A DNA stretch of 64,000 nt from contig OW203747.1 in assembly GCA_934045075.1 (NCBI GenBank), positions 5,352,357 through 5,416,356 on the forward strand, in the 5' to 3' direction. Origin of the DNA: Yponomeuta sedellus. Lineage: Eukaryota; Arthropoda; Insecta; Lepidoptera; Yponomeutidae. The translations under genes were made by a program, and so were the position numbers. The notes beneath the pieces are model-generated. The model was not told the DNA's origin and ran no database searches. It saw nothing but the letters and a program-made list of their open reading frames with translations. Positions 1 through 64,000 of the stretch are shown here, piece by piece (the first letter of the stretch is position 1; each line of letters begins with the position of its first letter).

Positions 1-158
1 TGTAGACGTGGAGTCCTTTGCAACCCGTTTCCTTGAAGTCTTACTTTTCCGCTTCCCCACGTCTGATGGAGCCGGGTTTCGTATTTCTTCGACATCACTA
101 TCGAACCCACTCAAAATATTTTGCGCGTAGTAGTAAGGGTCAGTCGGATCAGTCTCGC
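1..158 (-). CDS. Probable 3'-terminal coding block of unrecognised gene (partial, runs off window)
   Basis: Reading the minus strand from 158 down to 1, one frame is open throughout and looks protein-like: it begins ETDPTDPYYYAQNILSGFDS and continues into a basic stretch with KRKSK and SRKR. It follows the sequence TTTTAG, a plausible splice acceptor, at 159-160. If joined to the exon ending at 185, the split codon A+GC gives Ser and the frame is kept. The acidic/aromatic start and lysine-rich end suggest a low-complexity nuclear tail, which is inference only. I do not recognise the family. The join to 185 would need a 26-nt intron, so the exon link is uncertain. Confidence 0.5.
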
Positions 159-184
159 CTAAAATCTAAAAAAACTCGCCTCAC
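159..184 (-). other. 26-nt GT...AG segment with in-frame stop between two coding blocks
   Basis: On the minus strand this segment reads GTGAGG...TTTTAG. It separates two blocks that both look coding. Reading straight through meets TAG at 161-159 after SFFRF. Removing exactly these 26 bases keeps an open frame (YDN-S-ETDP). That is shorter than animal introns normally are, so it could be an ultra-short intron, an insertion or assembly error, or a genuine protein end with a decayed extension. Confidence 0.45.
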
Positions 185-519
185 TATTATCATACAGTGA
201 ATAAACTTGTTTAATAAATTTCTGTAATACGTCCCAGTGCGGTGTGTCCGTATCAGTCTGCAATTTTATTACCATCAACGCTTTTTTCCACCTCTCTTGA
301 ACGTTGGTACTTGCAGCATCGGTAGTGTTGTAGACCTTCAATTCTATATAGAATTCTCCTTCCGTCGTTGCTGTCCGACGAACGTGACCATTGGCGACCC
401 GCGTCACTAGACTCGACCCCAGTTGGTGCTGCTCGGGAGTCGCTTTAGCGACCTTCTCTGCGTCTCGCAAAATCCCGAAAAGATCTCCCACCGTCTTTTT
501 CTTTAAGGTGCTTGCAGAC
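185..519 (-). CDS. Internal exon of unrecognised gene
   Basis: The minus-strand exon starts after TTTTACAG (acceptor at 521-520) and gives SASTLKKKTVGDLFGILRDA followed by about 90 more residues, including the segments EGEFYIELKVYN and ERWKKALMVIKLQ. It joins the upstream exon 1531-1415 with the split codon AG+G (Arg), so the phase is consistent. The exon is mixed polar and basic, with alternating hydrophobic residues fitting a small folded domain. I see no transmembrane segment and no motif I can assign. If the 26-nt gap at 159-184 is not spliced, the protein ends at SFFRF. Confidence 0.7.
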
Positions 520-739
520 CTGTAAAAGTGAACAATATATTTTAAAACATAAGTACCTTCATAAACTTATACCTATATTCCGATTGGGTAGGCTATCTAT
601 AGGAGATACACATACATTGAACGAGTATGAAGTGGATGATAGTTTAATATGAAGGGTACATATCTACTTTTGATCTATCCCATATATGTCATTCTTAATA
701 AGCAAATATCCCAAGTGATTCTTAATAAGCATATCTTAC

Positions 740-840
740 ATGGAAAACAAAAATACTACGCGAAGCGGGTATCGAACCCACGACTAGTAAGATGCAAAGT
801 AAACAGTCGACAGCATGTTAACCTTTACGAGTACATGCCT
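740..840 (-). repeat. Possible tRNA-like remnant
   Basis: On the minus strand around 768-785 there is a B-box-like GGGTTCGATACCC. No convincing A box or cloverleaf was found, so this is more likely a decayed SINE head than a tRNA gene. Confidence 0.3.
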
Positions 841-981
841 GCAATGTAATCAACGATTCAATGACTCAGCGGTGTGCTAGAGTCAAATGACGCGACAACG
901 TAACAACGAATAATATAACGAGACTAATTCTATTCCAGTAAACTTTTCCCTGGATGTAAACATTTACCGTAACGATCAATG

Positions 982-1194
982 TTAAGCCGGGTCCGCTGCG
1001 CCATGTTACGCGTGTTACAAAAAATGTAACACGTTATTAAAACAAAAATGGGGAGTGGTATTAACACTTTACGTGTTACGTAACGTAACGTTATATAACA
1101 AGTACCTAACGTGTTATACCATGTCCCACTTTTATTATATTTAAGTGTTACGTTTTTTGTAACACGCGTAACATGGTGCAGCGGCCCGGCTTTA
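982..1194. mobile_element. MITE with ~50-bp terminal inverted repeats
   Basis: The left end (AAGCCGGGTCCGCTGCGCCA and on to about 1031) is repeated inverted at about 1145-1193, with a few mismatches. The middle is rich in GTAACAC/GTTACG words. It lies in the intron between the exons at 1415 and 519. There is no ORF. The flanking TTA/TAA bases hint at a 3-bp target duplication but are not decisive. Confidence 0.8.
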
Positions 1195-1414
1195 GGCTAT
1201 AGAAAATAAGGTTTAAGGGTCAAACCTATGGTTTGAATTATTAAGACGAATAAACAACTTTTAGTTATGAAACAAACAAATAAACAGTTGTTATCTCTTT
1301 CAATGTTCCAAGATTTTCATCAACAGCTTGATTACATCGAGGGAATCGTCATTTGAAACGATGTGTAAAGTGTACAATCATTTATAATAAACTATAGATG
1401 TATTGTATTCTTAC

Positions 1415-1531
1415 CTAACTGTCTCCTCAACGTAGCTCGATGCTTTGCGTTTGGAGCTGGTTGGAGTCTTTTGCTTCTTACTCGACTGCACAGCAATAGG
1501 TACACCAGAGAATTCAAACTCGGAGTCAGAC
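1415..1531 (-). CDS. Exon of unrecognised gene (Lys/Ser-rich)
   Basis: This minus-strand exon lies between TTTCAG (acceptor at 1533-1532) and GTAAGA (donor starting at 1414). It encodes SDSEFEFSGVPIAVQSSKKQ then KTPTSSKRKASSYVEETV. It is 117 nt with split codons at both ends, in phase with the exon 519-185. The acidic start followed by KKQK...SKRK resembles a nuclear localisation region; that reading is inference. The upstream exon was not found. The start exon at 63850 ends in a different phase, so it cannot join directly. Confidence 0.7.
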
Positions 1532-1534
1532 CTG

Positions 1535-3360
1535 AAATAATAATAACATAGTTTTATACCAGTCTTATACATTTAACCTAAACGATTTATACACCGTATT
1601 GTAATTACTATACTAGATAAATGTAGTGACTGGAACATATTTTTTAGACATAGTTCGGGACATAGTTTTCATATAGGGACTAATACGGTTTAGTCAGTGG
1701 AACACGTAAAAAAAAAAAAAAATTAGGATGTAAATAAATATACTTACTAACATTTTGATACCGATGGAGTGACTGGTAGCGAGGAAGTCGTAGATAATTA
1801 CACCACACGGAGACTGTACTGAACAGCGTTATCACGTTATCGGAAGTGATGAGAATTTTAGATAAATCAGGGTGTTATAGGTTTATATCCTAAATGTGTA
1901 TGTTGTTTTTTTATTACAAGTACTGTAATGAAGTAAATGCGAAAATCGCCTTTATTTATAGGTGTATGAATATAGGTGATTGTTGATAAAAGTAATACAT
2001 ATTACTTTTTAGTATCGAACACCCAAAATTTTTGCTTTGCCTTCAAAAGTAGGTACTTAACCAAATCATCTTGACCGGTAGCAAGGTCAAGCCTATATGT
2101 TATTCTCATAATGTCAGCACTATTTAATAGCTCAAGTTAATGTGGCTGGTTGCCATTGCAACATAATGTGACCAATATATCGATTATTGTAGGTAAGATG
2201 TTTCGCAATCAGAAGCTTGCAACGGATCCAATAACGTTAACGTAGCAAATTCGTAGGTTTCATACCTAGGTAGGAGTAAATAGTCCTAGATACACATGTT
2301 GCAATTTACTTTAGATTTTCTTGATCTTAATCAGATAATGTTCGAATTGGGTGAATATTTCACTATAGCAGAAGAAAATAAACTGTTATTTCCAGTTACC
2401 AGAAATCGGATGATGAGCTAAATAGGAAATTATAATTAATTCCTCTAGCTTATCCATAGAAAACATCGTATGATATCGATGAAATTACTATATAAATGTA
2501 TTTCAGGATAAATAATACTTATCTAGGTATTCTTTATAAAGCATTTGGTAGACTCCACAATATTATGTGAAAGTCAAACATTAGGTATTAATGATACCTA
2601 CAGCTAAATATTTTGATGCAACGAGTTTTTTCCGTGTGGATCTTAGACTAGAGTATAGCTAGTATAGTCAACCTTTGGTTATCTCTTATGTAGGTGATAC
2701 ATTAAAATATTATGACCTCTCTAAATTCTTTATTTATGGGTTATGTAAAATTTACTGTATTTATTTTACTGTATGTTACAGATAAATTTAGATAGAAAAT
2801 GAACGAGAACTGATGTTAGAAAACTGTTGAAAAAATATAAAACTATCTGCATAGGTTCAGTTACGTATAATGGGATGAGAATAATATCTTCAAGTTTCAA
2901 TTAAAAAAAGACAAAATGCTGTCGGTCGTATTTACAAAATCATGATTTCTTAAAATACTTTAACATCAAGTCTTAAAAAAATAATAACATGGAAAATGCT
3001 TTATTACCGGAATACCCTTAAGGAATGTTCAAAGGAACCAACTTTTATAAATAAAACTGTACTTTTTGACAACATATTTTTTCTTACACCGTGTATACTT
3101 CGTATCAAATTTATAACTCCTGCGTCAACAGCTAAAGGTTGACAATCCCTGCCAGCCACCTATCATATTCGCATTCGCGTTAACTAAAGTGACACGTTAG
3201 TAGGAAATAGATTTCCATTAATGAAAGTATACTTTTATGTGTCAGTGATATTATCATTAATTCACGATTTTACTTAAGTATACCCAAGGATTCAAGTAAC
3301 TGTAGAAGTACATTTTTCCTACTGTGCAATGTTTTGTGTTTTCCGTAGTGAACGATAAAC
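1535..3360. other. Non-coding AT-rich DNA, no feature recognised
   Basis: No convincing exon, tRNA-like block or known repeat was seen. There is only a poly(A) run at about 1709-1722. It may be intron of the minus-strand gene that ends at 1-1531. Confidence 0.5.
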
Positions 3361-3930
3361 AGGAGACTTCAATCTGATCACTAACATTTTTGTGGGAAAA
3401 GTAAGGTATTCTTTGTGCCGACCATAAAATATGCCTAAAATACAAGTATTTCCTGGTTCTGCCAATCACCCAGTATTTGTGTCACATGAAAAGGATCACA
3501 AAATTTTGTTGTGTTGGAATCACCTTTTTTACAATGGGAGACGTCAATCTGACCATAAAATACAGTTAAGACGAAAATGTTTTGTGTCACTGTTGCGCAA
3601 GAAGGTTCATCACATGAAGTCAATCTGATCACAAAGTAATTTGTGGTGCTGAATCTTTCTAACAGTGGGAGCCGTCAATCTGACCACAAAATATGATTAA
3701 GTTGAAATTGTACTTTTATGTTATTGTATGAAGGGCCATCACGGGAAGTCAATCTGATAACAAAATTTGTGGTGTTGTACCTTGTTCATGTGGGAGACGT
3801 CAATCTGACTACAAAACAAACTGGGTTGAAAAAGCAAAGTTTTGTGTCACTGTTATGAAAAGTAGACACCAGTGGTGTTAAACTCATTCAGTGGGAGAAG
3901 CCAATCTGGTCACAAAACTATGACTGGGTA
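3360..3930. repeat. Degenerate tandem array around the motif GTCAATCTGACCACAAAAT
   Basis: The motif GTCAATCTGA (or one-base variants) occurs at about 3368, 3543, 3619, 3674, 3748, 3799 and 3900. Two alternating classes (preceded by GGGAGAC or by CACATGAA) each recur about every 125-131 bases. The material between them (TTTTGTGTCACTGTT, GTGGTGTTG) also recurs. ORFs here on both strands are by-products of the repeat. Confidence 0.7.
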
Positions 3931-4249
3931 AATACAAGTATCACTTGGAATATTTCATGTCATTGTCTTAATGAGGAAACCTAACCGATACCGCAAATAA
4001 TGTGTGCTGTTTTATCTAGTATATTACGAAACTGCACAAAACATAGCTAGTGGGTAAATACAATTCAGTTGAGCTTGGGGATCCTTTATTTAATTCAACT
4101 CAGTGACTATGCGGACCTATCTCCACCAAGATGATGGTGAGTTGCATTCACTCAAGCTTCCTAGTGTCATTCGTTTTCATTGATGGAATTTATCATAAAC
4201 TGTGTAGGTTGCTCGTAAAATTATTGAAACTATAAATTAGAATCACTCG

Positions 4250-4369
4250 ATGTTATTGGGTATTCTGGAATAGCTGTAATGAGTTTGAGAGAGCGACAAG
4301 CCGCGCCAACCGGCGCGGTGCGTCGTGAGCTCAAACGAATGGAAGCTGGTCCAGAATGCCCAATAACAT
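4250..4369. mobile_element. 120-bp near-palindrome (hairpin element)
   Basis: The ends ATGTTATTGGGTATTCTGGA (4250-4269) and its near-complement at 4350-4369 enclose a second inverted pair (GTTTGAGAGAGCGAC / GTCGTGAGCTCAAAC) and a GC-rich core, CCGCGCCAACCGGCGCGG, at 4301-4318. It can fold as one long hairpin. Either a MITE or a structured site; no coding. Confidence 0.6.
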
Positions 4370-4379
4370 CCTACTGATA

Positions 4380-4850
4380 GGACCGTTTTACGTTTCATTA
4401 TAAAGCAGTGCCAGAGACTCTAAAGCAGTGCCAGCGTTCGTTCGTCGCGAGACCAGTCCTTAGATTATTTGACGCGGATATGTCCTTTAGTGCTATATTA
4501 ATAGAGCCTAGAACGTAATGAGATCATTGCGACGTCGTCGTCGGCTCCTTGCTCGTTCCGTTCGTTTTGGTCTGTGATACAATAAAGTAATCTTTATGTC
4601 TATGAGTATACAGTCGAATATCGTGTAAAACAACTTATTTTTTCCGATGTTTCGTGATTTCGTCTCGTTCGCACTCGTTTGACCGTCCTCTGCGACTTGC
4701 TCGTTCGCATACAATGAAACCAGTTGCGAACGAAGACCGTTTCGAGGACCTGTTTTCGTTCCAGAAAAAACGGTTGCGTTTCGTCGTCGAAATATCGGAC
4801 AACGACCCACTCCTAGATTAGACCCCTTTAATATACTTTACAAATAATAA
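4380..4850. other. Non-coding region with TCGTTCG/CGTCGTCG-rich tract
   Basis: A short direct repeat TAAAGCAGTGCCAG occurs twice at about 4403-4433. A 100-residue minus-strand ORF (4810-4508) is Arg-rich and follows from CG-rich simple words. No family or splice context was recognised. Confidence 0.35.
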
Positions 4851-4854
4851 GAAC

Positions 4855-4985
4855 TGGAACGACTTCAGGTGTTGTTTTATTTGTAGATTAGTAGTATAAT
4901 AAAACAGAAAAACTAGATAAAAACGGATAGCAGGTAAAATAGTCAGATCTGGTCGAAGGGTAAAGTAGTATTATCCAGCTAAGTG
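4855..4985 (-). repeat. Fragment of the 94-bp-unit repeat family
   Basis: Minus-strand match to the element at 29.3 kb: the complement of GACCAGATCTGACTATTTTACC, the TCCAGTTTTTCTGTTTTATTA block and the AACACCTGAAGTCGTTCC end are all present. Confidence 0.65.
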
Positions 4986-5094
4986 ACAGGAAGGAAATTT
5001 TACCAAACAAAGACCTTGCTTTGAACACGAATTCAACTAATATAGTTTGCAAATAAGTTCAAACAACACGCTTTTTCAAGTTTCACTCAGTGTC

Positions 5095-5180
5095 TAAAAT
5101 ACTCAGCAATTTTACTACGCCGTAGTTATCGTAGTAACTGCTACGCTCGTAGCGCGCTACGCTGCTGCTACGGGACTAGA
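5095..5180. repeat. CTACG/CGTAG-rich palindromic patch
   Basis: Many interleaved CTACG and CGTAG words (CGTAGTTATCGTAGTAACTG, CTCGTAGCGCGCTACG) could form several alternative hairpins. No partner end or coding was found; this may be one terminus of a decayed transposon. Confidence 0.4.
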
Positions 5181-5479
5181 GGTTACAGTTTTCTTTGTTA
5201 TTTTAACAATCATAACGTATATCATTTATGTTCTCATGGATTGGGACGAACCTGTCTAAGGCTTCTTGATTCTGCTGCAACTGTCCTACTCACTATGCTA
5301 GCGCTAGAAAAAGATAAAAAAGAATTCTCCAGATATTGCTGCAGAGACCAGTCGCGACTTCTTGTGTCGGAGGCTAAGACCCACTTCAGGTTGTTAAGCC
5401 GGCGAAGTAAATAAGTTAATGACTCTTAATGCTCGATGCGCTTATTTGAATCGCAGTTTCATGATAATATAGATATAAT

Positions 5480-5775
5480 TACTACTAGTTGTGCCCCGTG
5501 GTGTTACTCGCAGTTTATCGATTTTCCCATGGTAATTAGATATTTTCCTGCAGTAAAACGTAGCCTAATAAGATTAACTTTTAAACTCAAGGTGTCAGCT
5601 AACTCCATACTAAATGTTATTATAATCGATCCAGCCGTTTAGACGTGAAGAATTAACAAACATACACACTAATGTATTTTCTAAGGTTAACACGAGCACT
5701 AGACATAATAAAAACTGTTTTTAAACATACACACTCACAAACTTTCGCCTTCGTGTTATTATGAGTGTGATGTGA
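5480..5775 (-). mobile_element. Helitron-like non-autonomous fragment with a nested insert
   Basis: It shares TTATCGATTTTCCCATGG, GCAGTAAAACGTAGCC, GCTAACTCCATAC, ACGTGAAGA and CACACTCACAAACTTTCGCC with copies at 43.1 and 57.5 kb. A piece of the TAAGGTTAACACGAGCACTA element (about 5671-5723) is inserted and flanked on both sides by AACATACACACT. Confidence 0.6.
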
Positions 5776-5934
5776 TACATTTACATTTAACGGGTGCGAT
5801 AACGATTGTTGTAGACTGTAAATAATCGCGACAACATCCATAAAATATGTAACTTTTTATGGACCTAATGAGTAATTAAAAAACGGCATTAGCATAACTG
5901 AAATGAAACAAAATCCATTTTATTTTAACGCCAA

Positions 5935-6080
5935 GAATTTCCATTCTGTCTGCTGAATGCCTATTATTATGTACTATAACTATTTATTATGTACTATATA
6001 AAATGTAAGCCGCTGCCTTCGTGCCGTATTATAGTGGAAAAAAGGCAGCGAGAAAAAAACTCTACTCTGACCATCTTTTC
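5935..6080 (-). repeat. Fragment of the 10.5/45.7-kb dispersed repeat family
   Basis: Reverse-complement match to the 3' part of 10499-10880: the interval with GTAAGCCGCTGCCTTCG and AACTCTACTCTGACCATCTT is shared. It contains an extra duplicated TTATTATGTACTATA. Confidence 0.65.
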
Positions 6081-6583
6081 TCAAGACATAATTATTAAAT
6101 CTATTACATAAATGTCACCTATAAGTCTGATAGAATTTCATGGTTGCCCTTAAAAACTTTAATTAACTATAGCAATAACTAAGTATGGGAGCCCAAGAAG
6201 AAAGAAAAGCTTTATGAAAAGTTTTACGTCAGACACGAGAAATAGATATTCCTTGTCAGTTCAGTTGATACGCTCGTATTAAATATTTGCTTCTCTACAC
6301 AATTGACTGTGAAGATCTGTTTTCGTTTATCTTACCCCTTCTACCTTTCTAGCTAGTGAATTCTGTAACTATTCATCCATCACACGTCCGCCAGCCTAAT
6401 AAGTATTAGCAAAGAATAACAGGGGAAATAATAAATCTATTAAACATCTAACTCTACGGTTCGACTCTATTTTTCTCTGTATTTCTCAATATAACATATC
6501 GTACAAGATAAATATCGCTCATAGCCCAAGTGGCTAGTGTTTTTTTGTGAACAAAATTACATCGCCGTAAAGCAATTACCGCT

Positions 6584-6938
6584 TTGAAGCGCTCGTAGCC
6601 TAGTCGAACCGAGTAATTGGAATCAATCACTTGGTTAAGCAACAACAGGCGCGGTCGTCAGGTACGGGATGGGTGAGCGTCCCGTGACTACCGCTAGTGG
6701 CATTTTTTCGAGCTCCGCAAGGTACGTTAGGCCGTTGGGGCCGGGTTTCATATAATCGCAGTCGTTAAATCATTTCAGAGGCCTTATGGGCGGCTCGATA
6801 ACTTCTAACAGTAAGGCCCGCCACGGTCTTACAATCCTCCACCAACTCGGACTTGGGCCCCGTGGTAGACTATGGCCTAAACTTCCTGCAATGCAGGAAG
6901 AGACCCGTGCCCCAGCAGTGGGGACATACAGGGTTGCA
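6584..6938 (+). mobile_element. 5S-rRNA-derived SINE (subfamily 1), nearly full length
   Basis: It starts GAAGCGCTCGTAGCCTAG, has the 5S-like GTTAAGCAACAACAGGCGCG and GGATGGGTGAGCGTCC, then the shared body, and ends GGGGACATACAGGGTTG. ORFs on both strands within it are incidental. Confidence 0.85.
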
Positions 6939-7084
6939 ATAGAAATTAATAAATTACATCCACACAACACTAATCACATGTACTGATCCCTAACTAGGAT
7001 ACCTACCCTTGTTATGGTAACCAGGCAAGGACTAAAGGGGGAATTGAATGTAGACTAAAAAGGGGAAAGAATTAAAGCCATCTT

Positions 7085-7130
7085 CCGGGAAAGAATTAAG
7101 ATAAGATAAGAATATTCTTTAACGTACCTC
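7085..7130 (-). repeat. LINE 3'-tail fragment with GATAA repeats
   Basis: AAGATAAGATAAGAATATTCTTTA matches the ends of copies at 21.3, 39.2 and 56.8 kb. Only the tail is present. Confidence 0.5.
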
Positions 7131-7184
7131 GAATACTATTATATATTAGTAAGTAACTTTTATTAGTTCTCTTTTATATAGAAT

Positions 7185-7255
7185 TGATAAAACTTACTTA
7201 TTTACTTACTTAGTACTTAGGTACTTACTAATAAGTAAGTACGTACTTACTTCCA
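7185..7255. repeat. TACT/AGTA-rich simple repeat
   Basis: Runs of ACTTACTTA interleaved with TAAGTAAGTACGTACTTA make a weakly palindromic simple-sequence patch. Confidence 0.5.
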
Positions 7256-7504
7256 AATACTGTATGAATAGAATTTAGAATGAATAATACAATTTTGTGT
7301 TGGATTTTATTTTCTAAAACTATGATAACTAGATTAAATTTGTCTAATCACAATTTTTTTATAACCTTAAATCTGATTAGTCTAATCCCCAACGTATGAG
7401 TAGCGCGGGCCATAAACAAATACTAAAACTACGTATGACATCCGCTGTATGACGCGTCTGTCACTTCTCTTTGATGTCATAACTACTTACATAACATAAC
7501 GTAA

Positions 7505-7826
7505 CGTAATATAATATAATATAATATAATATAATATAATATAATATAATATAATATAATATAATATAATATAATATAATATAATATAATATAATATAAT
7601 ATAATATAATATAATATAATATAATATAATATAATATAATATAATATAATATAATATAATATAATATAATATAATATAATATAATATAATATAATATAAT
7701 ATAATATAATATAATATAATATAATATAATATAATATAATATAATATAATATAATATAATATAATATAATATAATATAATATAATATAATATAATATAAT
7801 ATAATATAATATAATATAATATAACA
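7505..7826. repeat. (ATAAT)n microsatellite, ~320 bp
   Basis: About 64 uninterrupted pentamers ATAAT, flanked on the left by variant units (ATAACATAACGTAACGTA). Long open frames of repeated YYIIL on the minus strand are an artefact. It abuts the LINE-tail fragment at 7828 and probably grew from that element's simple-repeat tail. Confidence 0.95.
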
Positions 7827-7827
7827 T

Positions 7828-7935
7828 AACCTCACACCTGTATCCCAGAGGAGTAGACAATGACCAGGGAGTGCCACTTGCCACGATCCTGACAGATCAC
7901 CTTCGCTTCATCAACGTCCATTTGTCGTTGCATGC
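7828..7935 (-). repeat. LINE 3'-end fragment (CREYSGIQA-type tail)
   Basis: Minus-strand copy of the element whose coding end is at 8412-8663: CCTCACACCTGTATCCCAGA, TGCCACTTGCCACGATCCTG and ACCTTCGCTTCATCAACGT are shared. Confidence 0.75.
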
Positions 7936-8329
7936 ACGCACTACTTCTAACTTCTTCTACTGTTTAAAATACAAAAATTGCAACTTTCTCTAATAATGAA
8001 GTTTGCAACAAAATTATAAAGTTCCAAGCGCCGTCGACTCCACTCCATCTGTGTACGTCAAAGCAAACAAGAAATTAAAATGGTTGTTTTCTTTGAGGAT
8101 TAACTTATTAAATTAACTTGCGCTTGGTTTCTTTAACTAACAGTTTCTTTGCTTATTCTTGACTTTTAATGAGTATTCGCAAAAAGTTAGGAAGGAAACT
8201 TTAATGAAAAGAAAATTCAGACGCACGTTTAGATGAAATCAGTCGTGCAGCTACTCGCATCATCTGTTTGTGCATATGATCGGGCTCGAGAAGCGCTCGT
8301 GGCCTAGTGAAACCGAGTGATTGGAATCA

Positions 8330-8803
8330 GTATTTCTTAATGATTCGCGATACTCATACATACATACATGTTATATATTAAGTTGTAAGTTGGATTGGAC
8401 ATGAAGAGAGGATGAAGGAAGAAAGATTGGCGAAACAAATATATATTGCGAATGTGAGTGGAAGGGCTGGTAAGAGACGTCCCAGGCGGACCTACATCGA
8501 CCAAGTAGGGGATGTATTAGCAAAGAGAAAGATAAAAAGTACCCGGAACCGACGTGCGTGCATGCAACGACTTATGAACGTTGATGAAGCGAAGGTGGTC
8601 TGTCAGGATCGTGGCAAGTGGCAGTCCCTGGTCTCTGCCTACCCCTCTGGGATACAGGCGTGAGGTTATGTATGGTTGTTATATATTAAACAGGTCAAAT
8701 CGCGATTATTTATTCGGTGAAACGTAACGTCTACCCGAGACCGCGGCAACTATAACGCTGCCGAAACGTCGGGAAATAAGGTAATTACGTTTTACCTAAT
8801 AAA
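8330..8803. mobile_element. Insert in SINE: composite of a TCGCGATTATT element and a LINE tail
   Basis: The left end TTCTTAATGATTCGCGATACTC and right part (AATCGCGATTATTTATTCGG, TTACGTTTTACCTAATAAA) match the elements at 42.5, 54.15 and 56.8 kb. Between them, after CATACATACATACATG, sits a LINE 3' end. Confidence 0.6.
8400..8663 (+). pseudogene. C-terminal end of a non-LTR retrotransposon ORF
   Basis: The open frame 8412-8663 encodes KEERLAKQIYIANVSGRAGK ... GRPRR-like RRPRRTYIDQVGDVL ... NRRACMQRLMNVDEAKVVCQ and ends WQSLVSAYPSGIQA. The order (basic region, then R-ACM-RLM-V-EA and a Trp near the end) is typical of the end of insect LINE polyproteins after the reverse transcriptase. No RT or endonuclease motifs are present: this is a 5'-truncated copy of about 85 residues. 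It sits within the insert 8330-8803. The same tail recurs at 7.8, 23.8, 52.6 and 60.1 kb. The clade is uncertain (RTE/CR1-like). Confidence 0.6.
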
Positions 8804-9277
8804 TGATTGGAATCAATCACTCGGGTTAAGCAACAACGGGCGCGGTCAGGTACTGGAAGCGTGACCGTCCCGTGACTACCGCCAGTGGCATTTATTACCA
8901 GCGCTTCCGCGCTTTGCAAGGCTCGTTAAGCTGTTGATGCCGGCTGTCGTGTAATGCCAGTCGTTAAGCCATGTCAGAGGCCTTATGGATGGCTTGATAA
9001 CTTCTGACAGTAAGGCCCGCCACTGTCTTACAATCCTCCACCAACCCGGGCTTGGTCCCCGTGGTGGAGTATGGCCTAACCTTCCTGCGATACAGGAAGC
9101 GATACCCGTGCCTCAGCAGTGGGGACGTATAACGGGTTGATATCGAAGTGCTGCAAAATTTCCATTAGTAATTGGCATGAATGTTGCAGTCATATTAATT
9201 TAAGCTTATATGTACGTACAACCAGAATGATGACTGTATTTCTCTTCAAACTTCTCTTAAAATTTGATAAAGTATGT

Positions 9278-9458
9278 TAGCTTTTAGAATATACCTCGGC
9301 TACTATCGGATAGAATCGGATATATTCGTGTTATAGAAATATCGGAACTAATATGACACTTAATTTTGAAATCAGAACTCGATCATCAGTACGTAAAGCG
9401 ACGAAAATTAGCGAAAACCTAAGCCTACTCTAGAACCCGAGGTATATTCTAAAAGCTA
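9278..9458. mobile_element. MITE, 181 bp, TA-flanked
   Basis: TAGCTTTTAGAATATACCTC at 9278 is matched inverted by GAGGTATATTCTAAAAGCTA ending at 9458. TA at both ends fits a Tc1/mariner-type target. A rearranged relative is at 27.0 kb. Confidence 0.8.
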
Positions 9459-9459
9459 T

Positions 9460-10495
9460 CAGACTATTATACTATGGAGTATGAGAAAAGCTTATAACTA
9501 ATATAATATTTAAAAAGGAACATTCAAAACATCTAATTAAAAGACTAAAACGTCTAGCTCAGAGTAGAAAATTGGTGTGCTACAGTAATATACTTTAGGC
9601 GTATTGTTTTTCTCGTAGACCTAATTGATTTACCGTTCATGGATCAAATACGTCAGTTATATGTATTACATTATATGTACTACTATTATAATATATAAGT
9701 AGGTATGATACGTCATTTCATTTTAAAATTAAAGTGCAAAGAGATTTTAAAATAAGAATTAGTCCGATACTTAAGAATTATCGCTCTTATGTATGAAAAC
9801 AAAACAAGATTTCTCTAAAACATTCCTTAGAGACAGTTTAAATAATATGACTGGGGAAAAAGGAACGACGTAACTTTAGAAACTGCCTTACTTTTTAAGT
9901 TATTTAAACTGCGTCTGAGGAGCGTTCTAAGGAATTGCTCCTCCGTTTTGCGTACATTTTTTATCCATAACAATGTAGATTTCGCTTGAAATAGACTCGC
10001 TCAATGTTTAATATTTAACGTTCATCAAGTAACTAGTTCTGCGCTATTATGAAAATACGATATGTACGTAATTAGATTTTAATTTATTTAGTTTTTGTTG
10101 CAAATAAATACTTCTCCTACTTGCCTGCACACGTTAACGTTATGCAAACGAGGCATTAACTCGTTAAAGTCACTGACCTCAAAGGTTTTTTTTTTTAAGC
10201 CAAGACATTGAACTCACCATAATGAAGTTTGCTGTTTGGAATATTTTATTTGTGACTGACAGCGTAGTAAAGTATTTTGGTACTGCTATAAAAACTCTGT
10301 TAAAATTTAATGGAGGTTTGAAGAGACCACGTTCTGTCAATAAAATCGTCTACCCGTCATCACTGCGAAGAAAAGAAACATTCCCATGGTGACAGTTTTT
10401 TTGACAAGACAAGCCTTACTTAGATTTAGATTAGATTAATCGAAGTTTTTCGTCAGAGAACTAAAGTGATCGACTTAGTTCAACAAATTACAGTG
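9460..10495. other. Non-coding DNA, no feature recognised
   Basis: AT-rich sequence with no convincing exon, tRNA-like block or repeat shared with the rest of the window. Confidence 0.45.
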
Positions 10496-10498
10496 GTG

Positions 10499-10885
10499 GT
10501 AGCGTGGTTATCGGGTCATCTATCTCCCTCCAAAATAATTGAGAGTGGTGATGGCTGAGCACTGCGTTATGCTCGTGAACGAGTGCTGTTCGTGTGTCTG
10601 GCCGCAGCACAGTTTTCCCCTATTATTGTGAGACATTTGACTAATGCTTTGGCATTTAGGCTTGTTAATGGCAATCATGAAATCTTATTAGGTTTACATA
10701 ATGGCAACTGATGTATTAGGTTTTAAGATGATTTGAGAAAAGATGGTCAGAGTGGAGTTTTTTTTTCCGCTGCCTTTTTCTCCACTACAATACGGCGCGA
10801 AGGCGGCGGCTTACATTTCACATTGTACATTGACATTCAGCAAACAGAATGTAAATTCGTTGAATTAAAATGATTTGAATTTTGA
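10499..10885 (+). repeat. Dispersed repeat family (~385 bp), copy 1
   Basis: Co-linear with 45691-46065 over nearly its whole length, from GTAGCGTGGTTATCGGGTCA to GAATTTTGAATT. It includes GAACGAGTGCTGTTCGTGTG and TTCCGCTGCCTTTTTCTCCA. There are no terminal inverted repeats and no ORF. A reversed fragment is at 5.9 kb. Class unknown. Confidence 0.75.
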
Positions 10886-11099
10886 ATTTTTAGAAACACT
10901 AATTTATATACTAATTTAATACTATATTATCTACCGACTACTGCATTGACCCGCCTACTTGTCTTGCTGTTAAAGGTTTATTTTTTTATGGCTTTATTGC
11001 TTTGTTTTCATTTTACTTTAAATATGTGTTTACCTGTATTCCATTTGATGTACTCGTACTTGTCACCTAGTTACTCTAATAAATAATAATAATAATAAT

Positions 11100-11405
11100 A
11101 TTGGCCTTTTTGCATCTACTTAATGAGATGATTTATACAGCGTCCAGTGGTATCTTCACTCACACTAGATGGGTGAAGGGACCACTCCGACGCTGTAGTG
11201 CCTGGGTCATGGTTTTTATAGATGGTGTAGGCTTGCCCAGCACCTATACCATCCTGACAGCCAAGTCGGCCTAGCCCACAGGAAAGACTAGTCAATACGT
11301 GCGGAGCCAACCAAGCTGCGGGTTTCCTCACGATGTTTTCCTTCACCGTTAGCGTGTGGTATTGCGACTACAAATTCGCAAATGTACGTAACTTTGAAAT
11401 TAAAC
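11100..11405 (-). mobile_element. tRNA-derived SINE family A, body without head
   Basis: The minus strand reads GTACGTACATTTGCGAATTT, then GAAGGAAAACATCGTGAGGA, then the CCACTGGACGCTGTATAAAT end, matching the full copy at 44690-45065. The tRNA-like head is missing. Confidence 0.75.
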
Positions 11406-11476
11406 AATACTATTAGTTACTCTACATCATTGCTATTTAGTGAAAAATATTTATGGGTTCAGTTTGACAACCTTTG

Positions 11477-13042
11477 GACAACCCTTGTATGTCCCCACTG
11501 CTCTGCCGTCCTAACTTAAACAACCGTAACTCGATTTTTGTCAAAAATTAGTTAAGACTTGATTTGGAATCAGCGTGATGAGAACTATAATGTTCTCTTT
11601 GACGTATTTTTGGTAAAACCGACACAAAAGGAGATAGTGTTAATCATAAGCGCCGTAACTGTCTATTTTGATTGCACGTTCCTAGATATGACAACCGTAA
11701 AACACCTTACGGTTCTTATTCGTAACGTTATTGTATGAGCTTGATCATGCATCAATAATATATCCTAAATATAAACACCGTAAGTTATTGTACGGTAGTT
11801 ATCTTTAATCTTAATTCTGTCTGTTGGTCAATGAATATGTTTAAATTTATGAGCTAAAAGTTCCTATTTACATTATTTAAAGCATGTTAAGTCTCAAAGA
11901 ATGATCTTTTGGTAAATATTTTAAAGACTGAAAAGTGCGACTGATAAATTTAATAAATAGTTATTAAATTTTTTAAGGTAGGTAAACTTTTTGTTTTTTC
12001 TAAAGCACTAACCCGTCCTAGGGATGAATTAAATTTATTAAGGAAATTAAAACGCTCGAGACGAGTTCAAATCCTGTCTCAAGCGGTTTTTGTAATTTCC
12101 TCTATAAGTTTAAGTAGGTAAGATTTTTTTGTTACTTTAAATTTTATTCTTCTTTTTAAATACTTAGGTATAACGATCTCATTTAATTTAACATTGTGTA
12201 GGTTCGCAAGAGTGAAACTCTGAAAAGTGCCATTTATAATTACTGAAAGCAGAGTAAGAAGTTTATGTTATTTCAAATTTACTTTTTTAATAAATACGTA
12301 CGAGTACATGTTCATTATTTAAATTGTGGTTTTATTTATTAGCCATTAATTACTATATACTAACAAGTTTTTACGAAGCATTTAATTGAGTGTTTAGTTA
12401 GTTACCGCTTTTGTGTCTAGTAAAGCTTCATTTCTAGACATAAAAACCGTAACTACGTTATATACGGCGCTCATGCTTAGGCAAAGCACATTATCAAATT
12501 AAATTTCACTAGCCATAAAGCTTATTTGCTAAATTTAAAGAAAAGTGTTATTATTACCACTATGTAAAATACACAATCTTAAAGGGAATTATTAATGCTA
12601 CAGATAAAATTAATTAAAAGTAGACATTTTTTAAAACTGCGACACTAATAACAAATTTTCGAAAAAAAACTTTAGGGCGCGAAATCTCGGAACTATACTT
12701 TTGGTAGTTACGGTTGTTTAAATTAGGACGGCAGTGCTGGGGCACGGGTCTCTTCCTGCACGCAGGAAGGTTAGGTCATACTCCACTACGGGGTCTAAGT
12801 CCGGGTTGGTGGAGGATTGTAAGACAGTGGCGGGCCTTACTGTCAGAAGTTATCAAGCCGCCCATAAGGCCTCTGATATGGCTTAACGATTGCCATTATA
12901 CGAGTATGATAGCCGTGACTTGCGAAGCACGGAAGCGCTCGGAAAAATGCCACCTGCACCTATACTTACCTAACCGCGCCTGTTGTTGCTTAACCAAGTG
13001 ATTGATTCCAATTACTCGTTTCGCCTAGGCCACGAGCGCTTC
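11477..13042 (-). mobile_element. 5S-derived SINE split by a 1.23-kb DNA transposon
   Basis: The SINE 3' end (AACCCTTGTATGTCCCCACTGCT) is at 11480-11502. The sequence resumes with TGCTGGGGCACGGGTC at 12735 and continues to the SINE head GCGCTTC near 13042. Removing 11503-12738 restores the consensus. Confidence 0.85.
11503..12734. mobile_element. Non-autonomous TIR transposon, 1232 bp, 4-bp target duplication
   Basis: The ends are 29-bp inverted repeats with one mismatch (left starts CTGCCGTCCTAACTTAAACA; right ends TTAGGACGGCAG). The 4 bases TGCT flank both sides (11499-11502, 12735-12738). The inside is AT-rich, has recurring CCGTAA/TTACGG words and no transposase-like ORF. A 4-bp duplication is known for Chapaev-type and Sola-type elements. 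The superfamily assignment is inference. Confidence 0.8.
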
Positions 13043-13061
13043 TAAAATTAAATAAAATTAG

Positions 13062-13290
13062 CAAACTGAAGTTGCAGCGGGCGGGTCATATCTGCCGCAG
13101 GACTGATAGCAGTTGGGGTAGACTGGTTCTTGAGTGGAGATCGCGTATCAGTAAACGCAGCGTAAAATGCCCTGTGACTAGGTGGAGCGACGTCATTGGC
13201 TAGCGGTGGGCGGTGACTGGAAGAGGAGAGCTGAAGATCGGGCTCAGAGGCCTAGGAGAGGCCTATGTCCAGCAGTGAACTGAAACCGGC
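13062..13290 (+). pseudogene. RTE-like LINE 3' coding end, decayed
   Basis: The plus strand reads KLKLQRAGHICRRTDS, EWRSRISKRSVKCP and GLGEAYVQQ, with stops in between. It is homologous to the cleaner copy at 61980-62250 (KLKWQWAGHISRRTD...GEGYVQQW). It lies between two SINEs. Confidence 0.7.
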
Positions 13291-13345
13291 TGATTGTGAT
13301 GATGATGATAGTGAAACCTTATTCGCTGCATCTACACAGATTGCG

Positions 13346-13600
13346 ATATCAAGCCTTGTATGTCCCCACAGCTGGAGCACGGGTCTCTTCCTGCATCGCA
13401 GGAAGGTTAGGCCATACTCCACCACGGGGGATAACTTACAATCCCCCTCTATCACGGTCCGTGAAAGAGGGGGATTGTAAGACAGTGACGGGCATTACTG
13501 TCAGAAATTATCAAGTCGCTCATATGGCATATTATGGCTTAATGACTGTCATTACATGACAGCCGGGACCAGCGGCTTTATGCACATTAGTTGGCGACAA
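13346..13600 (-). mobile_element. 5S-derived SINE, rearranged, with internal palindrome
   Basis: Antisense SINE body in which GGTTGGTGGAGG is replaced by a hairpin: AATCCCCCTCTATCACGG paired with CCGTGAAAGAGGGGGATT at about 13438-13474. The SINE head (ACTACGCCACGAGCGCTTC) reappears at about 13857-13876, after about 260 bases of other DNA. Confidence 0.7.
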
Positions 13601-14182
13601 CTCATGAATGCAATGAGGGCAATAAAGGACGAGATCTTTAGATCCGCGATAGAACTAATTTCCCGACTGCGGTGGAGCCCGTAATTATGTATGTAAGTTC
13701 GTCCGATTTTATGTTCCCTCATAACTTCTAAGCCAATGGTCAGATTTTGACAAATGAGCTCTCATTCGCTCTGACGTGTTTGTGCAAGTTTCATGGGTTA
13801 TATGAAATAAGCTTTAATCCAACAAAAATAATAATAACCACTAAAAAGACTCGGTTGACTACGCCACGAGCGCTTCAGATGAGTGTGCGGCCGCCCTAAA
13901 AGTGAAGTACTGTTTTCTTATGCAAGCAATATCTTAGTTATGCTCATTTATTCAGGCCATGAAAGCCCTGAGAAGGTAATCACGCAAGTTTATTGTGAAA
14001 AAGTCTCTAGTACACAACGATTTACTACCTACGTGCTGGAGAAGGCATTTGTACAAATTTTTTGCAAATTGTGTAAACTAGTAGTAAACTAGACTATAGT
14101 TTCATCATCATCAACCAATTAAGTCCCCACGGGGCACGGGTCTCTTCCCTGAGGAAGGTATAGGCCATACTCCACCACGGAG

Positions 14183-14435
14183 AGCGATGGTAACGGAGCG
14201 GTACAGAACTCCGGCTTCTCAATCGGGAGGTCGTGGGTTCGAACCCCGGCATGTACCAATGACTTTGTTGACTTTGAAGTTATGTACATTTGTGAAATTA
14301 CAGTAGCAACACTATTCGCTGACGGTGAAGGAAAATATCGTAAAGAAACCCTAGTATTTGAGGTGTTAGCGTACCTCAGCGCTTGCTACATACAATGGCC
14401 CAACTATGAGGTTATGTACGGAAATCTCAGGTCTA
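14183..14435 (+). mobile_element. tRNA-derived SINE family A
   Basis: The tRNA-like head has A-box-like GGTAACGGAGCGG and B box GGGTTCGAACCCC, followed by CATGTACCAATGACTTTG, TTATGTACATTTGTGAAATT and GAAGGAAAATATCGTAAAGAAACC. It is inserted in the SINE-2 copy, with CCACCACGG / CCTCCACGGG either side. Confidence 0.75.
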
Positions 14436-14649
14436 ACCTCCACGGGGGCCAAGTCCGGATTGGTGGAGGCTTGCGAGACTAGCGGCTGGTCTTACTGTCA
14501 GAAGTTTTCAAGCCGCCCGAAGGCCTCTGACTTGGCTTAACGACTGTTATCTATCGACGGCAGCTGGCACCAACTGCTTAACGTGCCTTGCAAAGCACGG
14601 AACCGCTCGGAAAAATGCCACTAGCGTTAGTCATAGACGGTATACCCAG

Positions 14650-14869
14650 GGCACGCTGACTGCAAAACCCAAGGTCTCGGGTTCGATTCCCGACCGGATC
14701 AAACTAGCAAACGAACTGTTCTAGTTTGTCTCGGGTCTTGGATGTGTATTTATTGTTTTAAATTTATCGTCGAGTTAGCACCTGTAACACGTCTGTAACA
14801 TTCATTTAATTGTACTTAGTATAGGGCTAACGAGATCTGTGTAATATGTCCAGGAATATTTATTATTTT
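14650..14869 (+). mobile_element. tRNA-derived SINE family B
   Basis: GGTCTCGGGTTCGATTCCCG is the B box. The body CTCGGGTCTTGGATGTGTAT and AGTATAGGGCTAACGAGATC match the reversed copy at 17000-17225. It is inserted in the same SINE-2 as the family A copy. Confidence 0.75.
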
Positions 14870-15264
14870 ATGCACTGAACGCGCCCTGTGTTATTTAACC
14901 TTCGTGATCGTTTATGATCACTCAGGCAGACGGGACTATGAGCGATTCGTTAAAAATACTATTGTAATATTTCATGACATACGTACTTGGCTGAAATGCC
15001 TCCTCCACTATATAGTACGTCATTGTTTGAGCGCAATTTGTTTGCCCCGAGACAAACGCCCTTTTCATGTTGCGCATTTTTGCATAACTCTTGCGGATTT
15101 TTTGCAAAGTTATTTAATCTCACTGTGAAAGAAAACATTGTGAGGAATGCCACATTTGAGGTATTTCCAAGTCTCATGCATTGAAGTCGCTAATCCGCCG
15201 CAATTCACTCCGCAAAGTACATTGTGTACTTTGAATTGTCCTAAACACACGATTATACTATTTT

Positions 15265-15425
15265 AATTTTTAATGCACTAACCCGTGCTAAGGATAATTT
15301 TTAAAAACCTATTTAGAGGCTTAAAATTTCACCCATGCCGGGATTCGAACCCGCGACCTCTGGCCATCCGTGCCAGCGCTCTTTCGAACTGAGCCAATGG
15401 GCGACTCACCGGCATCAGTGAAACA
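15265..15425 (-). mobile_element. tRNA-derived SINE family C
   Basis: Antisense tail (AATGCACTAACCCGTGCTAA, AAAACCTATTTAGAGGC) followed by the reversed tRNA-like block with B box GGATTCGAACCC and A box GAACTGAGCCAATGGGCGAC. Confidence 0.8.
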
Positions 15426-15774
15426 GACGAATTCCGCCTTACTCTTCTTAATTGACTTTGCAATGTTCAACGAATTGTCAAATTAAACCATAAATTGTAT
15501 TATTATCTGAGCCATTACAGGAAATATTTGTGTTGGGCTGTAAGAATAATTTCGAAAACTCGGAAAATTAATGTATCATTGTTTTGTTTCAGATACTCAA
15601 CTAAAGAAACTGTAACGAACCGGAATCAAGACCAGCAAAACGGTTAGTGAATTTTACTAAGATTTTTTTTCTTTCTACGTTTATCTATTTTTTTTAGTTT
15701 TAAGTGTTAATGCTATACCAAACGGTAATTTGAGTTACACATTAATTAGAAGGTAAGCTTAAACCGATTGTTGA

Positions 15775-16080
15775 AATGAATATGTCGGAAGTAGGCAATG
15801 TATTAGCAAAGGGCAAGATGAATTTCTGTCAACCTCCTTAGCGACCTGTCGTAGATAATGACCAATAGTACTAAAATCACACGTAATGTTCTTAAAGTGG
15901 AACTGAAAAAACCTACCGCTAAGTCCAATAATTTTTTGGTGGACAATATGTTTTAAACACCTGGTCTCGAGAGGAAAACGTAACTGATATAGGCCAAATA
16001 AAGCGTAAGAGGTTTGTCAGGATAGTGGCATGTGGCAAACTTTTGTATCTGCTTACCATTTCGGGATAAAGGCGTAATTT
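15775..16080 (+). repeat. LINE 3'-tail fragments
   Basis: GGCAATGTATTAGCAAAGGG and, later, TTTGTCAGGATAGTGGCATG plus TCGGGATAAAGGCG resemble the 8412-8663 tail, broken by about 150 unrelated bases. Confidence 0.5.
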
Positions 16081-16114
16081 TTTCTATGTAGTCTATATAC
16101 ATCCCACAAACGCA

Positions 16115-16522
16115 GACCAGCCCCTAGTCTTGCAAGCCTCCACCAATACGGGCTTGGTCCCCGTGGTGGAGTATGCCCTAGACCCGTGCCCCTCGTTGGA
16201 GATATAATGGGATGTTGACGATGATACGTCCCACTGCAGGTCATCAGAGAGAGACTGAAGGCGTTTGGTGGAGGATTGTAAGAGTGTGGCGGGCCTTACC
16301 GTCAGAGGTTATCAAGCCGCCCATAAGATCTGGCTTCACGACTGCCATTACATGACAGCGGCACCAACGGCTTAACGTGCCTTGCGACGCACGGAAGGGC
16401 TCGGAAAAATGCCACTACCGGTAGTCACGGGAGGGTCACCGATTCTGCACCTGATCGCGCCTATTGTTGCTTAACTCGATTGATTGATACCAATCGTTCG
16501 GTCGACTAGGCCACGAGCGCTT
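16115..16522. mobile_element. Two 5S-derived SINE pieces in opposite orientation
   Basis: 16115-16222 is a sense SINE-2 3' end (CCTAGTCTTGCAAGCCTCCA ... GGGATGTTGACGATGA). 16263-16522 is an antisense SINE-1, ending CCACGAGCGCTTCG. Confidence 0.75.
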
Positions 16523-16810
16523 CGTGTTTCTAATTAACCGGAGATAATCCACGAAGGGCGTCGAACTGATTTATTTACCTCACCGTTTGACAGGCTCTCC
16601 CTTAAATTTTGTGATAGATTTACGGCCACAGCCGGGTCGCCTGCATAATTAATGCCCTAAAAAGGGCTTACACTGTTGGAGACGATATAAGAAGAACGTT
16701 CAGAAGGTCTACTTACCAAATGGAAGGGCAGACTCTTACTCTGACGCACAGTAGAGATGATGGACGGTGATGGAAAGATGGTTAAATAAATAATAAATAA
16801 ATATTCATGG

Positions 16811-16950
16811 ACATAATTAAAACTGTTTTTATACGGATTTATGCTCGCTTATTACATTTTTACAATTTTCACTTCGGCACTTTTTCAGGTGTCGTGGTCC
16901 CGGATGTAATAAACGAGCATAAATCCGTATAAAAACAGTTTTAATTATGT
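16811..16950. mobile_element. Palindromic element, ~47-bp inverted repeats
   Basis: ACATAATTAAAACTGTTTTT and the following bases to about 16857 are repeated inverted at 16904-16950. The centre is CACTTCGGCACTTTTTCAGG. One-armed relatives are at 25.73 and 32.12 kb. No ORF. Confidence 0.85.
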
Positions 16951-16999
16951 CTACTGCTCGTGTTAACCTTAGAAAATACTATATTCATGGACGTATTAC

Positions 17000-17225
17000 A
17001 CAGATCTCGTTAGCCCTATACTAAGTACAACTAAATGAATTGTCTTATAGGTGCTAACTCAGCGATAGATTTAATACAATAAATACATAAATAACATCCA
17101 AGACCCGAGACAAACTAGAAAAGTTCGTTTCTTGATTTGACCCGGCCGGGGATCAAACCCGAGACCCTCGGTTTTACAGTCAACATGCCAAACCGCGGCG
17201 CCACCGAGGCCGTCACCGAGCTTGT
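17000..17225 (-). mobile_element. tRNA-derived SINE family B, with full head
   Basis: The minus strand starts GACGGCCTCGGTGGCGCCGC (A-box region) and has GGGTTTGATCCCC (B box), then the family B body ending with TAGGGCTAACGAGATCTGTG. Confidence 0.75.
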
Positions 17226-17227
17226 AG

Positions 17228-17490
17228 ACGCTTATCTATATAAATGAAATGCAAAGTCCTGACTGACTCAGTCACTCACTCATCAACGCCCAGTCCAAGC
17301 CGTCGGACCTAGGAAGCTGAAATTTTGCACAGAGGGTCTATATACTCGTATAATGTAAGCAAGGAATAAGACCGGATTTTTTGAAATTCAACCCCTAAGG
17401 GGACGTAAAAGGGTTGCCAAAATTTGTATAAAGAATGTTGTCTGATTTTCTTGAAACTTAAAAGAAATACTCTTCAATACCATACAATAC
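17228..17490 (+). mobile_element. Helitron-like 5' fragment
   Basis: TATCTATATAAATGAAATGC then AAAGTCCTGACTGACTCAGT, GGACCTAGGAAGCTGAAATT and CCCCTAAGGGGACGTAAAAG resemble 5' ends of insect non-autonomous Helitrons. No Rep/helicase coding and no 3' end is seen. Confidence 0.45.
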
Positions 17491-17494
17491 ACAG

Positions 17495-17615
17495 AAAAAT
17501 GCCACTAGCGTTAGACATATACGGTCGCCCATCCATGCACTGAACGCGCCCTATGTTGCTAACCTTTGTGATTGTTTAAGATCACTCAAGCAGCCGGGAC
17601 TATGAGTGACTCAGC
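17495..17615 (-). mobile_element. 5S-derived SINE-2 head
   Basis: AATGCCACTAGCGTTAGACA, CCATCCATGCACTGAACGCG and GATCACTCAAGCAGCCGGGA correspond to the promoter-bearing head of subfamily 2, antisense. Confidence 0.7.
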
Positions 17616-17830
17616 TATCTACTAGACGGTTCTAATCGCGATTATTTGTTAGGTAAAATGTAATTGATTACCGACGTTTCGGTAGCGTTGCAGTGCCGTA
17701 GTCAATAGTAGATTGAGTAGGCGAGTACAGTCGATTATTTTATGAATAATAATATTTTATGAAGGTGGTCTTTCTTCCAGTCCTAGTCACTTGTCATGAT
17801 TTTCTATGTATAAACTAATAATAATATTAA

Positions 17831-18197
17831 GAAGCGCTCGTGGCCTGGCGGAACCAAGTGAATGGAATCAATCACTTGAGTTAAGCCACAACAGGCACGG
17901 TCAGGTGCAGGATGGGTGACCGTCCCGTGACTACCGCTAGTGGCATTTTTCCGAGCGCTTCCGTGCTTCGCAAGGCACGCTAAGCCGTTGGTGCCGGCTG
18001 TCATGTAATGGCAGTCGTTAAGCCATGTCATAGGTCTTATGGGCGACTTGATAACTTCTGACAGTAACGCCCGCCTCTGTCGTACAATCCTCCACCAACC
18101 CGGACTTGGCCCCCGTGGTGGAGTATGGCCTAACCTTTCTGCGATGCAGGAAGAGACCCGTGCCCCAGCAGTGGGGACATACAAGGGTTGATATCGA
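17831..18197 (+). mobile_element. 5S-derived SINE-1, full length with target duplication
   Basis: From AAGCGCTCGTGGCCTGG to GGGTTGATATCG. The flanks are TAATATTAAG on the left and TAATATTTAAG on the right, a near-perfect target duplication. Confidence 0.85.
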
Positions 18198-18639
18198 AAC
18201 TAATATTTAAGAAAAAAAATATTGAGAGCAGTATCTTCGATCTACTTCTGGTCAAATATTTATTGTTACTGTTCCATGTATAAAAAGTTATTCTTCTGTT
18301 TTTCTTCCATTTTGAACTCACGTTAAATTTCATTAAGACAGGTAGACAGGCCCAGAAATAGACAAGCAAAATGGAGCGAAATGTTGTTCAGAATAAAATC
18401 GTGCAAGGTAAAAATTTTATGCGCCTACAAAAGATATAACGTTGAGCATATTATCTGGATAAATAATACTTTATCTAACTGACACTATAGCGAACACGCT
18501 AAACATAAGAAATCAATTTAGGCGTATTTCAGATTTAAGACTTTATTATTTTACTGGTGGTTATTGGCGTTGGTTATTATTAGTGTGGCATAGGAGGCTA
18601 TACGCTTTATCTATCTAATTTAAATTTTAGGTCGGTACA

Positions 18640-18990
18640 GTACTACACATCATAAAAGTCCCTTCGGGAATCTTCGTTCGCGCAGACTAGAAAGAAGTGT
18701 AACGAAAGTACCCGAAGCTATAAGTACATTCAACATGATCTTTAACCGATACGGTTAAGGTGCAGAATTGATTGTCGCAGTAGTGCTACCTATTTCGCTC
18801 ACGCTAATATTGTCAAACTAATAGTCACCTGCATCGATGACGTTGAATCAACCAATAGCAACAAAGGCGCGCGGCCTGCCATAAAATGAAACTATCTGAT
18901 TGGCCGATCAACTTGCCGCACATCCAAAATTTGGTGATCTGCGCAGGTACATCCGCGAGAATTAATTTCTTGTGTAGCACTGTAAATATA
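18640..18990 (+). repeat. Dispersed repeat family (~350 bp), copy 1
   Basis: Co-linear with 52010-52380, from CATCATAAAAGTCCCTTCGG to TCTTGTGTAGCACTGTAA. No inverted ends, tRNA-like head or coding recognised. Confidence 0.75.
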
Positions 18991-19012
18991 TTATTCTTTG
19001 CCAACGTGATGA

Positions 19013-19110
19013 AGTGCTCGTAGCCTAGGCGAACCGAGTGATTGGAATCAATCACTTGAGTTAAGCAACAACAGGCGCGGTTGTTGCATAACTCCCGTTA
19101 AACCATATCA
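19013..19110 (+). mobile_element. 5S-derived SINE head, truncated
   Basis: GCTCGTAGCCTAGGCGAACC, then GTTAAGCAACAACAGGCGCG, then the body jumps to ATATCAGAGGC: the middle and the 3' end are deleted. Confidence 0.7.
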
Positions 19111-19292
19111 GAGGCAATTATTTTCTTTCGTCAATGGTTGTCTGGAAGAAATTATTTTAAGTAATAAGGCTGTGTTATGTTATTGTTTAAGTATCTTGTG
19201 TAATTCCTGAGGAACATACATTAAAGAATTATCAATCTAGATTCAGTTTATTTAGTCTGTGACTAAGTAATCACACATTAAATAAACTGACT

Positions 19293-19435
19293 CTAACTCC
19301 CAGTTTCTCGTACACTAACAATCTGTTAATCTACTATTAACAGCTGGCAAATTCTTTTTTTTGTATGCACTTTGGCCAACTGACAACTGTTAACAATAGA
19401 TTAAGGGCTTGTTATTGTGCCAAAAACTGGTGGTA
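19293..19435. mobile_element. MITE of the ACCCCTGGTTTCTGGTACAC family
   Basis: Ends TAACTCCCAGTTTCTCGTAC and AAAAACTGGTGGTAA are inverted relatives. The same structure is clearer at 53551-53693. Confidence 0.65.
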
Positions 19436-19551
19436 AGATTGCGAAGGTTAGGTGTTGCAACACTACAAATTGTAGTCGTCTGTGTTATGCCATTTATGCT
19501 GGTATGACAACCAATCAATTGCGGTACGAATTTTGCGCTGCCCTAAATGGT

Positions 19552-19645
19552 GACTCGTATGAGACTAACTCTCTGCGCCTGTTGTTGCTTAACCGTAGTG
19601 ATTGATCCCAACCACTCGGTTTCACTGGGCCGCGTGGGCTTCATA
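19552..19645 (-). mobile_element. 5S-derived SINE head fragment
   Basis: GCGCCTGTTGTTGCTTAACC, GTGATTGATCCCAACCACTC and GGGCCGCGTGGGCTTC form the reversed SINE head only. Confidence 0.65.
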
Positions 19646-19647
19646 TC

Positions 19648-19840
19648 CGGCCTCTGTGGCGCGGCGGTAGCGCATCTGCCTACCATGCAAGGATTCCCGG
19701 GTTCGATCCTAGGCTGGGGACAAAAAAACCCCAGGTCTTGCATGTTTACATTTTTGTGATATCGTTGTTTCTGGTTCCCACGACACAGGGTATCCTAGTG
19801 TGAGGCCATAAGCAATGTATGTGCTTGTATGTAAATGTTA
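19648..19840 (+). mobile_element. tRNA-derived SINE family D
   Basis: The head has A-box-like TGGCGCGGCGGTAGCGC and B box GGGTTCGATCCTAGG. The body GGGGACAAAAAAACCCCAGG then TTTCTGGTTCCCACGACACA runs to GTGCTTGTATGTAAATG. Only one copy was noticed, so it could be a decayed tRNA gene, but the attached body argues for a SINE. Confidence 0.6.
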
Positions 19841-19861
19841 TGTTATCATCCTAACATCGTT

Positions 19862-20223
19862 ATCAACCCTTGTATGTCCCCACTGCTGGGGCACGGGTCA
19901 CTTTCTGTATCGCAGGAAGGTTAGGCCATACTCCACCACGGGGGCCAAGTTCGGGTTGGTGGAGGTTCATAAGACAGTGGCGGGCTTTACTGTCAGAAGT
20001 TATCAAGCCGCCCATAAGGACTCTTACATGGCTTAACAACTGCCATTACACGACAGCCAGAATTAACGGCTTATCGTGCCTTGCGAAGCACGGAAGCGCT
20101 CCAAAAAATGCCACTAGTGGTAGTTACGGGATGGTCTGCCATCCTGCACCTAACCGCGCCTGTGGTTGCTTAACCTTAGTGATTGATTCCAATCACTCGG
20201 TCCCACTAGGCCACGAGCGCTTC
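19862..20223 (-). mobile_element. 5S-derived SINE-1, full length
   Basis: Antisense, from TATCAACCCTTGTATGTCCC to CCACGAGCGCTTC, with all body segments present. Confidence 0.85.
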
Positions 20224-20464
20224 ATACCCCCTTTAACATATTTACCGTGAAATGCACCACACACGGTACTATTTTCGCCTCTCTTCGAGCGAGTCTGGCG
20301 TGCAGGTGGGGCGATCGCATTTGATCATCAAAAGGCGCGTGTAATCGGTTTAACCGCCTCGTGTCTTGCTCGCCTCATACGCCATGCCAGCCTACAAGCA
20401 ACCAAAAAAGCGCTTGTACTCAAAACTTCCGAATCATTTATTTATTTTTGCCCAAAAGAAGCCA

Positions 20465-20660
20465 TCGTCGTCAGGCTATACTAGTCCACTGCTGGACATA
20501 GCCCTCCCTTAAAGAGCGCCACGTTGTGCTATCATAGGGGGTAATGCCCATAATCCCCGCGCTGGGCATGCGGGTAGGATATCGCAGTTTGGTGGAATTG
20601 TACTGCAGGGGGCGCTGGTGCCCACCCCCCCGGGTTTGTGTCCCATGGTGAAACCAAAAT
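20465..20660 (-). repeat. RTE-like LINE 3' end / derivative
   Basis: Minus strand: end of the VQQWT-type tail (CCACTGCTGGACATAGCCCT) joined to GGGGGTAATGCCCATAATCC, GCGCTGGGCATGCGGGT and AATTGTACTGCAGGGGGCGC. Shared with 46.8 and 58.5 kb. Confidence 0.65.
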
Positions 20661-21294
20661 GTTCAGACGCGTCTTAAACAGATTCAGGATTCAAATTCAG
20701 TTAGGCTGTGCGCATTATGAAGGTTGATAAGAAGCGCTTAGCGCGGAGGTTCAGAATGTCAATCAAATGCGGATGGGAACCCGCAACACCAGGTACCGGC
20801 AGAATATCAGCGCTGAAGTTTTTTTCCGAACTTCCAGCACATGCTGAGTCGGAGCCCATTTACGTTTGCCACACCTACGTTGGTCACTCTTAGTCCAGTA
20901 CATTGCCCGGGTACATTGCCGTACCGTGTATGGCTAGTTGTCTGTGTGTTTCGCTTTTCATGTACCAATGCTACTGTTTTGTTTGTTTATTATTTCTTCG
21001 TGCTGTGACTTGTAACCAGATTCTTATGGCTTCACTTTGTATACGTGTGTGTGTCTTTTGTAAATAAATTGTTAATCAATCAATCAATACGACTGGTGTT
21101 CCGATTCCGGAATAGAGGTGGTTTTCAAAAGTACTTAAAAGTACATTTTTTTTGTTTGTATGATACTGTAGCGCACTATTTAATAAAACTATGATTAAAG
21201 CAATACTTTCTTTTTATTATCTTCTTTCGTCGAAAACCTAGCCTAGCTGAGAGTCTCAATACGACTGACACCTAAACAAAATGTAACGATATTG

Positions 21295-21425
21295 TTAAGA
21301 TACGATAAGAAGATGAGAATATTCTTTATTGTACACCAGGAAAAACCAAACAAAAAATAATTACAAAGATACAGTACAATTGGTGGCCTTATTGCTTAGA
21401 GCAATTTCTAAAATTGGTCAAATAA
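21295..21425 (-). repeat. LINE 3'-tail with GATAA repeats
   Basis: ATACGATAAGAAGATGAGAA, TATTCTTTATTGTACACCAG and GTACAATTGGTGGCCTTATT match the end at 39.2 kb (sense) and 56.8 kb. An adjacent 94-residue ORF (21434-21718) is hydrophobic and AT-driven; I could not assign it. Confidence 0.6.
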
Positions 21426-21724
21426 TTTAAACTATGCCTAGACAGCTACGCCAGCCAGCAACTATAAAGAAGTATCGTTACAAAATGTTCAGTATAAAGT
21501 ACATCGCTTTCGTAAAAACTTATTCTAGTTTTATATTCTGGTACTTATACTATGCGTTCACAACGCTCGCCAAACAAATGAATGTGAAACTAAGTTTTTT
21601 TCTGTTAATTGTACTAATAGTGGGTATAATAATATCTTTATCATGCGAAAGAATGAAATTTATTTCAAATAGCTTTTCTAAATTTGTATTTATTTGTATT
21701 AAAAATGTTTATGTTTAGTTCATC

Positions 21725-22087
21725 ATCAACCCATTATGTCCCTACCGAGGGGCCCGGGTCTCTTCCCTGAGGAAGGTATAGGCCATACTCCACCACAGGG
21801 GTCAAGTCCGGATTGGTGGAGGCTTGCAAGACTATAGGCTGGTTCTACTTTCAGAAGTTTTCAAGCCGCTCTAAGGCCTCTGACTTGGCTTAACGACTGC
21901 CATTTAATGACGGCAGCCGGCACCAACTGCTTAACGTGCCTTGCGAAGCACGGAACGTCTCAGAAAAATGCCACTTGCGTTAGTCACAGACGGTTTACCC
22001 ATCCATGCACTGAACGCGCCGTGTGTTGCTTAACCTTCGTAATCGTTTAAGATCATTCAGGCAGCCGGGGCTACGAGCGATTCTTAC
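21725..22087 (-). mobile_element. 5S-derived SINE-2, full length
   Basis: The best subfamily 2 copy. Reading the minus strand, the head contains GTTAAGCAACACACGGCGCG and TGCATGGATGGGTAAACCGT, and the 3' part contains CCGGACTTGACCCCTGTGGT and GACCCGGGCCCCTCGG. Confidence 0.85.
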
Positions 22088-22409
22088 TCAGTTTAAAGGA
22101 GACGGGGATTTCTGGGCCCGATTGTAAATAGTTGAGATATGGTTGAAAAAAAGCGTTATATTTTTCTATTTTAAAATATAAAAAATGAGCTCAATTCACA
22201 ATCTGGAAGACGAGAAATCTTAAAAATAAGTTTATGTCCCTAATAAAATAGGATAACGATTACTTTAATCGGTTAGTCTGCATGTATTAAATAAAAAACA
22301 CCTGCACCAGATGATTGATTCAATCAAATTAAATAAATTTATTATAATATACATAATATCAACAGTATAAAAAAAAACAAAATATAAACTTGATGAAAAT
22401 AAATCTTTG

Positions 22410-22544
22410 AGGGCTGATTTTAGTCAGATAACTTTTATCTGAGGAATAAAAATGGCGGTTTGACATAATTTCCATACATAAGCTGTCAAACCGCCATTTT
22501 TATTCCTCAGATAAAAGTTATCTGATTATTGAAAAATCAGCCCT
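22410..22544. mobile_element. MITE with 41-bp perfect inverted core
   Basis: 22425-22465 (starts CAGATAACTTTTATCTGAGG) is perfectly inverted at 22484-22524 around an 18-base loop. Outer arms AGGGCTGATTTT / AAAAATCAGCCCT extend it. The near-perfect arms suggest a young copy. Confidence 0.9.
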
Positions 22545-22934
22545 AAATTGATTCTCGTTTACAGATCGATTTATTACCCGTTTTTGTCAACTGTATTTTT
22601 AATCTGTGTATGTGCCAAGAAAAACATCCTTGGTCTGTGCTAACAGTGACAGGCGTGACAGCTTCCTGACTCATCCATGATCACTCGTCTTCTCGTATCA
22701 TTTAGTGCGTTTTGAGTATGTTTCCTGTTGTTTTTGTTATTATAATTCTCCTACCAGTGCTTTCTTTCTACTGACTTACGATCTTGCTTAACTTGTACGG
22801 ACACGGATAAGTTTAGTATAAGTTTCATTGTCAGCTTGTTGCATAGCCTCACTTTTACTTAATCTCTTATAGCTCTGCTCACAGATTGCCAAAATCTGCA
22901 GAATTTTCCGAGATGGTTTGCTAATATATAAGCT

Positions 22935-23160
22935 CTAAATTGACATCACTTTCACATTTTTAGACCCAGGCCCAAGAATGTATGAAATTGTATCCGTCTC
23001 TTTTAAGAGTTTATAAGCCTGGGGCATACATAACGGTTTCTGTGCGTCTTTACCGATACCTCGGTCGTGGAAAGACCCTACGCGTTGTATATATTGTGTT
23101 CTCGCCCTTGCCCCGACTCCCCTTGACTCTTCTGTGTGGGCTTCGTCCCGTCTCTTCGGT
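22935..23160. repeat. Fragment shared in reverse with ~44.4 kb
   Basis: CTTCTGTGTGGGCTTCGTCC and CCGTCTCTTC are the complement of part of 44425-44470. The rest is unassigned. Confidence 0.4.
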
Positions 23161-23164
23161 ATAC

Positions 23165-23620
23165 CACACAAATATTATAAAGGCAAAAGTTTGTGAGTGT
23201 GTACGTTTGTTACTTCTTTACGTCTTAACGGCTGGAGCGATTTTAGTAAAATTTGGTATGGAGCTAGCTGACACCCTGGATTAACACATAGGCTACTTGT
23301 TTATGACAAATTAAACATGTAGTTTAAATAACTAACTTTATTTTTATATAACGTTGCATTAGTTATTACATGTCATATGGCAATAATTTTGTGGCTTTCT
23401 AAATTTTTTTGCTATGGCAATACTGCCTACTTTTTGCGTCTTCTTGTCCAAGAATCTGTTAAAGCAAGTTGCATTTTTATAATTTTATTAAATAAACGCT
23501 ATAGTTTTCATTATCACACATGTTTTTACATCATACACAACTTTTTACTACGGGAAAATATCTTATTCCCATGGTAAAATCGATAAACCGCGGGTAACAC
23601 CAATGGGCACAGCTAGTTTT
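23165..23620 (+). mobile_element. Helitron-like non-autonomous element
   Basis: It begins AATATTATAAAGGCAAAAGT with TTTGTGAGTGTGTACGTTTG, TAACGGCTGGAGCGATTTTA, GGAGCTAGCTGACACCCTGG and ends near AAACCGCGGGTAACACC...CACAGCTAGT, typical of this insect family. No coding. The central AT-rich ~200 bases are unique. Confidence 0.6.
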
Positions 23621-23744
23621 GTATAAAAATAAATTGGAAAGAAGGCGTGTCTTTTCAGCGCCCTCGCCCCACGTCCTATTTTTGGGCCTCACACTACTTT
23701 TATGTGACAGGAAGCTTTCTGTGTGCTAGGACGAAAAGATCATT

Positions 23745-23900
23745 CATACATACATAACCTCACGCCTATATCCCAAAGGGGTTGGCTGAGACCAAGGACT
23801 GCCACTTGCCACGATCCTGACAGATCACCTTCGCTTCATCAACGTTCAGAAGTCGTTGCATGGACGCACCGTTCCGGACAGAGCTATGAAAGTAAATTGA
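23745..23900 (-). repeat. LINE 3'-tail (IQA-type)
   Basis: CATACATAACCTCACGCCTA, GACTGCCACTTGCCACGATC and CAACGTTCAGAAGTCGTTGC match 8412-8663 reversed. It is flanked by two related copies of GTGTCTTTTCAGCGCCCTCG at about 23648 and 23912. Confidence 0.7.
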
Positions 23901-24395
23901 AAAATTTACGTGTCTTTTCAGCGTCCTCGCCTCACGTCTTTTTTGTGTATCTCATACTATTTTTATCAGACAGGAAGCTTTCTGTATGCCTATTTATCAT
24001 AGAAAGAAAATAAATCTTTACATATAGCGCTTAAGCCGCTGCTTCTGCCCTGCTCGTCGTATTCTTGCGCAGAATATTTTCACGTGAACTCCGTAAGTCC
24101 ATTATGTGACTCAACATAGCGTTTAGAGCGCTTAAGTGTGTTACGCCCACGTAACCTAGGTGCATTCTTCACGCTAAAGTGATTACTTTTGTTGGGTGAA
24201 GATGGGTGTAGGGTATCGTTGATAAGACACTTCTTTTGCCACTACAGTCGGGTGTCAGAAGCCAAGTAACGTATATTCTTAGTTGTATGTTTCTTGCATT
24301 ATGATCTGAAAGTGTTCTGCAGGCCTTCGTTACACAAGTAGAGTTTTTCGAAAGTGAGAGGAATACGAATAAATTTCTTTATGTAGACTATAGTG

Positions 24396-24612
24396 CCTTG
24401 CATGGCACGTTAAGCCGTTGGTGCCGGCTGTCATGTAATGGCAGTCGTTAAGCCATATCACAGGCCTTATGGGCGGTTTGATAGCTTCTGACAATAACTC
24501 TATACAATCCTCCCCAACCCGGACTTGCCCATCGTGGTGGAGTATGCCTAACCTTCTTGCGATGCAGGAAGAGACCCGTGCTCAGCAGTGGGGACATACG
24601 AGGGTTGATAAC
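24396..24612 (+). mobile_element. 5S-derived SINE-1, 5'-truncated
   Basis: It starts at GCACGTTAAGCCGTTGGTGC and ends GGGACATACGAGGGTTGATA. The promoter-bearing head is absent. Confidence 0.8.
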
Positions 24613-24729
24613 GATGTAGCCTATAAACGTCACAATGTAGAGCTCAGGATTTCTCTCAGAGAGAATGAGCTTGATTACCACGCGTGCCCACCGCGAATAG
24701 TTTTAGACATAGTGCAAGTGAGATACTGA

Positions 24730-24955
24730 AATCGTGGTGGCGTAGCGGTAAAACTCCGGCTTTTCAATCGAGAGGTCTTGAGCTCCGATACCGGCACGTA
24801 CTAAGGACTTTGTTTTCTGTTAAGTTATGGAAACACAACAGAAACTCGCATCCAGTCGCTAACGGTAATGGAAAGCATGGTGAGGAAACCTCAGTGTTTG
24901 AAGTATTGACATACCTCAGCGCTTGCTACGTGGCCCAACTATGAGGCTAAGTTTA
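24730..24955 (+). mobile_element. tRNA-derived SINE family A, short
   Basis: The head GTGGTGGCGTAGCGGTAAAA has a degenerate B box (GAGCTCCGATACC). It is followed by CTAAGGACTTTG, TAACGGTAATGGAAAGCATG, GTGAGGAAACC and the CAGCGCTTGCTACGTG end. Confidence 0.65.
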
Positions 24956-25059
24956 AGAATTTTAATAAAAAAAATAGGATTTTAAATTAAAAACCGTCGC
25001 CGAGCTTCGATGTTTTTGTATTACTTTCTCGATGGCTCTATAGAGCCTTTATATATATG

Positions 25060-25145
25060 TATATACACTTATATAATATATACACTTTTTATTTCTCTAT
25101 AATATATAGAGCCCACTTTTTATTTCTCTATAAATAAAAAGATAA
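25060..25145. repeat. AT-rich low-complexity duplication
   Basis: TATATAT tracts followed by the direct repeat ACTTTTTATTTCTCTATAA twice (about 25085 and 25115). Confidence 0.5.
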
Positions 25146-25404
25146 AAAAACTTTCGAACAATCCATTTTGCGAATGGTACATGCGAAGTCGCCGACTTGG
25201 CCCAATGATTAGTTGATAATGATGAAATCAAATAAAAACATTCTTTATTCAAAGTAACGCAAAAACTGCGACGTTACAAATCAACCTTCGTATCCATTTA
25301 AAATACTAAATAATTTTGGAGCAAATAATAGACAAGAAAATTTCCAAAGTTTGTCTTGAAATCCGGTCCTTAATTATCCGAGTTTACATTTTTTTTTTTA
25401 TGTA

Positions 25405-25650
25405 GCCTCGATTGTGTCCCACTGCTGGGCAAAGGCCTCCCCTTTTGTCTTCCATTCCTCCCTGTTTATGGCCGCTTCCTGCCAGTCCGGCAGAAAGGTT
25501 GTAAGGTCGTCCCGCCATCCCCGCTTGGGTCGGCCACGTTTGCGATATCCGTCGCGCGGAACCCAGTCAGTGACGATTTTTGCCCACCTCTCTGGGCCCA
25601 TACGGCTTAGATGACCCGCCCAGTTCCACTTCAGCTTAGTTAGCTTAGTT
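25405..25650 (-). pseudogene. RTE-like LINE 3' coding end
   Basis: The minus-strand frame reads KLTKLKWNWAGHLSRMGPER, RPKRGWRDDLTTFLPDWQ and WKTKGEAFAQQWDTIEAT with no stop. It is the C-terminal piece after the reverse transcriptase. A poly(A)-like tract (TTTTTTTTTT on the plus strand) lies at about 25390-25399, consistent with the retrotransposon 3' end. No upstream RT domain: 5'-truncated. Confidence 0.75.
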
Positions 25651-25724
25651 TGAGTTTGCATATATATATATATGTATAAATCTGGAACTAAGCATACATT
25701 CTTTGACACTTAAATATTTTTTTA

Positions 25725-25830
25725 TATAAAAACTGTTTTTATACGGATTGTACTCGTGTATTACATTTTTTTTAATTTTCCGACGTTTCGGCACTTTTTC
25801 AGGTGCCGTGGTCTTGGATGACTATATTTT
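25725..25830 (+). repeat. One-armed relative of the 16.8-kb palindromic element
   Basis: AAAACTGTTTTTATACGGAT and CCGACGTTTCGGCACTTTTT then CAGGTGCCGTGGTCTTGGAT are shared. The second arm is missing. Confidence 0.65.
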
Positions 25831-25904
25831 TTTATAGTTCAAGTAGCCCTGATTTCTTCTAGGCTGATAATAATGATAGTGATTAATCCTCTTCCTTTAC
25901 CACT

Positions 25905-26000
25905 AGGCACTGCAGCGTCCGAGTGGTCCCTTCACCCATCTAGTGTGAGTGAAAGTGCCACTGGAAGCTGTACTGGAGTAATCTCATTACGTTCGTGGAA
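25905..26000 (+). repeat. SINE family A 3' end
   Basis: GCACTGCAGCGTCCGAGTGG then TCACCCATCTAGTGTGAGTG matches the end of 44690-45065. Confidence 0.65.
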
Positions 26001-26039
26001 AGGCCAATCCTATGTAAGCATTATATCAAATCAGATCAT

Positions 26040-26240
26040 ATCAGATGTCGCTAATACAGAGTGTTGTAAAGAGGTTCGAAATTTCACTGATCCCGGTGAG
26101 TCGCCCATTAGCTCAGTTGGAAGAGCGCTGGCACGGATAGCCAGAGGTCACGGGTTCGAATCCTGGCATGGGTGGAATTTTTACCCTCTATAGGTTTTTA
26201 AAATTGTCCTTAGCACGAGTTAGTGCATTAAAAAAAGAAT
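26040..26240 (+). mobile_element. tRNA-derived SINE family C, sense
   Basis: GTAAAGAGGTTCGAAATTTC precedes the tRNA-like block GTCGCCCATTAGCTCAGTTG...B box GGGTTCGAATCC, then the tail TTTTTAAAATTGTCCTTAGC. The block folds as a cloverleaf: acceptor CCCAT/ATGGG, anticodon stem CTGGC/GCCAG, loop ACGGATA (anticodon position GGA but C at position 33). The odd loop and attached tail make a functional tRNA unlikely. Confidence 0.8.
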
Positions 26241-26289
26241 ATAAGCATTATTTTAACAAATACATATTTTTGCAATTTGTCGATACGCC

Positions 26290-26637
26290 GATATCAACCC
26301 TTACATGTCCCCATTGCTTGGGCACGGGTCTCTTCCTGCGTCGCTTACTCCACCACGGGGACCAAATCCGGGTTGGTGGGGAATTGTAAAACAGTGGCGG
26401 GCCTTACTATCAGAAGTTATCAAGCCTATAAGAGGCCTTAAGACCTCTGCCAACGACTGCCATTACATGACAGCCGGTGCCCACAGCTTAACTTGTCTTG
26501 CAAAGCACGGAAACGCACGGGAAAAATGCCACTAGCGGTAGTCACGGGACTGTCACACATCCTGCATCTTACCTCACATGTTGTTGCTTAAGTGATTGAT
26601 TCCAATCACTCGATTCGACTAGGCCACGAGCGCTTCA
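26290..26637 (-). mobile_element. 5S-derived SINE-1
   Basis: Antisense, with small deletions (the GCAGGAAGGTTAGGCCATA segment is lost near 26345) and the head GTTGCTTAAGTGATTGATTC. Confidence 0.8.
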
Positions 26638-27004
26638 AACCTAAATGGACCAATGTACTTGCAAACACACAGTGGTTTAGTACTAGCGAAAGGCTCCTAA
26701 TTTGATAACTACCTTCTTTTCATACATAGCATAATTCAAGTAAAGTTTACTCGTAAATTTTCAACAAACTTCCGAAGACAAAAAAAGTAGCAATATTTTT
26801 TTTCTCCGTAATTATTCAGAACTTTATTTTTATGTTTTATGCGTTTAGTTAGGCAATTACTTTTATGGCCTGATTTTACACCTTTTCTTACTTTCATCAA
26901 GATCAAAATCTCGTAAGGTAAGTAAAATTAAAAAGCTATTCATAAACTCACGCCTTTACCTCTGAGGGGTAAGCGGGGACAGGATTAGATCGATCACAAT
27001 TCTT

Positions 27005-27076
27005 GACGGTCTGTTAGCTTTTAGAATATACCGCCGGCCTACTCTAGAGCCCGAGCTCTAGAGTAGGCCTCAGTTC
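27005..27076. repeat. Rearranged relative of the 9.3-kb MITE
   Basis: GTTAGCTTTTAGAATATACC is followed by a small palindrome (GCCTACTCTAGAGCCCGAGC / TCTAGAGTAGGC). Confidence 0.6.
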
Positions 27077-27079
27077 TCG

Positions 27080-28020
27080 CCGAAAGCCCACGAGTGTATA
27101 CTTTGTCCAAAAAGTGTAGAAATTAAAGAGGAAAGTTTTGCTCAGACTTTGTCTGTGTTAGTTAATTTCTTGCACTTTCAAGAAACTACAGTGATTGCAT
27201 TAAAATTATGTATTGTACTTAATCAAAGGTAGTAGTCGTGATTTTCGTTAATACCAATAATAAAGTTTCACTTCCGGTTTCTTGAATTTTTGACAAACTA
27301 TAATACTACTTCCTGCTCTGGGTAAAAAATGTGCTCCAACGTAGTCCAATAAAAAATTGGCCTTCCAAATTCAAATTTTCGACTTTTTTATTTCCAAGAA
27401 GAGAGCAAAAGGTTTCGACGCAACGAGCTTGGAACACAAAGCAGTGCCACTCTGGTTTAAAACTTCTTGCTTGTTTAGAGCGTAAGAGATACTCGTATAG
27501 GTCAAGTCTCCAAGAGTGAGTGAGAGGTTCGATATCTCAATAAAACGTGATGAGTTTAGGTATATAAATCCAAAATTGAATTTTGCGTCTATTTACCATG
27601 TATGGTAAGTATATAAATTCAAATTTTGATTGGATAGCAATAGCTTGTTTTGGGCCCTAACTTTAAGGAACAAAATACGTCATTTCGAGCAGATGGAGTG
27701 TAAAATAAATTAATACTTGTTTTTACAACAGAAATATGTATATACAATATGTAAAATTTACCTGTCGGCAGAAACAATTTAGGCAGGTATATAGTGTTTA
27801 TTAAATTCTCACTCACCGCGTTTCGCTTTCAAACCGCAATTCTCTAATCTACTTCTGATTTATAGACCCAATTTGCTAACCAGAGAATGGCTTCAGAAAC
27901 TCCTTAGCGAAATTTTTATGGCATCTACATAATATTTTAGACACAAAAGGCCTTCTTGAAGGCCTGTGTTAACACGAAAATACACCTGGACTGTGCTTTT
28001 TGTACAAATCAAGAACGGCG
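27080..28020. other. Non-coding, nothing recognised
   Basis: No repeat shared within the window and no convincing exon. Short AT-rich ORFs only. Confidence 0.4.
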
Positions 28021-28021
28021 G

Positions 28022-28098
28022 CTTTGATTGGGAATCTAACCCACAATCTCCGGCATGGTAATCAGACTTGATACCGCTTAACCAACGAGGCAGACGTT
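28022..28098 (-). repeat. tRNA-like sequence (SINE head or tRNA pseudogene)
   Basis: Minus strand: CTGCCTCGTTGGTTAAGCGG (A box) and GGGTTAGATTCCC (B box, one base off consensus). The acceptor ends do not pair well, so a working tRNA is unlikely. Confidence 0.5.
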
Positions 28099-28513
28099 TT
28101 GTCCAGGGTATCCAGTAAATTAAATATTGTAAATTGCACTACCTGCCAAATCTCCTCCAAAACTTAGGTTAGCTGGTAGATAATGCTAATTAGCATTAAG
28201 TTCGCCTATGTGCATTTTTTTATGCAATAAAAAAATTTATAATATCAATATTGAGTTCGAAAGCGTCTACGAAATTACGAATATTTTATTGGAAAATCTG
28301 TTGATACATAAATATGACTGAGAGTGCCCTTCTGGATCTTTTCCCTGGACCCTATCCCTCGTTATTAGATAAATTAATTGCCCTAATTAAAATTAAGAAT
28401 CGCCCTTAGCGAGAAAACTGCTAATTTTATATTAAAAACGCATTTATTTTACTTACTGCGCATTAAGACTCATTTTCCCTTTTTCACTTTATTAGTCAGA
28501 AATTGAGAGAATT

Positions 28514-28880
28514 TATGTAGCGGAGCGGTCGTGTAATTGGAATCAATCACTTGGTTAAGCAACAACAGGCGCGGTCAGGTACAGGATGGGTGAGCGTCCC
28601 GTGACTACCGCTAGTGGCATTTTTCCGCTTCCGTGCTTCGCAAGGCACGCTAAGCCGTTGGTGCCGGCTGTCATATAATGGCAGTCGTTAAGCCCTGTCA
28701 GAGGCCTTATGGGCGGCTTGATAACTTCTGACAGTAAGGCCCGCCACTGTCTTACAACCCTCCACCAACCCGGACTTGGCCCCCGTGGTGGAGTATGGCC
28801 TAACCTTCCTGCGATGCAGGAAGAGACCCGTGCCCCAGCAGTGGGGACATAAAAGGGTTGATAACGTAACGTATGTAGCG
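28514..28880 (+). mobile_element. 5S-derived SINE-1 with 9-bp target duplication
   Basis: The element 28523-28871 is flanked by TATGTAGCG at 28514-28522 and 28872-28880. The head is shortened to GAGCGGTCGTGTAATTGG. The clear duplication shows it moved as a unit. Confidence 0.85.
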
Positions 28881-29289
28881 TAAAAGATATTTGAAAACTG
28901 AAATAGGTTTAGAAAAAATAACACGTGGATTATGAAGTTACTTTTATATATGGTAGATTTTTGTATGGTAGCGGGATTTCAGGACGTTACTTCGAATGAC
29001 AGGATGCATTATTTTTGCGATAAATAAACCATTTTTCATTTTCAAATCAATATTCAAAAGTATGATTATAGACTAAGCGAATTGTGATTTACTTAGTTAC
29101 TTAAGTGAATACGAATATAGCACATATAAGTTATTATAACCGTAATATGACGTATTAGTGTGTAAAGTGTTATATTGCTTAGTTCAGTCTATTTATCCTT
29201 ACTCCACTTTAGTAAACATAATTCTACCGGTAAAGTATGACTTTTTGATCGGAAACTGCCATATACCCATAAATGTAACGTAACGTAAC

Positions 29290-29800
29290 CATAACTGTGC
29301 AAACCTCTTAACACCATTTTTATTTCTTTTTCTATCTATCATTTTCAAATATTTCAATTACGTCACACATTTTTCGATTTCCCTCATTTTTCATCATTAC
29401 TACTTTACCCTTCGACCAGATCTGACTATTTTTCATTTTCAAATATTTCAATTACGTCACACATTTTTCGATTTCCCTCATTTTTCATCATTACTACTTT
29501 ACCCTTCGACCAGATCTGACTATTTTTCATTTTCAAATATTTCAATTACGTCACACATTTTTCGATTTCCCTCATTTTTCATCATTACTACTTTACCCTT
29601 CGACCAGATCTGACTATTTTTCATTTTCAAATATTTCAATTACGTCACACATTTTTCGATTTCCCTCATTTTTCATCATTACTACTTTACCCTTCGACCA
29701 GATCTGACTATTTTACCTGCTTATCCATTTTTATCCAGTTTTTCTGTTTTATTATACTTTTAATCAACAAATAAAACAACACCTGAAGTCGTTCCACTTC
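29290..29800 (+). repeat. Repeat element with internal 4 x 94-bp perfect tandem array
   Basis: The unit (contains AATTACGTCACACATTTTTC and TTCGACCAGATCTGACTATT) begins at about 29340 and recurs exactly every 94 bases (CGTCAC at 29361, 29455, 29549, 29643). The flanks GTGCAAACCTCTTAACACCA and CCTGCTTATCCATTTTTATC match single-unit copies at 38.65, 43.5 (reverse) and 56.2 kb. Confidence 0.9.
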
Positions 29801-30243
29801 TTATTTGTAAAGGATATACAGCATTCCAAATGGAGTAACCTGGGACACTACGAGTATTCTAGATAATGCCGATTTTATAAACGAACTTCGAGAACTTTCG
29901 AGAAAATATTTAGTTTTGTCATAAATGTCAATTTTTAGGTTGGAATATTACTTACTAAATTGGTCAAATAAAGATAAAGAACAAACAATTTTTATTGCAC
30001 AAAAAAACAAGAAATATAAAATACAGAAAGAATTTTGCGTGTACACGTACGCATGCATAAAACTCAGAATGAAGGTGCATGCTAGTCCTTAATTAAGAGA
30101 AATTTCAGTTGTATTTAAAAGCAAAAACAAATTAATATTATTAAATTTGATTTTTGATAGTTGAGGCCCTATGCTCCGCTAGGAGTTAAAGGACCAAAGA
30201 AGAAGAAATTTTTGAACTAAAACTTTCGTAAGCACAACACATT

Positions 30244-30372
30244 GTAGACTATTAGTCCGGATTTACTTACGGGTGTTGTTATATAGGAAAAGTCCGACCA
30301 GGTTTCGCTCCGATTCGCAGAGCTTAATCATGGTGAGCAGAGACGGTAAGTAAATCCGGACTAATAGTCTAC
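30244..30372. mobile_element. MITE, 129 bp, 27-bp perfect inverted repeats
   Basis: GTAGACTATTAGTCCGGATT... at 30244-30270 is exactly inverted at 30346-30372. The centre contains GTCCGACCAGGTTTCGCTCC. No coding. Confidence 0.85.
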
Positions 30373-30555
30373 AAGAAGAAATTTGATTTTTAACAATATT
30401 GGAGCACGAGAGAAAAAACCGAAAATAAAGTGCGGATAGCAAAATTTGCAGAAAAACAAAAATAAATAGTTACATTAGTGCTGAAACAACAAAGTATTAC
30501 TATGGTATTATAAGTAAGGATAAGTAGGCTGCAGTATCTGTAGTACCATTTAAAA

Positions 30556-30665
30556 AAACAATGTCCCGGGCACTGCAGCGTCCGAATGGTCCCTTCAACT
30601 ATCTAGGGTGAGTGAAAATGCTAGACGCTGCATAAATCATCTAATTACGGAGATGAAGACGTCAA
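30556..30665 (+). repeat. SINE family A 3' end
   Basis: CACTGCAGCGTCCGAATGGT, then AGTGAAAATGCTAGACGCTG and AATCATCTAATTACGGAGAT match the end of the 44.7-kb copy. Confidence 0.65.
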
Positions 30666-31214
30666 TTTTAGTAGTATCATTTTTAGTATAAGCTCCTAAT
30701 TAATTGACCCAGACAGCTAAGTCTCAGTCTAGAGATTATAGAATAAAGCAACTTGCTTTATTACGGCGGAACTTTTATTCAGGTAAGCCTGCGGTGCTTT
30801 AAAACTATCCCGCGGGAGCTTATGAGCAACTTCTAAATGCGGGTCGGGTGTTGCATTTATAAAGCTCGTTTTCCAATTTCTTACACAGGGGGGAAAAAGT
30901 ATACAGTGTTATTTTTAAAATTCGATAGTTCTGAACCTGTATCTTTAGTTAAGCAGCACTTACTGTTATAAAATATCCTTGTTTGCAGTAAATGCTGAGG
31001 CAAGCAAATGGAAATGTATTTAAAACTGATTTGAGAGTGCACTCTTTTTTTATGAGTTAGTCCATGTTGTCGTCTGCCGAGACCTGTCATGCTTGGTGAC
31101 AAGCGTATATACAGGGTGTCTCATTTAAATCGGTCAGTATGGGAAAGTCTGAAACTAAGACATACGAAGATCTGTCCTGAGGAACCATGTCATCAGGAAC
31201 CATGTCAAAGACAG

Positions 31215-31515
31215 ACCATTCATCATCATCGTCCCATTATGTCCCCACTGAGGGGCACGGATCTCTTCCCTGAGGAACGTATAGGCCATACTCCACCACG
31301 AGGGCGAAGTCCGGATTGGTGGAGGCATGCAAGACTAGTGGCTGGTATTACTGTCAGAAGTTTTCAAGCCGCCTTAAGGCTTCCTATATGGATTAACGAC
31401 TGCCATTTATCGACGGCAGCTGGTACCAACTGCTCAACGTGCCTTGCGAGGTACGGAACCTCTCAGAAAATTACCACTAGCGTTGGTCATAGACGGTCAA
31501 AATGCCACACTAGCG
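31215..31515 (-). mobile_element. 5S-derived SINE-2, head missing
   Basis: ATCATCGTCCCATTATGTCC to ATTACCACTAGCGTTGGTCA with GGAACGTATAGGCCATACTC. The 5S-like region is lost after the GACGGTC segment. Confidence 0.75.
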
Positions 31516-31799
31516 TTATCAGAGACAGACCATTTCTACGCTTTAGAAACTGAGATAGCTACTTTTGGGATCGACCACGAGAGATGTGACAAGCTTGTTG
31601 TGGACAACGACTGCTAGAGAGAAGAAATCCAGAAAGGCTGTGTATTGCTCGGCACTGGCGCACAAAAGAGTCAGGAGGATCGGACTCCGGACTCTTCCTT
31701 TATATTTCCTACATCCAGTAGAGCCTGCCACTTTTCAATCAGACTTTTTAGTCATTCAAAACAGTGTCAAACACTTAGGCATAGCTTATATCGTCCGTA

Positions 31800-31925
31800 A
31801 CGCACGCAAAGGCCTGTGATAAGAGAATGAACAGTAAGGGTCCAAGTATAAATCTCTGCGCTACACCCCTACTACACTAAACCTCCGAGGAAATCTAAAT
31901 CACGTCCTGCGTCACCTGCCAATGA
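31800..31925 (-). pseudogene. Reverse-transcriptase remnant of a non-LTR element
   Basis: On the minus strand around 31880-31830 one frame reads GVAQRFILGPLLFILL, which aligns with the conserved GVPQGS-LGPLLF-L core of LINE reverse transcriptases (Gln kept, Gly-Ser changed). No YADD motif or long frame was found nearby, so it is a decayed fragment. Confidence 0.6.
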
Positions 31926-32109
31926 GAACCGTAATAGGATGCAAAGCCAAAGCAATTCATTTAAGGTATGTGCCGAATATTACGAGTACAACATTAATAT
32001 TTTAGCATTTTGGTTGCAACCAAACCCTACTGACGCTTATGTAGAGAGCATAAGTGTAAAGGTTGATGTGCAGTTGACTGTAATATAATATGATTAACAA
32101 GATATTATA

Positions 32110-32250
32110 TTGTATTTTCTAAGGTTAACACGAGCACTAGACATAATTAAAACTGTTTCTATACGGATTTATGCTCGTTTATTACATTTTTACAATTTTC
32201 CGACGTTTCGGCAGTTTTACAGGTGCCGTGGTCTCGGATGACTGAGGTGG
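32110..32250 (+). repeat. One-armed relative of the 16.8-kb palindromic element
   Basis: TAAGGTTAACACGAGCACTA, GACATAATTAAAACTGTTTC and CCGACGTTTCGGCAGTTTTA then CAGGTGCCGTGGTCTCGGAT. Confidence 0.7.
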
Positions 32251-32384
32251 TAGGCATATTTTTCAAAGCATTAACTGTTAGTTTACTACCCTCGGCAAAA
32301 ATTACAAAAGTTAATTATGAAGTTACGTTCCAAAATAGGTAAATCAATTATTTTATATAAAGGCAACAATATTGATTATTAAAA

Positions 32385-33110
32385 CCTATTTTAGAGGCTA
32401 AAAATTCCACCCATGCCGGAATTCGAACCCGCGACCTCTGGCTATCCGTGCCAGCGCTCTTTCCAACTGAGCTAATGGACGACTCACCGGCATCAGTGAA
32501 ATTTCGAACCTCTTTACACTATTCTCTGTATTACGTACAGGCAGCGACATCTGGCTTAAGTAATTTGCATTACTTGCAGCCCCGAGTACCTACTTTGCAG
32601 TTAGGTTTTACATCGGAATGATATTGCTGTACCCACATGATTATACTATTTTTATTTTTAATGCACTAACCCGTGCTAAGGACAATTTTAAAAACCTATT
32701 TTAGAGCCTGAAAATTCCCAGCATGCCGGGATTCGAACCCGCGACCTCTGGCTATCCGTGCCAGCACTCTTTCCAGCTGAGCTAATGGGCGACTCACCGG
32801 CATCAATGAAATTTCGAACCTCTTTACACTATTCTCTGTATTACGTATAGGCAGCGACATCTGGCTTAGGTAATTTGCATTACTTGCAGCCCCGAGTACC
32901 TACTTTGCAGTTAGGTTTTACATCGGAATGATATTGCTGTACCCACATGATTATACTATTTTTATTTTTAATACACTAACCCGTGCTAAGGACAATTTTA
33001 AAAACCTATTTTAGAGGCTAAAAATTCCACCCATGCCGGGATTCGAACCCGCGACCTCTGGCTATCCGTGCCAGCACTCTTTCCAACTGAGCTAATGGGC
33101 GACTCACCGG
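32385..33110 (-). repeat. Tandem array of SINE family C (310-bp period)
   Basis: The reversed tRNA-like block recurs at 32411, 32721 and 33031, each 310 bases apart. The linking sequence (TTACGTA-AGGCAGCGACATC, CCGAGTACCTACTTTGCAGT, TTAGGTTTTACATCGGAATG) is nearly identical between units. Confidence 0.9.
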
Positions 33111-33320
33111 CGACTCAAAGAGCGCTGGCACGGATAGCCAGAGGTCGCGGGTTCGAATCCCGGCATGGGTGGATTTTTTTTTTATTTAATTAAATTTAAA
33201 TTAAATTTAATGGAATTTTATAAATATAAATTAAATAAATTAAAGGAATGCCTCTAAAATAGGTTTTTAAAATTGTCCTTGGCACGGGTTAGTGCATTAA
33301 AAATAAAAATAGTATAATAT
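33111..33320 (+). repeat. Inverted SINE C copy forming a foldback
   Basis: 33117-33171 (GCGCTGGCACGGATAGCCAG ... CGGCATGGGTGG) is the complement of 33030-33082 across a spacer of about 34 bases. It is followed by an AT-rich stretch and the sense tail ATTGTCCTTGGCACGGGTTA. Confidence 0.85.
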
Positions 33321-33798
33321 TGATTATGAGTAATTGAAGTTAAAAATTAAATTTATAAAACCATATTATATTCTTCTGCAATGTGATATAATATTACAGT
33401 CAACAGCACATCAATCTTTACACCTTCGCTCTCTACTCATTGGCGTTACGGGTGACTTTGCAACCAAAATGTAATAAAATGCAACAAAAGTCTGTCATCT
33501 GTGTGTCGATTGTATTTTGTTTTAAGAGCCTCCGCTCCATCAGATAGCTGCAGAGTGAAACCTAGTCCTTTCGCGCGCCTTAGAACAATAAGGCGCTATC
33601 TTTATAACTCAGGACCAAGTCACTCTTAAACTGGCGACGTAACTTCAGGAACAAAGGAGCTGCTTTTGATCCGTGTAATTTAAGACGGTAAACTTTTAAA
33701 GACTTTGTTGAAGTTAGCGGAGACAAAAAGCGCGATGGTTTTGGTAACTGCTCTCAAAGCTGCTGTTACGCCTGGCTATTGTTCTAAATATTGACAAC

Positions 33799-34192
33799 TA
33801 GCTGACCCAGCGAACTTCGTACCCCCTAACAGTCGATTCTTTTAAGAAGGATGGTTCTTACGGAGAGAAAAAAAAAAGAATCGACTGTTAGGCGGGAACG
33901 TACTCCAAGGAATATTTAAAAAAATATATTAGCGACATCGGTTCAGCCGCTCTCGAGATTTGCGCTTACCAACACATTCAGCGATTAATTTTTATATTAC
34001 TAGCTGACCCAGCGAACTTCGTACCGCCTAACAGGCGATTCTTTAATTTTTTATTTTTTTTCTCTCCGTAAGAACCATCCTCGCACGTCAAGGAATATTC
34101 TAAAAAAAGAATAAGCGAAATCAGTTTAGTTGCTCTCGAGATTTGCGCTTGCCAACACATTCAGCGATTCATTTTTATATCATAGAGATAGC
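33799..34192 (-). mobile_element. Two adjacent Helitron-like short elements
   Basis: Each starts AGCTGACCCAGCGAACTTCG and ends TTCAGCGATT-ATTTTTATAT (33799-33996 and 33998-34190). The first has an internal palindrome joining AACAGTCGATTCTTTT to AAGAATCGACTGTT. A sense copy is at 51475-51672. Family recognition is from known lepidopteran Helitron-like ends. Confidence 0.65.
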
Positions 34193-34224
34193 TACCAATC
34201 ATATGGCATTTTCAGAGATTTGAG

Positions 34225-34490
34225 GACAGTCAATATCGCCATCATCGCCAGCCATTTGACGCCCACTGCAGTACATAGGCCTCCCTCATGGTTTTCCAAG
34301 CTTCGCGGTCTTGTGCCACCCGCATCCAGCGACTCCCCGCCACCGTAACCAGGTCACCATCTGGTGGACGGCCTGTCCACGCTGCGTCGTCCGGACCGCG
34401 GTCGCCAGGTCAGAACTTTTTCGCCCCAACGACAATCAGTTCTTCGAGCTATGTGCCCCGCCCGCTGCCACTTCAATGGAGCAATTCTTC
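34225..34490 (-). pseudogene. RTE-like LINE 3' coding end
   Basis: Minus strand: SRWMRVAQDREAWKTMREAY then VLQWASNGW, the usual end of insect RTE-type polyproteins. The upstream part is frame-shifted. It abuts a SINE at 34500. Confidence 0.65.
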
Positions 34491-34499
34491 AACAGATAC

Positions 34500-34765
34500 T
34501 CGATATCAACCCTTGTATATCCCCACTGCTGGGGCACGGGTCTCTTCCTACAACGCAGGAAGGTTAGGCCATACTCCACCACGGGAGCCAAGTCCGGGTT
34601 GGTAGAGGATTGTAAGACAGTGGAGGGCCTTACTGTCGTATAAGTTATCAAGCCGCCCATAAGGTCTTTGACATGGTTTAACGACTGCAATTACATGATA
34701 GCCGGCACCAACGGCTTAATGTGCCTTGCAAAGGACGGAAGCGCTCGGAATAATGCCACTATGGA
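34500..34765 (-). mobile_element. 5S-derived SINE-1, head missing
   Basis: GATATCAACCCTTGTATATC through GGAAGCGCTCGGAATAATGC. The 5S-like head is lost. Confidence 0.8.
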
Positions 34766-35164
34766 TGGCTGGCACCTGTTCGCATCTTCGGCTGATGAGG
34801 TTTCAGACTACCCTCAATCAGCCATCACAAAGCACTATTAGGGTTGCGACACACTACACTGACAATGTCTGACGATAAGCCATGCGACTTTTTTCCACTC
34901 GAACACTTCTTGATGATTTTAAAAACCTATTTACTTCTTGATGACCGGATCCCACGTTTGCGACAGTTTGAAACCACATTCCCGATTAAAATTTTTGTGT
35001 TTCTTAATTTCAACCGCTTCACGCACAATTCGGTGTTCTCGTGACCACGATGACTGTAACGTCGTCAAAACGTCGAGGTAAAATAGCAATAAATTACAAC
35101 GCATTAAGCCCCGAAAATATTCTATGTTTTACAGTTTAGTTTCCTTCCCCCTTCTCCAGGCTAA

Positions 35165-35525
35165 ACGGATGTTTAAAAACCTATTTAGAGGCTAAAAATT
35201 TCACCCATGCCGGGATTCGAACCCGCAACCTCTGGCTATCCGTGCCAGCGCTCTGCAAAGTAGGTAGTCGGGGCTGTAAGTGATGCAATTTGCTTAAGCC
35301 AGATGTCGCTGCTTGTACGTAATACAGAGAATAGTGTAAAGAGGATCGAAATTTCACTGATGCCGGTGAGTCGCCCATTGGCTCAATTGGTAGAGCGCTG
35401 GCACGGATAGCCAGAGGTTGCGGGTTCGAATCCCGGCATGGGTGAAATTGTCAGCCTCTAAATAGGTTTTTAAATTTGTCCTTAGCACGGGTTAGTGCAT
35501 TAAAAATAAAAATAGTATAAACGGA
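35165..35525. mobile_element. SINE C inverted dimer
   Basis: Reversed tail and tRNA-like half (35168-35254, ending GTGCCAGCGCTCT) meets a sense copy that starts GCAAAGTAGGTAGTCGGGGC and runs through the full tRNA-like block to GGTTAGTGCATTAAAAATAA at about 35510. Confidence 0.8.
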
Positions 35526-35953
35526 TGTTTGTATAGCGTGAAAAAATTCTCGCCTTTAGTAGATACAATTAAGATAAAAGGAAAACTTTCACTGTTTACA
35601 AGTTAAGAAGTAATAGTCGGCCAACTTGTAGAACGAAATCTTTACCATTAAAATACCATTAAAAATTACATTCTGGAAGTTGTTTTTTGGCCCGGCACGC
35701 ATTTCATCACATTTCATAAGTACGTAGGTCAGATTTGGTGACATTCTTTCATTCCATACTTCTTCCTTCAGCCGCGATGGTCACAGAGCGGGTTGAATCT
35801 TAATTAACCATCACTTTCAATTGAGAAACAATTTTCTTAATGAATGCAAAAACTCTACCGTTGTGGCTCCTGTGACGATGTAAATTGTCAGGTCCCTACT
35901 CTAAAGTGCCCATATTTTATTAATAACAAAAATCTGTAACTATAAATAGCCCA

Positions 35954-36068
35954 TAACCCGACTGCTGACCATTAACTACTAAGTAACTGGGACAAATCTA
36001 GTTGCTAGTTGATAATTGTCGAATTTGGGTCCCGCCTGCTCAGTAAATGATTGTCAGCAGTCGGGTTG
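35954..36068. mobile_element. Small MITE-like inverted repeat
   Basis: AACCCGACTGCTGACCATT and AATGATTGTCAGCAGTCGGGTT are inverted about 115 bases apart. No coding. Confidence 0.55.
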
Positions 36069-36339
36069 ACGATAATTTTTGTCTTTGTGGTGATTTTATA
36101 CTAGGCTTAGCGGCTTTGTACTATATTTGTATATAATTTCTGTTACTGTAATTTCTGTACCCACTAGTCAGATATTAACAAATTATATTATATTATTTGT
36201 CAAAATCTAACTAGTACTTTCTTTGACTCTGACTAGGACTTTTGGAAAGCGAAATACTTTACGGATTATTGATAAAATAATTATTTTAAAAAAAAATATT
36301 CTTTATTAATAAGCATATCAAAAGTACAATGTAACATAC

Positions 36340-36430
36340 ATACATATTTTTCTTCTTCAGGCTATATTAGTCCACTGCTGGACATATCCCACCCCTAATG
36401 AGCGCCATAGCACCCTGTCTGCCTGAAACG
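36340..36430 (-). repeat. RTE-like LINE 3' tail
   Basis: TTCTTCTTCAGGCTATATTA and CCACTGCTGGACATATCCCA are the reversed end of the 62-kb copy. Confidence 0.65.
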
Positions 36431-36453
36431 CGGTTCAAAAAATGTGTAAAGTA

Positions 36454-36482
36454 CAGCTTGTCTATTAAGTCATGAAATTAAA
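36454..36482 (+). repeat. Left terminal inverted repeat of the 36.5-kb transposon
   Basis: 29 bases identical to the complement of 38611-38639, preceded by TA. Confidence 0.92.
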
Positions 36483-36672
36483 TAAGGGCAACCCTGTCTA
36501 ACAACTGGCAACTCCTATTACGTAGTGGCCACACTGTATACAGTGACCAAAAATTTTGATCTTTGCAGGACAAACCAACTATTCAAAGTAAAAAAAACTC
36601 TAAGTATTTTATTATTGTAGATAAAAATAATTGATTTAACATTAATTTCAACATCAATTTGAAGATAATGAT

Positions 36673-37464
36673 TTAATCACTATCTTCAAATTCCAAATAT
36701 TCTACATCCAAAGAGATATTTTCATCACTAGAATCATCAGCAACACTGCTGTCATCGCTAGTATCTTCGGTTATGCGGATTATTAAATCATCTACGTCTT
36801 GATAAAGGGTCCTTCCTCGTTCGTAATATTCATTTTCCAGATCTACGACATGACGGCAGCAGTTTTTCCATGTCTCAGCAGTGATGTTGTTAAAGGCCTC
36901 TTCAGTTAGCTTCTTCACATCCCGGGAACCAACATTGTGTGCAGCAACATTTTGTTTGACTTGAGCCCAGATGAGCTCAATAGGGTTCAAATCGCAGTGG
37001 TACGGTGGAAGCCGCACCACGGTATGCCCGTTTTCTCCCAAAAGCTCATCGATTGCATAGATTGGGCGAGGCTTATTTTTTTTCACCAAATTTAGCAAAT
37101 TCGGCTTTCTTAGTGTGGGATCAAACTGAATATTATTTTCCATAAGCCAAAGTTTGATTTCATCTACCCGGGATTGTGAGGTAGGAGCCTTATTTGTGGT
37201 CACGTTATGGTATGGAGCATTATCCATGACAATTATTGAAGGCTCGTGTAGGTTCGGTATAAGCTTTTCTGAGATCCACTTTGTGAAATTGTGCGCATTC
37301 ATCTCAGAATGGTAATCTTCCAGTTTATTTTTGCCAGTAAATATAAGCAAACAGTTTGGGACAAAGCCTTTTTCACTGCCGGCGTGGACGATTATGTACC
37401 GCTTGCCTTTAGATATATTTTGTGTAACGCCATCGACATTTATAGACTGCCAACATTTTTTGAC
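36673..37464 (-). CDS. Transposase exon 3 (DDE catalytic domain, C-terminus)
   Basis: The exon begins after TTTTTTCAG with VKKCWQSINVDGV and ends EFEDSD-stop. It carries the second catalytic Asp (VMDNAPYH, residue ~271) and the catalytic Glu (DLNPIELIW, residue ~353), with 81 residues between them. The C-terminal ~35 residues are very acidic (EDTSDDSSVADDSSDE). Phase 0 junction with exon 2 after SSYK. Length 263 codons plus stop. Confidence 0.9.
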   Translation of the reverse strand, partial: VKKCWQSINVDGVTQNISKGKRYIIVHAGSEKGFVPNCLLIFTGKNKLEDYHSEMNAHNFTKWISEKLIPNLHEPSIIVMDNAPYHNVTTNKAPTSQSRVDEIKLWLMENNIQFDPTLRKPNLLNLVKKNKPRPIYAIDELLGENGHTVVRLPPYHCDLNPIELIWAQVKQNVAAHNVGSRDVKKLTEEAFNNITAETWKNCCRHVVDLENEYYERGRTLYQDVDDLIIRITEDTSDDSSVADDSSDENISLDVEYLEFEDSD

Positions 37465-37555
37465 CTGAAAAAATAATAAAAACTGTTTTTATAATTATTT
37501 AAAGCGTCCTAACATAACCATTAAAATGTAAAATAAATATTAACGAAGATGTTAC

Positions 37556-37992
37556 CTTATATGAGGAGTGAATGTAGCTCTCATCTAGGTAAATTACATC
37601 TTTTCGTAACTCTTCTGGCAAATTTCTGTTTCTTCTTAGGATTCCTAAATACTCTTCTCTTTTAGCTGCTTTGTGCGGTTGTTCTATAAGAGCCTTTCTG
37701 TCTGTTGAACATCTCTTATAAGAGAATCCAATCGCTCTTAAAATTTTACGCAGAACTTCTAGACTGCAATCAAAATCTAGATCTGTTTTTGCAATCACTT
37801 GCAATTTTCTCAAGGTAGGTACTTCTTTCCGCACCGTATAAAAAAAGTGAACTTTTTGCCTAAGTGCACATAAAGTGAAATCATCCATTTCTTTTTTAGG
37901 ACGGCCGGGTCTGTGTTTACCAGGAGTTTCAAATATTCCGTTATTTGTGTACCCTTCATCCACAATGCGCCTAACCGAACTTTCAGATTTAC
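37556..37992 (-). CDS. Transposase exon 2 (HTH end, GRP motif, first catalytic Asp)
   Basis: The exon follows CTGTTTTAG and is joined to exon 1 by the split codon G+GT (Gly). It completes a helix-turn-helix (TGKSESSVRRIVDEG), then KHRPGRPKK, an AT-hook-like GRPR linker typical of Tc1/mariner transposases. Near its end is DVIYLDESYI, the first catalytic Asp (~181). The donor is AAG|GTAACA at 37555. 437 nt, no stop. GTG at 37963 is not needed as a start. Confidence 0.9.
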
Positions 37993-38297
37993 CTAAAACA
38001 GAAAAAAACTAACAATCGAATCTATCACAAAAAATATTTATTTATTATTTATTATTAAATATTTATTGTATTTTTTCAGTTAAGAAACAATTGATTTTGA
38101 TTTAGAAGTTCTATTGTCCAGAACAATGATGCTAAAGTATCAAGATGGTTTGGTCAGACTATAACGAAGTCAGGAAGGTCTCCAATATAACCTATAAACA
38201 TGCAATGTAAACAATGCTGTTTTTGACGCAGCATAAAATATTAAGTCAAATTTTAACTTACGATAAGACTTCAAATAAAGGGAGCACTCTTACGTAC

Positions 38298-38430
38298 CCG
38301 TCATAGCTGCTGTTCTAGCATATACATCGTCCAAATCCGATAAAATGCATCCAGCTTCGTGTTCCAATAAACATCGCTGAAAAACTTTGAAAATCACTTC
38401 CCGAGCTCCACTTCGAATTGTTTTTTTCAT
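38298..38430 (-). CDS. Transposase exon 1 (start codon, N-terminal DNA-binding region)
   Basis: ATG at 38430-38428 starts MKKTIRSGAREVIFKVFQRC and runs to TAAMTG. The donor is G|GTACGT at 38297. The exon supplies the first helices of the DNA-binding domain. With exons 2 and 3 the protein is 453 residues, longer than the usual ~340 of Tc1/mariner. Introns of 305 and 91 bases are unusual for this superfamily. Confidence 0.85.
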
Positions 38431-38610
38431 TGTAGATTATATTTACTTTATTTAACCATTCAAATTCAGATGAATTCAAACCGAAACAAAAAACAATTTC
38501 AAAATAATAGAGTCCACAACTCGATCTCGGTGACAGATTGTTATAAGGGTTTTTTTTTTGGTCATATTAGTGTTGCCAGAGACATAGGCATAAATATTTA
38601 TTACCAAGCA

Positions 38611-38639
38611 TTTAATTTCATGACTTAATAGACAAGCTG
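38611..38639 (+). repeat. Right terminal inverted repeat of the 36.5-kb transposon
   Basis: Exact complement of 36454-36482, followed by TA. Confidence 0.92.
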
Positions 38640-38644
38640 TACAC

Positions 38645-38905
38645 TTGTAACGGTGCAAACCTCTTCACGCCATTTTCATTTCTTTTCTATCTACCATTTT
38701 CAAATATTTAAATTAAGTACGTCACACATTCTTCGATTTCCCTCATTTTTCACCACTACTACTTTACGCTTTGACCAGATCGGACTTTTTACCTGCTTCT
38801 CCGTTTATCCGTTTTTATCCAGTTTTCTGTTAATATTACTACAATTCTACAAATAAAACCACACCTAAAGTCGTTCCAGAGTTTATTTATTATTATAAAA
38901 GTTAT
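38645..38905 (+). repeat. 94-bp-family element, single unit
   Basis: AACGGTGCAAACCTCTTCAC, CACATTCTTCGATTTCCCTC, TTTATCCGTTTTTATCCAGT and CACCTAAAGTCGTTCCAGAG. One unit only, where 29.3 kb has four. Confidence 0.8.
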
Positions 38906-39189
38906 ACAACGTTCCACACTTTGTGCCAAAAGGGCTACTATAACATAAAGGATTATTTACATGACAATGATGTCTGGAATTAAAGCCAGTACAGTGCATG
39001 AGTTCTATGTTTTACAATAATTATTTAAACTCTGTTAATTGAGAACTTTGAAAAGACTAATTTTGAAGTTTTATTGTCCATTGTTTCTCCAAAACGATCT
39101 ATATTTTGAAATGGACACCTAGTTTGACTTGTAACGTCCATTAAGCTGCAGTTGCTGCGCTACTGTGAATAAAACTTTTTCATTTCATT

Positions 39190-39312
39190 ACATTTCACTG
39201 CTCACGCAATAAAGCCACCAATTGTACCTCTTCTTTTATAACTGTTGTCTCTGTAATTATTTTCTGGTGTGTACAATAAAGAATATTCTTATCTTATCTT
39301 ATCTCATGATCA
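39190..39312 (+). repeat. LINE 3' tail with (TTATC)n
   Basis: GCAATAAAGCCACCAATTGT, CTGGTGTGTACAATAAAGAA and TATTCTTATCTTATCTTATC. It is followed by a partial direct duplication (TGATCAAGGTAAGATGCGGTT twice, about 39307 and 39381). Confidence 0.65.
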
Positions 39313-39399
39313 AGGTAAGATGCGGTTATTATTTCCTGGTGTGTGCATATCAATAATATTTTTATCTTAGTTTATCTCTTGATCAAGGTAAGATGCGGT

Positions 39400-40560
39400 T
39401 ACAGAGTAGAAACACAGGGAACTTAGAATATTCAAATTGAGTTTAATAATGTAACTGAAACCGGCAGGTCTGTGAAGGACTATGCCTAGTTTACTTTGGA
39501 CTTTGGGAAAACTGGGTCAAGTATAAAATGAGGTATTCTATTTCAATTTACGAGAAAAGATCCGGAGACTTTTGCTCAAAGATCAGAAATCTGCACAAAG
39601 AGTAAGCGGTATTTTAAAGTAATGAAACTTTAAGCAATCTGCTATTTGACACGTATCAAATTTGACGCGATAAATGAATATTTCCTATAGTATTTAACGT
39701 AAGAAACTGAAATATATTGATTTTGCTAAGTAAGTATGCAGGATGGCTGCGAAATTTGCAAAGTAAAAAAATTTTTTCCTCGTTTAATTCGTAACGGCGA
39801 AAACGCTATCCGCCATCTTGAAAGCATCTAAAGTATGTAAACAAACATCTTTCAGCCAGAGCCAGTGGACATTGATTATTATAGGACTTACATCAAAGTG
39901 ACCTTCACATAAATACACCCGTGTTTCAATTGATAAAGACTCGGGGTCTCTTTTGGCAAGTTTGAGCCAAGTTTTTCGAATGTTAATTTAACTGGGTACA
40001 CGAATCCACAACTTCCCGGGGGGTCTTTATTGGCGTGTGTTTTCATTCTCGAACAATGCAATAATGATAATTGGTATATTTTGGATGTAAATTCGATGAA
40101 ATCATGGTTGCGTTGTTGTTATTTCACTATGCTCAGAGATCACTTACAGAAAATTGAATGTCAAACTTTGTTTACAATTTTCTGGACTTCAAACCATAGA
40201 CAAAACGAGCTGACCGCGTTTTTGGCTGTTTAGGAAAATAAAGTTTTAAAATATATTTTTATGTTGCTTTTAGGTCCTCAAAAAATATACTAAAATATTT
40301 TTTGGTCTAATGGAAGAGTTATTTACCGTTTGAGACTTACTTGAAAAGAGAGCCAAATAGCGGATTAAACCAGTTCAACTTCAGTTGCAAGAAGGCTTAT
40401 ATATCTTATTCTCAAACTGAGTGGAACTGAGTCACAGTGACCTTGATAAGAACAAGATAATCTAATCTTTAAAAATGTCATATACCAACAACTTCGTTTG
40501 CATGGGAATTGCTTCATGAGAAGCGTCTTAAAGTGATAATATGTGCTGAACACCTGCCAC
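39400..40560. other. Non-coding, nothing recognised
   Basis: Unique-looking AT-rich sequence with no supported exon or repeat. Confidence 0.4.
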
Positions 40561-40572
40561 ATTCTGATTTCG

Positions 40573-40937
40573 ATATCAACCCTTGTATGTCCCCACTGCT
40601 GGGGCACAGGTCTCTTCCTGCATGGCTGGAAGGTTAGGCCATACTCCACCACGGGGGCCAAGTCAGGGTTGGTGGAGGATTGTAAGACAGCGGCGGGCCT
40701 TACTGTCAGAAGTTCTTAAGCCGTCTATAAGGCCTCTGACATGGCTTAACGACTGCCATTACATGACAGCCAGCACCAACGGCTTAACGCGCCTTGCGAA
40801 GCACGGAAGCGCTCGGAAAAATGCCACTAGCGGTAGTCATGGAACTGTCACACATCCTGCACCTGACCGCGCCTGTCGTTGCTTAACTCAAGTGATTGAT
40901 TCCAATCGCTCGGTTCGCCTAGGTCACAAGCGCTTCG
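40573..40937 (-). mobile_element. 5S-derived SINE-1, full length
   Basis: GATATCAACCCTTGTATGTC to GGTCACAAGCGCTTCG, all segments present. Confidence 0.85.
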
Positions 40938-41194
40938 ATTTAATTGACATTCTGATTTAATGAAATTTTATTCCTGACACTTTTCAAATCAAATCATTTA
41001 TTTACCAAAGAGCTTAAGTACTAGTGACACGATTAGAATTACCTTAATGTGGGTATGTAGGTTGGAGAAAGATTGCCACTGGTGTTCTTTGCACTAGGAG
41101 AAACAGTTTAGCGAGAAGTAGGAACGAGATTTTAATTATCAACTTTGTAATTTTTATTTGCACACTTCGCAGATGTCAAAATATGTGGTGCCTG

Positions 41195-41470
41195 CACATA
41201 CACACCAAATTAACCTTGGCATGTTAAACCTCTGCGAAGTTACACGAAGCGCTCGTAGCCTAGTGGAACCGAGTGATTGAAATCAATCTCTAGGATTAAG
41301 CAACAGCAGGCGCGGTCAGGTACTGGATTGGTGACCATCCCGGACAACCTCAAGTGGCATTTTTTTCCGAGTGATTCTGTGCTTTGCAAACAGTTGGTGC
41401 CTGCTGTCATTTAATAGCAGTCGTTAAGGCATGCCAGAGACCCTATGTGCGGCTTGATAACTCCTCGAAA
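41195..41470 (+). mobile_element. 5S-derived SINE with duplicated 5' flank (copy 1)
   Basis: The SINE starts at about 41247 (GAAGCGCTCGTAGCC) and stops near CGGCTTGATAACTCC. Its 50-bp upstream flank (CACACCAAATTAACCTTGGC, ATGTTAAACCTCTGCGAAGT) is also found before the SINE at 42.15 kb. Confidence 0.75.
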
Positions 41471-41699
41471 TGCAAATAATGTTCAGTAAAATGGAACACT
41501 CGATACTTCGTCGCCTTTGGAAATGGTTCGCCGAGAAACAAATCGGTACGAAAATAAACAAATGTTTTTGTTTTTTCTCTGCACACCTCAATTTAAAATC
41601 CAATTTCGTCGGTTCCCTTTTAAATTACTTTTTAAAGTAAATGCTTCAATTCGTTTGATATCTTTTAAAAGGCATTATAGAAAATGTTATTAAGAATGT

Positions 41700-41775
41700 A
41701 AAAAAACCTATTTAGAGGCTAAAAATTCCACCCATGCCGGGACTCGAACCCGCGACCTCTGGCCAACCGTGCTGC
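41700..41775 (-). repeat. SINE family C, truncated
   Basis: AAACCTATTTAGAGGCTAAA, CCACCCATGCCGGGACTCGA and CGCGACCTCTGGCCAACCGT, then a break into GC-rich unrelated sequence. Confidence 0.7.
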
Positions 41776-42084
41776 CCGCGCGGTAATTGTAAACAAATTC
41801 TTAATGCGTCTGTATTCTGTCTGATTCAACGCATGTTTGAATTTATTTGCAAAGGCCTTCAGGCTACGTCTGACACGCGTGCGTGTCGCGTCTTTATCCC
41901 TGCAAAGGCGCGTTGACGGAGCTTTTAAAAACCACGTGTGCAACAGCCTTTAGGCCACAGGCTGGCTGATAGGTAAAGTAAAAATATTTTACTTAGAATA
42001 TAAAGAAGCCCCGATAGTACACTAGGGTTCCCTTTATTGTTAAAACTGGAGCGCTCTTTATTTTCGGTTAAACTTTATTTATTG

Positions 42085-42498
42085 TTTGCACATTGACACC
42101 AAATTACCATTGGCATGTTAAACCTATACGAAGTTTATCTACGAAGCGCTCGTGGCCTAGTGGATCCGAGTGACGGAAATCAATCACTTAAGCATCAACA
42201 CGCGCGGTCAGGTACTGGAATTGTGACCATCCCGTGACTACTGCTAGTGGCATTTTTTCCGAGTGCGTCCGTGCTTCGCAAGGCGAGTTAAGCAGTTGGT
42301 GCCTACTGTCATGTAATAGCAGTCGTTAAGCCATGTCAAATGCCTTATGGGCGGCTTGATAACTTCTGTCAATAAGGCCCGCCACTGTCTTACAATCCTC
42401 CACCAACTCGAACTTGGCCCCCGTGGTAGAGTATGGCCAAACCTTCCTGCGATCTACGAAGAGACCCGTGCCCCAGCAGTGGGGACATACAAGGGTTC
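42085..42498 (+). mobile_element. 5S-derived SINE with duplicated 5' flank (copy 2)
   Basis: The flank CACCAAATTACCATTGGCAT, GTTAAACCTATACGAAGTTT precedes a near full-length SINE (42147-42498), paralleling 41.2 kb. Confidence 0.8.
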
Positions 42499-42499
42499 C

Positions 42500-42665
42500 T
42501 TAATAATTCGCAATACTCATACATAGTTATATATATGAAACGGGTCTAATCGCGATTATTTTTTAGGTAAAACGTAATTACCTTATTTCCCGACGTTCGG
42601 CAGCGTTACAGTTCTCGGGTACGTTTTACCTAATAAATAATCGCGACTAGACCCGTTTAATTTAT
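42500..42665. mobile_element. Palindromic element of the TCGCGATTATT family
   Basis: AAACGGGTCTAATCGCGATT...AGGTAAAACGTAATTACC (42539-42583) is inverted at about 42612-42659. The centre has CCCGACGTTCGGCAGCG. The left flank TTAATAATTCGCAATACTCA is shared with 8.33 kb. Confidence 0.75.
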
Positions 42666-42669
42666 AACT

Positions 42670-43075
42670 ACATAAAAGGGTTTTTTTTTTTCTTTCCAAC
42701 CTCTTTTATTTTAGGAACTTTTGTCACAAGGTGACGATGATAGTCCCATCGTACCCGTTATGCAATTAAATCATCAACAACTATCTACAAAATAAAAACA
42801 ACTTAACTATAGCTTTCAAAACAAAAAAAAACTACTCTCTTAGCTTAAAATAGAACAGTAATTTGGCGCGTTTTGTATCCTTTTACTGAACATTCACTTA
42901 ACACAGAGTTTACCTTAGCACGCGTAGTTATAGCCATCATTAATCTTGGTTTACCGTTATCGCGGTGGTAATTGTTTACTTTCCGGGCAACTAATGGTTT
43001 TGTTTACACCCCAGCCTGAAAGTACTTAATTAGGACCTCTACACACGACCGTACTTTTACGACATTAAAATATGC
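42670..43075. other. Non-coding, nothing recognised
   Basis: A poly(T) run near 42680, otherwise unassigned. Confidence 0.35.
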
Positions 43076-43077
43076 AC

Positions 43078-43290
43078 CACTAGCTTTGCCCCGCCATGTT
43101 ACGCGTGGTTTATCGATTTTTCCATGGGAATAAGATATTTTTCCGCAGTTAAACGTAGCCTATGTGTTAATCCAGGATGTTAGCTAACTCCATACCAAAT
43201 TTCATTAAAATCGCACTAGCCATTTAGACGTGAAGAAGTAACAAACATACACACTCACAAACTTTCGCCTTTATAATGTTAGTGTGATGT
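43078..43290 (-). mobile_element. Helitron-like non-autonomous element
   Basis: ACTAGCTTTGCCCCGCCATG, TTATCGATTTTTCCATGGGA, GTTAGCTAACTCCATACCAA and CACACTCACAAACTTTCGCC then TTTATAATGTTAGTGTGATG; a compact copy. Confidence 0.65.
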
Positions 43291-43364
43291 GATTCCGCCT
43301 AGAGTCTAGTGAGTTAAACTTGAGATTACCGCACCTAGCCTCACAACATTGCCATTGCATCTAC

Positions 43365-43465
43365 GTAATAAGATTATTTTATACAGCGTCCAGTGGCATC
43401 TTCACTCACACTAGATGGATGAAGGGACCACTCGGACGCAGTGCCTGGGACATTGTTTTTAGACA
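43365..43465 (-). repeat. SINE family A 3' end
   Basis: TTATACAGCGTCCAGTGGCA, CTCACACTAGATGGATGAAG and GGACCACTCGGACGCAGTGC. Confidence 0.7.
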
Positions 43466-43499
43466 GTGAAAAAGAACCACGTTGGACGCCATTGTAGTG

Positions 43500-43770
43500 T
43501 TGTAGGACTTTTGTAAATAATAAAACTGGAACGATTTTAACTTTGTGCTTTATTGTACTGTTTTATTTAGTTAATATTTTATAATAAATAAAAACAGAAA
43601 ACTGGATAAGCAGGTAAAAATAGTCAAAACAAGTCAAGGTGTAAAGTAGTAATGATAAAAATGAGGGAAATCGAAAAATGTGTGACATAATTTTAAATAT
43701 TTGAAAGTGATAGCTAGAAAAAATATATAAAAAATGGTGTAAAGAGGTTTACACTGTCTCTTGTTAGACA
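43500..43770 (-). repeat. 94-bp-family element, single unit, reversed
   Basis: AAAAACAGAAAACTGGATAA, GCAGGTAAAAATAGTC, GAGGGAAATCGAAAAATGTG and GGTGTAAAGAGGTTTACACTG. Confidence 0.75.
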
Positions 43771-43959
43771 CGTACACCTTGACTTGTTGTGTTGATAACT
43801 AAATAAAAAGATCGATTTATAATTCAGATCCGTTATTCACTTGATTTGTATACGACTGCACTTCACCGTGCTGTGACGTGAGTGAGTTATTTTACATGTG
43901 TTATGTTACAAAACTATAATGCACCGTGTGCAATTGCTAAATCGTACATACACCGTTAC

Positions 43960-44130
43960 AAGTGTAGGCTTGAACAGCAGCTATATCGTTCTGACAGCTT
44001 CATCGGCGTGACCCACAGGAAAGAGTAGTCAATACGAGCCAACCAAGCCGTAGGCTTCCGCACGATATATTCCTTCACAGATATAGTTGGGCCATAAGTC
44101 ATCTCATCACGTAGATACAAAGGCCATAGT
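43960..44130 (-). repeat. SINE family A fragments, shuffled
   Basis: CAGCTATATCGTTCTGACAG, CCCACAGGAAAGAGTAGTCA, ACGATATATTCCTTCACAG and ATCTCATCACGTAGATAC come from the family A body but out of normal order. Confidence 0.5.
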
Positions 44131-44689
44131 TTTTTTACTATTCTAGTGCCTTGGTCACACGGAAAGGGCATGGGGCAAGACCACGGAAGAAACGTGTCGT
44201 GAGTCTTATTTACTTTTATAGGGAAGAGCGCATGATCACGCGCTTCCACTATAAAGTAAAATTTCCCGCCAGATCGTAGGTATGCCTGGGGACGGCCGGT
44301 CCAACTATTGTTCGACGGACGTTTTATTTATGGTTTGTCATGTGAAACACTTTGATTGTGCGATGCAGGAACGTTGGAGCTTGTATCGCGAGCAGAGTTA
44401 ACATGTGATCACCACACTTTCATACAAAGTGTACTGAAGAAACGGGACGAAGCCCACACAGAAAGGACATGCAGAGGGCGCGAAATACAACACGTGGCGT
44501 CTGTCTGTTCTTCCTGTGTCCCAGGCTCAGATCATAGAAAGAAGGCGGTACCGGACTTATTTCGCGGTTAGGGCATATCTTCTTCTTTCCATGATCTGAG
44601 GTCCCAGGTCTGTGGTCTTTGATTTGGTATTTTATGGTGTACTAAGAAATAAGCTATTACTGCTAACATCCTCAAGCTGTGACAGCTGT

Positions 44690-45066
44690 GGTAGCTCAGT
44701 GGGTAGTACCATGGACTCGCAAGCGAGAGCCCCAGGTTCGATCCCGAGTGCGGGCATGTACCAATGACTTTGTTTAATTTCAAAGTGACGTACATTTGCG
44801 AATTTGTAGTCGAAATACCACACGCTAACTGTGAAGGAAAACATCGTGAGGAAACCCGCGGCTTGGTTGGCTCCGCACGTATTGACTAGTCTTTCCTGTG
44901 GGCTAGGCCGACTAAGCTGTCAGGATGGTATAGGTGCTGGGCAGGCCTACACCATCTATAAAACCATGTCCCAGGCACTACAGCGTCGAAGTGGTCCCTT
45001 CACCCATCTAGTCTGAGTGAAGATGCCACTAGACGCTGTATAAAACATCTCATTACGTAGATGCAA
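44690..45066 (+). mobile_element. tRNA-derived SINE family A, full length
   Basis: The tRNA-like head is GTGGTAGCTCAGTGGGTAGT with B box GGTTCGATCCCG, then CATGTACCAATGACTTTGTT, GAAGGAAAACATCGTGAGGA, ACCATCTATAAAACCATG, CCCTTCACCCATCTAGTCTG and the end CATTACGTAGATGC before an A-run. This is the reference copy for family A in this window. Confidence 0.85.
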
Positions 45067-45069
45067 AAA

Positions 45070-45410
45070 AAAAGGCTAACATCCTCAAGTATTGGTATGA
45101 GCATCAAACAATGTTTGTGAGGTAGCGGATGCTCTATAGGTTGAAGAGCAGGACGAAAAAGTCAGCTTCTCCTGGACGATATAAAACGTATTCTAAAGTG
45201 CCACCAGTCGAAGTATGCCAGCGCTTAAGCGAGTCCAGCAGTTTAAGTGTCTGAGTCATCGAGCTGCGGAAAAACCTCTCAGAAGACCTGAATATTGTAC
45301 GAGAGAGAGCTTTGGCCGTAAGATACAACTTGCGAACCCGTAAATACGTCCGATGTGTGAATAACCTTGATCAAAGTATTTTGCCAAACATTTTACTAGA
45401 GCTGTCCGTG
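45070..45410. other. Unassigned; a 64-residue minus-strand ORF at 45328-45134
   Basis: The ORF reads LSRTIFRSSERFFRSSMTQ...RWHTSTGGTLEYVLYRPG. It has plausible protein composition but no start context, splice signals or family that I recognise. It may be a remnant of a retroelement or gene. Confidence 0.3.
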
Positions 45411-45414
45411 GGTC

Positions 45415-45605
45415 ATGTAATGGCTTGAGCCATGTCAGAGGCCCTATGCGCGGCGTAGTAACTTATGACAGTAAGGCCCACCACTGTCTTACAATCCTCC
45501 ACTATCCGGACTTGGCCCCCATGGTGGATTATGGCCTAACCTTCCTGCGATGCAGAAAGTGACCTGAGCCCCAGCAGTGCGGATAAGGCATACAAAAGGT
45601 TGATG
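45415..45605 (+). mobile_element. 5S-derived SINE-1, 5'-truncated and decayed
   Basis: GGGTCATGTAATGGCTTGAG to GGCATACAAAAGGTTGATG, lacking the head. Confidence 0.75.
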
Positions 45606-45690
45606 CCAATGGCTTAAGAATCCTGAGACGGTTACGCTATGGGATAATACGCTCACTCAACTGACAGGTTTGCTAAAGATCATTCGAATG

Positions 45691-46065
45691 GTAGCGTGGT
45701 GTTCGGGTCATCTATCTCCCTCCAAAATGGTTGAGACTGATGATGGCTGACCACTACGTTATGCTCGTGAACGAGTGCTGTTCGTGTGTCTGGCCGCGGC
45801 ACTTATGTTTTCTCCTATTATTGTTAGACATTTGACTAATGCTTTGGCATTAAGGGTTGTTAATGGCAATCATGAAATCTTATTAGGTTTACATGTGGCA
45901 AATTATGTATTAGGTTTTAAGATGATTTGAGAAAAGATGGTCAGAGTGGAGTTTTTTTTTCCGCTGCCTTTTTCTCCACTACAATACGGCCCGAATTCAC
46001 ATTATTTTACATTGACATTCAGTAAACAGAATATAAATTCTTTACGTTGAAATAAATTGATTTGA
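45691..46065 (+). repeat. Dispersed repeat family (~385 bp), copy 2
   Basis: Same order and orientation as 10499-10885. A short deletion removes GGCGGCGGCTTAC near 45992. Confidence 0.8.
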
Positions 46066-46224
46066 ATATGAATTGAACTATACGCTATAGAACCGCAGAC
46101 GTAACGCAATTTTTTTTTGCTCTATGTGAACTATCCCAAGCATACACGCAGACTACGCGCATTGAATAGATACAGTCACGTTCACTAACATGCATGCACT
46201 TCAGCACCATTTCAAAGTCAAAAT

Positions 46225-46285
46225 AGTCAATTTCTTATACATCGGGCTAGAAGAGGTTAATGTGACAAGATTCTAACGTGTTTAT
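46225..46285. repeat. Short dispersed repeat, inverted relative at 47.96 kb
   Basis: TACATCGGGCTAGAAGAGGT and TAATGTGACAAGATTCTAA are complemented at 47957-48010. Confidence 0.5.
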
Positions 46286-46329
46286 CCGGCGATTTTTAAA
46301 GGCGCAGACAACGCACGAAATAGGTAACT

Positions 46330-46610
46330 TTTCTAAAAACCTTTTTAGAGGCTAAGAATTCCACCCATGCCGGGACTCGAACCCGCGACCTCTCGCTAAC
46401 CGTGCCAGCGCTCTCCCAACTGACCTAAGGGGTGAGTTAACCTAACCTAATCGGCATCAGTGAAATTTCGAACCTCTTTACAATACTCTCTGTTTACGTA
46501 GAGGAAGCAACATCTGGTTCAAGTAATTTGCATCACTTGCAGACCCGAGTACTTTGCAGTTACGAGGTTTTACATCGGGATGATATCGCTGTACCCACAT
46601 GATTATATTC
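46330..46610 (-). mobile_element. tRNA-derived SINE family C with long 5' region
   Basis: Reversed tail, tRNA-like block (CCATGCCGGGACTCGAACCC), then CGAACCTCTTTACAATACTC, AACATCTGGTTCAAGTAATT and TTTACATCGGGATGATATCG. Confidence 0.8.
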
Positions 46611-46799
46611 TTTTTAATTCACTTTACCGCGCTGCTGCGCAAGTAAAAAACGTCGTGTGCAGAGGCCCTTACACAGTTGCTAAATATGCTTTTAGGTTTA
46701 CAGGTGCGCTTAAGAGCACAGGTGTCCACGTTTACATGAAACTGGGCGAAAAAATAAGCCTTTGGCGTTCTACACGCTTACCATACTGACTTGCAAAAC

Positions 46800-47065
46800 T
46801 AAGTATCATCGTCAGGCTATACTAGTCCACTGCTGGACATAGCCCTCCCCTGTAAAGCGCCACGTTGTGCTATCATAGGGGGTAATGCCCATAATCCCCA
46901 TGCTGAGCATGCGGGTTGGGGATCGCAGTTTGGTGGAATTGTACTACAGGGGGCGCTGATGCCCACCACCGGGTTTGGGTCCCTTAGTCGCCTTTTACGA
47001 CACCCGCGGGAAGAATTGGGTTGGTGCTATTCTCTAGGCCTACACCACACAGCAGCAGTACATGA
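46800..47065 (-). repeat. RTE-like LINE 3' end / derivative
   Basis: CATCGTCAGGCTATACTAGT, GGGGGTAATGCCCATAATCC, TAGTCGCCTTTTACGACACC and CTATTCTCTAGGCCTACACC. The same order as 58.5 kb. Confidence 0.7.
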
Positions 47066-47365
47066 CTTACGTACTTATAATAGCTTTTATCTTAAGACTA
47101 CAAGGCTTCATATCATACTATCACACCCCACGGTTCGCCGAGACAACCCGACCAACATCGCAAGGTTTTTCCCCAACCCACAAATTTACAAGAAGGAAAC
47201 CTTGACAACGCAACTTATTCCGAGCTATAACAACAAACCTTGAAATGTGGCCCCCGAACACAATACAATAGTGCACTTGTTGTAGCACTAGTAGCGAAAA
47301 CTTGCCAAAACCCACTAGACCTCAAACAATGCTATATGTAAATAAAGATATATTACTTTTAGCAA

Positions 47366-47705
47366 TCGTTATTAACCCTTGTATGTCCCCACTGAAGGTT
47401 AGGCCATACTCCACCACGGGGGCCAAGTCCGGGTTGGAGGAGGATTGTAAGACAGTGGCGGGCCTTACCGTCAGAAGTTCTCAAGACGCCAATAAGGCCT
47501 CTGACATGGCTTAACGACTGCCATTACATGACAGCCGGCACCAACGGCTTAACGTGCCTTGCGAAGCACGGAAGCGCTGGGAAAAATGGCACTAGCGGTA
47601 GTCACGGGACGGCACCCATCCTGCACCTAACCGCGCCTGTAGTTGCTTAGCTCAACTGATTGATTCCCATCACTCGGTTCGCCTAGGCCACGAGCATTTC
47701 AGCTT
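47366..47705 (-). mobile_element. 5S-derived SINE-1
   Basis: TTATTAACCCTTGTATGTCC...CCACGAGCATTTC. The GCTGGGGCACGGGTCTCTTC segment is deleted near 47395. Confidence 0.85.
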
Positions 47706-48054
47706 TTAGCAATAAGGCCACCTAATGAAATCTACTTCATTCCAAGATGTTTTTATTACTCCATGTGATATACTACAATGTAAAATATTATTTTCTTATG
47801 GAATCGCTCGGTAGCTGCCTGTAAAGGAGAACATCGTGTAAAAGTCTTCGGTAACATAGTTGTCAATATTCTAAATTGCCTCCCCGTGGAGAGTCAATTC
47901 CAATTGCCATTGGAAACCACTGCGTGTACAGTGGCGTGCATTATTAATTTAAACACTTTAGAACCTTGTCACATTAACCTCTTCTAGCCTGATGTATGAG
48001 AAAATGACTATTTTCACTTTGACAAGTTACTGAACATAGGGCGTGTTCAGTGCA

Positions 48055-48180
48055 TGGATGGGTGGATCGCCGCTTCCAAAATATGGAATGACCTGCCCCC
48101 TCCTTTAACATTTGAAATGACGCACAAAACGTATAAAAAGAAATATGGTATGCTACTTCTAAATGTACAAGTGAGTGAAT
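48055..48180 (+). pseudogene. LINE reverse-transcriptase C-terminal remnant
   Basis: The frame reads ASKIWNDLPPPLTFEMTHKT then YKKKYGMLLLN, the usual W-N-LP-P...F-K-K-Y-L end seen at 49.4-49.5 kb. A 5S SINE-2 fragment (GTGTTCAGTGCATGGATGGG) directly precedes it. Confidence 0.55.
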
Positions 48181-48609
48181 AATATGTAATATTTATATAT
48201 ATATTATTATTATTATTTTTTTGCCTTCTGTTGGCGCGTGCTATATTTTGGGTCCATACATAAACCTCCTAATTGTTAGAACCATACACACATACACCTA
48301 CACACACACTAGCATAAAATCATTCAGGTTACTGCTGAAAATGCAGTGTGTTATTTTGAAACACTGGACAACTCAATTATGTGACATTTCTTTATTTGTA
48401 TTTAGGATTAGGATCAAGTTTTAGTAAGTTTTTAAGTCGGTGAGTGCTGAAAAACAGCGCCGTCTATGTCATTGTTGTCTCTGGTGGCACACGCTGAGCA
48501 CACACCTTTTGTCGCCAACAACAACAATGACTTCATGTCATTATTTGTAATTTCTCCTTTTATTCTTTTTCTTCTATTGTTGGTGGCAATAAATGCACTT
48601 TTACTTACT

Positions 48610-48805
48610 TAACGCTGGTGGCATTTTTTCGAGCGGTTCCGCGCATCGCAAGGCACGTTAAGCAGTTGGTGCCGGCTGCCGTTGATAGATGGCAGTCGTC
48701 AAGCCAAGTCAGGGGCCTTATGGCGGCTTGAAAACTTCTGACAGTACGACCAGCCACTGGACTTGCCCCTGTGGTAGAGTATGGCCTACACCTTCGTTAA
48801 GTGGT
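48610..48805 (+). mobile_element. 5S-derived SINE-2, internal part
   Basis: GCTGGTGGCATTTTTTCGAG to GTAGAGTATGGCCTACACCT. Both ends are missing. Confidence 0.75.
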
Positions 48806-48954
48806 CCTTACACGATCATCTATGCATGACATGCGCTACGTGCTGTCATGCATGCATGACCGTTTAGTTGTATTGATTGATGTGAATGAAATGCAAATTA
48901 CGTGCTGGCAGTTGATTGAATTGATTGACAAATCGTTTTATTATTCATCCTGTA

Positions 48955-49070
48955 AACTATGACTGCTGCTGTGCGGTGTCGGCCTAGAGAATAGCACTAA
49001 CCCAAATTCTTCCCGCGCGTGTCGTAAAAGACGACAAAGGGACACGGGCTTGTAGGCATTACATACCCCG
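48955..49070 (+). repeat. Fragment of the RTE-tail-associated repeat (sense)
   Basis: GCTGTGCGGTGTCGGCCTAG, GAATAGCACTAACCCAAATT and CGTGTCGTAAAAGACGACAA are the reverse of the block at 47000-47060. Confidence 0.6.
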
Positions 49071-49072
49071 CA

Positions 49073-49531
49073 ATGATGGCACAAACAACCATGCATACTG
49101 TGTATGGTCCCTGTTTAATAAAACGTACACAAAATTTGGTCCAACGGGTGCAAAACGCCTGTGCTCGGTACTGTTTCCACATTCCGCCTCGTACTCATGT
49201 GACTCCCTTCCTTAATGGCGCGAACATGCTAAAAATGGAAGCGAGACAGAAACTTCAGTTAGCAACATTATTGTTTGGAGTTATAAAAACGGGTGCGCCT
49301 CCTTACCTATTAGAAAAACTTACCTGGAGACAATCGCGTCGAGCGGAAGGGGTGAGAACAATTACTGCACCGTTCAGTGTACCGAAACATAGGACAGCAG
49401 CCTTTCGCGGCAGTTTTAGGTACGCAGCAAGCAAATGCTGGAACAACATACCACCGCCATTACGAAACAGTAAAAATGAATCCAGCTTCAAGTTCCATTA
49501 CAAGGAATACCTCATGGAAAATCAAAAATAA
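49073..49531 (+). pseudogene. C-terminal part of a non-LTR retrotransposon ORF2
   Basis: An uninterrupted 152-codon frame: LVQRVQNACARYCFHIPPRT, then HVTPFLNGANMLKMEARQKL, ASKCWNNIPPPLRNSKNESS and a stop after EYLMENQK. The 'Q-QN-C-R' helix followed by 'I--R-HVTP' and the terminal WN-IP-P-LR is the post-reverse-transcriptase region of insect CR1/Jockey-like LINEs. The catalytic YADD core is not present, so this is a 5'-truncated copy. An intact frame suggests it is fairly young. The nominal ATG is probably not a real start. Confidence 0.7.
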
Positions 49532-50156
49532 AAATCATGCGTACCTTTAAGGTGGTCCTTTTATAACTCCTTGTTCGCGGTGGGTAGATATCCGTGTTGA
49601 TGAATAAGCGCTTACCGCCTTATGTCGGCAAATCACAGGTCACCTTTCACTTTGTTTTATATCACAATACTCTTTACTAAGTAATTTATCTGCACAGTAT
49701 TCCCACACACAGACTGACACATTACATCACACTACACTTTTACATGCCATGTTTTTAGGCACACACTTTTCAAACCGTTCAATATTTTTTATCATTTTAT
49801 TATTCACAAACACGCGACTAACCCGCATTATGGTCTCGACAGAATATCAGCGTTGTAGGCAGATACCTCGGTGGCTACTACAACACATGCTGAGTCGGGA
49901 ACCATTTTAGGGGCTCAATACTTTAAACAAAACATAGGTTATTATTATTATTCTGTTGCAAATCCGTATGTATTTAATCCATGTTTATATTTGTATGCCT
50001 TCTTTTATTTAATTTTAAAATGTCTTTTCGCCCACTTTTTTTCAACTATTTGTTTATAATGTAGTGTAAACTGTGTACCTATATATATATCTTGTTGTGT
50101 TTTGTAAATTTGTTACTGTTTTGTTATGTTTTTAGTATTGTGCCGTTAAATAAATT

Positions 50157-50182
50157 ATTTCTCTCTCTCTCTCTCTCTCACT
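50157..50182. repeat. (CT)n microsatellite
   Basis: About 11 CT dinucleotides, next to an RTE-tail fragment (GGTCCAGCAGTGGACTAATA to GAAGAAGAAG) at 50183-50250. Confidence 0.8.
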
Positions 50183-50811
50183 ATGGTGCTCATTAGGGAG
50201 GGCCATTAGGTCCAGCAGTGGACTAATATAGCCTGAAGAAGAAGAAGAAAATATGACTGACATGCACGCATGAAGGTTTAGAACGGTGCATGTCATGCAT
50301 AAGCCCAGTGCTAGTAGCAAAGCGAGCGGCTCTGCGAACACTGCGGCTAGAATGAAAGCGCGTGCATGATGCGTGCATGATTTGTTTTTTGTCGATAATG
50401 CAGCAATGTGATTCAGCGCCACGTAGCGCGTGTCTGCCGCATGTTCGTGTAGGGGTAGTGTTAGGGAAGATACCCGTGCCCTTCGGTGGGGGCATAATGG
50501 ATTGATGTTGAAGGTACTGAAGTGTATGTTAGTGCACGGGACTGTACAAATAAGTCCTGGACAAAGTGTTTGTTTCAATGGGTGTTCGTTGTTTAGCTCG
50601 TTTGTGTGTAAGTATGTCCGTTTTTGTGTTGCCTCATAACACCTGAACTCATTAATCATTAAATATAGACTTTCTAAGCAATTTTTCTTCGTTTTACATT
50701 GCGTTGAGGAAAACATAAACGTAGATAAAATAACCGAAATATTATTACATATTAAGCTCTCATTTGTTGACAATTTCTCATTTGACTTGACATTGTCAAA
50801 AGGTTAGAGCT

Positions 50812-51035
50812 GTGATAGCGGAGTGGTGTAGAACGCCTCAATCGGGAGTTCATGGGTTCGAGCCCCGCAATGTACCAATGACTTTATTTTCTCATTTATG
50901 TACATTTGTGAAATTATAGTCGCAATACCACTCGCTAACTGTGAAGGAAAAGATCGTGAGGAAAACGTAGAGTCTGAAGTGCTTACATACCTTAGCCCTT
51001 GCGACGTACAATGGCCCAGCCATGAGGCTAAATTT
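50812..51035 (+). mobile_element. tRNA-derived SINE family A
   Basis: Head TGTGATAGCGGAGTGGTGTA, B box GGGTTCGAGCCCC, then TGTACCAATGACTTTATTTT, ACCACTCGCTAACTGTGAAG and TAGCCCTTGCGACGTACAAT. Confidence 0.75.
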
Positions 51036-51474
51036 ACTACTTACTTAATTACATTACTTAGATTTAAGAAATCGTGTTTGTATTCTTTTATCTGGTTGTG
51101 AAATAAAGTGTCTAACCTACCTACCTGTCTCTACCTATCTAAGTGCGGAAATCTCTAGCTAACTATCTAACAGTAAACACAAGTAAAGCTTGATGTTTAA
51201 TTAGTCTCCGCCGTGCATTATATTATTAGAACATTCCATCAATTTAGTACCTGACTAGATCAAGAGCAGAGGCAAAGTCAACAGCGTCTCGTTTGACAAC
51301 GGGTCCAATTTCCTAGTTAGACCACCCTGTTTGCGTTACGAAACGACGGGAAATCTTAGTGGGGATCAAAATACACAGAAGATCCACTGTTAGTCATTTA
51401 GATATATAGAGAACACTATCATCATCATCAGCCCGTCGTTCTCCACTGTTGGACAAGAGCCTCTTCACTATATC

Positions 51475-51675
51475 TATCTTCTATAATATAAAAATGAATC
51501 GCTGAATGTGTTGGTAAGCGCAAATCTCGAGAACAGCTGAACCGATTTCGCTAATTCTTTTTTTCGAATATTCCTTGAAGTACAAGGATGGTTCTTAGGG
51601 TGATAAAATAAATTAAAAAATTAAAGAATCGACTGTTAGGCGGTACGAAGTTCGCTGGGTCAGATAGTTGTACAT
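51475..51675 (+). mobile_element. Helitron-like short element, sense
   Basis: It starts TCTATCTTCTATAATATAAA, contains TGAATCGCTGAATGTGTTGG and ATCTCGAGAACAGCTGAACC, and ends TACGAAGTTCGCTGGGTCAG. Opposite orientation to the pair at 33.8-34.2 kb. Confidence 0.65.
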
Positions 51676-51901
51676 AAAAAAGGAAATTACGCAGATACTT
51701 CTTAACCTAAGAGTGACGACGGCCTTTTCTCTAAAAGTGATCTCTTCCAGACAACATTTCGGTGGACTGGAGCCATACATTGTAGGAGGAAGTAAATCTA
51801 CAAACAAATCAAATTATTCCAGATTAACTTTAAACGCTGTACATTAAGAGTCTGTTTCTGAATTCAGAATTTCACTCAGTAAATACTTAAGTACAGTAGT
51901 C

Positions 51902-51992
51902 GTTACCAACCCTTGTATGTCCCCACTGCTGGGGCACGGGTCTCTTCTTGCATCGCAGGAAGGTTAGGCCATACTCCACCACGGGGGCCAAA
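51902..51992 (-). mobile_element. 5S-derived SINE 3' end, broken by the next repeat
   Basis: GTTACCAACCCTTGTATGTC to CTCCACCACGGGGGCC, then a sharp switch to the dispersed repeat at about 52005. Confidence 0.75.
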
Positions 51993-52004
51993 AACCTTAA
52001 GTAC

Positions 52005-52380
52005 ATTACTACACATCATAAAAGTCCCTTCGGGAATCTACGTTCGCGCAGACTAGGAAGAAGTGTAACGAAAGTACCCGAAGCTACAAGTACATTCAAC
52101 ATGATCTTCAACCGATAAGGTTAAGGTGCAGAATTGATTGCCGCAGTTGCTTTTTTTTGATTGATTAATTGATTGGCGCTACCTATTTCGCTCACGCTAA
52201 TATTGCCAAACTAATAGTCACCTGCATCGATGACGTTGAATCAACCAATAGCAACAAAGGCGCGCGGCCTGCAATAAAATGAAACTATCTGATTGGTCGA
52301 TCAACTTGCTGCACATCCAAAATTTGTTCATCTGCGCAGGTACATCCGCGAGACTTATTTCTTGTGTAGCACTGTAACGT
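52005..52380 (+). repeat. Dispersed repeat family (~350 bp), copy 2
   Basis: Co-linear with 18640-18990. It carries an extra TTTTTTTTGATTGATTAATTGATTGG insertion near 52150. Confidence 0.75.
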
Positions 52381-52754
52381 TCTGTCACGCTCTTTGCTGG
52401 GAAATTCGAAGGGACAGTACTATAGCTAAGTATTTATTTGGCGAAATTCTCAGTCCCAAAACTGGCCCTTAAGACGCGAAATAGCGTAGCTACCTACGAG
52501 CAACAAACATTTTTTCAAGCCCACAACCCGAAGGGTAGAAGAAAACTCTCAAAACTAATAAACTAGGCCACTCATAGAGTATTGTGAAAATGTGTTTTTA
52601 TGCTAAATAAAACACAACACACAACGTAACCTCAGCCCTGTATCCCAGAGGGGTAGATAAAAAATTTCCGAGCTTGTGAGATGATTTAAAAAAATTATCG
52701 TGACTCATTGAAAAATGGATCTCCGCCGGGAATATTTTCGCGCCATGATTTCAT

Positions 52755-53100
52755 ACGCTCCTGGGTTAGTGGAACCGTGATATTGGAATAAATCATTTAG
52801 GTTTAGCGACAACAGGCCCGGTCAGGTGCGGAATGGATGACCAACCCGTGATTATCGATAGTAGCATTTATTCCGAGCGCTTACATGCTTCGCTTCAGCT
52901 GTCATATAATGGCAGTCGTTCAGCCATGTCATAGGCCTTACGGGCTTGATAACTTGTGACAGTAAGGCCCGCCACTGCCTTACAATCCTCCACCAACCCG
53001 GACTTGGCCCCCGAGGTGGAGTATGGCCTAACCTTCCTGCGATGCAGGAAGAGACCCGTGCCCCAGCAGTGAGGGCATAAAAAAACAAAGGGTTGATATC
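52755..53100 (+). mobile_element. 5S-derived SINE-1, diverged
   Basis: The head is degraded (CTCCTGGGTTAGTGGAACCG) but GCGACAACAGGCCCGGTCAG and TGGATGACCAACCCGTG keep the 5S-like order. Ends GGGTTGATATC. Confidence 0.8.
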
Positions 53101-53550
53101 AACATTAAATGAGTTTGTGTTAAGCTAGGGTAGAAAAAAAACACAATATCGAAAATCAACATTTTTCTGCGAAATCGTACCTACTGATAGAGCGGTAGAT
53201 AATTAATCGACAGCTGAAAGTGATGAATGGGAGACAATACAATTATTAATTCCATCTGAGGATTTAATATTAACATTTACTCACGCACGAGTCAATGTTC
53301 CGACCACATCGTGACGTCATGACGTGATACGAAAATTATTATATAACTACAGGGTGCTTTTGGGTATAGTGATTTTGTGAGAATATTTTGAAGGATCTAT
53401 TTACCACCGATGAAAACATGTGAAAAATAGTAGGTACTTTTAATAATTTATTGTGATATGTAAGTGAATCGTTATTTTCAACTTGTGGCTCTAAAATTTG
53501 AATTCAAAGTGATAGAAAAAAGGATGTCGTCGAAGAATCGTTTTAATACG

Positions 53551-53694
53551 TTAACCCCTGGTTTCTGGTACACTAACAAGTCGTTAATGTACTGTTACCA
53601 GCTGTCAGTTGGCTAAAAATCATACGATAAACATTTGACAGCTGCTAACCGTAGATTAACGCCTTGTTAGTATACCAGAAACCGGGGGTTAGTG
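53551..53694. mobile_element. MITE, ~143 bp, TTA/TAA ends
   Basis: TTAACCCCTGGTTTCTGGTA and CTAACAAG at the left are inverted by CTTGTTAGTATACCAGAAAC and CGGGGGTTA at the right. Internal ACAGCTGT-type words are also paired. The TTA/TAA ends would fit a PIF/Harbinger-type target. A diverged copy is at 19.3 kb. Confidence 0.8.
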
Positions 53695-54524
53695 TCTGTC
53701 GTCCTATATCTGTTGTCAACAGCAGATAATCAGGTTGTTGGAGTGCGAGAAATCGGGAGACAGGGGTTTTATCTATGCTTACAGTGTAGTGTGTCCCCCC
53801 GGTGGGGATAATTATAATGATTTAATGATGATGATGATGACTACCTTTAATTGATGATATGGCTGTAGTTCTTATAATACTCGCAAGTGCAGGAATTAAC
53901 TAACACAGTCAATAATTCCAAGCAAAACCTTACTGTTTAATGTATTTGGACAAAGTGCTTCAATGTATTTTCGGGCAGAACTTCCGCTGTTTTATATTTA
54001 CAGTTTACAAAAGGTTTTACATCGGTGGTGCCAACGGACCGGCTCTCGCTTGCAGTGTTGAAAATCACGACTTAACAATTCGATGTTCAAAATTTAAGAT
54101 CATTAATGACACTTTAAATTAAGTTAGATATACGTCATTTCTTAAAATTGAAACAGCATTTCTTAATGATTCACGACAAATAATCCCTAATTATACGTAA
54201 CGAATAATCGCGGTTAGACCCGTTAAATATTTAAGTATGAATTTTAAACGTCACCTACCTTTCTCCCTGAGCTGGTATTTTTTGTATTGTATGTGGAAAT
54301 AAATAAATGTATTTCTTTTTCTTCTCTAACGTTGAAAAGACATAAGCAATGACGTGGCAAAAGTTCAAGCCCGCACTCTACATTTGAATAATTTGCCCAT
54401 TTTCTTTGTCCACAGATACCATCAAATGACCACACTTTGAAGACACCCGTATAATGTGACACTACTTTAAAAAACAAATAATGTCAAAACCATCGACAAG
54501 ATAACCATAGACAAAAAATTCAAA

Positions 54525-54799
54525 ATGGCGGCGCCGGACTGGGCGGAGTTTTTTGGCGGCCAGTACAACAGTTCCCGCGTAAACTTCAAATCCGGATACT
54601 TGGACGAGGCTGGAGTGTACAGCAAAAATGACGTCATAGAAATACCGAGCACGATACAGGCCAACTTCACTTTCCCTGAGAACCAGACGTTAGATTATTC
54701 GAATTTCACAACGGACGACTATTGCACGTCTAATAATTCGCACGCCTACTTAAACGTAACGTGCGAATTTCCGATCAATTATGCAGAGCCGATGTACGG
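54525..54799 (+). CDS. SPR: Sex peptide / MIP receptor, first coding exon (extracellular N-terminus)
   Basis: ATG at 54525 in a good context (TTCAAAATGG) starts MAAPDWAEFFGGQYNSSRVN. The exon encodes the extracellular tail of a class A GPCR with several N-glycosylation sites (NSS, NFT, NQT, NFT, NNS, NVT) and two Cys, and ends NYAEPMY-Gly. The donor is G|GTAAGT at 54800, and the split Gly codon (GG+C) joins exactly to the exon at 58760. No signal peptide is obvious, as is common in this class. Naming rests on the next exon. In insects this receptor responds to myoinhibitory peptides, and in Drosophila also to sex peptide. The TAA just after the donor is intronic. Confidence 0.85.
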
Positions 54800-55374
54800 G
54801 TAAGTGCGATGACAAAAAATAAACAACCCATAATCTAGTCAACCCCAGTAGACTAAATTATGGATTGGTTAGGAGAAATCGGGCCTGTCTCACAGAACTA
54901 CAATTCATGGTTTACTAAGACAACTCGACGTATATGTCGCCGCCAACTGGTAAAACTAGCCGTCGAACTAACTGCCTAGGACGTTCATTAGGCGGCGGCA
55001 TCCACTTCAAGGGCTAAAGGTCGCTCAGCCTTGTGATTGAACGAAACGTTTTATAACCTGGCTAAAAGTAGCTAGCCATGTGGTTAGTAGGTACCAGTCG
55101 GCGACATACTCATTGTGAAATAATATTTTTTTTTAAAAATATTTTTTACTCATTGTGAATTCGATCAACCCACAGATTAACCTGGAGACTCATCATCATA
55201 ATAAACTACGAGTTGTAGTTTTTTTGAAACTCAGCCTTTACAACTGTAATCATTTTTTTTTTTTATTAAATTCTAGTTTTTTTATGTAGCCTATAATCGT
55301 CCCACTGTAGGGCACAGGCCTTCTCTCAGAGAGCGAGATGGGCTTAATCACCACACGTGCCTACCGTGGATTGG

Positions 55375-55770
55375 CAGATCAGCCGTAGCCCAGTGGGGAG
55401 AACAATGGACTCTGAAACGAAAGACCTAGGTCCGATTCCCAGTGGTACATGACCAATAATTTAGTTTTCTAAGTTATTTACATTCGATGTCAACCCTTTT
55501 TGTCCCCGCTGCTGGGGCACGGGTCTCTTCCTGCAACGCAGGAAGGTTAGGCCTTACTCCACCACGGGGGCCAAGTCCAGGTTGGTACAAGTTATGTACA
55601 TTTGTGAAATTATACTAGCGATCTCGCTAACTGTGAAGGAAAACTTCGTGAGGAATCCTGAAACGTTCAAATACCTTAGCGCTTGCAATTGCCGAAATAA
55701 TCTTGTATTGTTCCAATGTATTTCAAATGCGAGTCGGTACGTTCTTTCACAAAATATGACCTAAAAGTTT
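55375..55770 (+). mobile_element. SINE family A interrupted by a 5S-derived SINE fragment
   Basis: Head (GTAGCCCAGTGGGGAGAACA, CTAGGTCCGATTCCC) and ACATGACCAATAATTTAG come before the insert at 55493-55588. The body (TTTGTGAAATTATACTAGCG, GAAGGAAAACTTCGTGAGGA) follows. AAGTTATTTACATT and AAGTTATGTACATT flank the insert. Confidence 0.75.
55493..55588 (-). mobile_element. 5S-derived SINE 3' fragment inserted in SINE A
   Basis: GATGTCAACCCTTTTTGTCC to GGCCAAGTCCAGGTTGGTAC. The element is 5'-truncated, with a target duplication of about 14 bases differing at one position. Confidence 0.8.
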
Positions 55771-56214
55771 ACCGCCATTGCCAACGCGTTGCCAAAGCTG
55801 AGCCATTAGGAGTCCGATATCTACACAATAAAAATTGCCATTTGCTCACAGTTCCGAATTTTTATGCCCCATTCGTAAATCAAAGGAGCCATTAAGGGCT
55901 GTACATTCAAGTAAAAACCTACCTGACTACACATAAAATACCATGGCATGTTCTTAATTGAATTTCACATCAAAGAATTAGCTTATTCTAGGAGTTTTTG
56001 GCCTCCTAACTCTTCTTAGTTATTTTCTATCAAAATCACTCCGCCATTTCTTAGCACTTCATTTGGGAAGCATATATTTATTTCCGAAATCATTTATTTA
56101 TTTTGGGAAAAATTTTACTCAGTATACCTTTTCGATTTCGTTCCAGACTGTATTTTATATTTATGTTTTATTTAGAGTCAATTATTTATAATATATATCG
56201 ACAGATAATATATA

Positions 56215-56588
<374 letters not shown>

Positions 56589-56789
56589 AGTGTGCATCTT
56601 TGTAACTGAAAAACCTTAGACATATAAAGTTGTGTCAAACTTCGGACCACAGGCTTAAGCAAGATTTAGATTTGAACAAGTAAAAATCAAGTTTTTGAAA
56701 AAAATAACATGTGCCTAAAATTACTTTAATGTATTCTACTCGGGATTCTGAACAAACCATTTTCGGCTTTTTCAGTTACACAGATACAG

Positions 56790-56840
56790 CTTGTATAACT
56801 ATGTATGAGTATCGCGAATCATTAAGAAATACTATTATTA
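56790..56840 (-). repeat. End fragment of the TCGCGATTATT family
   Basis: ATAACTATGTATGAGTATCG then CGAATCATTAAGAAATA is the reverse of the left end at 8330 and 42500. Confidence 0.6.
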
Positions 56841-56844
56841 GATA

Positions 56845-57010
56845 AGATAAGATAAGAATATTCTTTATTGTAACACTGGAAAAACAACAAATACAAAACA
56901 ATTGCAAATATACATAGTACAATTGGCGGCCTTATTGCTAAAAGCAATTTCTTCCAGACAACCTTACGATGAAAAGTTGCTGAAGGAAATTAGAAAGACG
57001 GGTAGCCAGT
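56845..57010 (-). repeat. LINE 3' tail with GATAA repeats
   Basis: GATAAGATAAGATAAGAATA, TTCTTTATTGTAACACTGGA, TGGCGGCCTTATTGCTAAAA and TTCTTCCAGACAACCTTACG. Confidence 0.7.
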
Positions 57011-57477
57011 GCAAATTTGAATATTGATACATACTTATACTTAATAATAATACACTTACATACCGTTACTTATATAAACTTATAATTTATTATAAACATA
57101 CATATATACATATCTTATAATAAAGTTCTACATAAGACAAGGAAAGTACTAACCTACACACAAGAGGACAAAATTATACTACTACTATTATATTATTATA
57201 CTACTCATTGCTCATTCATTTTTTTAACCGGGAAAAACCGAGCCTCCGCCCACACCCCTTTGTTTTAGGGCAGCCGGAAGTCCCCTGTAATAACCAATCA
57301 AATATAAAATTCAATTTGACGTCCGTTTGTTTTCACTTAATTTTAATTTGATTGGACGCCAAGTCACGTGATTGCAAAAAACTTGTTTCCTTAACAGTAA
57401 AGCGGCCAAGGACGCAGTAAAGTATATGTAACAAAAAATTGTAATAATAGGAAGTCAATATTTCTTAAGCATATACT

Positions 57478-57605
57478 TCACTAGCTATGCCCCGCGATGT
57501 TACCGCGGTTTATCGATTTTCCCATGGGAATAAGATATTTTCCCGCAGTAAAACGTAACCTATGTTTTAATCCAGGGTGTCAACTAACTCCATACCAATT
57601 TTTTT
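57478..57605 (-). mobile_element. Helitron-like fragment
   Basis: CACTAGCTATGCCCCGCGAT, TTATCGATTTTCCCATGGGA and GTCAACTAACTCCATACCAA. It is broken at 57603 by SINE C. Confidence 0.65.
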
Positions 57606-57842
57606 TTAATGCACAAACCCGTGCTATGGACTTTAAAAACCTATTTAGAGGCCAAAAACACAGACGTGCGTAATACAGAGAGTGTTGTAAAGAGATTCAA
57701 AATTTCACTGATGTCGGTGAGTCGCCCATTAGCTCAGTTGGGAGAGCGCCGGCACGGATAGCCAGAGGTCGCGGGTTCGAGTCCCGGCATGGGTGGAATT
57801 TTTGGCCTCTAAATGGGTTTTTAAAATTGTCCATACCAAATT
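57606..57842. mobile_element. SINE C inverted dimer inserted in a Helitron-like element
   Basis: A reversed tail (AATGCACAAACCCGTGCTAT...TTTAGAGGCC, 57609-57655) is followed by a sense copy with the tRNA-like block 57719-57795 and tail. The Helitron sequence CCATACCAAATTTTATTAAA resumes at 57832, after CCATACCAATTTTTTTT on the left. Confidence 0.8.
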
Positions 57843-58009
57843 TTATTAAATGTTTGGAGTTCCCTGCAATTAAGTAGGTATCGTTCGTTTGATTATCTTG
57901 TCCTACGAATCCTCCCAAAATTCCTCAAGATATAATATAAGAGATACCTTGTGCTATGGTTACAAGACAAACATGGAAATACACCCAAACTGTGGCCATT
58001 TTAACCGAC

Positions 58010-58440
58010 CGTGGCCCATTCGAACCGAGTGATTGGAATCAATCACTTGCTTTAAGCACCAAAAGGCGCTGTCAGGTGCAGGATGGGTGACCGTCCCATG
58101 ACTACCGCTAGCGGCACTTTTCCAAACACATCCGTGCTTTTTAAGGCACGATAGGTCGTTGATGCCGGCTGTCATTTAATGGCAGTCGATCAGTCACTTC
58201 AGAGGCCTTATTGGCAGCTTGATAACATCTGACTGTAAGGCCCGCCACTGTCTTACAGTCCCCCACTAAATACATACTCCACCACGGGGGACTTGTCCCC
58301 CGTGGTGGAGTATGGCCTAACCTTCCTACGATGCAGGAAGAGACCCGTATCCTAGCAATGGGGACATACAAGAGTTGATATCGAACTCAAACCGAGTGAT
58401 TGATTCCTATCACTCGGTTTGACTCGGCCATGAGCGCAGG
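58010..58440 (+). mobile_element. 5S-derived SINE-1 plus adjoining reversed SINE head
   Basis: 58010-58383 is a sense copy ending AGTTGATATCG, with an internal duplication of the CCACCACGGGGGACTTGTCC region. 58386-58437 is a reversed head (ACCGAGTGATTGATTCCTAT, CACTCGGTTTGACTCGGCCA). Confidence 0.8.
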
Positions 58441-58469
58441 ACGGAGTAGGATAAATTTACCCTAGATAT

Positions 58470-58728
58470 TCTTCTTCTACTTCTACAGGCTATATTAGTC
58501 CACTGCTGGGCATAGCCCTCCCCTAATGAGCGCCATAGCGCATGGTTGTGCCTTCATTGGGGGGTAATGCCCATAATCCCCACGCTGGGCATGCGGGTTG
58601 AGGATCGCAGTTTGGTGGAATTGTACTGCAGGGGGCGCTGATGCCCACCCCCCGCTTTGTGTCCCTTAGTCGCCTTTTACGACGCCCGCGGGAAGCTATT
58701 CTCTAGGCCGACACCACACAGCAAATAT
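58470..58728 (-). repeat. RTE-like LINE 3' end / derivative
   Basis: CTTCTACAGGCTATATTAGT, GGGTAATGCCCATAATCCCC, GGAATTGTACTGCAGGGGGC and TTAGTCGCCTTTTACGACGC. It ends 30 bases before the SPR exon 2 acceptor. Confidence 0.7.
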
Positions 58729-58759
58729 GCATTTAAATTACTTTCATCTCTTGTTCCAG

Positions 58760-58997
58760 CTACATCGCGCCGTTCCTCCTGGCGACCACCACTGTCGCCA
58801 ACACGCTGATCGTTGTGGTCCTCTCCCGCCGACACATGCGGACGCCAACCAATATCGTCCTTATGGCCATGGCCTTATGTGATATGTTCACGATGCTATT
58901 CCCGGCTCCGTGGCTTTTCTATATGTACACGTTCGGGAACCACTACAAGCCGTTGAGTCCTGTCGGGGCGTGTCAGGCCTGGAACTTCATGAATGAG
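58760..58997 (+). CDS. SPR: Sex peptide / MIP receptor, second coding exon (TM1-TM2)
   Basis: The acceptor TTGTTCCAG ends at 58759 and the donor is GAG|GTGAGA at 58998. The exon reads YIAPFLLATTTVANTLIVVV (TM1), LSRRHMRTPTNIVLMAMALC (loop and start of TM2, with the class A N and the TM2 Asp in CDMFT), then FPAPWLFYMYTFGNHYKPLS (end of TM2 and first extracellular loop) and CQAWNFMNE, giving the Cys at the top of TM3. The PTN-VLM-MA-CDM, FPAP and MYTFGNHYKPL strings are those I associate with insect SPR. It ends in phase 0 before the next exon, which was not found in the window. The exon's 3' end is the first copy of a tandem duplication. Confidence 0.88.
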
Positions 58998-59935
58998 GTG
59001 AGAGTTACAGTTTTTTTCTTCCTTACTAATCCTGGAGCCCTTATTCTTAGTCTTCTATACGACCTTCCTGAGCTTTAAAGGGCCTGGCTTAGAAATAATC
59101 CATAGCCCAAGAGCCGAAATCGAACGGTTTCGAGGCTCTTCTACATGTACACCATCGGGAATTACTACAAGCCGTTGATTCCTGTCGGGGTATTTTAGGC
59201 CGTAAACTTCATGAATGAGGTGAGACTTTCTGTTTTGTTCTTCCTTACTTTAAATCCTGGCGTCCTTATTTTCACGACCTTCCTGGGCTCCATAAGGACT
59301 GACTTGAAAATTATCCACAGCCCAAGACGCAAAGTGGACCGGTTTCATAGCTGAACTATACATACACGTTCGAGAACCACTACAACCATTGAGCCCTGTC
59401 TGAGCGTGTTAATCTTGGAATTACATTAATGGGGTTTAGACTTCCATCGCTTCCCTACTTCAGTGCTTTTACTCCTAGGGTCCTTTTTCTAAGTTTTCTG
59501 TTCGACCTTCCTGGGCTCCAAAGGGCCAGATTTTAAAGTGATGCAAAGCCCAAGACGCGAAGTCGACCGGGTTCGTAGCTGGTGTATACGTACACGTTCG
59601 GGAATCCCTAAAAGCCGTTGAGTCTTGAGGCGTGTCGAGCTTGAAATTTTATGAATGAGGTTAACACTTCTATAAGATATAACTCCTAGAGTCCATCTTT
59701 TTAGTCTTCTTTACGACCTTTCTAGGGTCCATAAAAGCTTGAATTGGAGATTATCCGTAGTCCAAGAGGCGAAGTTGACCTGCTACGTGGCTGGTCTTTA
59801 TAAATGTTTGGAAACAATAGAAGCCCTTGAGTTCTGTCAGAGCATGTCTAGCTTCGGACTTCATGAAGTATGCAAAAAATCCATATTTTCATTTCCATTT
59901 TTGGGGGCAATAAGGCCTGATCTAAAAAGGAACCA
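58905..59935 (+). repeat. Five-copy tandem duplication of the SPR exon 2/intron 2 junction
   Basis: The exon segment around TACACGTTCGGG recurs at 58926, 59148, 59363, 59591 and about 59800 (steps 222, 215, 228, ~209), each followed by the same intronic text (CTTCCTTACT, GACCTTCCTGGGCTCCA, CCAAGACGCGAAGTCGACCG). Copy 2 still reads LFYMYTIGNYYKPLIPVG with a TAG in place of a Gln and keeps the donor AATGAG|GTGAGA. Copies 3 to 5 are progressively decayed. Confidence 0.85.
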
Positions 59936-59989
59936 TAACCACTGATTAAGTCAATCAGCAGGCGGTGGCACCCTGTAGGTATCAGGCGT

Positions 59990-60125
59990 TACACATGGTG
60001 GAAAACCGTTCGCTGTGGAAACGAACACTTTTAGTTCCATTACATTACATATTTTCACGCCTGTATGCCGCAAGTATAGGCAGAGACAGTTTGCCACGTG
60101 GCACAATCCTGACAGACTTTTTTAT
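59990..60125 (-). repeat. LINE 3'-tail fragment (IQA-type), decayed
   Basis: TTTTCACGCCTGTATGCCGC, CAGAGACAGTTTGCCACGTG and GCACAATCCTGACAGAC. Confidence 0.55.
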
Positions 60126-60174
60126 GTTGTCCTTTGCTAAAGGTTCTTATAATGGTCTGAATCTATTTTTAAGA

Positions 60175-60365
60175 AACCTATTTAGAGGCTAAAAATTTCA
60201 CCCATGCCGGGATTCGAACCCGCGACCTCTGGCTATCCGTGCCAGCGCTTTTTCCAACTGAGCTAATGGACGACTCACGGCATCAGTGAAATTTCGAACC
60301 TCTTTACAATATTTTCTGTACGAGTATTACGTGTCCTTAGCACGGGTTAGTGCATTAAAAATAAT
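60175..60365 (-). mobile_element. tRNA-derived SINE family C
   Basis: AAGAAACCTATTTAGAGGCT, CCCATGCCGGGATTCGAACC and TTCCAACTGAGCTAATGGAC, then a sense tail GTCCTTAGCACGGGTTAGTG at 60332. The opposite-facing tail again suggests a dimer. Confidence 0.75.
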
Positions 60366-60611
60366 ATAATTCTGAATCTATGTTTATTCAACTACACTAC
60401 CTGGACCCGCAAAACTGACTACTACAGTTTTTTTTATTCTGTACTACTAAATAAATTTGAATTTTTTTTTCAGCCATGACTTAAAAGAAGGTTACCCACT
60501 ATGAAGTTTTCATACACACAATTAAACTCTTTTTCCAGTACTTTTCATTTTGAAAGTATAATCTCGTGCACGGAAAAAAATATCGCTATTCTAAAAGTGT
60601 TATAATAATTA

Positions 60612-60662
60612 TACAAAACTAATAATTAGTTTAATAAACTAAACTAATTATTAGTTTTGCAG
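60612..60662. repeat. Short perfect palindrome
   Basis: CAAAACTAATAATTAGTTTA is paired with TAAACTAATTATTAGTTTTG. AT-rich hairpin of about 22-base arms, within SPR intron DNA. Confidence 0.75.
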
Positions 60663-61534
60663 GCCAGTGCCTTCATAATCTTAATCACAACTTCAAACCT
60701 CATTTAAGTGAAGTCCTTGGTAAATGAAAACGAAACTACGACTGCATAAAAATCTCCGCGCGCCACACCCCTTTCTCAGGAAAGATAAATTGCAGAATTT
60801 ATGAATTGAGTTGCAAAGTACCCTTACATTAGTAAACAGCGAAAGTTCTTTCATAAAGCCAGCTAGTTTATTGCCTCAAATTCTTCAAATAGGACTAGTC
60901 AAAGGCCAAATGGGATGTGTATTATCCGCTCGCTCGAATACTCGACCTACAAACTTTTGTATTTATTTTCAGTGGACGTACGGCTAGCTGAAGTTAACCT
61001 CTTGAGAAAATACTTTTTGGTCAGCGTTTGTATAGAAAAACTTCTTTGGGGTCCCTATTTGTTCAAATGGCCTCAGTCTGTATTTCCATGTTTGTGATTC
61101 CGTCGCCTGGTTACCATAGCACAGAGCAAAGAACATGAAAAAAAGTAGAAGTCGTAAGTGGGAGGTGCCCGCGTGCCTCACATTAGCAATGTATTGCCTA
61201 TGCGTAGTCGGTGACAGTTTTGTTTACTTCAGTTGCCTTGCGCTTTTAGTAAAGAAAACAATGGTGAAAACTTTGTTAAAATGCCTTGTTGCACTGTGTT
61301 AGAGAGCAAAAATAAAAGTTGGGGACCAACCTGGTTTGACTTTTATATATTAGTTTTTGTGTATGTAATTGAGTGCCTGAGGTCTCCACATACCTCAGCG
61401 CTTGAAATTACCTCGCGAAGGCCACTGGGACGTGTATAGGCTCCGAAAAAAATGTACTATGGTAATCTTGTAAGGACATCACAACATATAATTACACCCA
61501 GACCACCACAGAACATTCGTTTAATCAAAAATGG

Positions 61535-61610
61535 AAAGTCAGTAGGAATCGAACCTACCACCTCTGTTTTGGTAGACTACACTACAGACTACCAAAACAG
61601 AGGTGGTGGG
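61535..61610. repeat. tRNA-like half with perfect 19-bp hairpin
   Basis: AGTCAGTAGGAATCGAACCT is a reversed tRNA 3' half (B box GGTTCGATTCC). ACCACCTCTGTTTTGGTAG at 61558-61576 is exactly inverted by CTACCAAAACAGAGGTGGT at about 61588-61606. Confidence 0.65.
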
Positions 61611-61964
61611 ACAGAACTGAGACGTGTTATATTAATAACTTCCACACAAAACAATCGCCTTATAAATATCTCCGAAAATTAAATCCTGAATATAATTTCT
61701 TCGGTATCGATAATTAAATAATTTAGAATTAAATTGATAATCAAATCATTCAAACCCATCATTTTCTATATTGTAAGTCGTACCGTGGAGCACAGGCCTT
61801 CTCTCATAGAGAGAAAGATAGCACTCTCAAGCGCTAAGGTATGTAAACACATCAGGTACTCAGGTTTCCTCACGATTTATTCCATCACAGTTAACGTTAA
61901 CGTAAAATGTAACGTATTGCCACTACTAATTGCGACTACAAAAATGTACGTAACTTTCGATAAC

Positions 61965-62250
61965 TTTGGTTCTCTTCGACAGAGAACCAAAGTTATCGAC
62001 ATAGCTCAGAGAATCAGCAAGCTGAAGTGGCAGTGGGCTGGCCATATCTCGCGAAGAACCGACAACCGTTGCAGTAAACGTGTTGTTGAGTGGAGACCGC
62101 GACTCGGCAAACGTAGTGTAGGACGCCCTCCGACCAGGTGGGATGATGATCTGCGTAAAACTGCAGGCAGATGCTGGATGCGGCAAGCTGAAGACAGTAC
62201 GCTATGGCGCTCATTAGGGGAGGGTTATGTCCAGCAGTGGACTACATAAT
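61965..62250 (+). pseudogene. RTE-like LINE 3' coding end, open frame
   Basis: The frame reads AQRISKLKWQWAGHISRRTD, RVVEWRPRLGKRSVGRPPTR, WDDDLRKTAGRCWMRQAEDS and ends GEGYVQQWTT-stop. It is the basic C-terminal region that follows the reverse transcriptase in insect RTE-type elements. No RT motif is upstream, because sequence before about 61960 is SINE A-like (GAGAGAAAGATAGCACTC, CGATTTATTCCATCACAG). The intact frame suggests a recent truncated insertion. The tail GCCTGAAGAAGAAGAAATG follows. Confidence 0.75.
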
Positions 62251-62274
62251 ATAGCCTGAAGAAGAAGAAATGTA

Positions 62275-62378
62275 CGTAACTTATAAAACGAAATCATTAA
62301 AACTCGCACTTGCCAGGATTCGAACCCACGACCTCCCAAAAGTGAGGCCGCCATTCTTCCTCCGCTAGCACCGCTTTT
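62275..62378 (-). mobile_element. tRNA-derived SINE head (family A-like)
   Basis: Reversed AAATGTACGTAACTTATAAA tail precedes the B box GGATTCGAACCCACG and a head ending in GCGGTGCTAGCGG. Confidence 0.6.
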
Positions 62379-62560
62379 TTTTTAACAAAAAATAGCCTTG
62401 AACATTCAACTGTCTATAAAAGTACAGAATATTAAAATGCGTTTATTCAATGGGTTTATGTCTGAAATAAATGTAAGTACTTAATAGTACCTCAGGCGAC
62501 AGTCTGCCTAGTCCTACAATATTATCTCTTATGGCATATTTTATAGGTCGCCCATAAAAT

Positions 62561-62852
62561 TTTATCTCGTGCTATACAGGGTTATTGAGAAAATACGAAA
62601 TTCCCGAAGACCCCAATTAGAGTTAGTTTTTACACCAATAATTATGGTCTCTGTTTTATATTTTTCGAAACTACAAGGTCACTCCAATATGACCTTGTAG
62701 TTTTATCTCGAGCTATACAGGGTTATTAAGAGAAATACGAAATTTCGGAAGACCCCAATTAGAGTTAGTTTTTACACCAATAATTATGGTCTCTGTCAAA
62801 ACAGACACTGTAAAATAACTAAAACGGTTATTTTTCGAAACTACAAGGTCAT
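62561..62852 (+). repeat. Direct tandem duplication, 141-bp period
   Basis: TTTATCTCGTGCTATACAGG at 62561 recurs at 62702, followed by GAAGACCCCAATTAGAGTTA, CACCAATAATTATGGTCTCT and TTTTTCGAAACTACAAGGTC in both copies. A small inverted piece (CTACAAGGTCACTCC / ATGACCTTGTAG) joins them. Confidence 0.8.
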
Positions 62853-63263
62853 ATTAGAGTACTCCATCACCCACACTAGAGGTTTTGGTATTCGTCAAAA
62901 GTATAAAAAAGTTGTAATATATAAACTAAAATTCTTATTTATAGATAGAGAACACTTTATTCCACATAAAAATGGAATTCACACAAATATATCTTAACCT
63001 ATGAGTAGAGAACGCGATATCATCACTAAAAATGAATTCTTTCAGACAACCTTTGGATGGAATGGACTAAAACTTGATTCCACTAAAACATTCATAGAAT
63101 AATCTTAATGAGCCGGATAAGGAAAGATTATGACAGGAATTCGAATTGACAGGAACAGGATTCGGATTGAATGTCACGTCACTTAAATGTCAGAATTTGA
63201 CAGTTTATGTACGGGAATGTCACGACTTTTGACATTTTAAAAAACGCTATACTCTTCTCCTGA

Positions 63264-63622
63264 AGCGCTCGTGGCCTAGTCAAAAAGTGATTGGAATAAA
63301 TCACTTGAGTTAAGCAATAATAGGTGCGGTCAGGTGCAGCATGGGTGACCGCCCCATGAATACCGTTAGTGGATTTTTTCGGAGCGCTTCCGTGCTTCGA
63401 CAGGCACGTTAAGCCGTTGGTGCCGGCTTTAATGTAATGGGAGTCGTTGAGCCATGTTAGAGGCCTTATGGGCGGCTTGATAACTTCTGACAGTAAGGCC
63501 CGCCACTGTCTTACAATCCTCCACCAACCCGGACTTGGCCCCCGTGGTGGAGTAATGGCCTAATCTTCCAGCGATGCAGGAAGACCCGTGCCCCAGCAGT
63601 GGACATACAAGGGTTAATATCG
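63264..63622 (+). mobile_element. 5S-derived SINE-1, full length
   Basis: GAAGCGCTCGTGGCCTAGTC to GGGTTAATATCGTTAC. It lies about 200 bases downstream of the minus-strand start exon, inside its first intron. Confidence 0.85.
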
Positions 63623-63822
63623 TTACCCTTCTCCAAGGGTAACGATTACAAGTACCGCTAGGCAATATAGGTCAAGAGCAAAACGTTCCTGTACCGGATT
63701 ATGAGCCACAACTTTACTCTTGAATATTCGCGGAGTTATAGCCCACTTTATACCCAATAACCTTAATTTTATGTTACGGATACCGCTCGAGTTTTCCAAT
63801 AAAGTAATAATGTTGTACTTAC

Positions 63823-63850
63823 GATTTGCTTCAAGTTTATTTCGGGGCAT
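63823..63850 (-). CDS. Start-codon exon of an unidentified gene
   Basis: The minus strand reads ATGCCCCGAAATAAACTTGA and ends AAT C|GTAAGT (donor at 63822), giving MPRNKLEAN plus one base. The basic short N-terminus and perfect donor make it a plausible first coding exon of 28 nt. No next exon was found, so no function can be given. It could belong to the unrecognised gene ending at 1-1531, but at least one connecting exon would be needed because the phases differ. Reading past the donor gives a 75-codon ORF that is probably not real. Confidence 0.5.
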
Positions 63851-64000
63851 TTGACGGCTGTTTCATCGCTGGCTGCGTACTGCCAGCCGGATATTCCTAC
63901 TTTCTCTGGATAAACAAACGTTTGATAGAAATTGCTAAATTATGGAAAAAAGAGGAAAAAACTATGTGTATTTGTGCGTTACCTACCTACTCTCTTCATC

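Follow-up and report, generated by a model that had tools for sequence, protein, structure and literature searches.

The transposon and its boundaries

The window, by which we mean the whole 64,000-nucleotide stretch of Yponomeuta sedellus DNA analysed here, contains a complete DNA transposon of the Sailor type, delimited as follows.

36454..38639, minus strand: complete Sailor-type DNA transposon, 2186 bp (perfect inverted ends; the host assembly has four more full-length copies)
36452..36453, unstranded: TA target-site duplication, low-coordinate side (TA flanks five copies in five contexts)
38640..38641, unstranded: TA target-site duplication, high-coordinate side (TA in 5/5 copies; related unoccupied site)
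36454..36483, unstranded: terminal inverted repeat, 30 nt, gene 3' side (inverted-arm match and five-copy comparison)
38610..38639, unstranded: terminal inverted repeat, 30 nt, gene 5' side (inverted-arm match and five-copy comparison)

The inverted arms (36451-36483 and 38610-38642) match at 100% over 33 nt. Comparison of the window copy with four others (L009-L012) revealed the boundary CAGCTTG...CAAGCTG and TA on both sides in all five, with variable bases beyond the TA, and therefore sets the terminal inverted repeat (TIR) at 30 nt and the target-site duplication (TSD) at TA; the outer G/C pairing in the 33-nt arms is, as judged from the sequences, due to chance. A 4-bp duplication, GTAC, would account for the flanks of the window copy and L011 but fails in L009, L010 and L012, which leaves TA as the TSD. 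A sequence-only reading of this stretch had described a complete transposon with TA flanks and perfect 29-bp ends: completeness and flanks are borne out by the perfect TIRs and the TA around all five copies, and the perfection of the ends likewise, whereas the length was one nucleotide short. L012 carries a single mismatch in one TIR. When the flanks of L011 are joined minus one TA, the result aligns over 177 nt (89%) to a repeat copy in the locus L019, unbroken across the junction and with one TA there; the joined flanks of L012 match window positions 39636-39860 and L016, both imperfectly at the junction.

A 94-bp tandem repeat located elsewhere in the window (29332-29714; 4.1 copies, 99% match) has a diverged relative in the transposon's right flank. 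The window also holds a 310-bp tandem unit (32381-33111; 2.4 copies, 95%) with a tRNA-Ser-like sequence inside, a TAATA pentanucleotide array (7507-7829; 64.6 copies, 99% match) and two open frames (49073-49531 and 61734-62249) that have no Pfam match and that look to us like terminal parts of non-LTR retrotransposon proteins. The 64 kb also yielded seven tRNA-Ser(GGA)-like calls (15328-15404, 26102-26175, 32406-32482, 33026-33102, 35371-35446, 57723-57796 and 60197-60273), along with one tRNA-Gly call at 19649; Rfam tRNA matches fall on six of the seven tRNA-Ser-like places and on one further place. Because several of the tRNA-like calls overlap short repeats common to other loci, the tRNA-Ser-like sequences probably represent a tRNA-derived SINE and not genuine tRNA genes.

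Copies in the host genome and recent activity

Protein search of the host assembly (657.5 Mb, 57 contigs), in which copy counts are lower bounds, returned at least four more full-length copies (L009, L010, L011 and L012), with pairwise identities among the five copies of 98.70-99.63%. The sequence-only reading had suggested looking for other copies and for empty sites; besides these copies, the repeat copy in L019 offers L011 a related site that is unoccupied and has one TA. The full frame is kept in three of the five (window, L009 and L010); the frame of L012 is shifted and ends early, and that of L011 is interrupted by a stop at codon 353. Measured against the five-copy majority, 8 changes are synonymous and 19 non-synonymous; the 19 include two stops and count one shared change twice. 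The changes look neutral, as expected without selection after insertion. Residue 152 is Lys in the window copy and Ile in the other four, the latter matching at least 90% of the 55 sequences in our alignment (A1). The butterfly mutation rate is near 2.9e-9 per site per generation, and at this rate the mean pairwise difference of ~0.9% suggests an age on the order of 1.5 million generations, that is, activity that was recent and not necessarily current.

Lys152 at so conserved a position, the two broken copies and the neutral-looking changes could also point to an immobile relic or a host-domesticated gene, a reading that we regard as improbable in view of the perfect ends, the TA duplications at five places, the 98.7-99.6% identity, the related unoccupied site and the full frame in three of five copies. 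Of the earlier proposal of recent or present activity, we thus retain recent activity, to which the near-identical copies and their TA duplications attest, but not present activity, given the two broken copies and Lys152. Viral contigs gave one weak 28-residue match (one of 21 candidate stretches), and phage and plasmid records gave no match to the query P0001; a viral or plasmid vector finds no support within the viral, phage and plasmid collections searched.

Gene model and introns

The transposase gene is predicted to consist of three exons:

38298..38430, minus strand: exon 1, codons 1-44 plus 1 nt (gene model)
37993..38297, minus strand: intron 1, 305 nt, phase 1, GT-AG (L019, by direct reading, has it at this position and in this phase)
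37556..37992, minus strand: exon 2 (gene model)
37465..37555, minus strand: intron 2, 91 nt, phase 0 after codon 190, GT-AG (confined, in the loci read, to the window subclade, L009-L012 and L014-L016)
36673..37464, minus strand: exon 3 including the stop codon (gene model)
36608..36613, minus strand: AATAAA polyadenylation-signal-like hexamer, ~60 nt past the stop (sequence motif)

The predicted gene joins 38430-38298, 37992-37556 and 37464-36673 into 453 codons, with GT-AG at both introns. When three donors near intron 1 were tried with the one acceptor and the one second intron that passed the GT-AG filter, one gave the frame of 453 amino acids and the other two gave 46 codons. The three-exon, 453-codon model proposed earlier is thereby upheld as the sole long frame among those tried, and the intronless relatives L025, L026 and L027 from the same assembly align continuously over codons 44/45 and 190/191, from which we infer that both introns are spliced.

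The more distant L019 carries intron 1 at the same position and phase by direct reading, and breaks in the match near codon 44 suggest its presence in L013-L017. Intron 2 was read in L009-L012 and is indicated by match breaks in L014-L016; its carriers and the window copy form one clade with support 100 (in a tree without L012), and by match comparison the near relatives L013 and L017 lack it. The distribution of the two introns looks like a nested gain in the window lineage. Since L025 and L026 are placed among the intron-1 carriers, at low support (68-70), loss of intron 1 or a second gain is also possible. The introns had been counted as an oddity of the element, and yet Tc1-like elements reportedly offer a precedent, to go by a title on mollusc elements that the Sailor paper cites. 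They do set the element apart from Sailor as described so far: in the main text of the Sailor paper, the word "intron" occurs in the reference list only (PMC8533490).

Catalytic residues and flanking motifs

The following features were located in the predicted protein:

37583..37585, minus strand: catalytic D181 (YLDES), invariant in alignment A1
37222..37224, minus strand: catalytic D271 (VMDNA), at least 90% in alignment A1
36976..36978, minus strand: catalytic E353 (NPIELIW), invariant in A1 and aligned to Sleeping Beauty NPIE
37892..37906, minus strand: GRPKK AT-hook-like motif, residues 74-78 (GRP[KR] motif count)
36676..36771, minus strand: Ser/Asp/Glu-rich acidic tail, residues 422-453 (low-confidence in a modelled homolog)

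D271 and E353 are separated by 81 residues (DD81E), as the sequence-only reading had it. Because E353 corresponds to the NPIE glutamate of Sleeping Beauty and is invariant in A1, a different third acidic residue at a spacing of 34-41 is excluded; D305 (spacing 33) is Asp in only 7 of 29 sequences. The GRP[KR] motif occurs within the first 130 amino acids of 15 of 238 homologs (11 of these among the 17 closest) and in 0 of 31 bacterial relatives. The acidic tail, with 16 D/E among the last 40 residues of the window copy, is likely disordered, judging by the homolog modelled. It had been listed as another oddity and proves to be common, since 64 of the 78 homologs of at least 400 amino acids in the first search have 10 or more D/E in their final 40 residues.

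Placement within the Sailor superfamily

As far as the text of its 2021 publication describes it, the Sailor superfamily belongs to the IS630-Tc1-mariner infraclass and is typified by DD82E (range DD78E-DD111E), by the motifs I/VVYLDET, VIIMDNA and HCELNPIEL, by Deltaproteobacterial hosts with elements of 1379-1437 bp and mostly TATA duplications, and in arthropods by elements of 1799-4408 bp, TIRs of 18-61 bp and transposases of 334-676 amino acids; its TSD is predominantly TATA and its TIR usually starts with GT or CC (PMC8533490). The window element, with 2186 bp, a 30-bp TIR and 453 amino acids, lies inside all of these arthropod ranges, DD81E falls within the spacing range, and the motifs VIYLDES, IIVMDNA and HCDLNPIEL are close, without letter-perfect identity. 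The insert between the second Asp and the Glu is present as well, as about 47 residues that form one block against L062 and coincide with a break in the IS630 model.

Homologs agree with this placement. The first search returned 1261 matches, and those named to organism among the 120 listed are, as we read the names, all Lepidoptera; the D-E spacing among the closest homologs listed is 81 in 103, 82 in 10 and 75 in 1 of the 114 scored (of 121 rows, window copy included), so that a spacing first judged unusual is usual for its kind. A second clade, retrieved with L027 (551 matches), has named members from Lepidoptera, a sawfly (Neodiprion) and a leafhopper (Macrosteles) among the 120 listed, with a spacing of 82 in 84 of the 86 scored among these. 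Scanning of prokaryote contigs yielded 40 loci, 31 of which were read as Sailor-like genes; they are mostly of Deltaproteobacteria/Desulfobacteraceae type, with some from Legionellales, Chlamydiae, Planctomycetota and others, and most of the records are metagenome bins. The spacing is 82 in 26 of 27 scan loci scored, and, with L057 (a 418-aa transposase of Desulfobulbus rhabdoformis) as the query, in 119 of 119 scored among the best 120 of 2400 matches (119 of 120 rows scored). In the broader spacing count, 224 of 266 sequences had both anchors; L051, L055, L056 and L058 were left out. One bacterial record, L035 from a Bathymodiolus gill symbiont, reads NPIELIW as in the insect copies and has a spacing of 83, unlike the other bacterial copies read; it is possibly host DNA in a symbiont assembly.

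The element also differs from other members of the infraclass. Tc1 and Sleeping Beauty (DD34E) lack the ~47-residue insert and share 16% identity over the structural match, and the Tc1/mariner spacing is 34-41 as opposed to 81. The IS630 model (NF033545) matches residues 39-278 with a whole-protein E value of 2.5e-24, but the score of 86.3 bits lies below the curated cut-off of 100 bits, and the IS630-type relatives L062 and L063 are DD34E and DD36E and have no insert. In a core tree built with the insert removed and without reference Sailor sequences, five IS630-type outgroups group with support 88 on very long branches and attach at support 31.

Ends and target sites set the element apart from Sailor, with TA and CAG in 5/5 copies against mostly TATA and GT or CC (PMC8533490). 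We sought ends at 15 host loci. CAG ends with TA also fit L013, L014, L015 and L028, and GAG ends with TA fit four of five copies of the L019 family (L020 is ambiguous); none of the resolved host loci has TATA on both sides. No convincing pair of ends emerged at L016, L017 and L026; the pair at L024 lacks TA-type flanks, and the pairs at L025 and L027 show no clear duplication. Among ten bacterial loci searched, ends were found at six, four of them with TATA on both sides and two (L029 and L031) with TATA on one side only; L040 measures 1386 bp with both TATA counted, and L043, L048, L049 and L057 gave no ends. The bacterial "TATA" can alternatively be parsed as TA plus an element-terminal TA. 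The L019 family itself (L019-L023, on host contigs C28, C4, C19, C22 and C3) is a second Sailor subfamily: its five members match the window copy with equal scores, at 48% identity, and have GC-rich ends, GAGCGCGC. This family, too, was probably active recently in the host genome.

Taken with the introns, the TA targets and CAG ends of the window-type copies and of L013-L015 and L028 could be read as marks of a new superfamily apart from Sailor, for which TATA and ends in GT or CC are the prevailing pattern published (PMC8533490). We hold this to be very improbable: the insert, the motifs and the spacing of 81-82 are shared, the published Sailor range takes in 81, and homology to Sailor-like bacterial transposases is continuous (best E value 2e-58, relative to candidate stretches only). 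The wording of the paper, "predominantly" for the TSD and "usually" for the ends, allows TA and CAG to mark a variant of Sailor without excluding the element from it. The window element is therefore best filed, on sequence grounds, as Sailor and not as a new group; of the two options raised earlier, the lead to DD82E Sailor agrees with the spacing range, motifs, insert and sizes, whereas the possible new group gives way to the spacing and the homologs.

The module between D271 and helix alpha2

Two nested features define the insert:

37057..37197, minus strand: inserted module, residues 280-326, 47 aa (alignment to L062; no insert in L062/L063; IS630 model breaks there)
37072..37170, minus strand: predicted helix-extended-loop-helix (HeH/SAP-like) core, residues 289-321 (Pfam HeH, shuffled control, models, structural matches)

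Aligned to L062, the extra residues form a single block between the second Asp and helix alpha2; the outgroups L065-L067 align loosely in this region. On this reading the long D-E distance leaves the catalytic core unchanged, with a ~47-residue module inserted into it. Since the alpha2 helix of Tc1 likewise reads like WL.EN.I, we considered whether the first helix of the insert is the canonical alpha2, and rejected this: the profile alignment puts the alpha2 of Sleeping Beauty on window residues ~327-340 (profile 330-343), and the single-sequence match also places the alpha2 region at 328-368. The two commonest Pfam families matched by the insert, mostly weakly, are HeH and Ish1, and neither appeared in shuffled controls (0/29). 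A basic residue occupies the loop-helix junction in 29/29 sequences, and the best structural match of the predicted fold is to the SAP domains of MANF/CDNF.

These predictions suggest that the insert resembles an HeH/SAP-like module, which goes beyond the published description of Sailor, where two inserts (13 and 36 amino acids) were counted and no domain was recognised in the text available (PMC8533490); we found no earlier description of an SAP-like insert in Sailor in the openly readable main texts searched. The insert of the same element could instead be a helical spacer or a protein-protein module for dimerisation or synapsis, making no DNA contact and resembling SAP/HeH by coincidence. 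We think this unlikely, though less so than the alternatives above, as HeH and Ish1 are the commonest families and are lacking in all 29 shuffles, the basic residue is found at every junction, and bacterial and insect sequences alike retain the insert, at a spacing that is nearly always 81-82.

Proposed mechanism and implications

We consider it probable that the window holds a full-length Sailor element that uses D181/D271/E353 chemistry at TA and has an SAP/HeH-like module of ~47 residues between the second Asp and alpha2. By analogy with the Tc1/mariner mechanism, a putative N-terminal helix-turn-helix region would bind the element ends, a transposase dimer would pair and cut them through the RNase H-like D181/D271/E353 site, and the element would be pasted into a TA that is duplicated in the process. 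Insertions in hAT/Hermes and RAG1 are larger and sit just before the Glu-bearing helix, whereas the Sailor module is predicted to be SAP-like and lies between the second Asp and alpha2. Common to both is a module set within the RNase H-like domain; in hAT/Hermes and RAG1 it handles DNA (PMC6900584, in the text available), as the Sailor module may. The same text describes insertion across TA as involving the strongest target deformation, with its stabilisation not yet fully explained (PMC6900584). We hypothesise that the SAP-like module, beside the second Asp, is well placed to grip flank or target DNA; it would most likely touch the DNA near the TA and might steady the sharply bent DNA.

More tentatively, and with somewhat less than even confidence, Sailor may be a branch of IS630-Tc1-mariner that gained an SAP-like clamp between the second Asp and alpha2, a site unlike that of other insertion-domain transposases, already in bacteria; the clamp would contact flank or target DNA and may set target choice, insect subfamilies would have shifted between TATA and TA, and the window lineage would later have acquired the two nested introns. 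What was an insertion of unknown function in a widespread superfamily would thereby become a concrete, testable module. Its three full-frame copies, defined TA target and nested introns make the element suitable for studying how DDE transposases gain DNA-handling domains, and equally how introns enter mobile genes.
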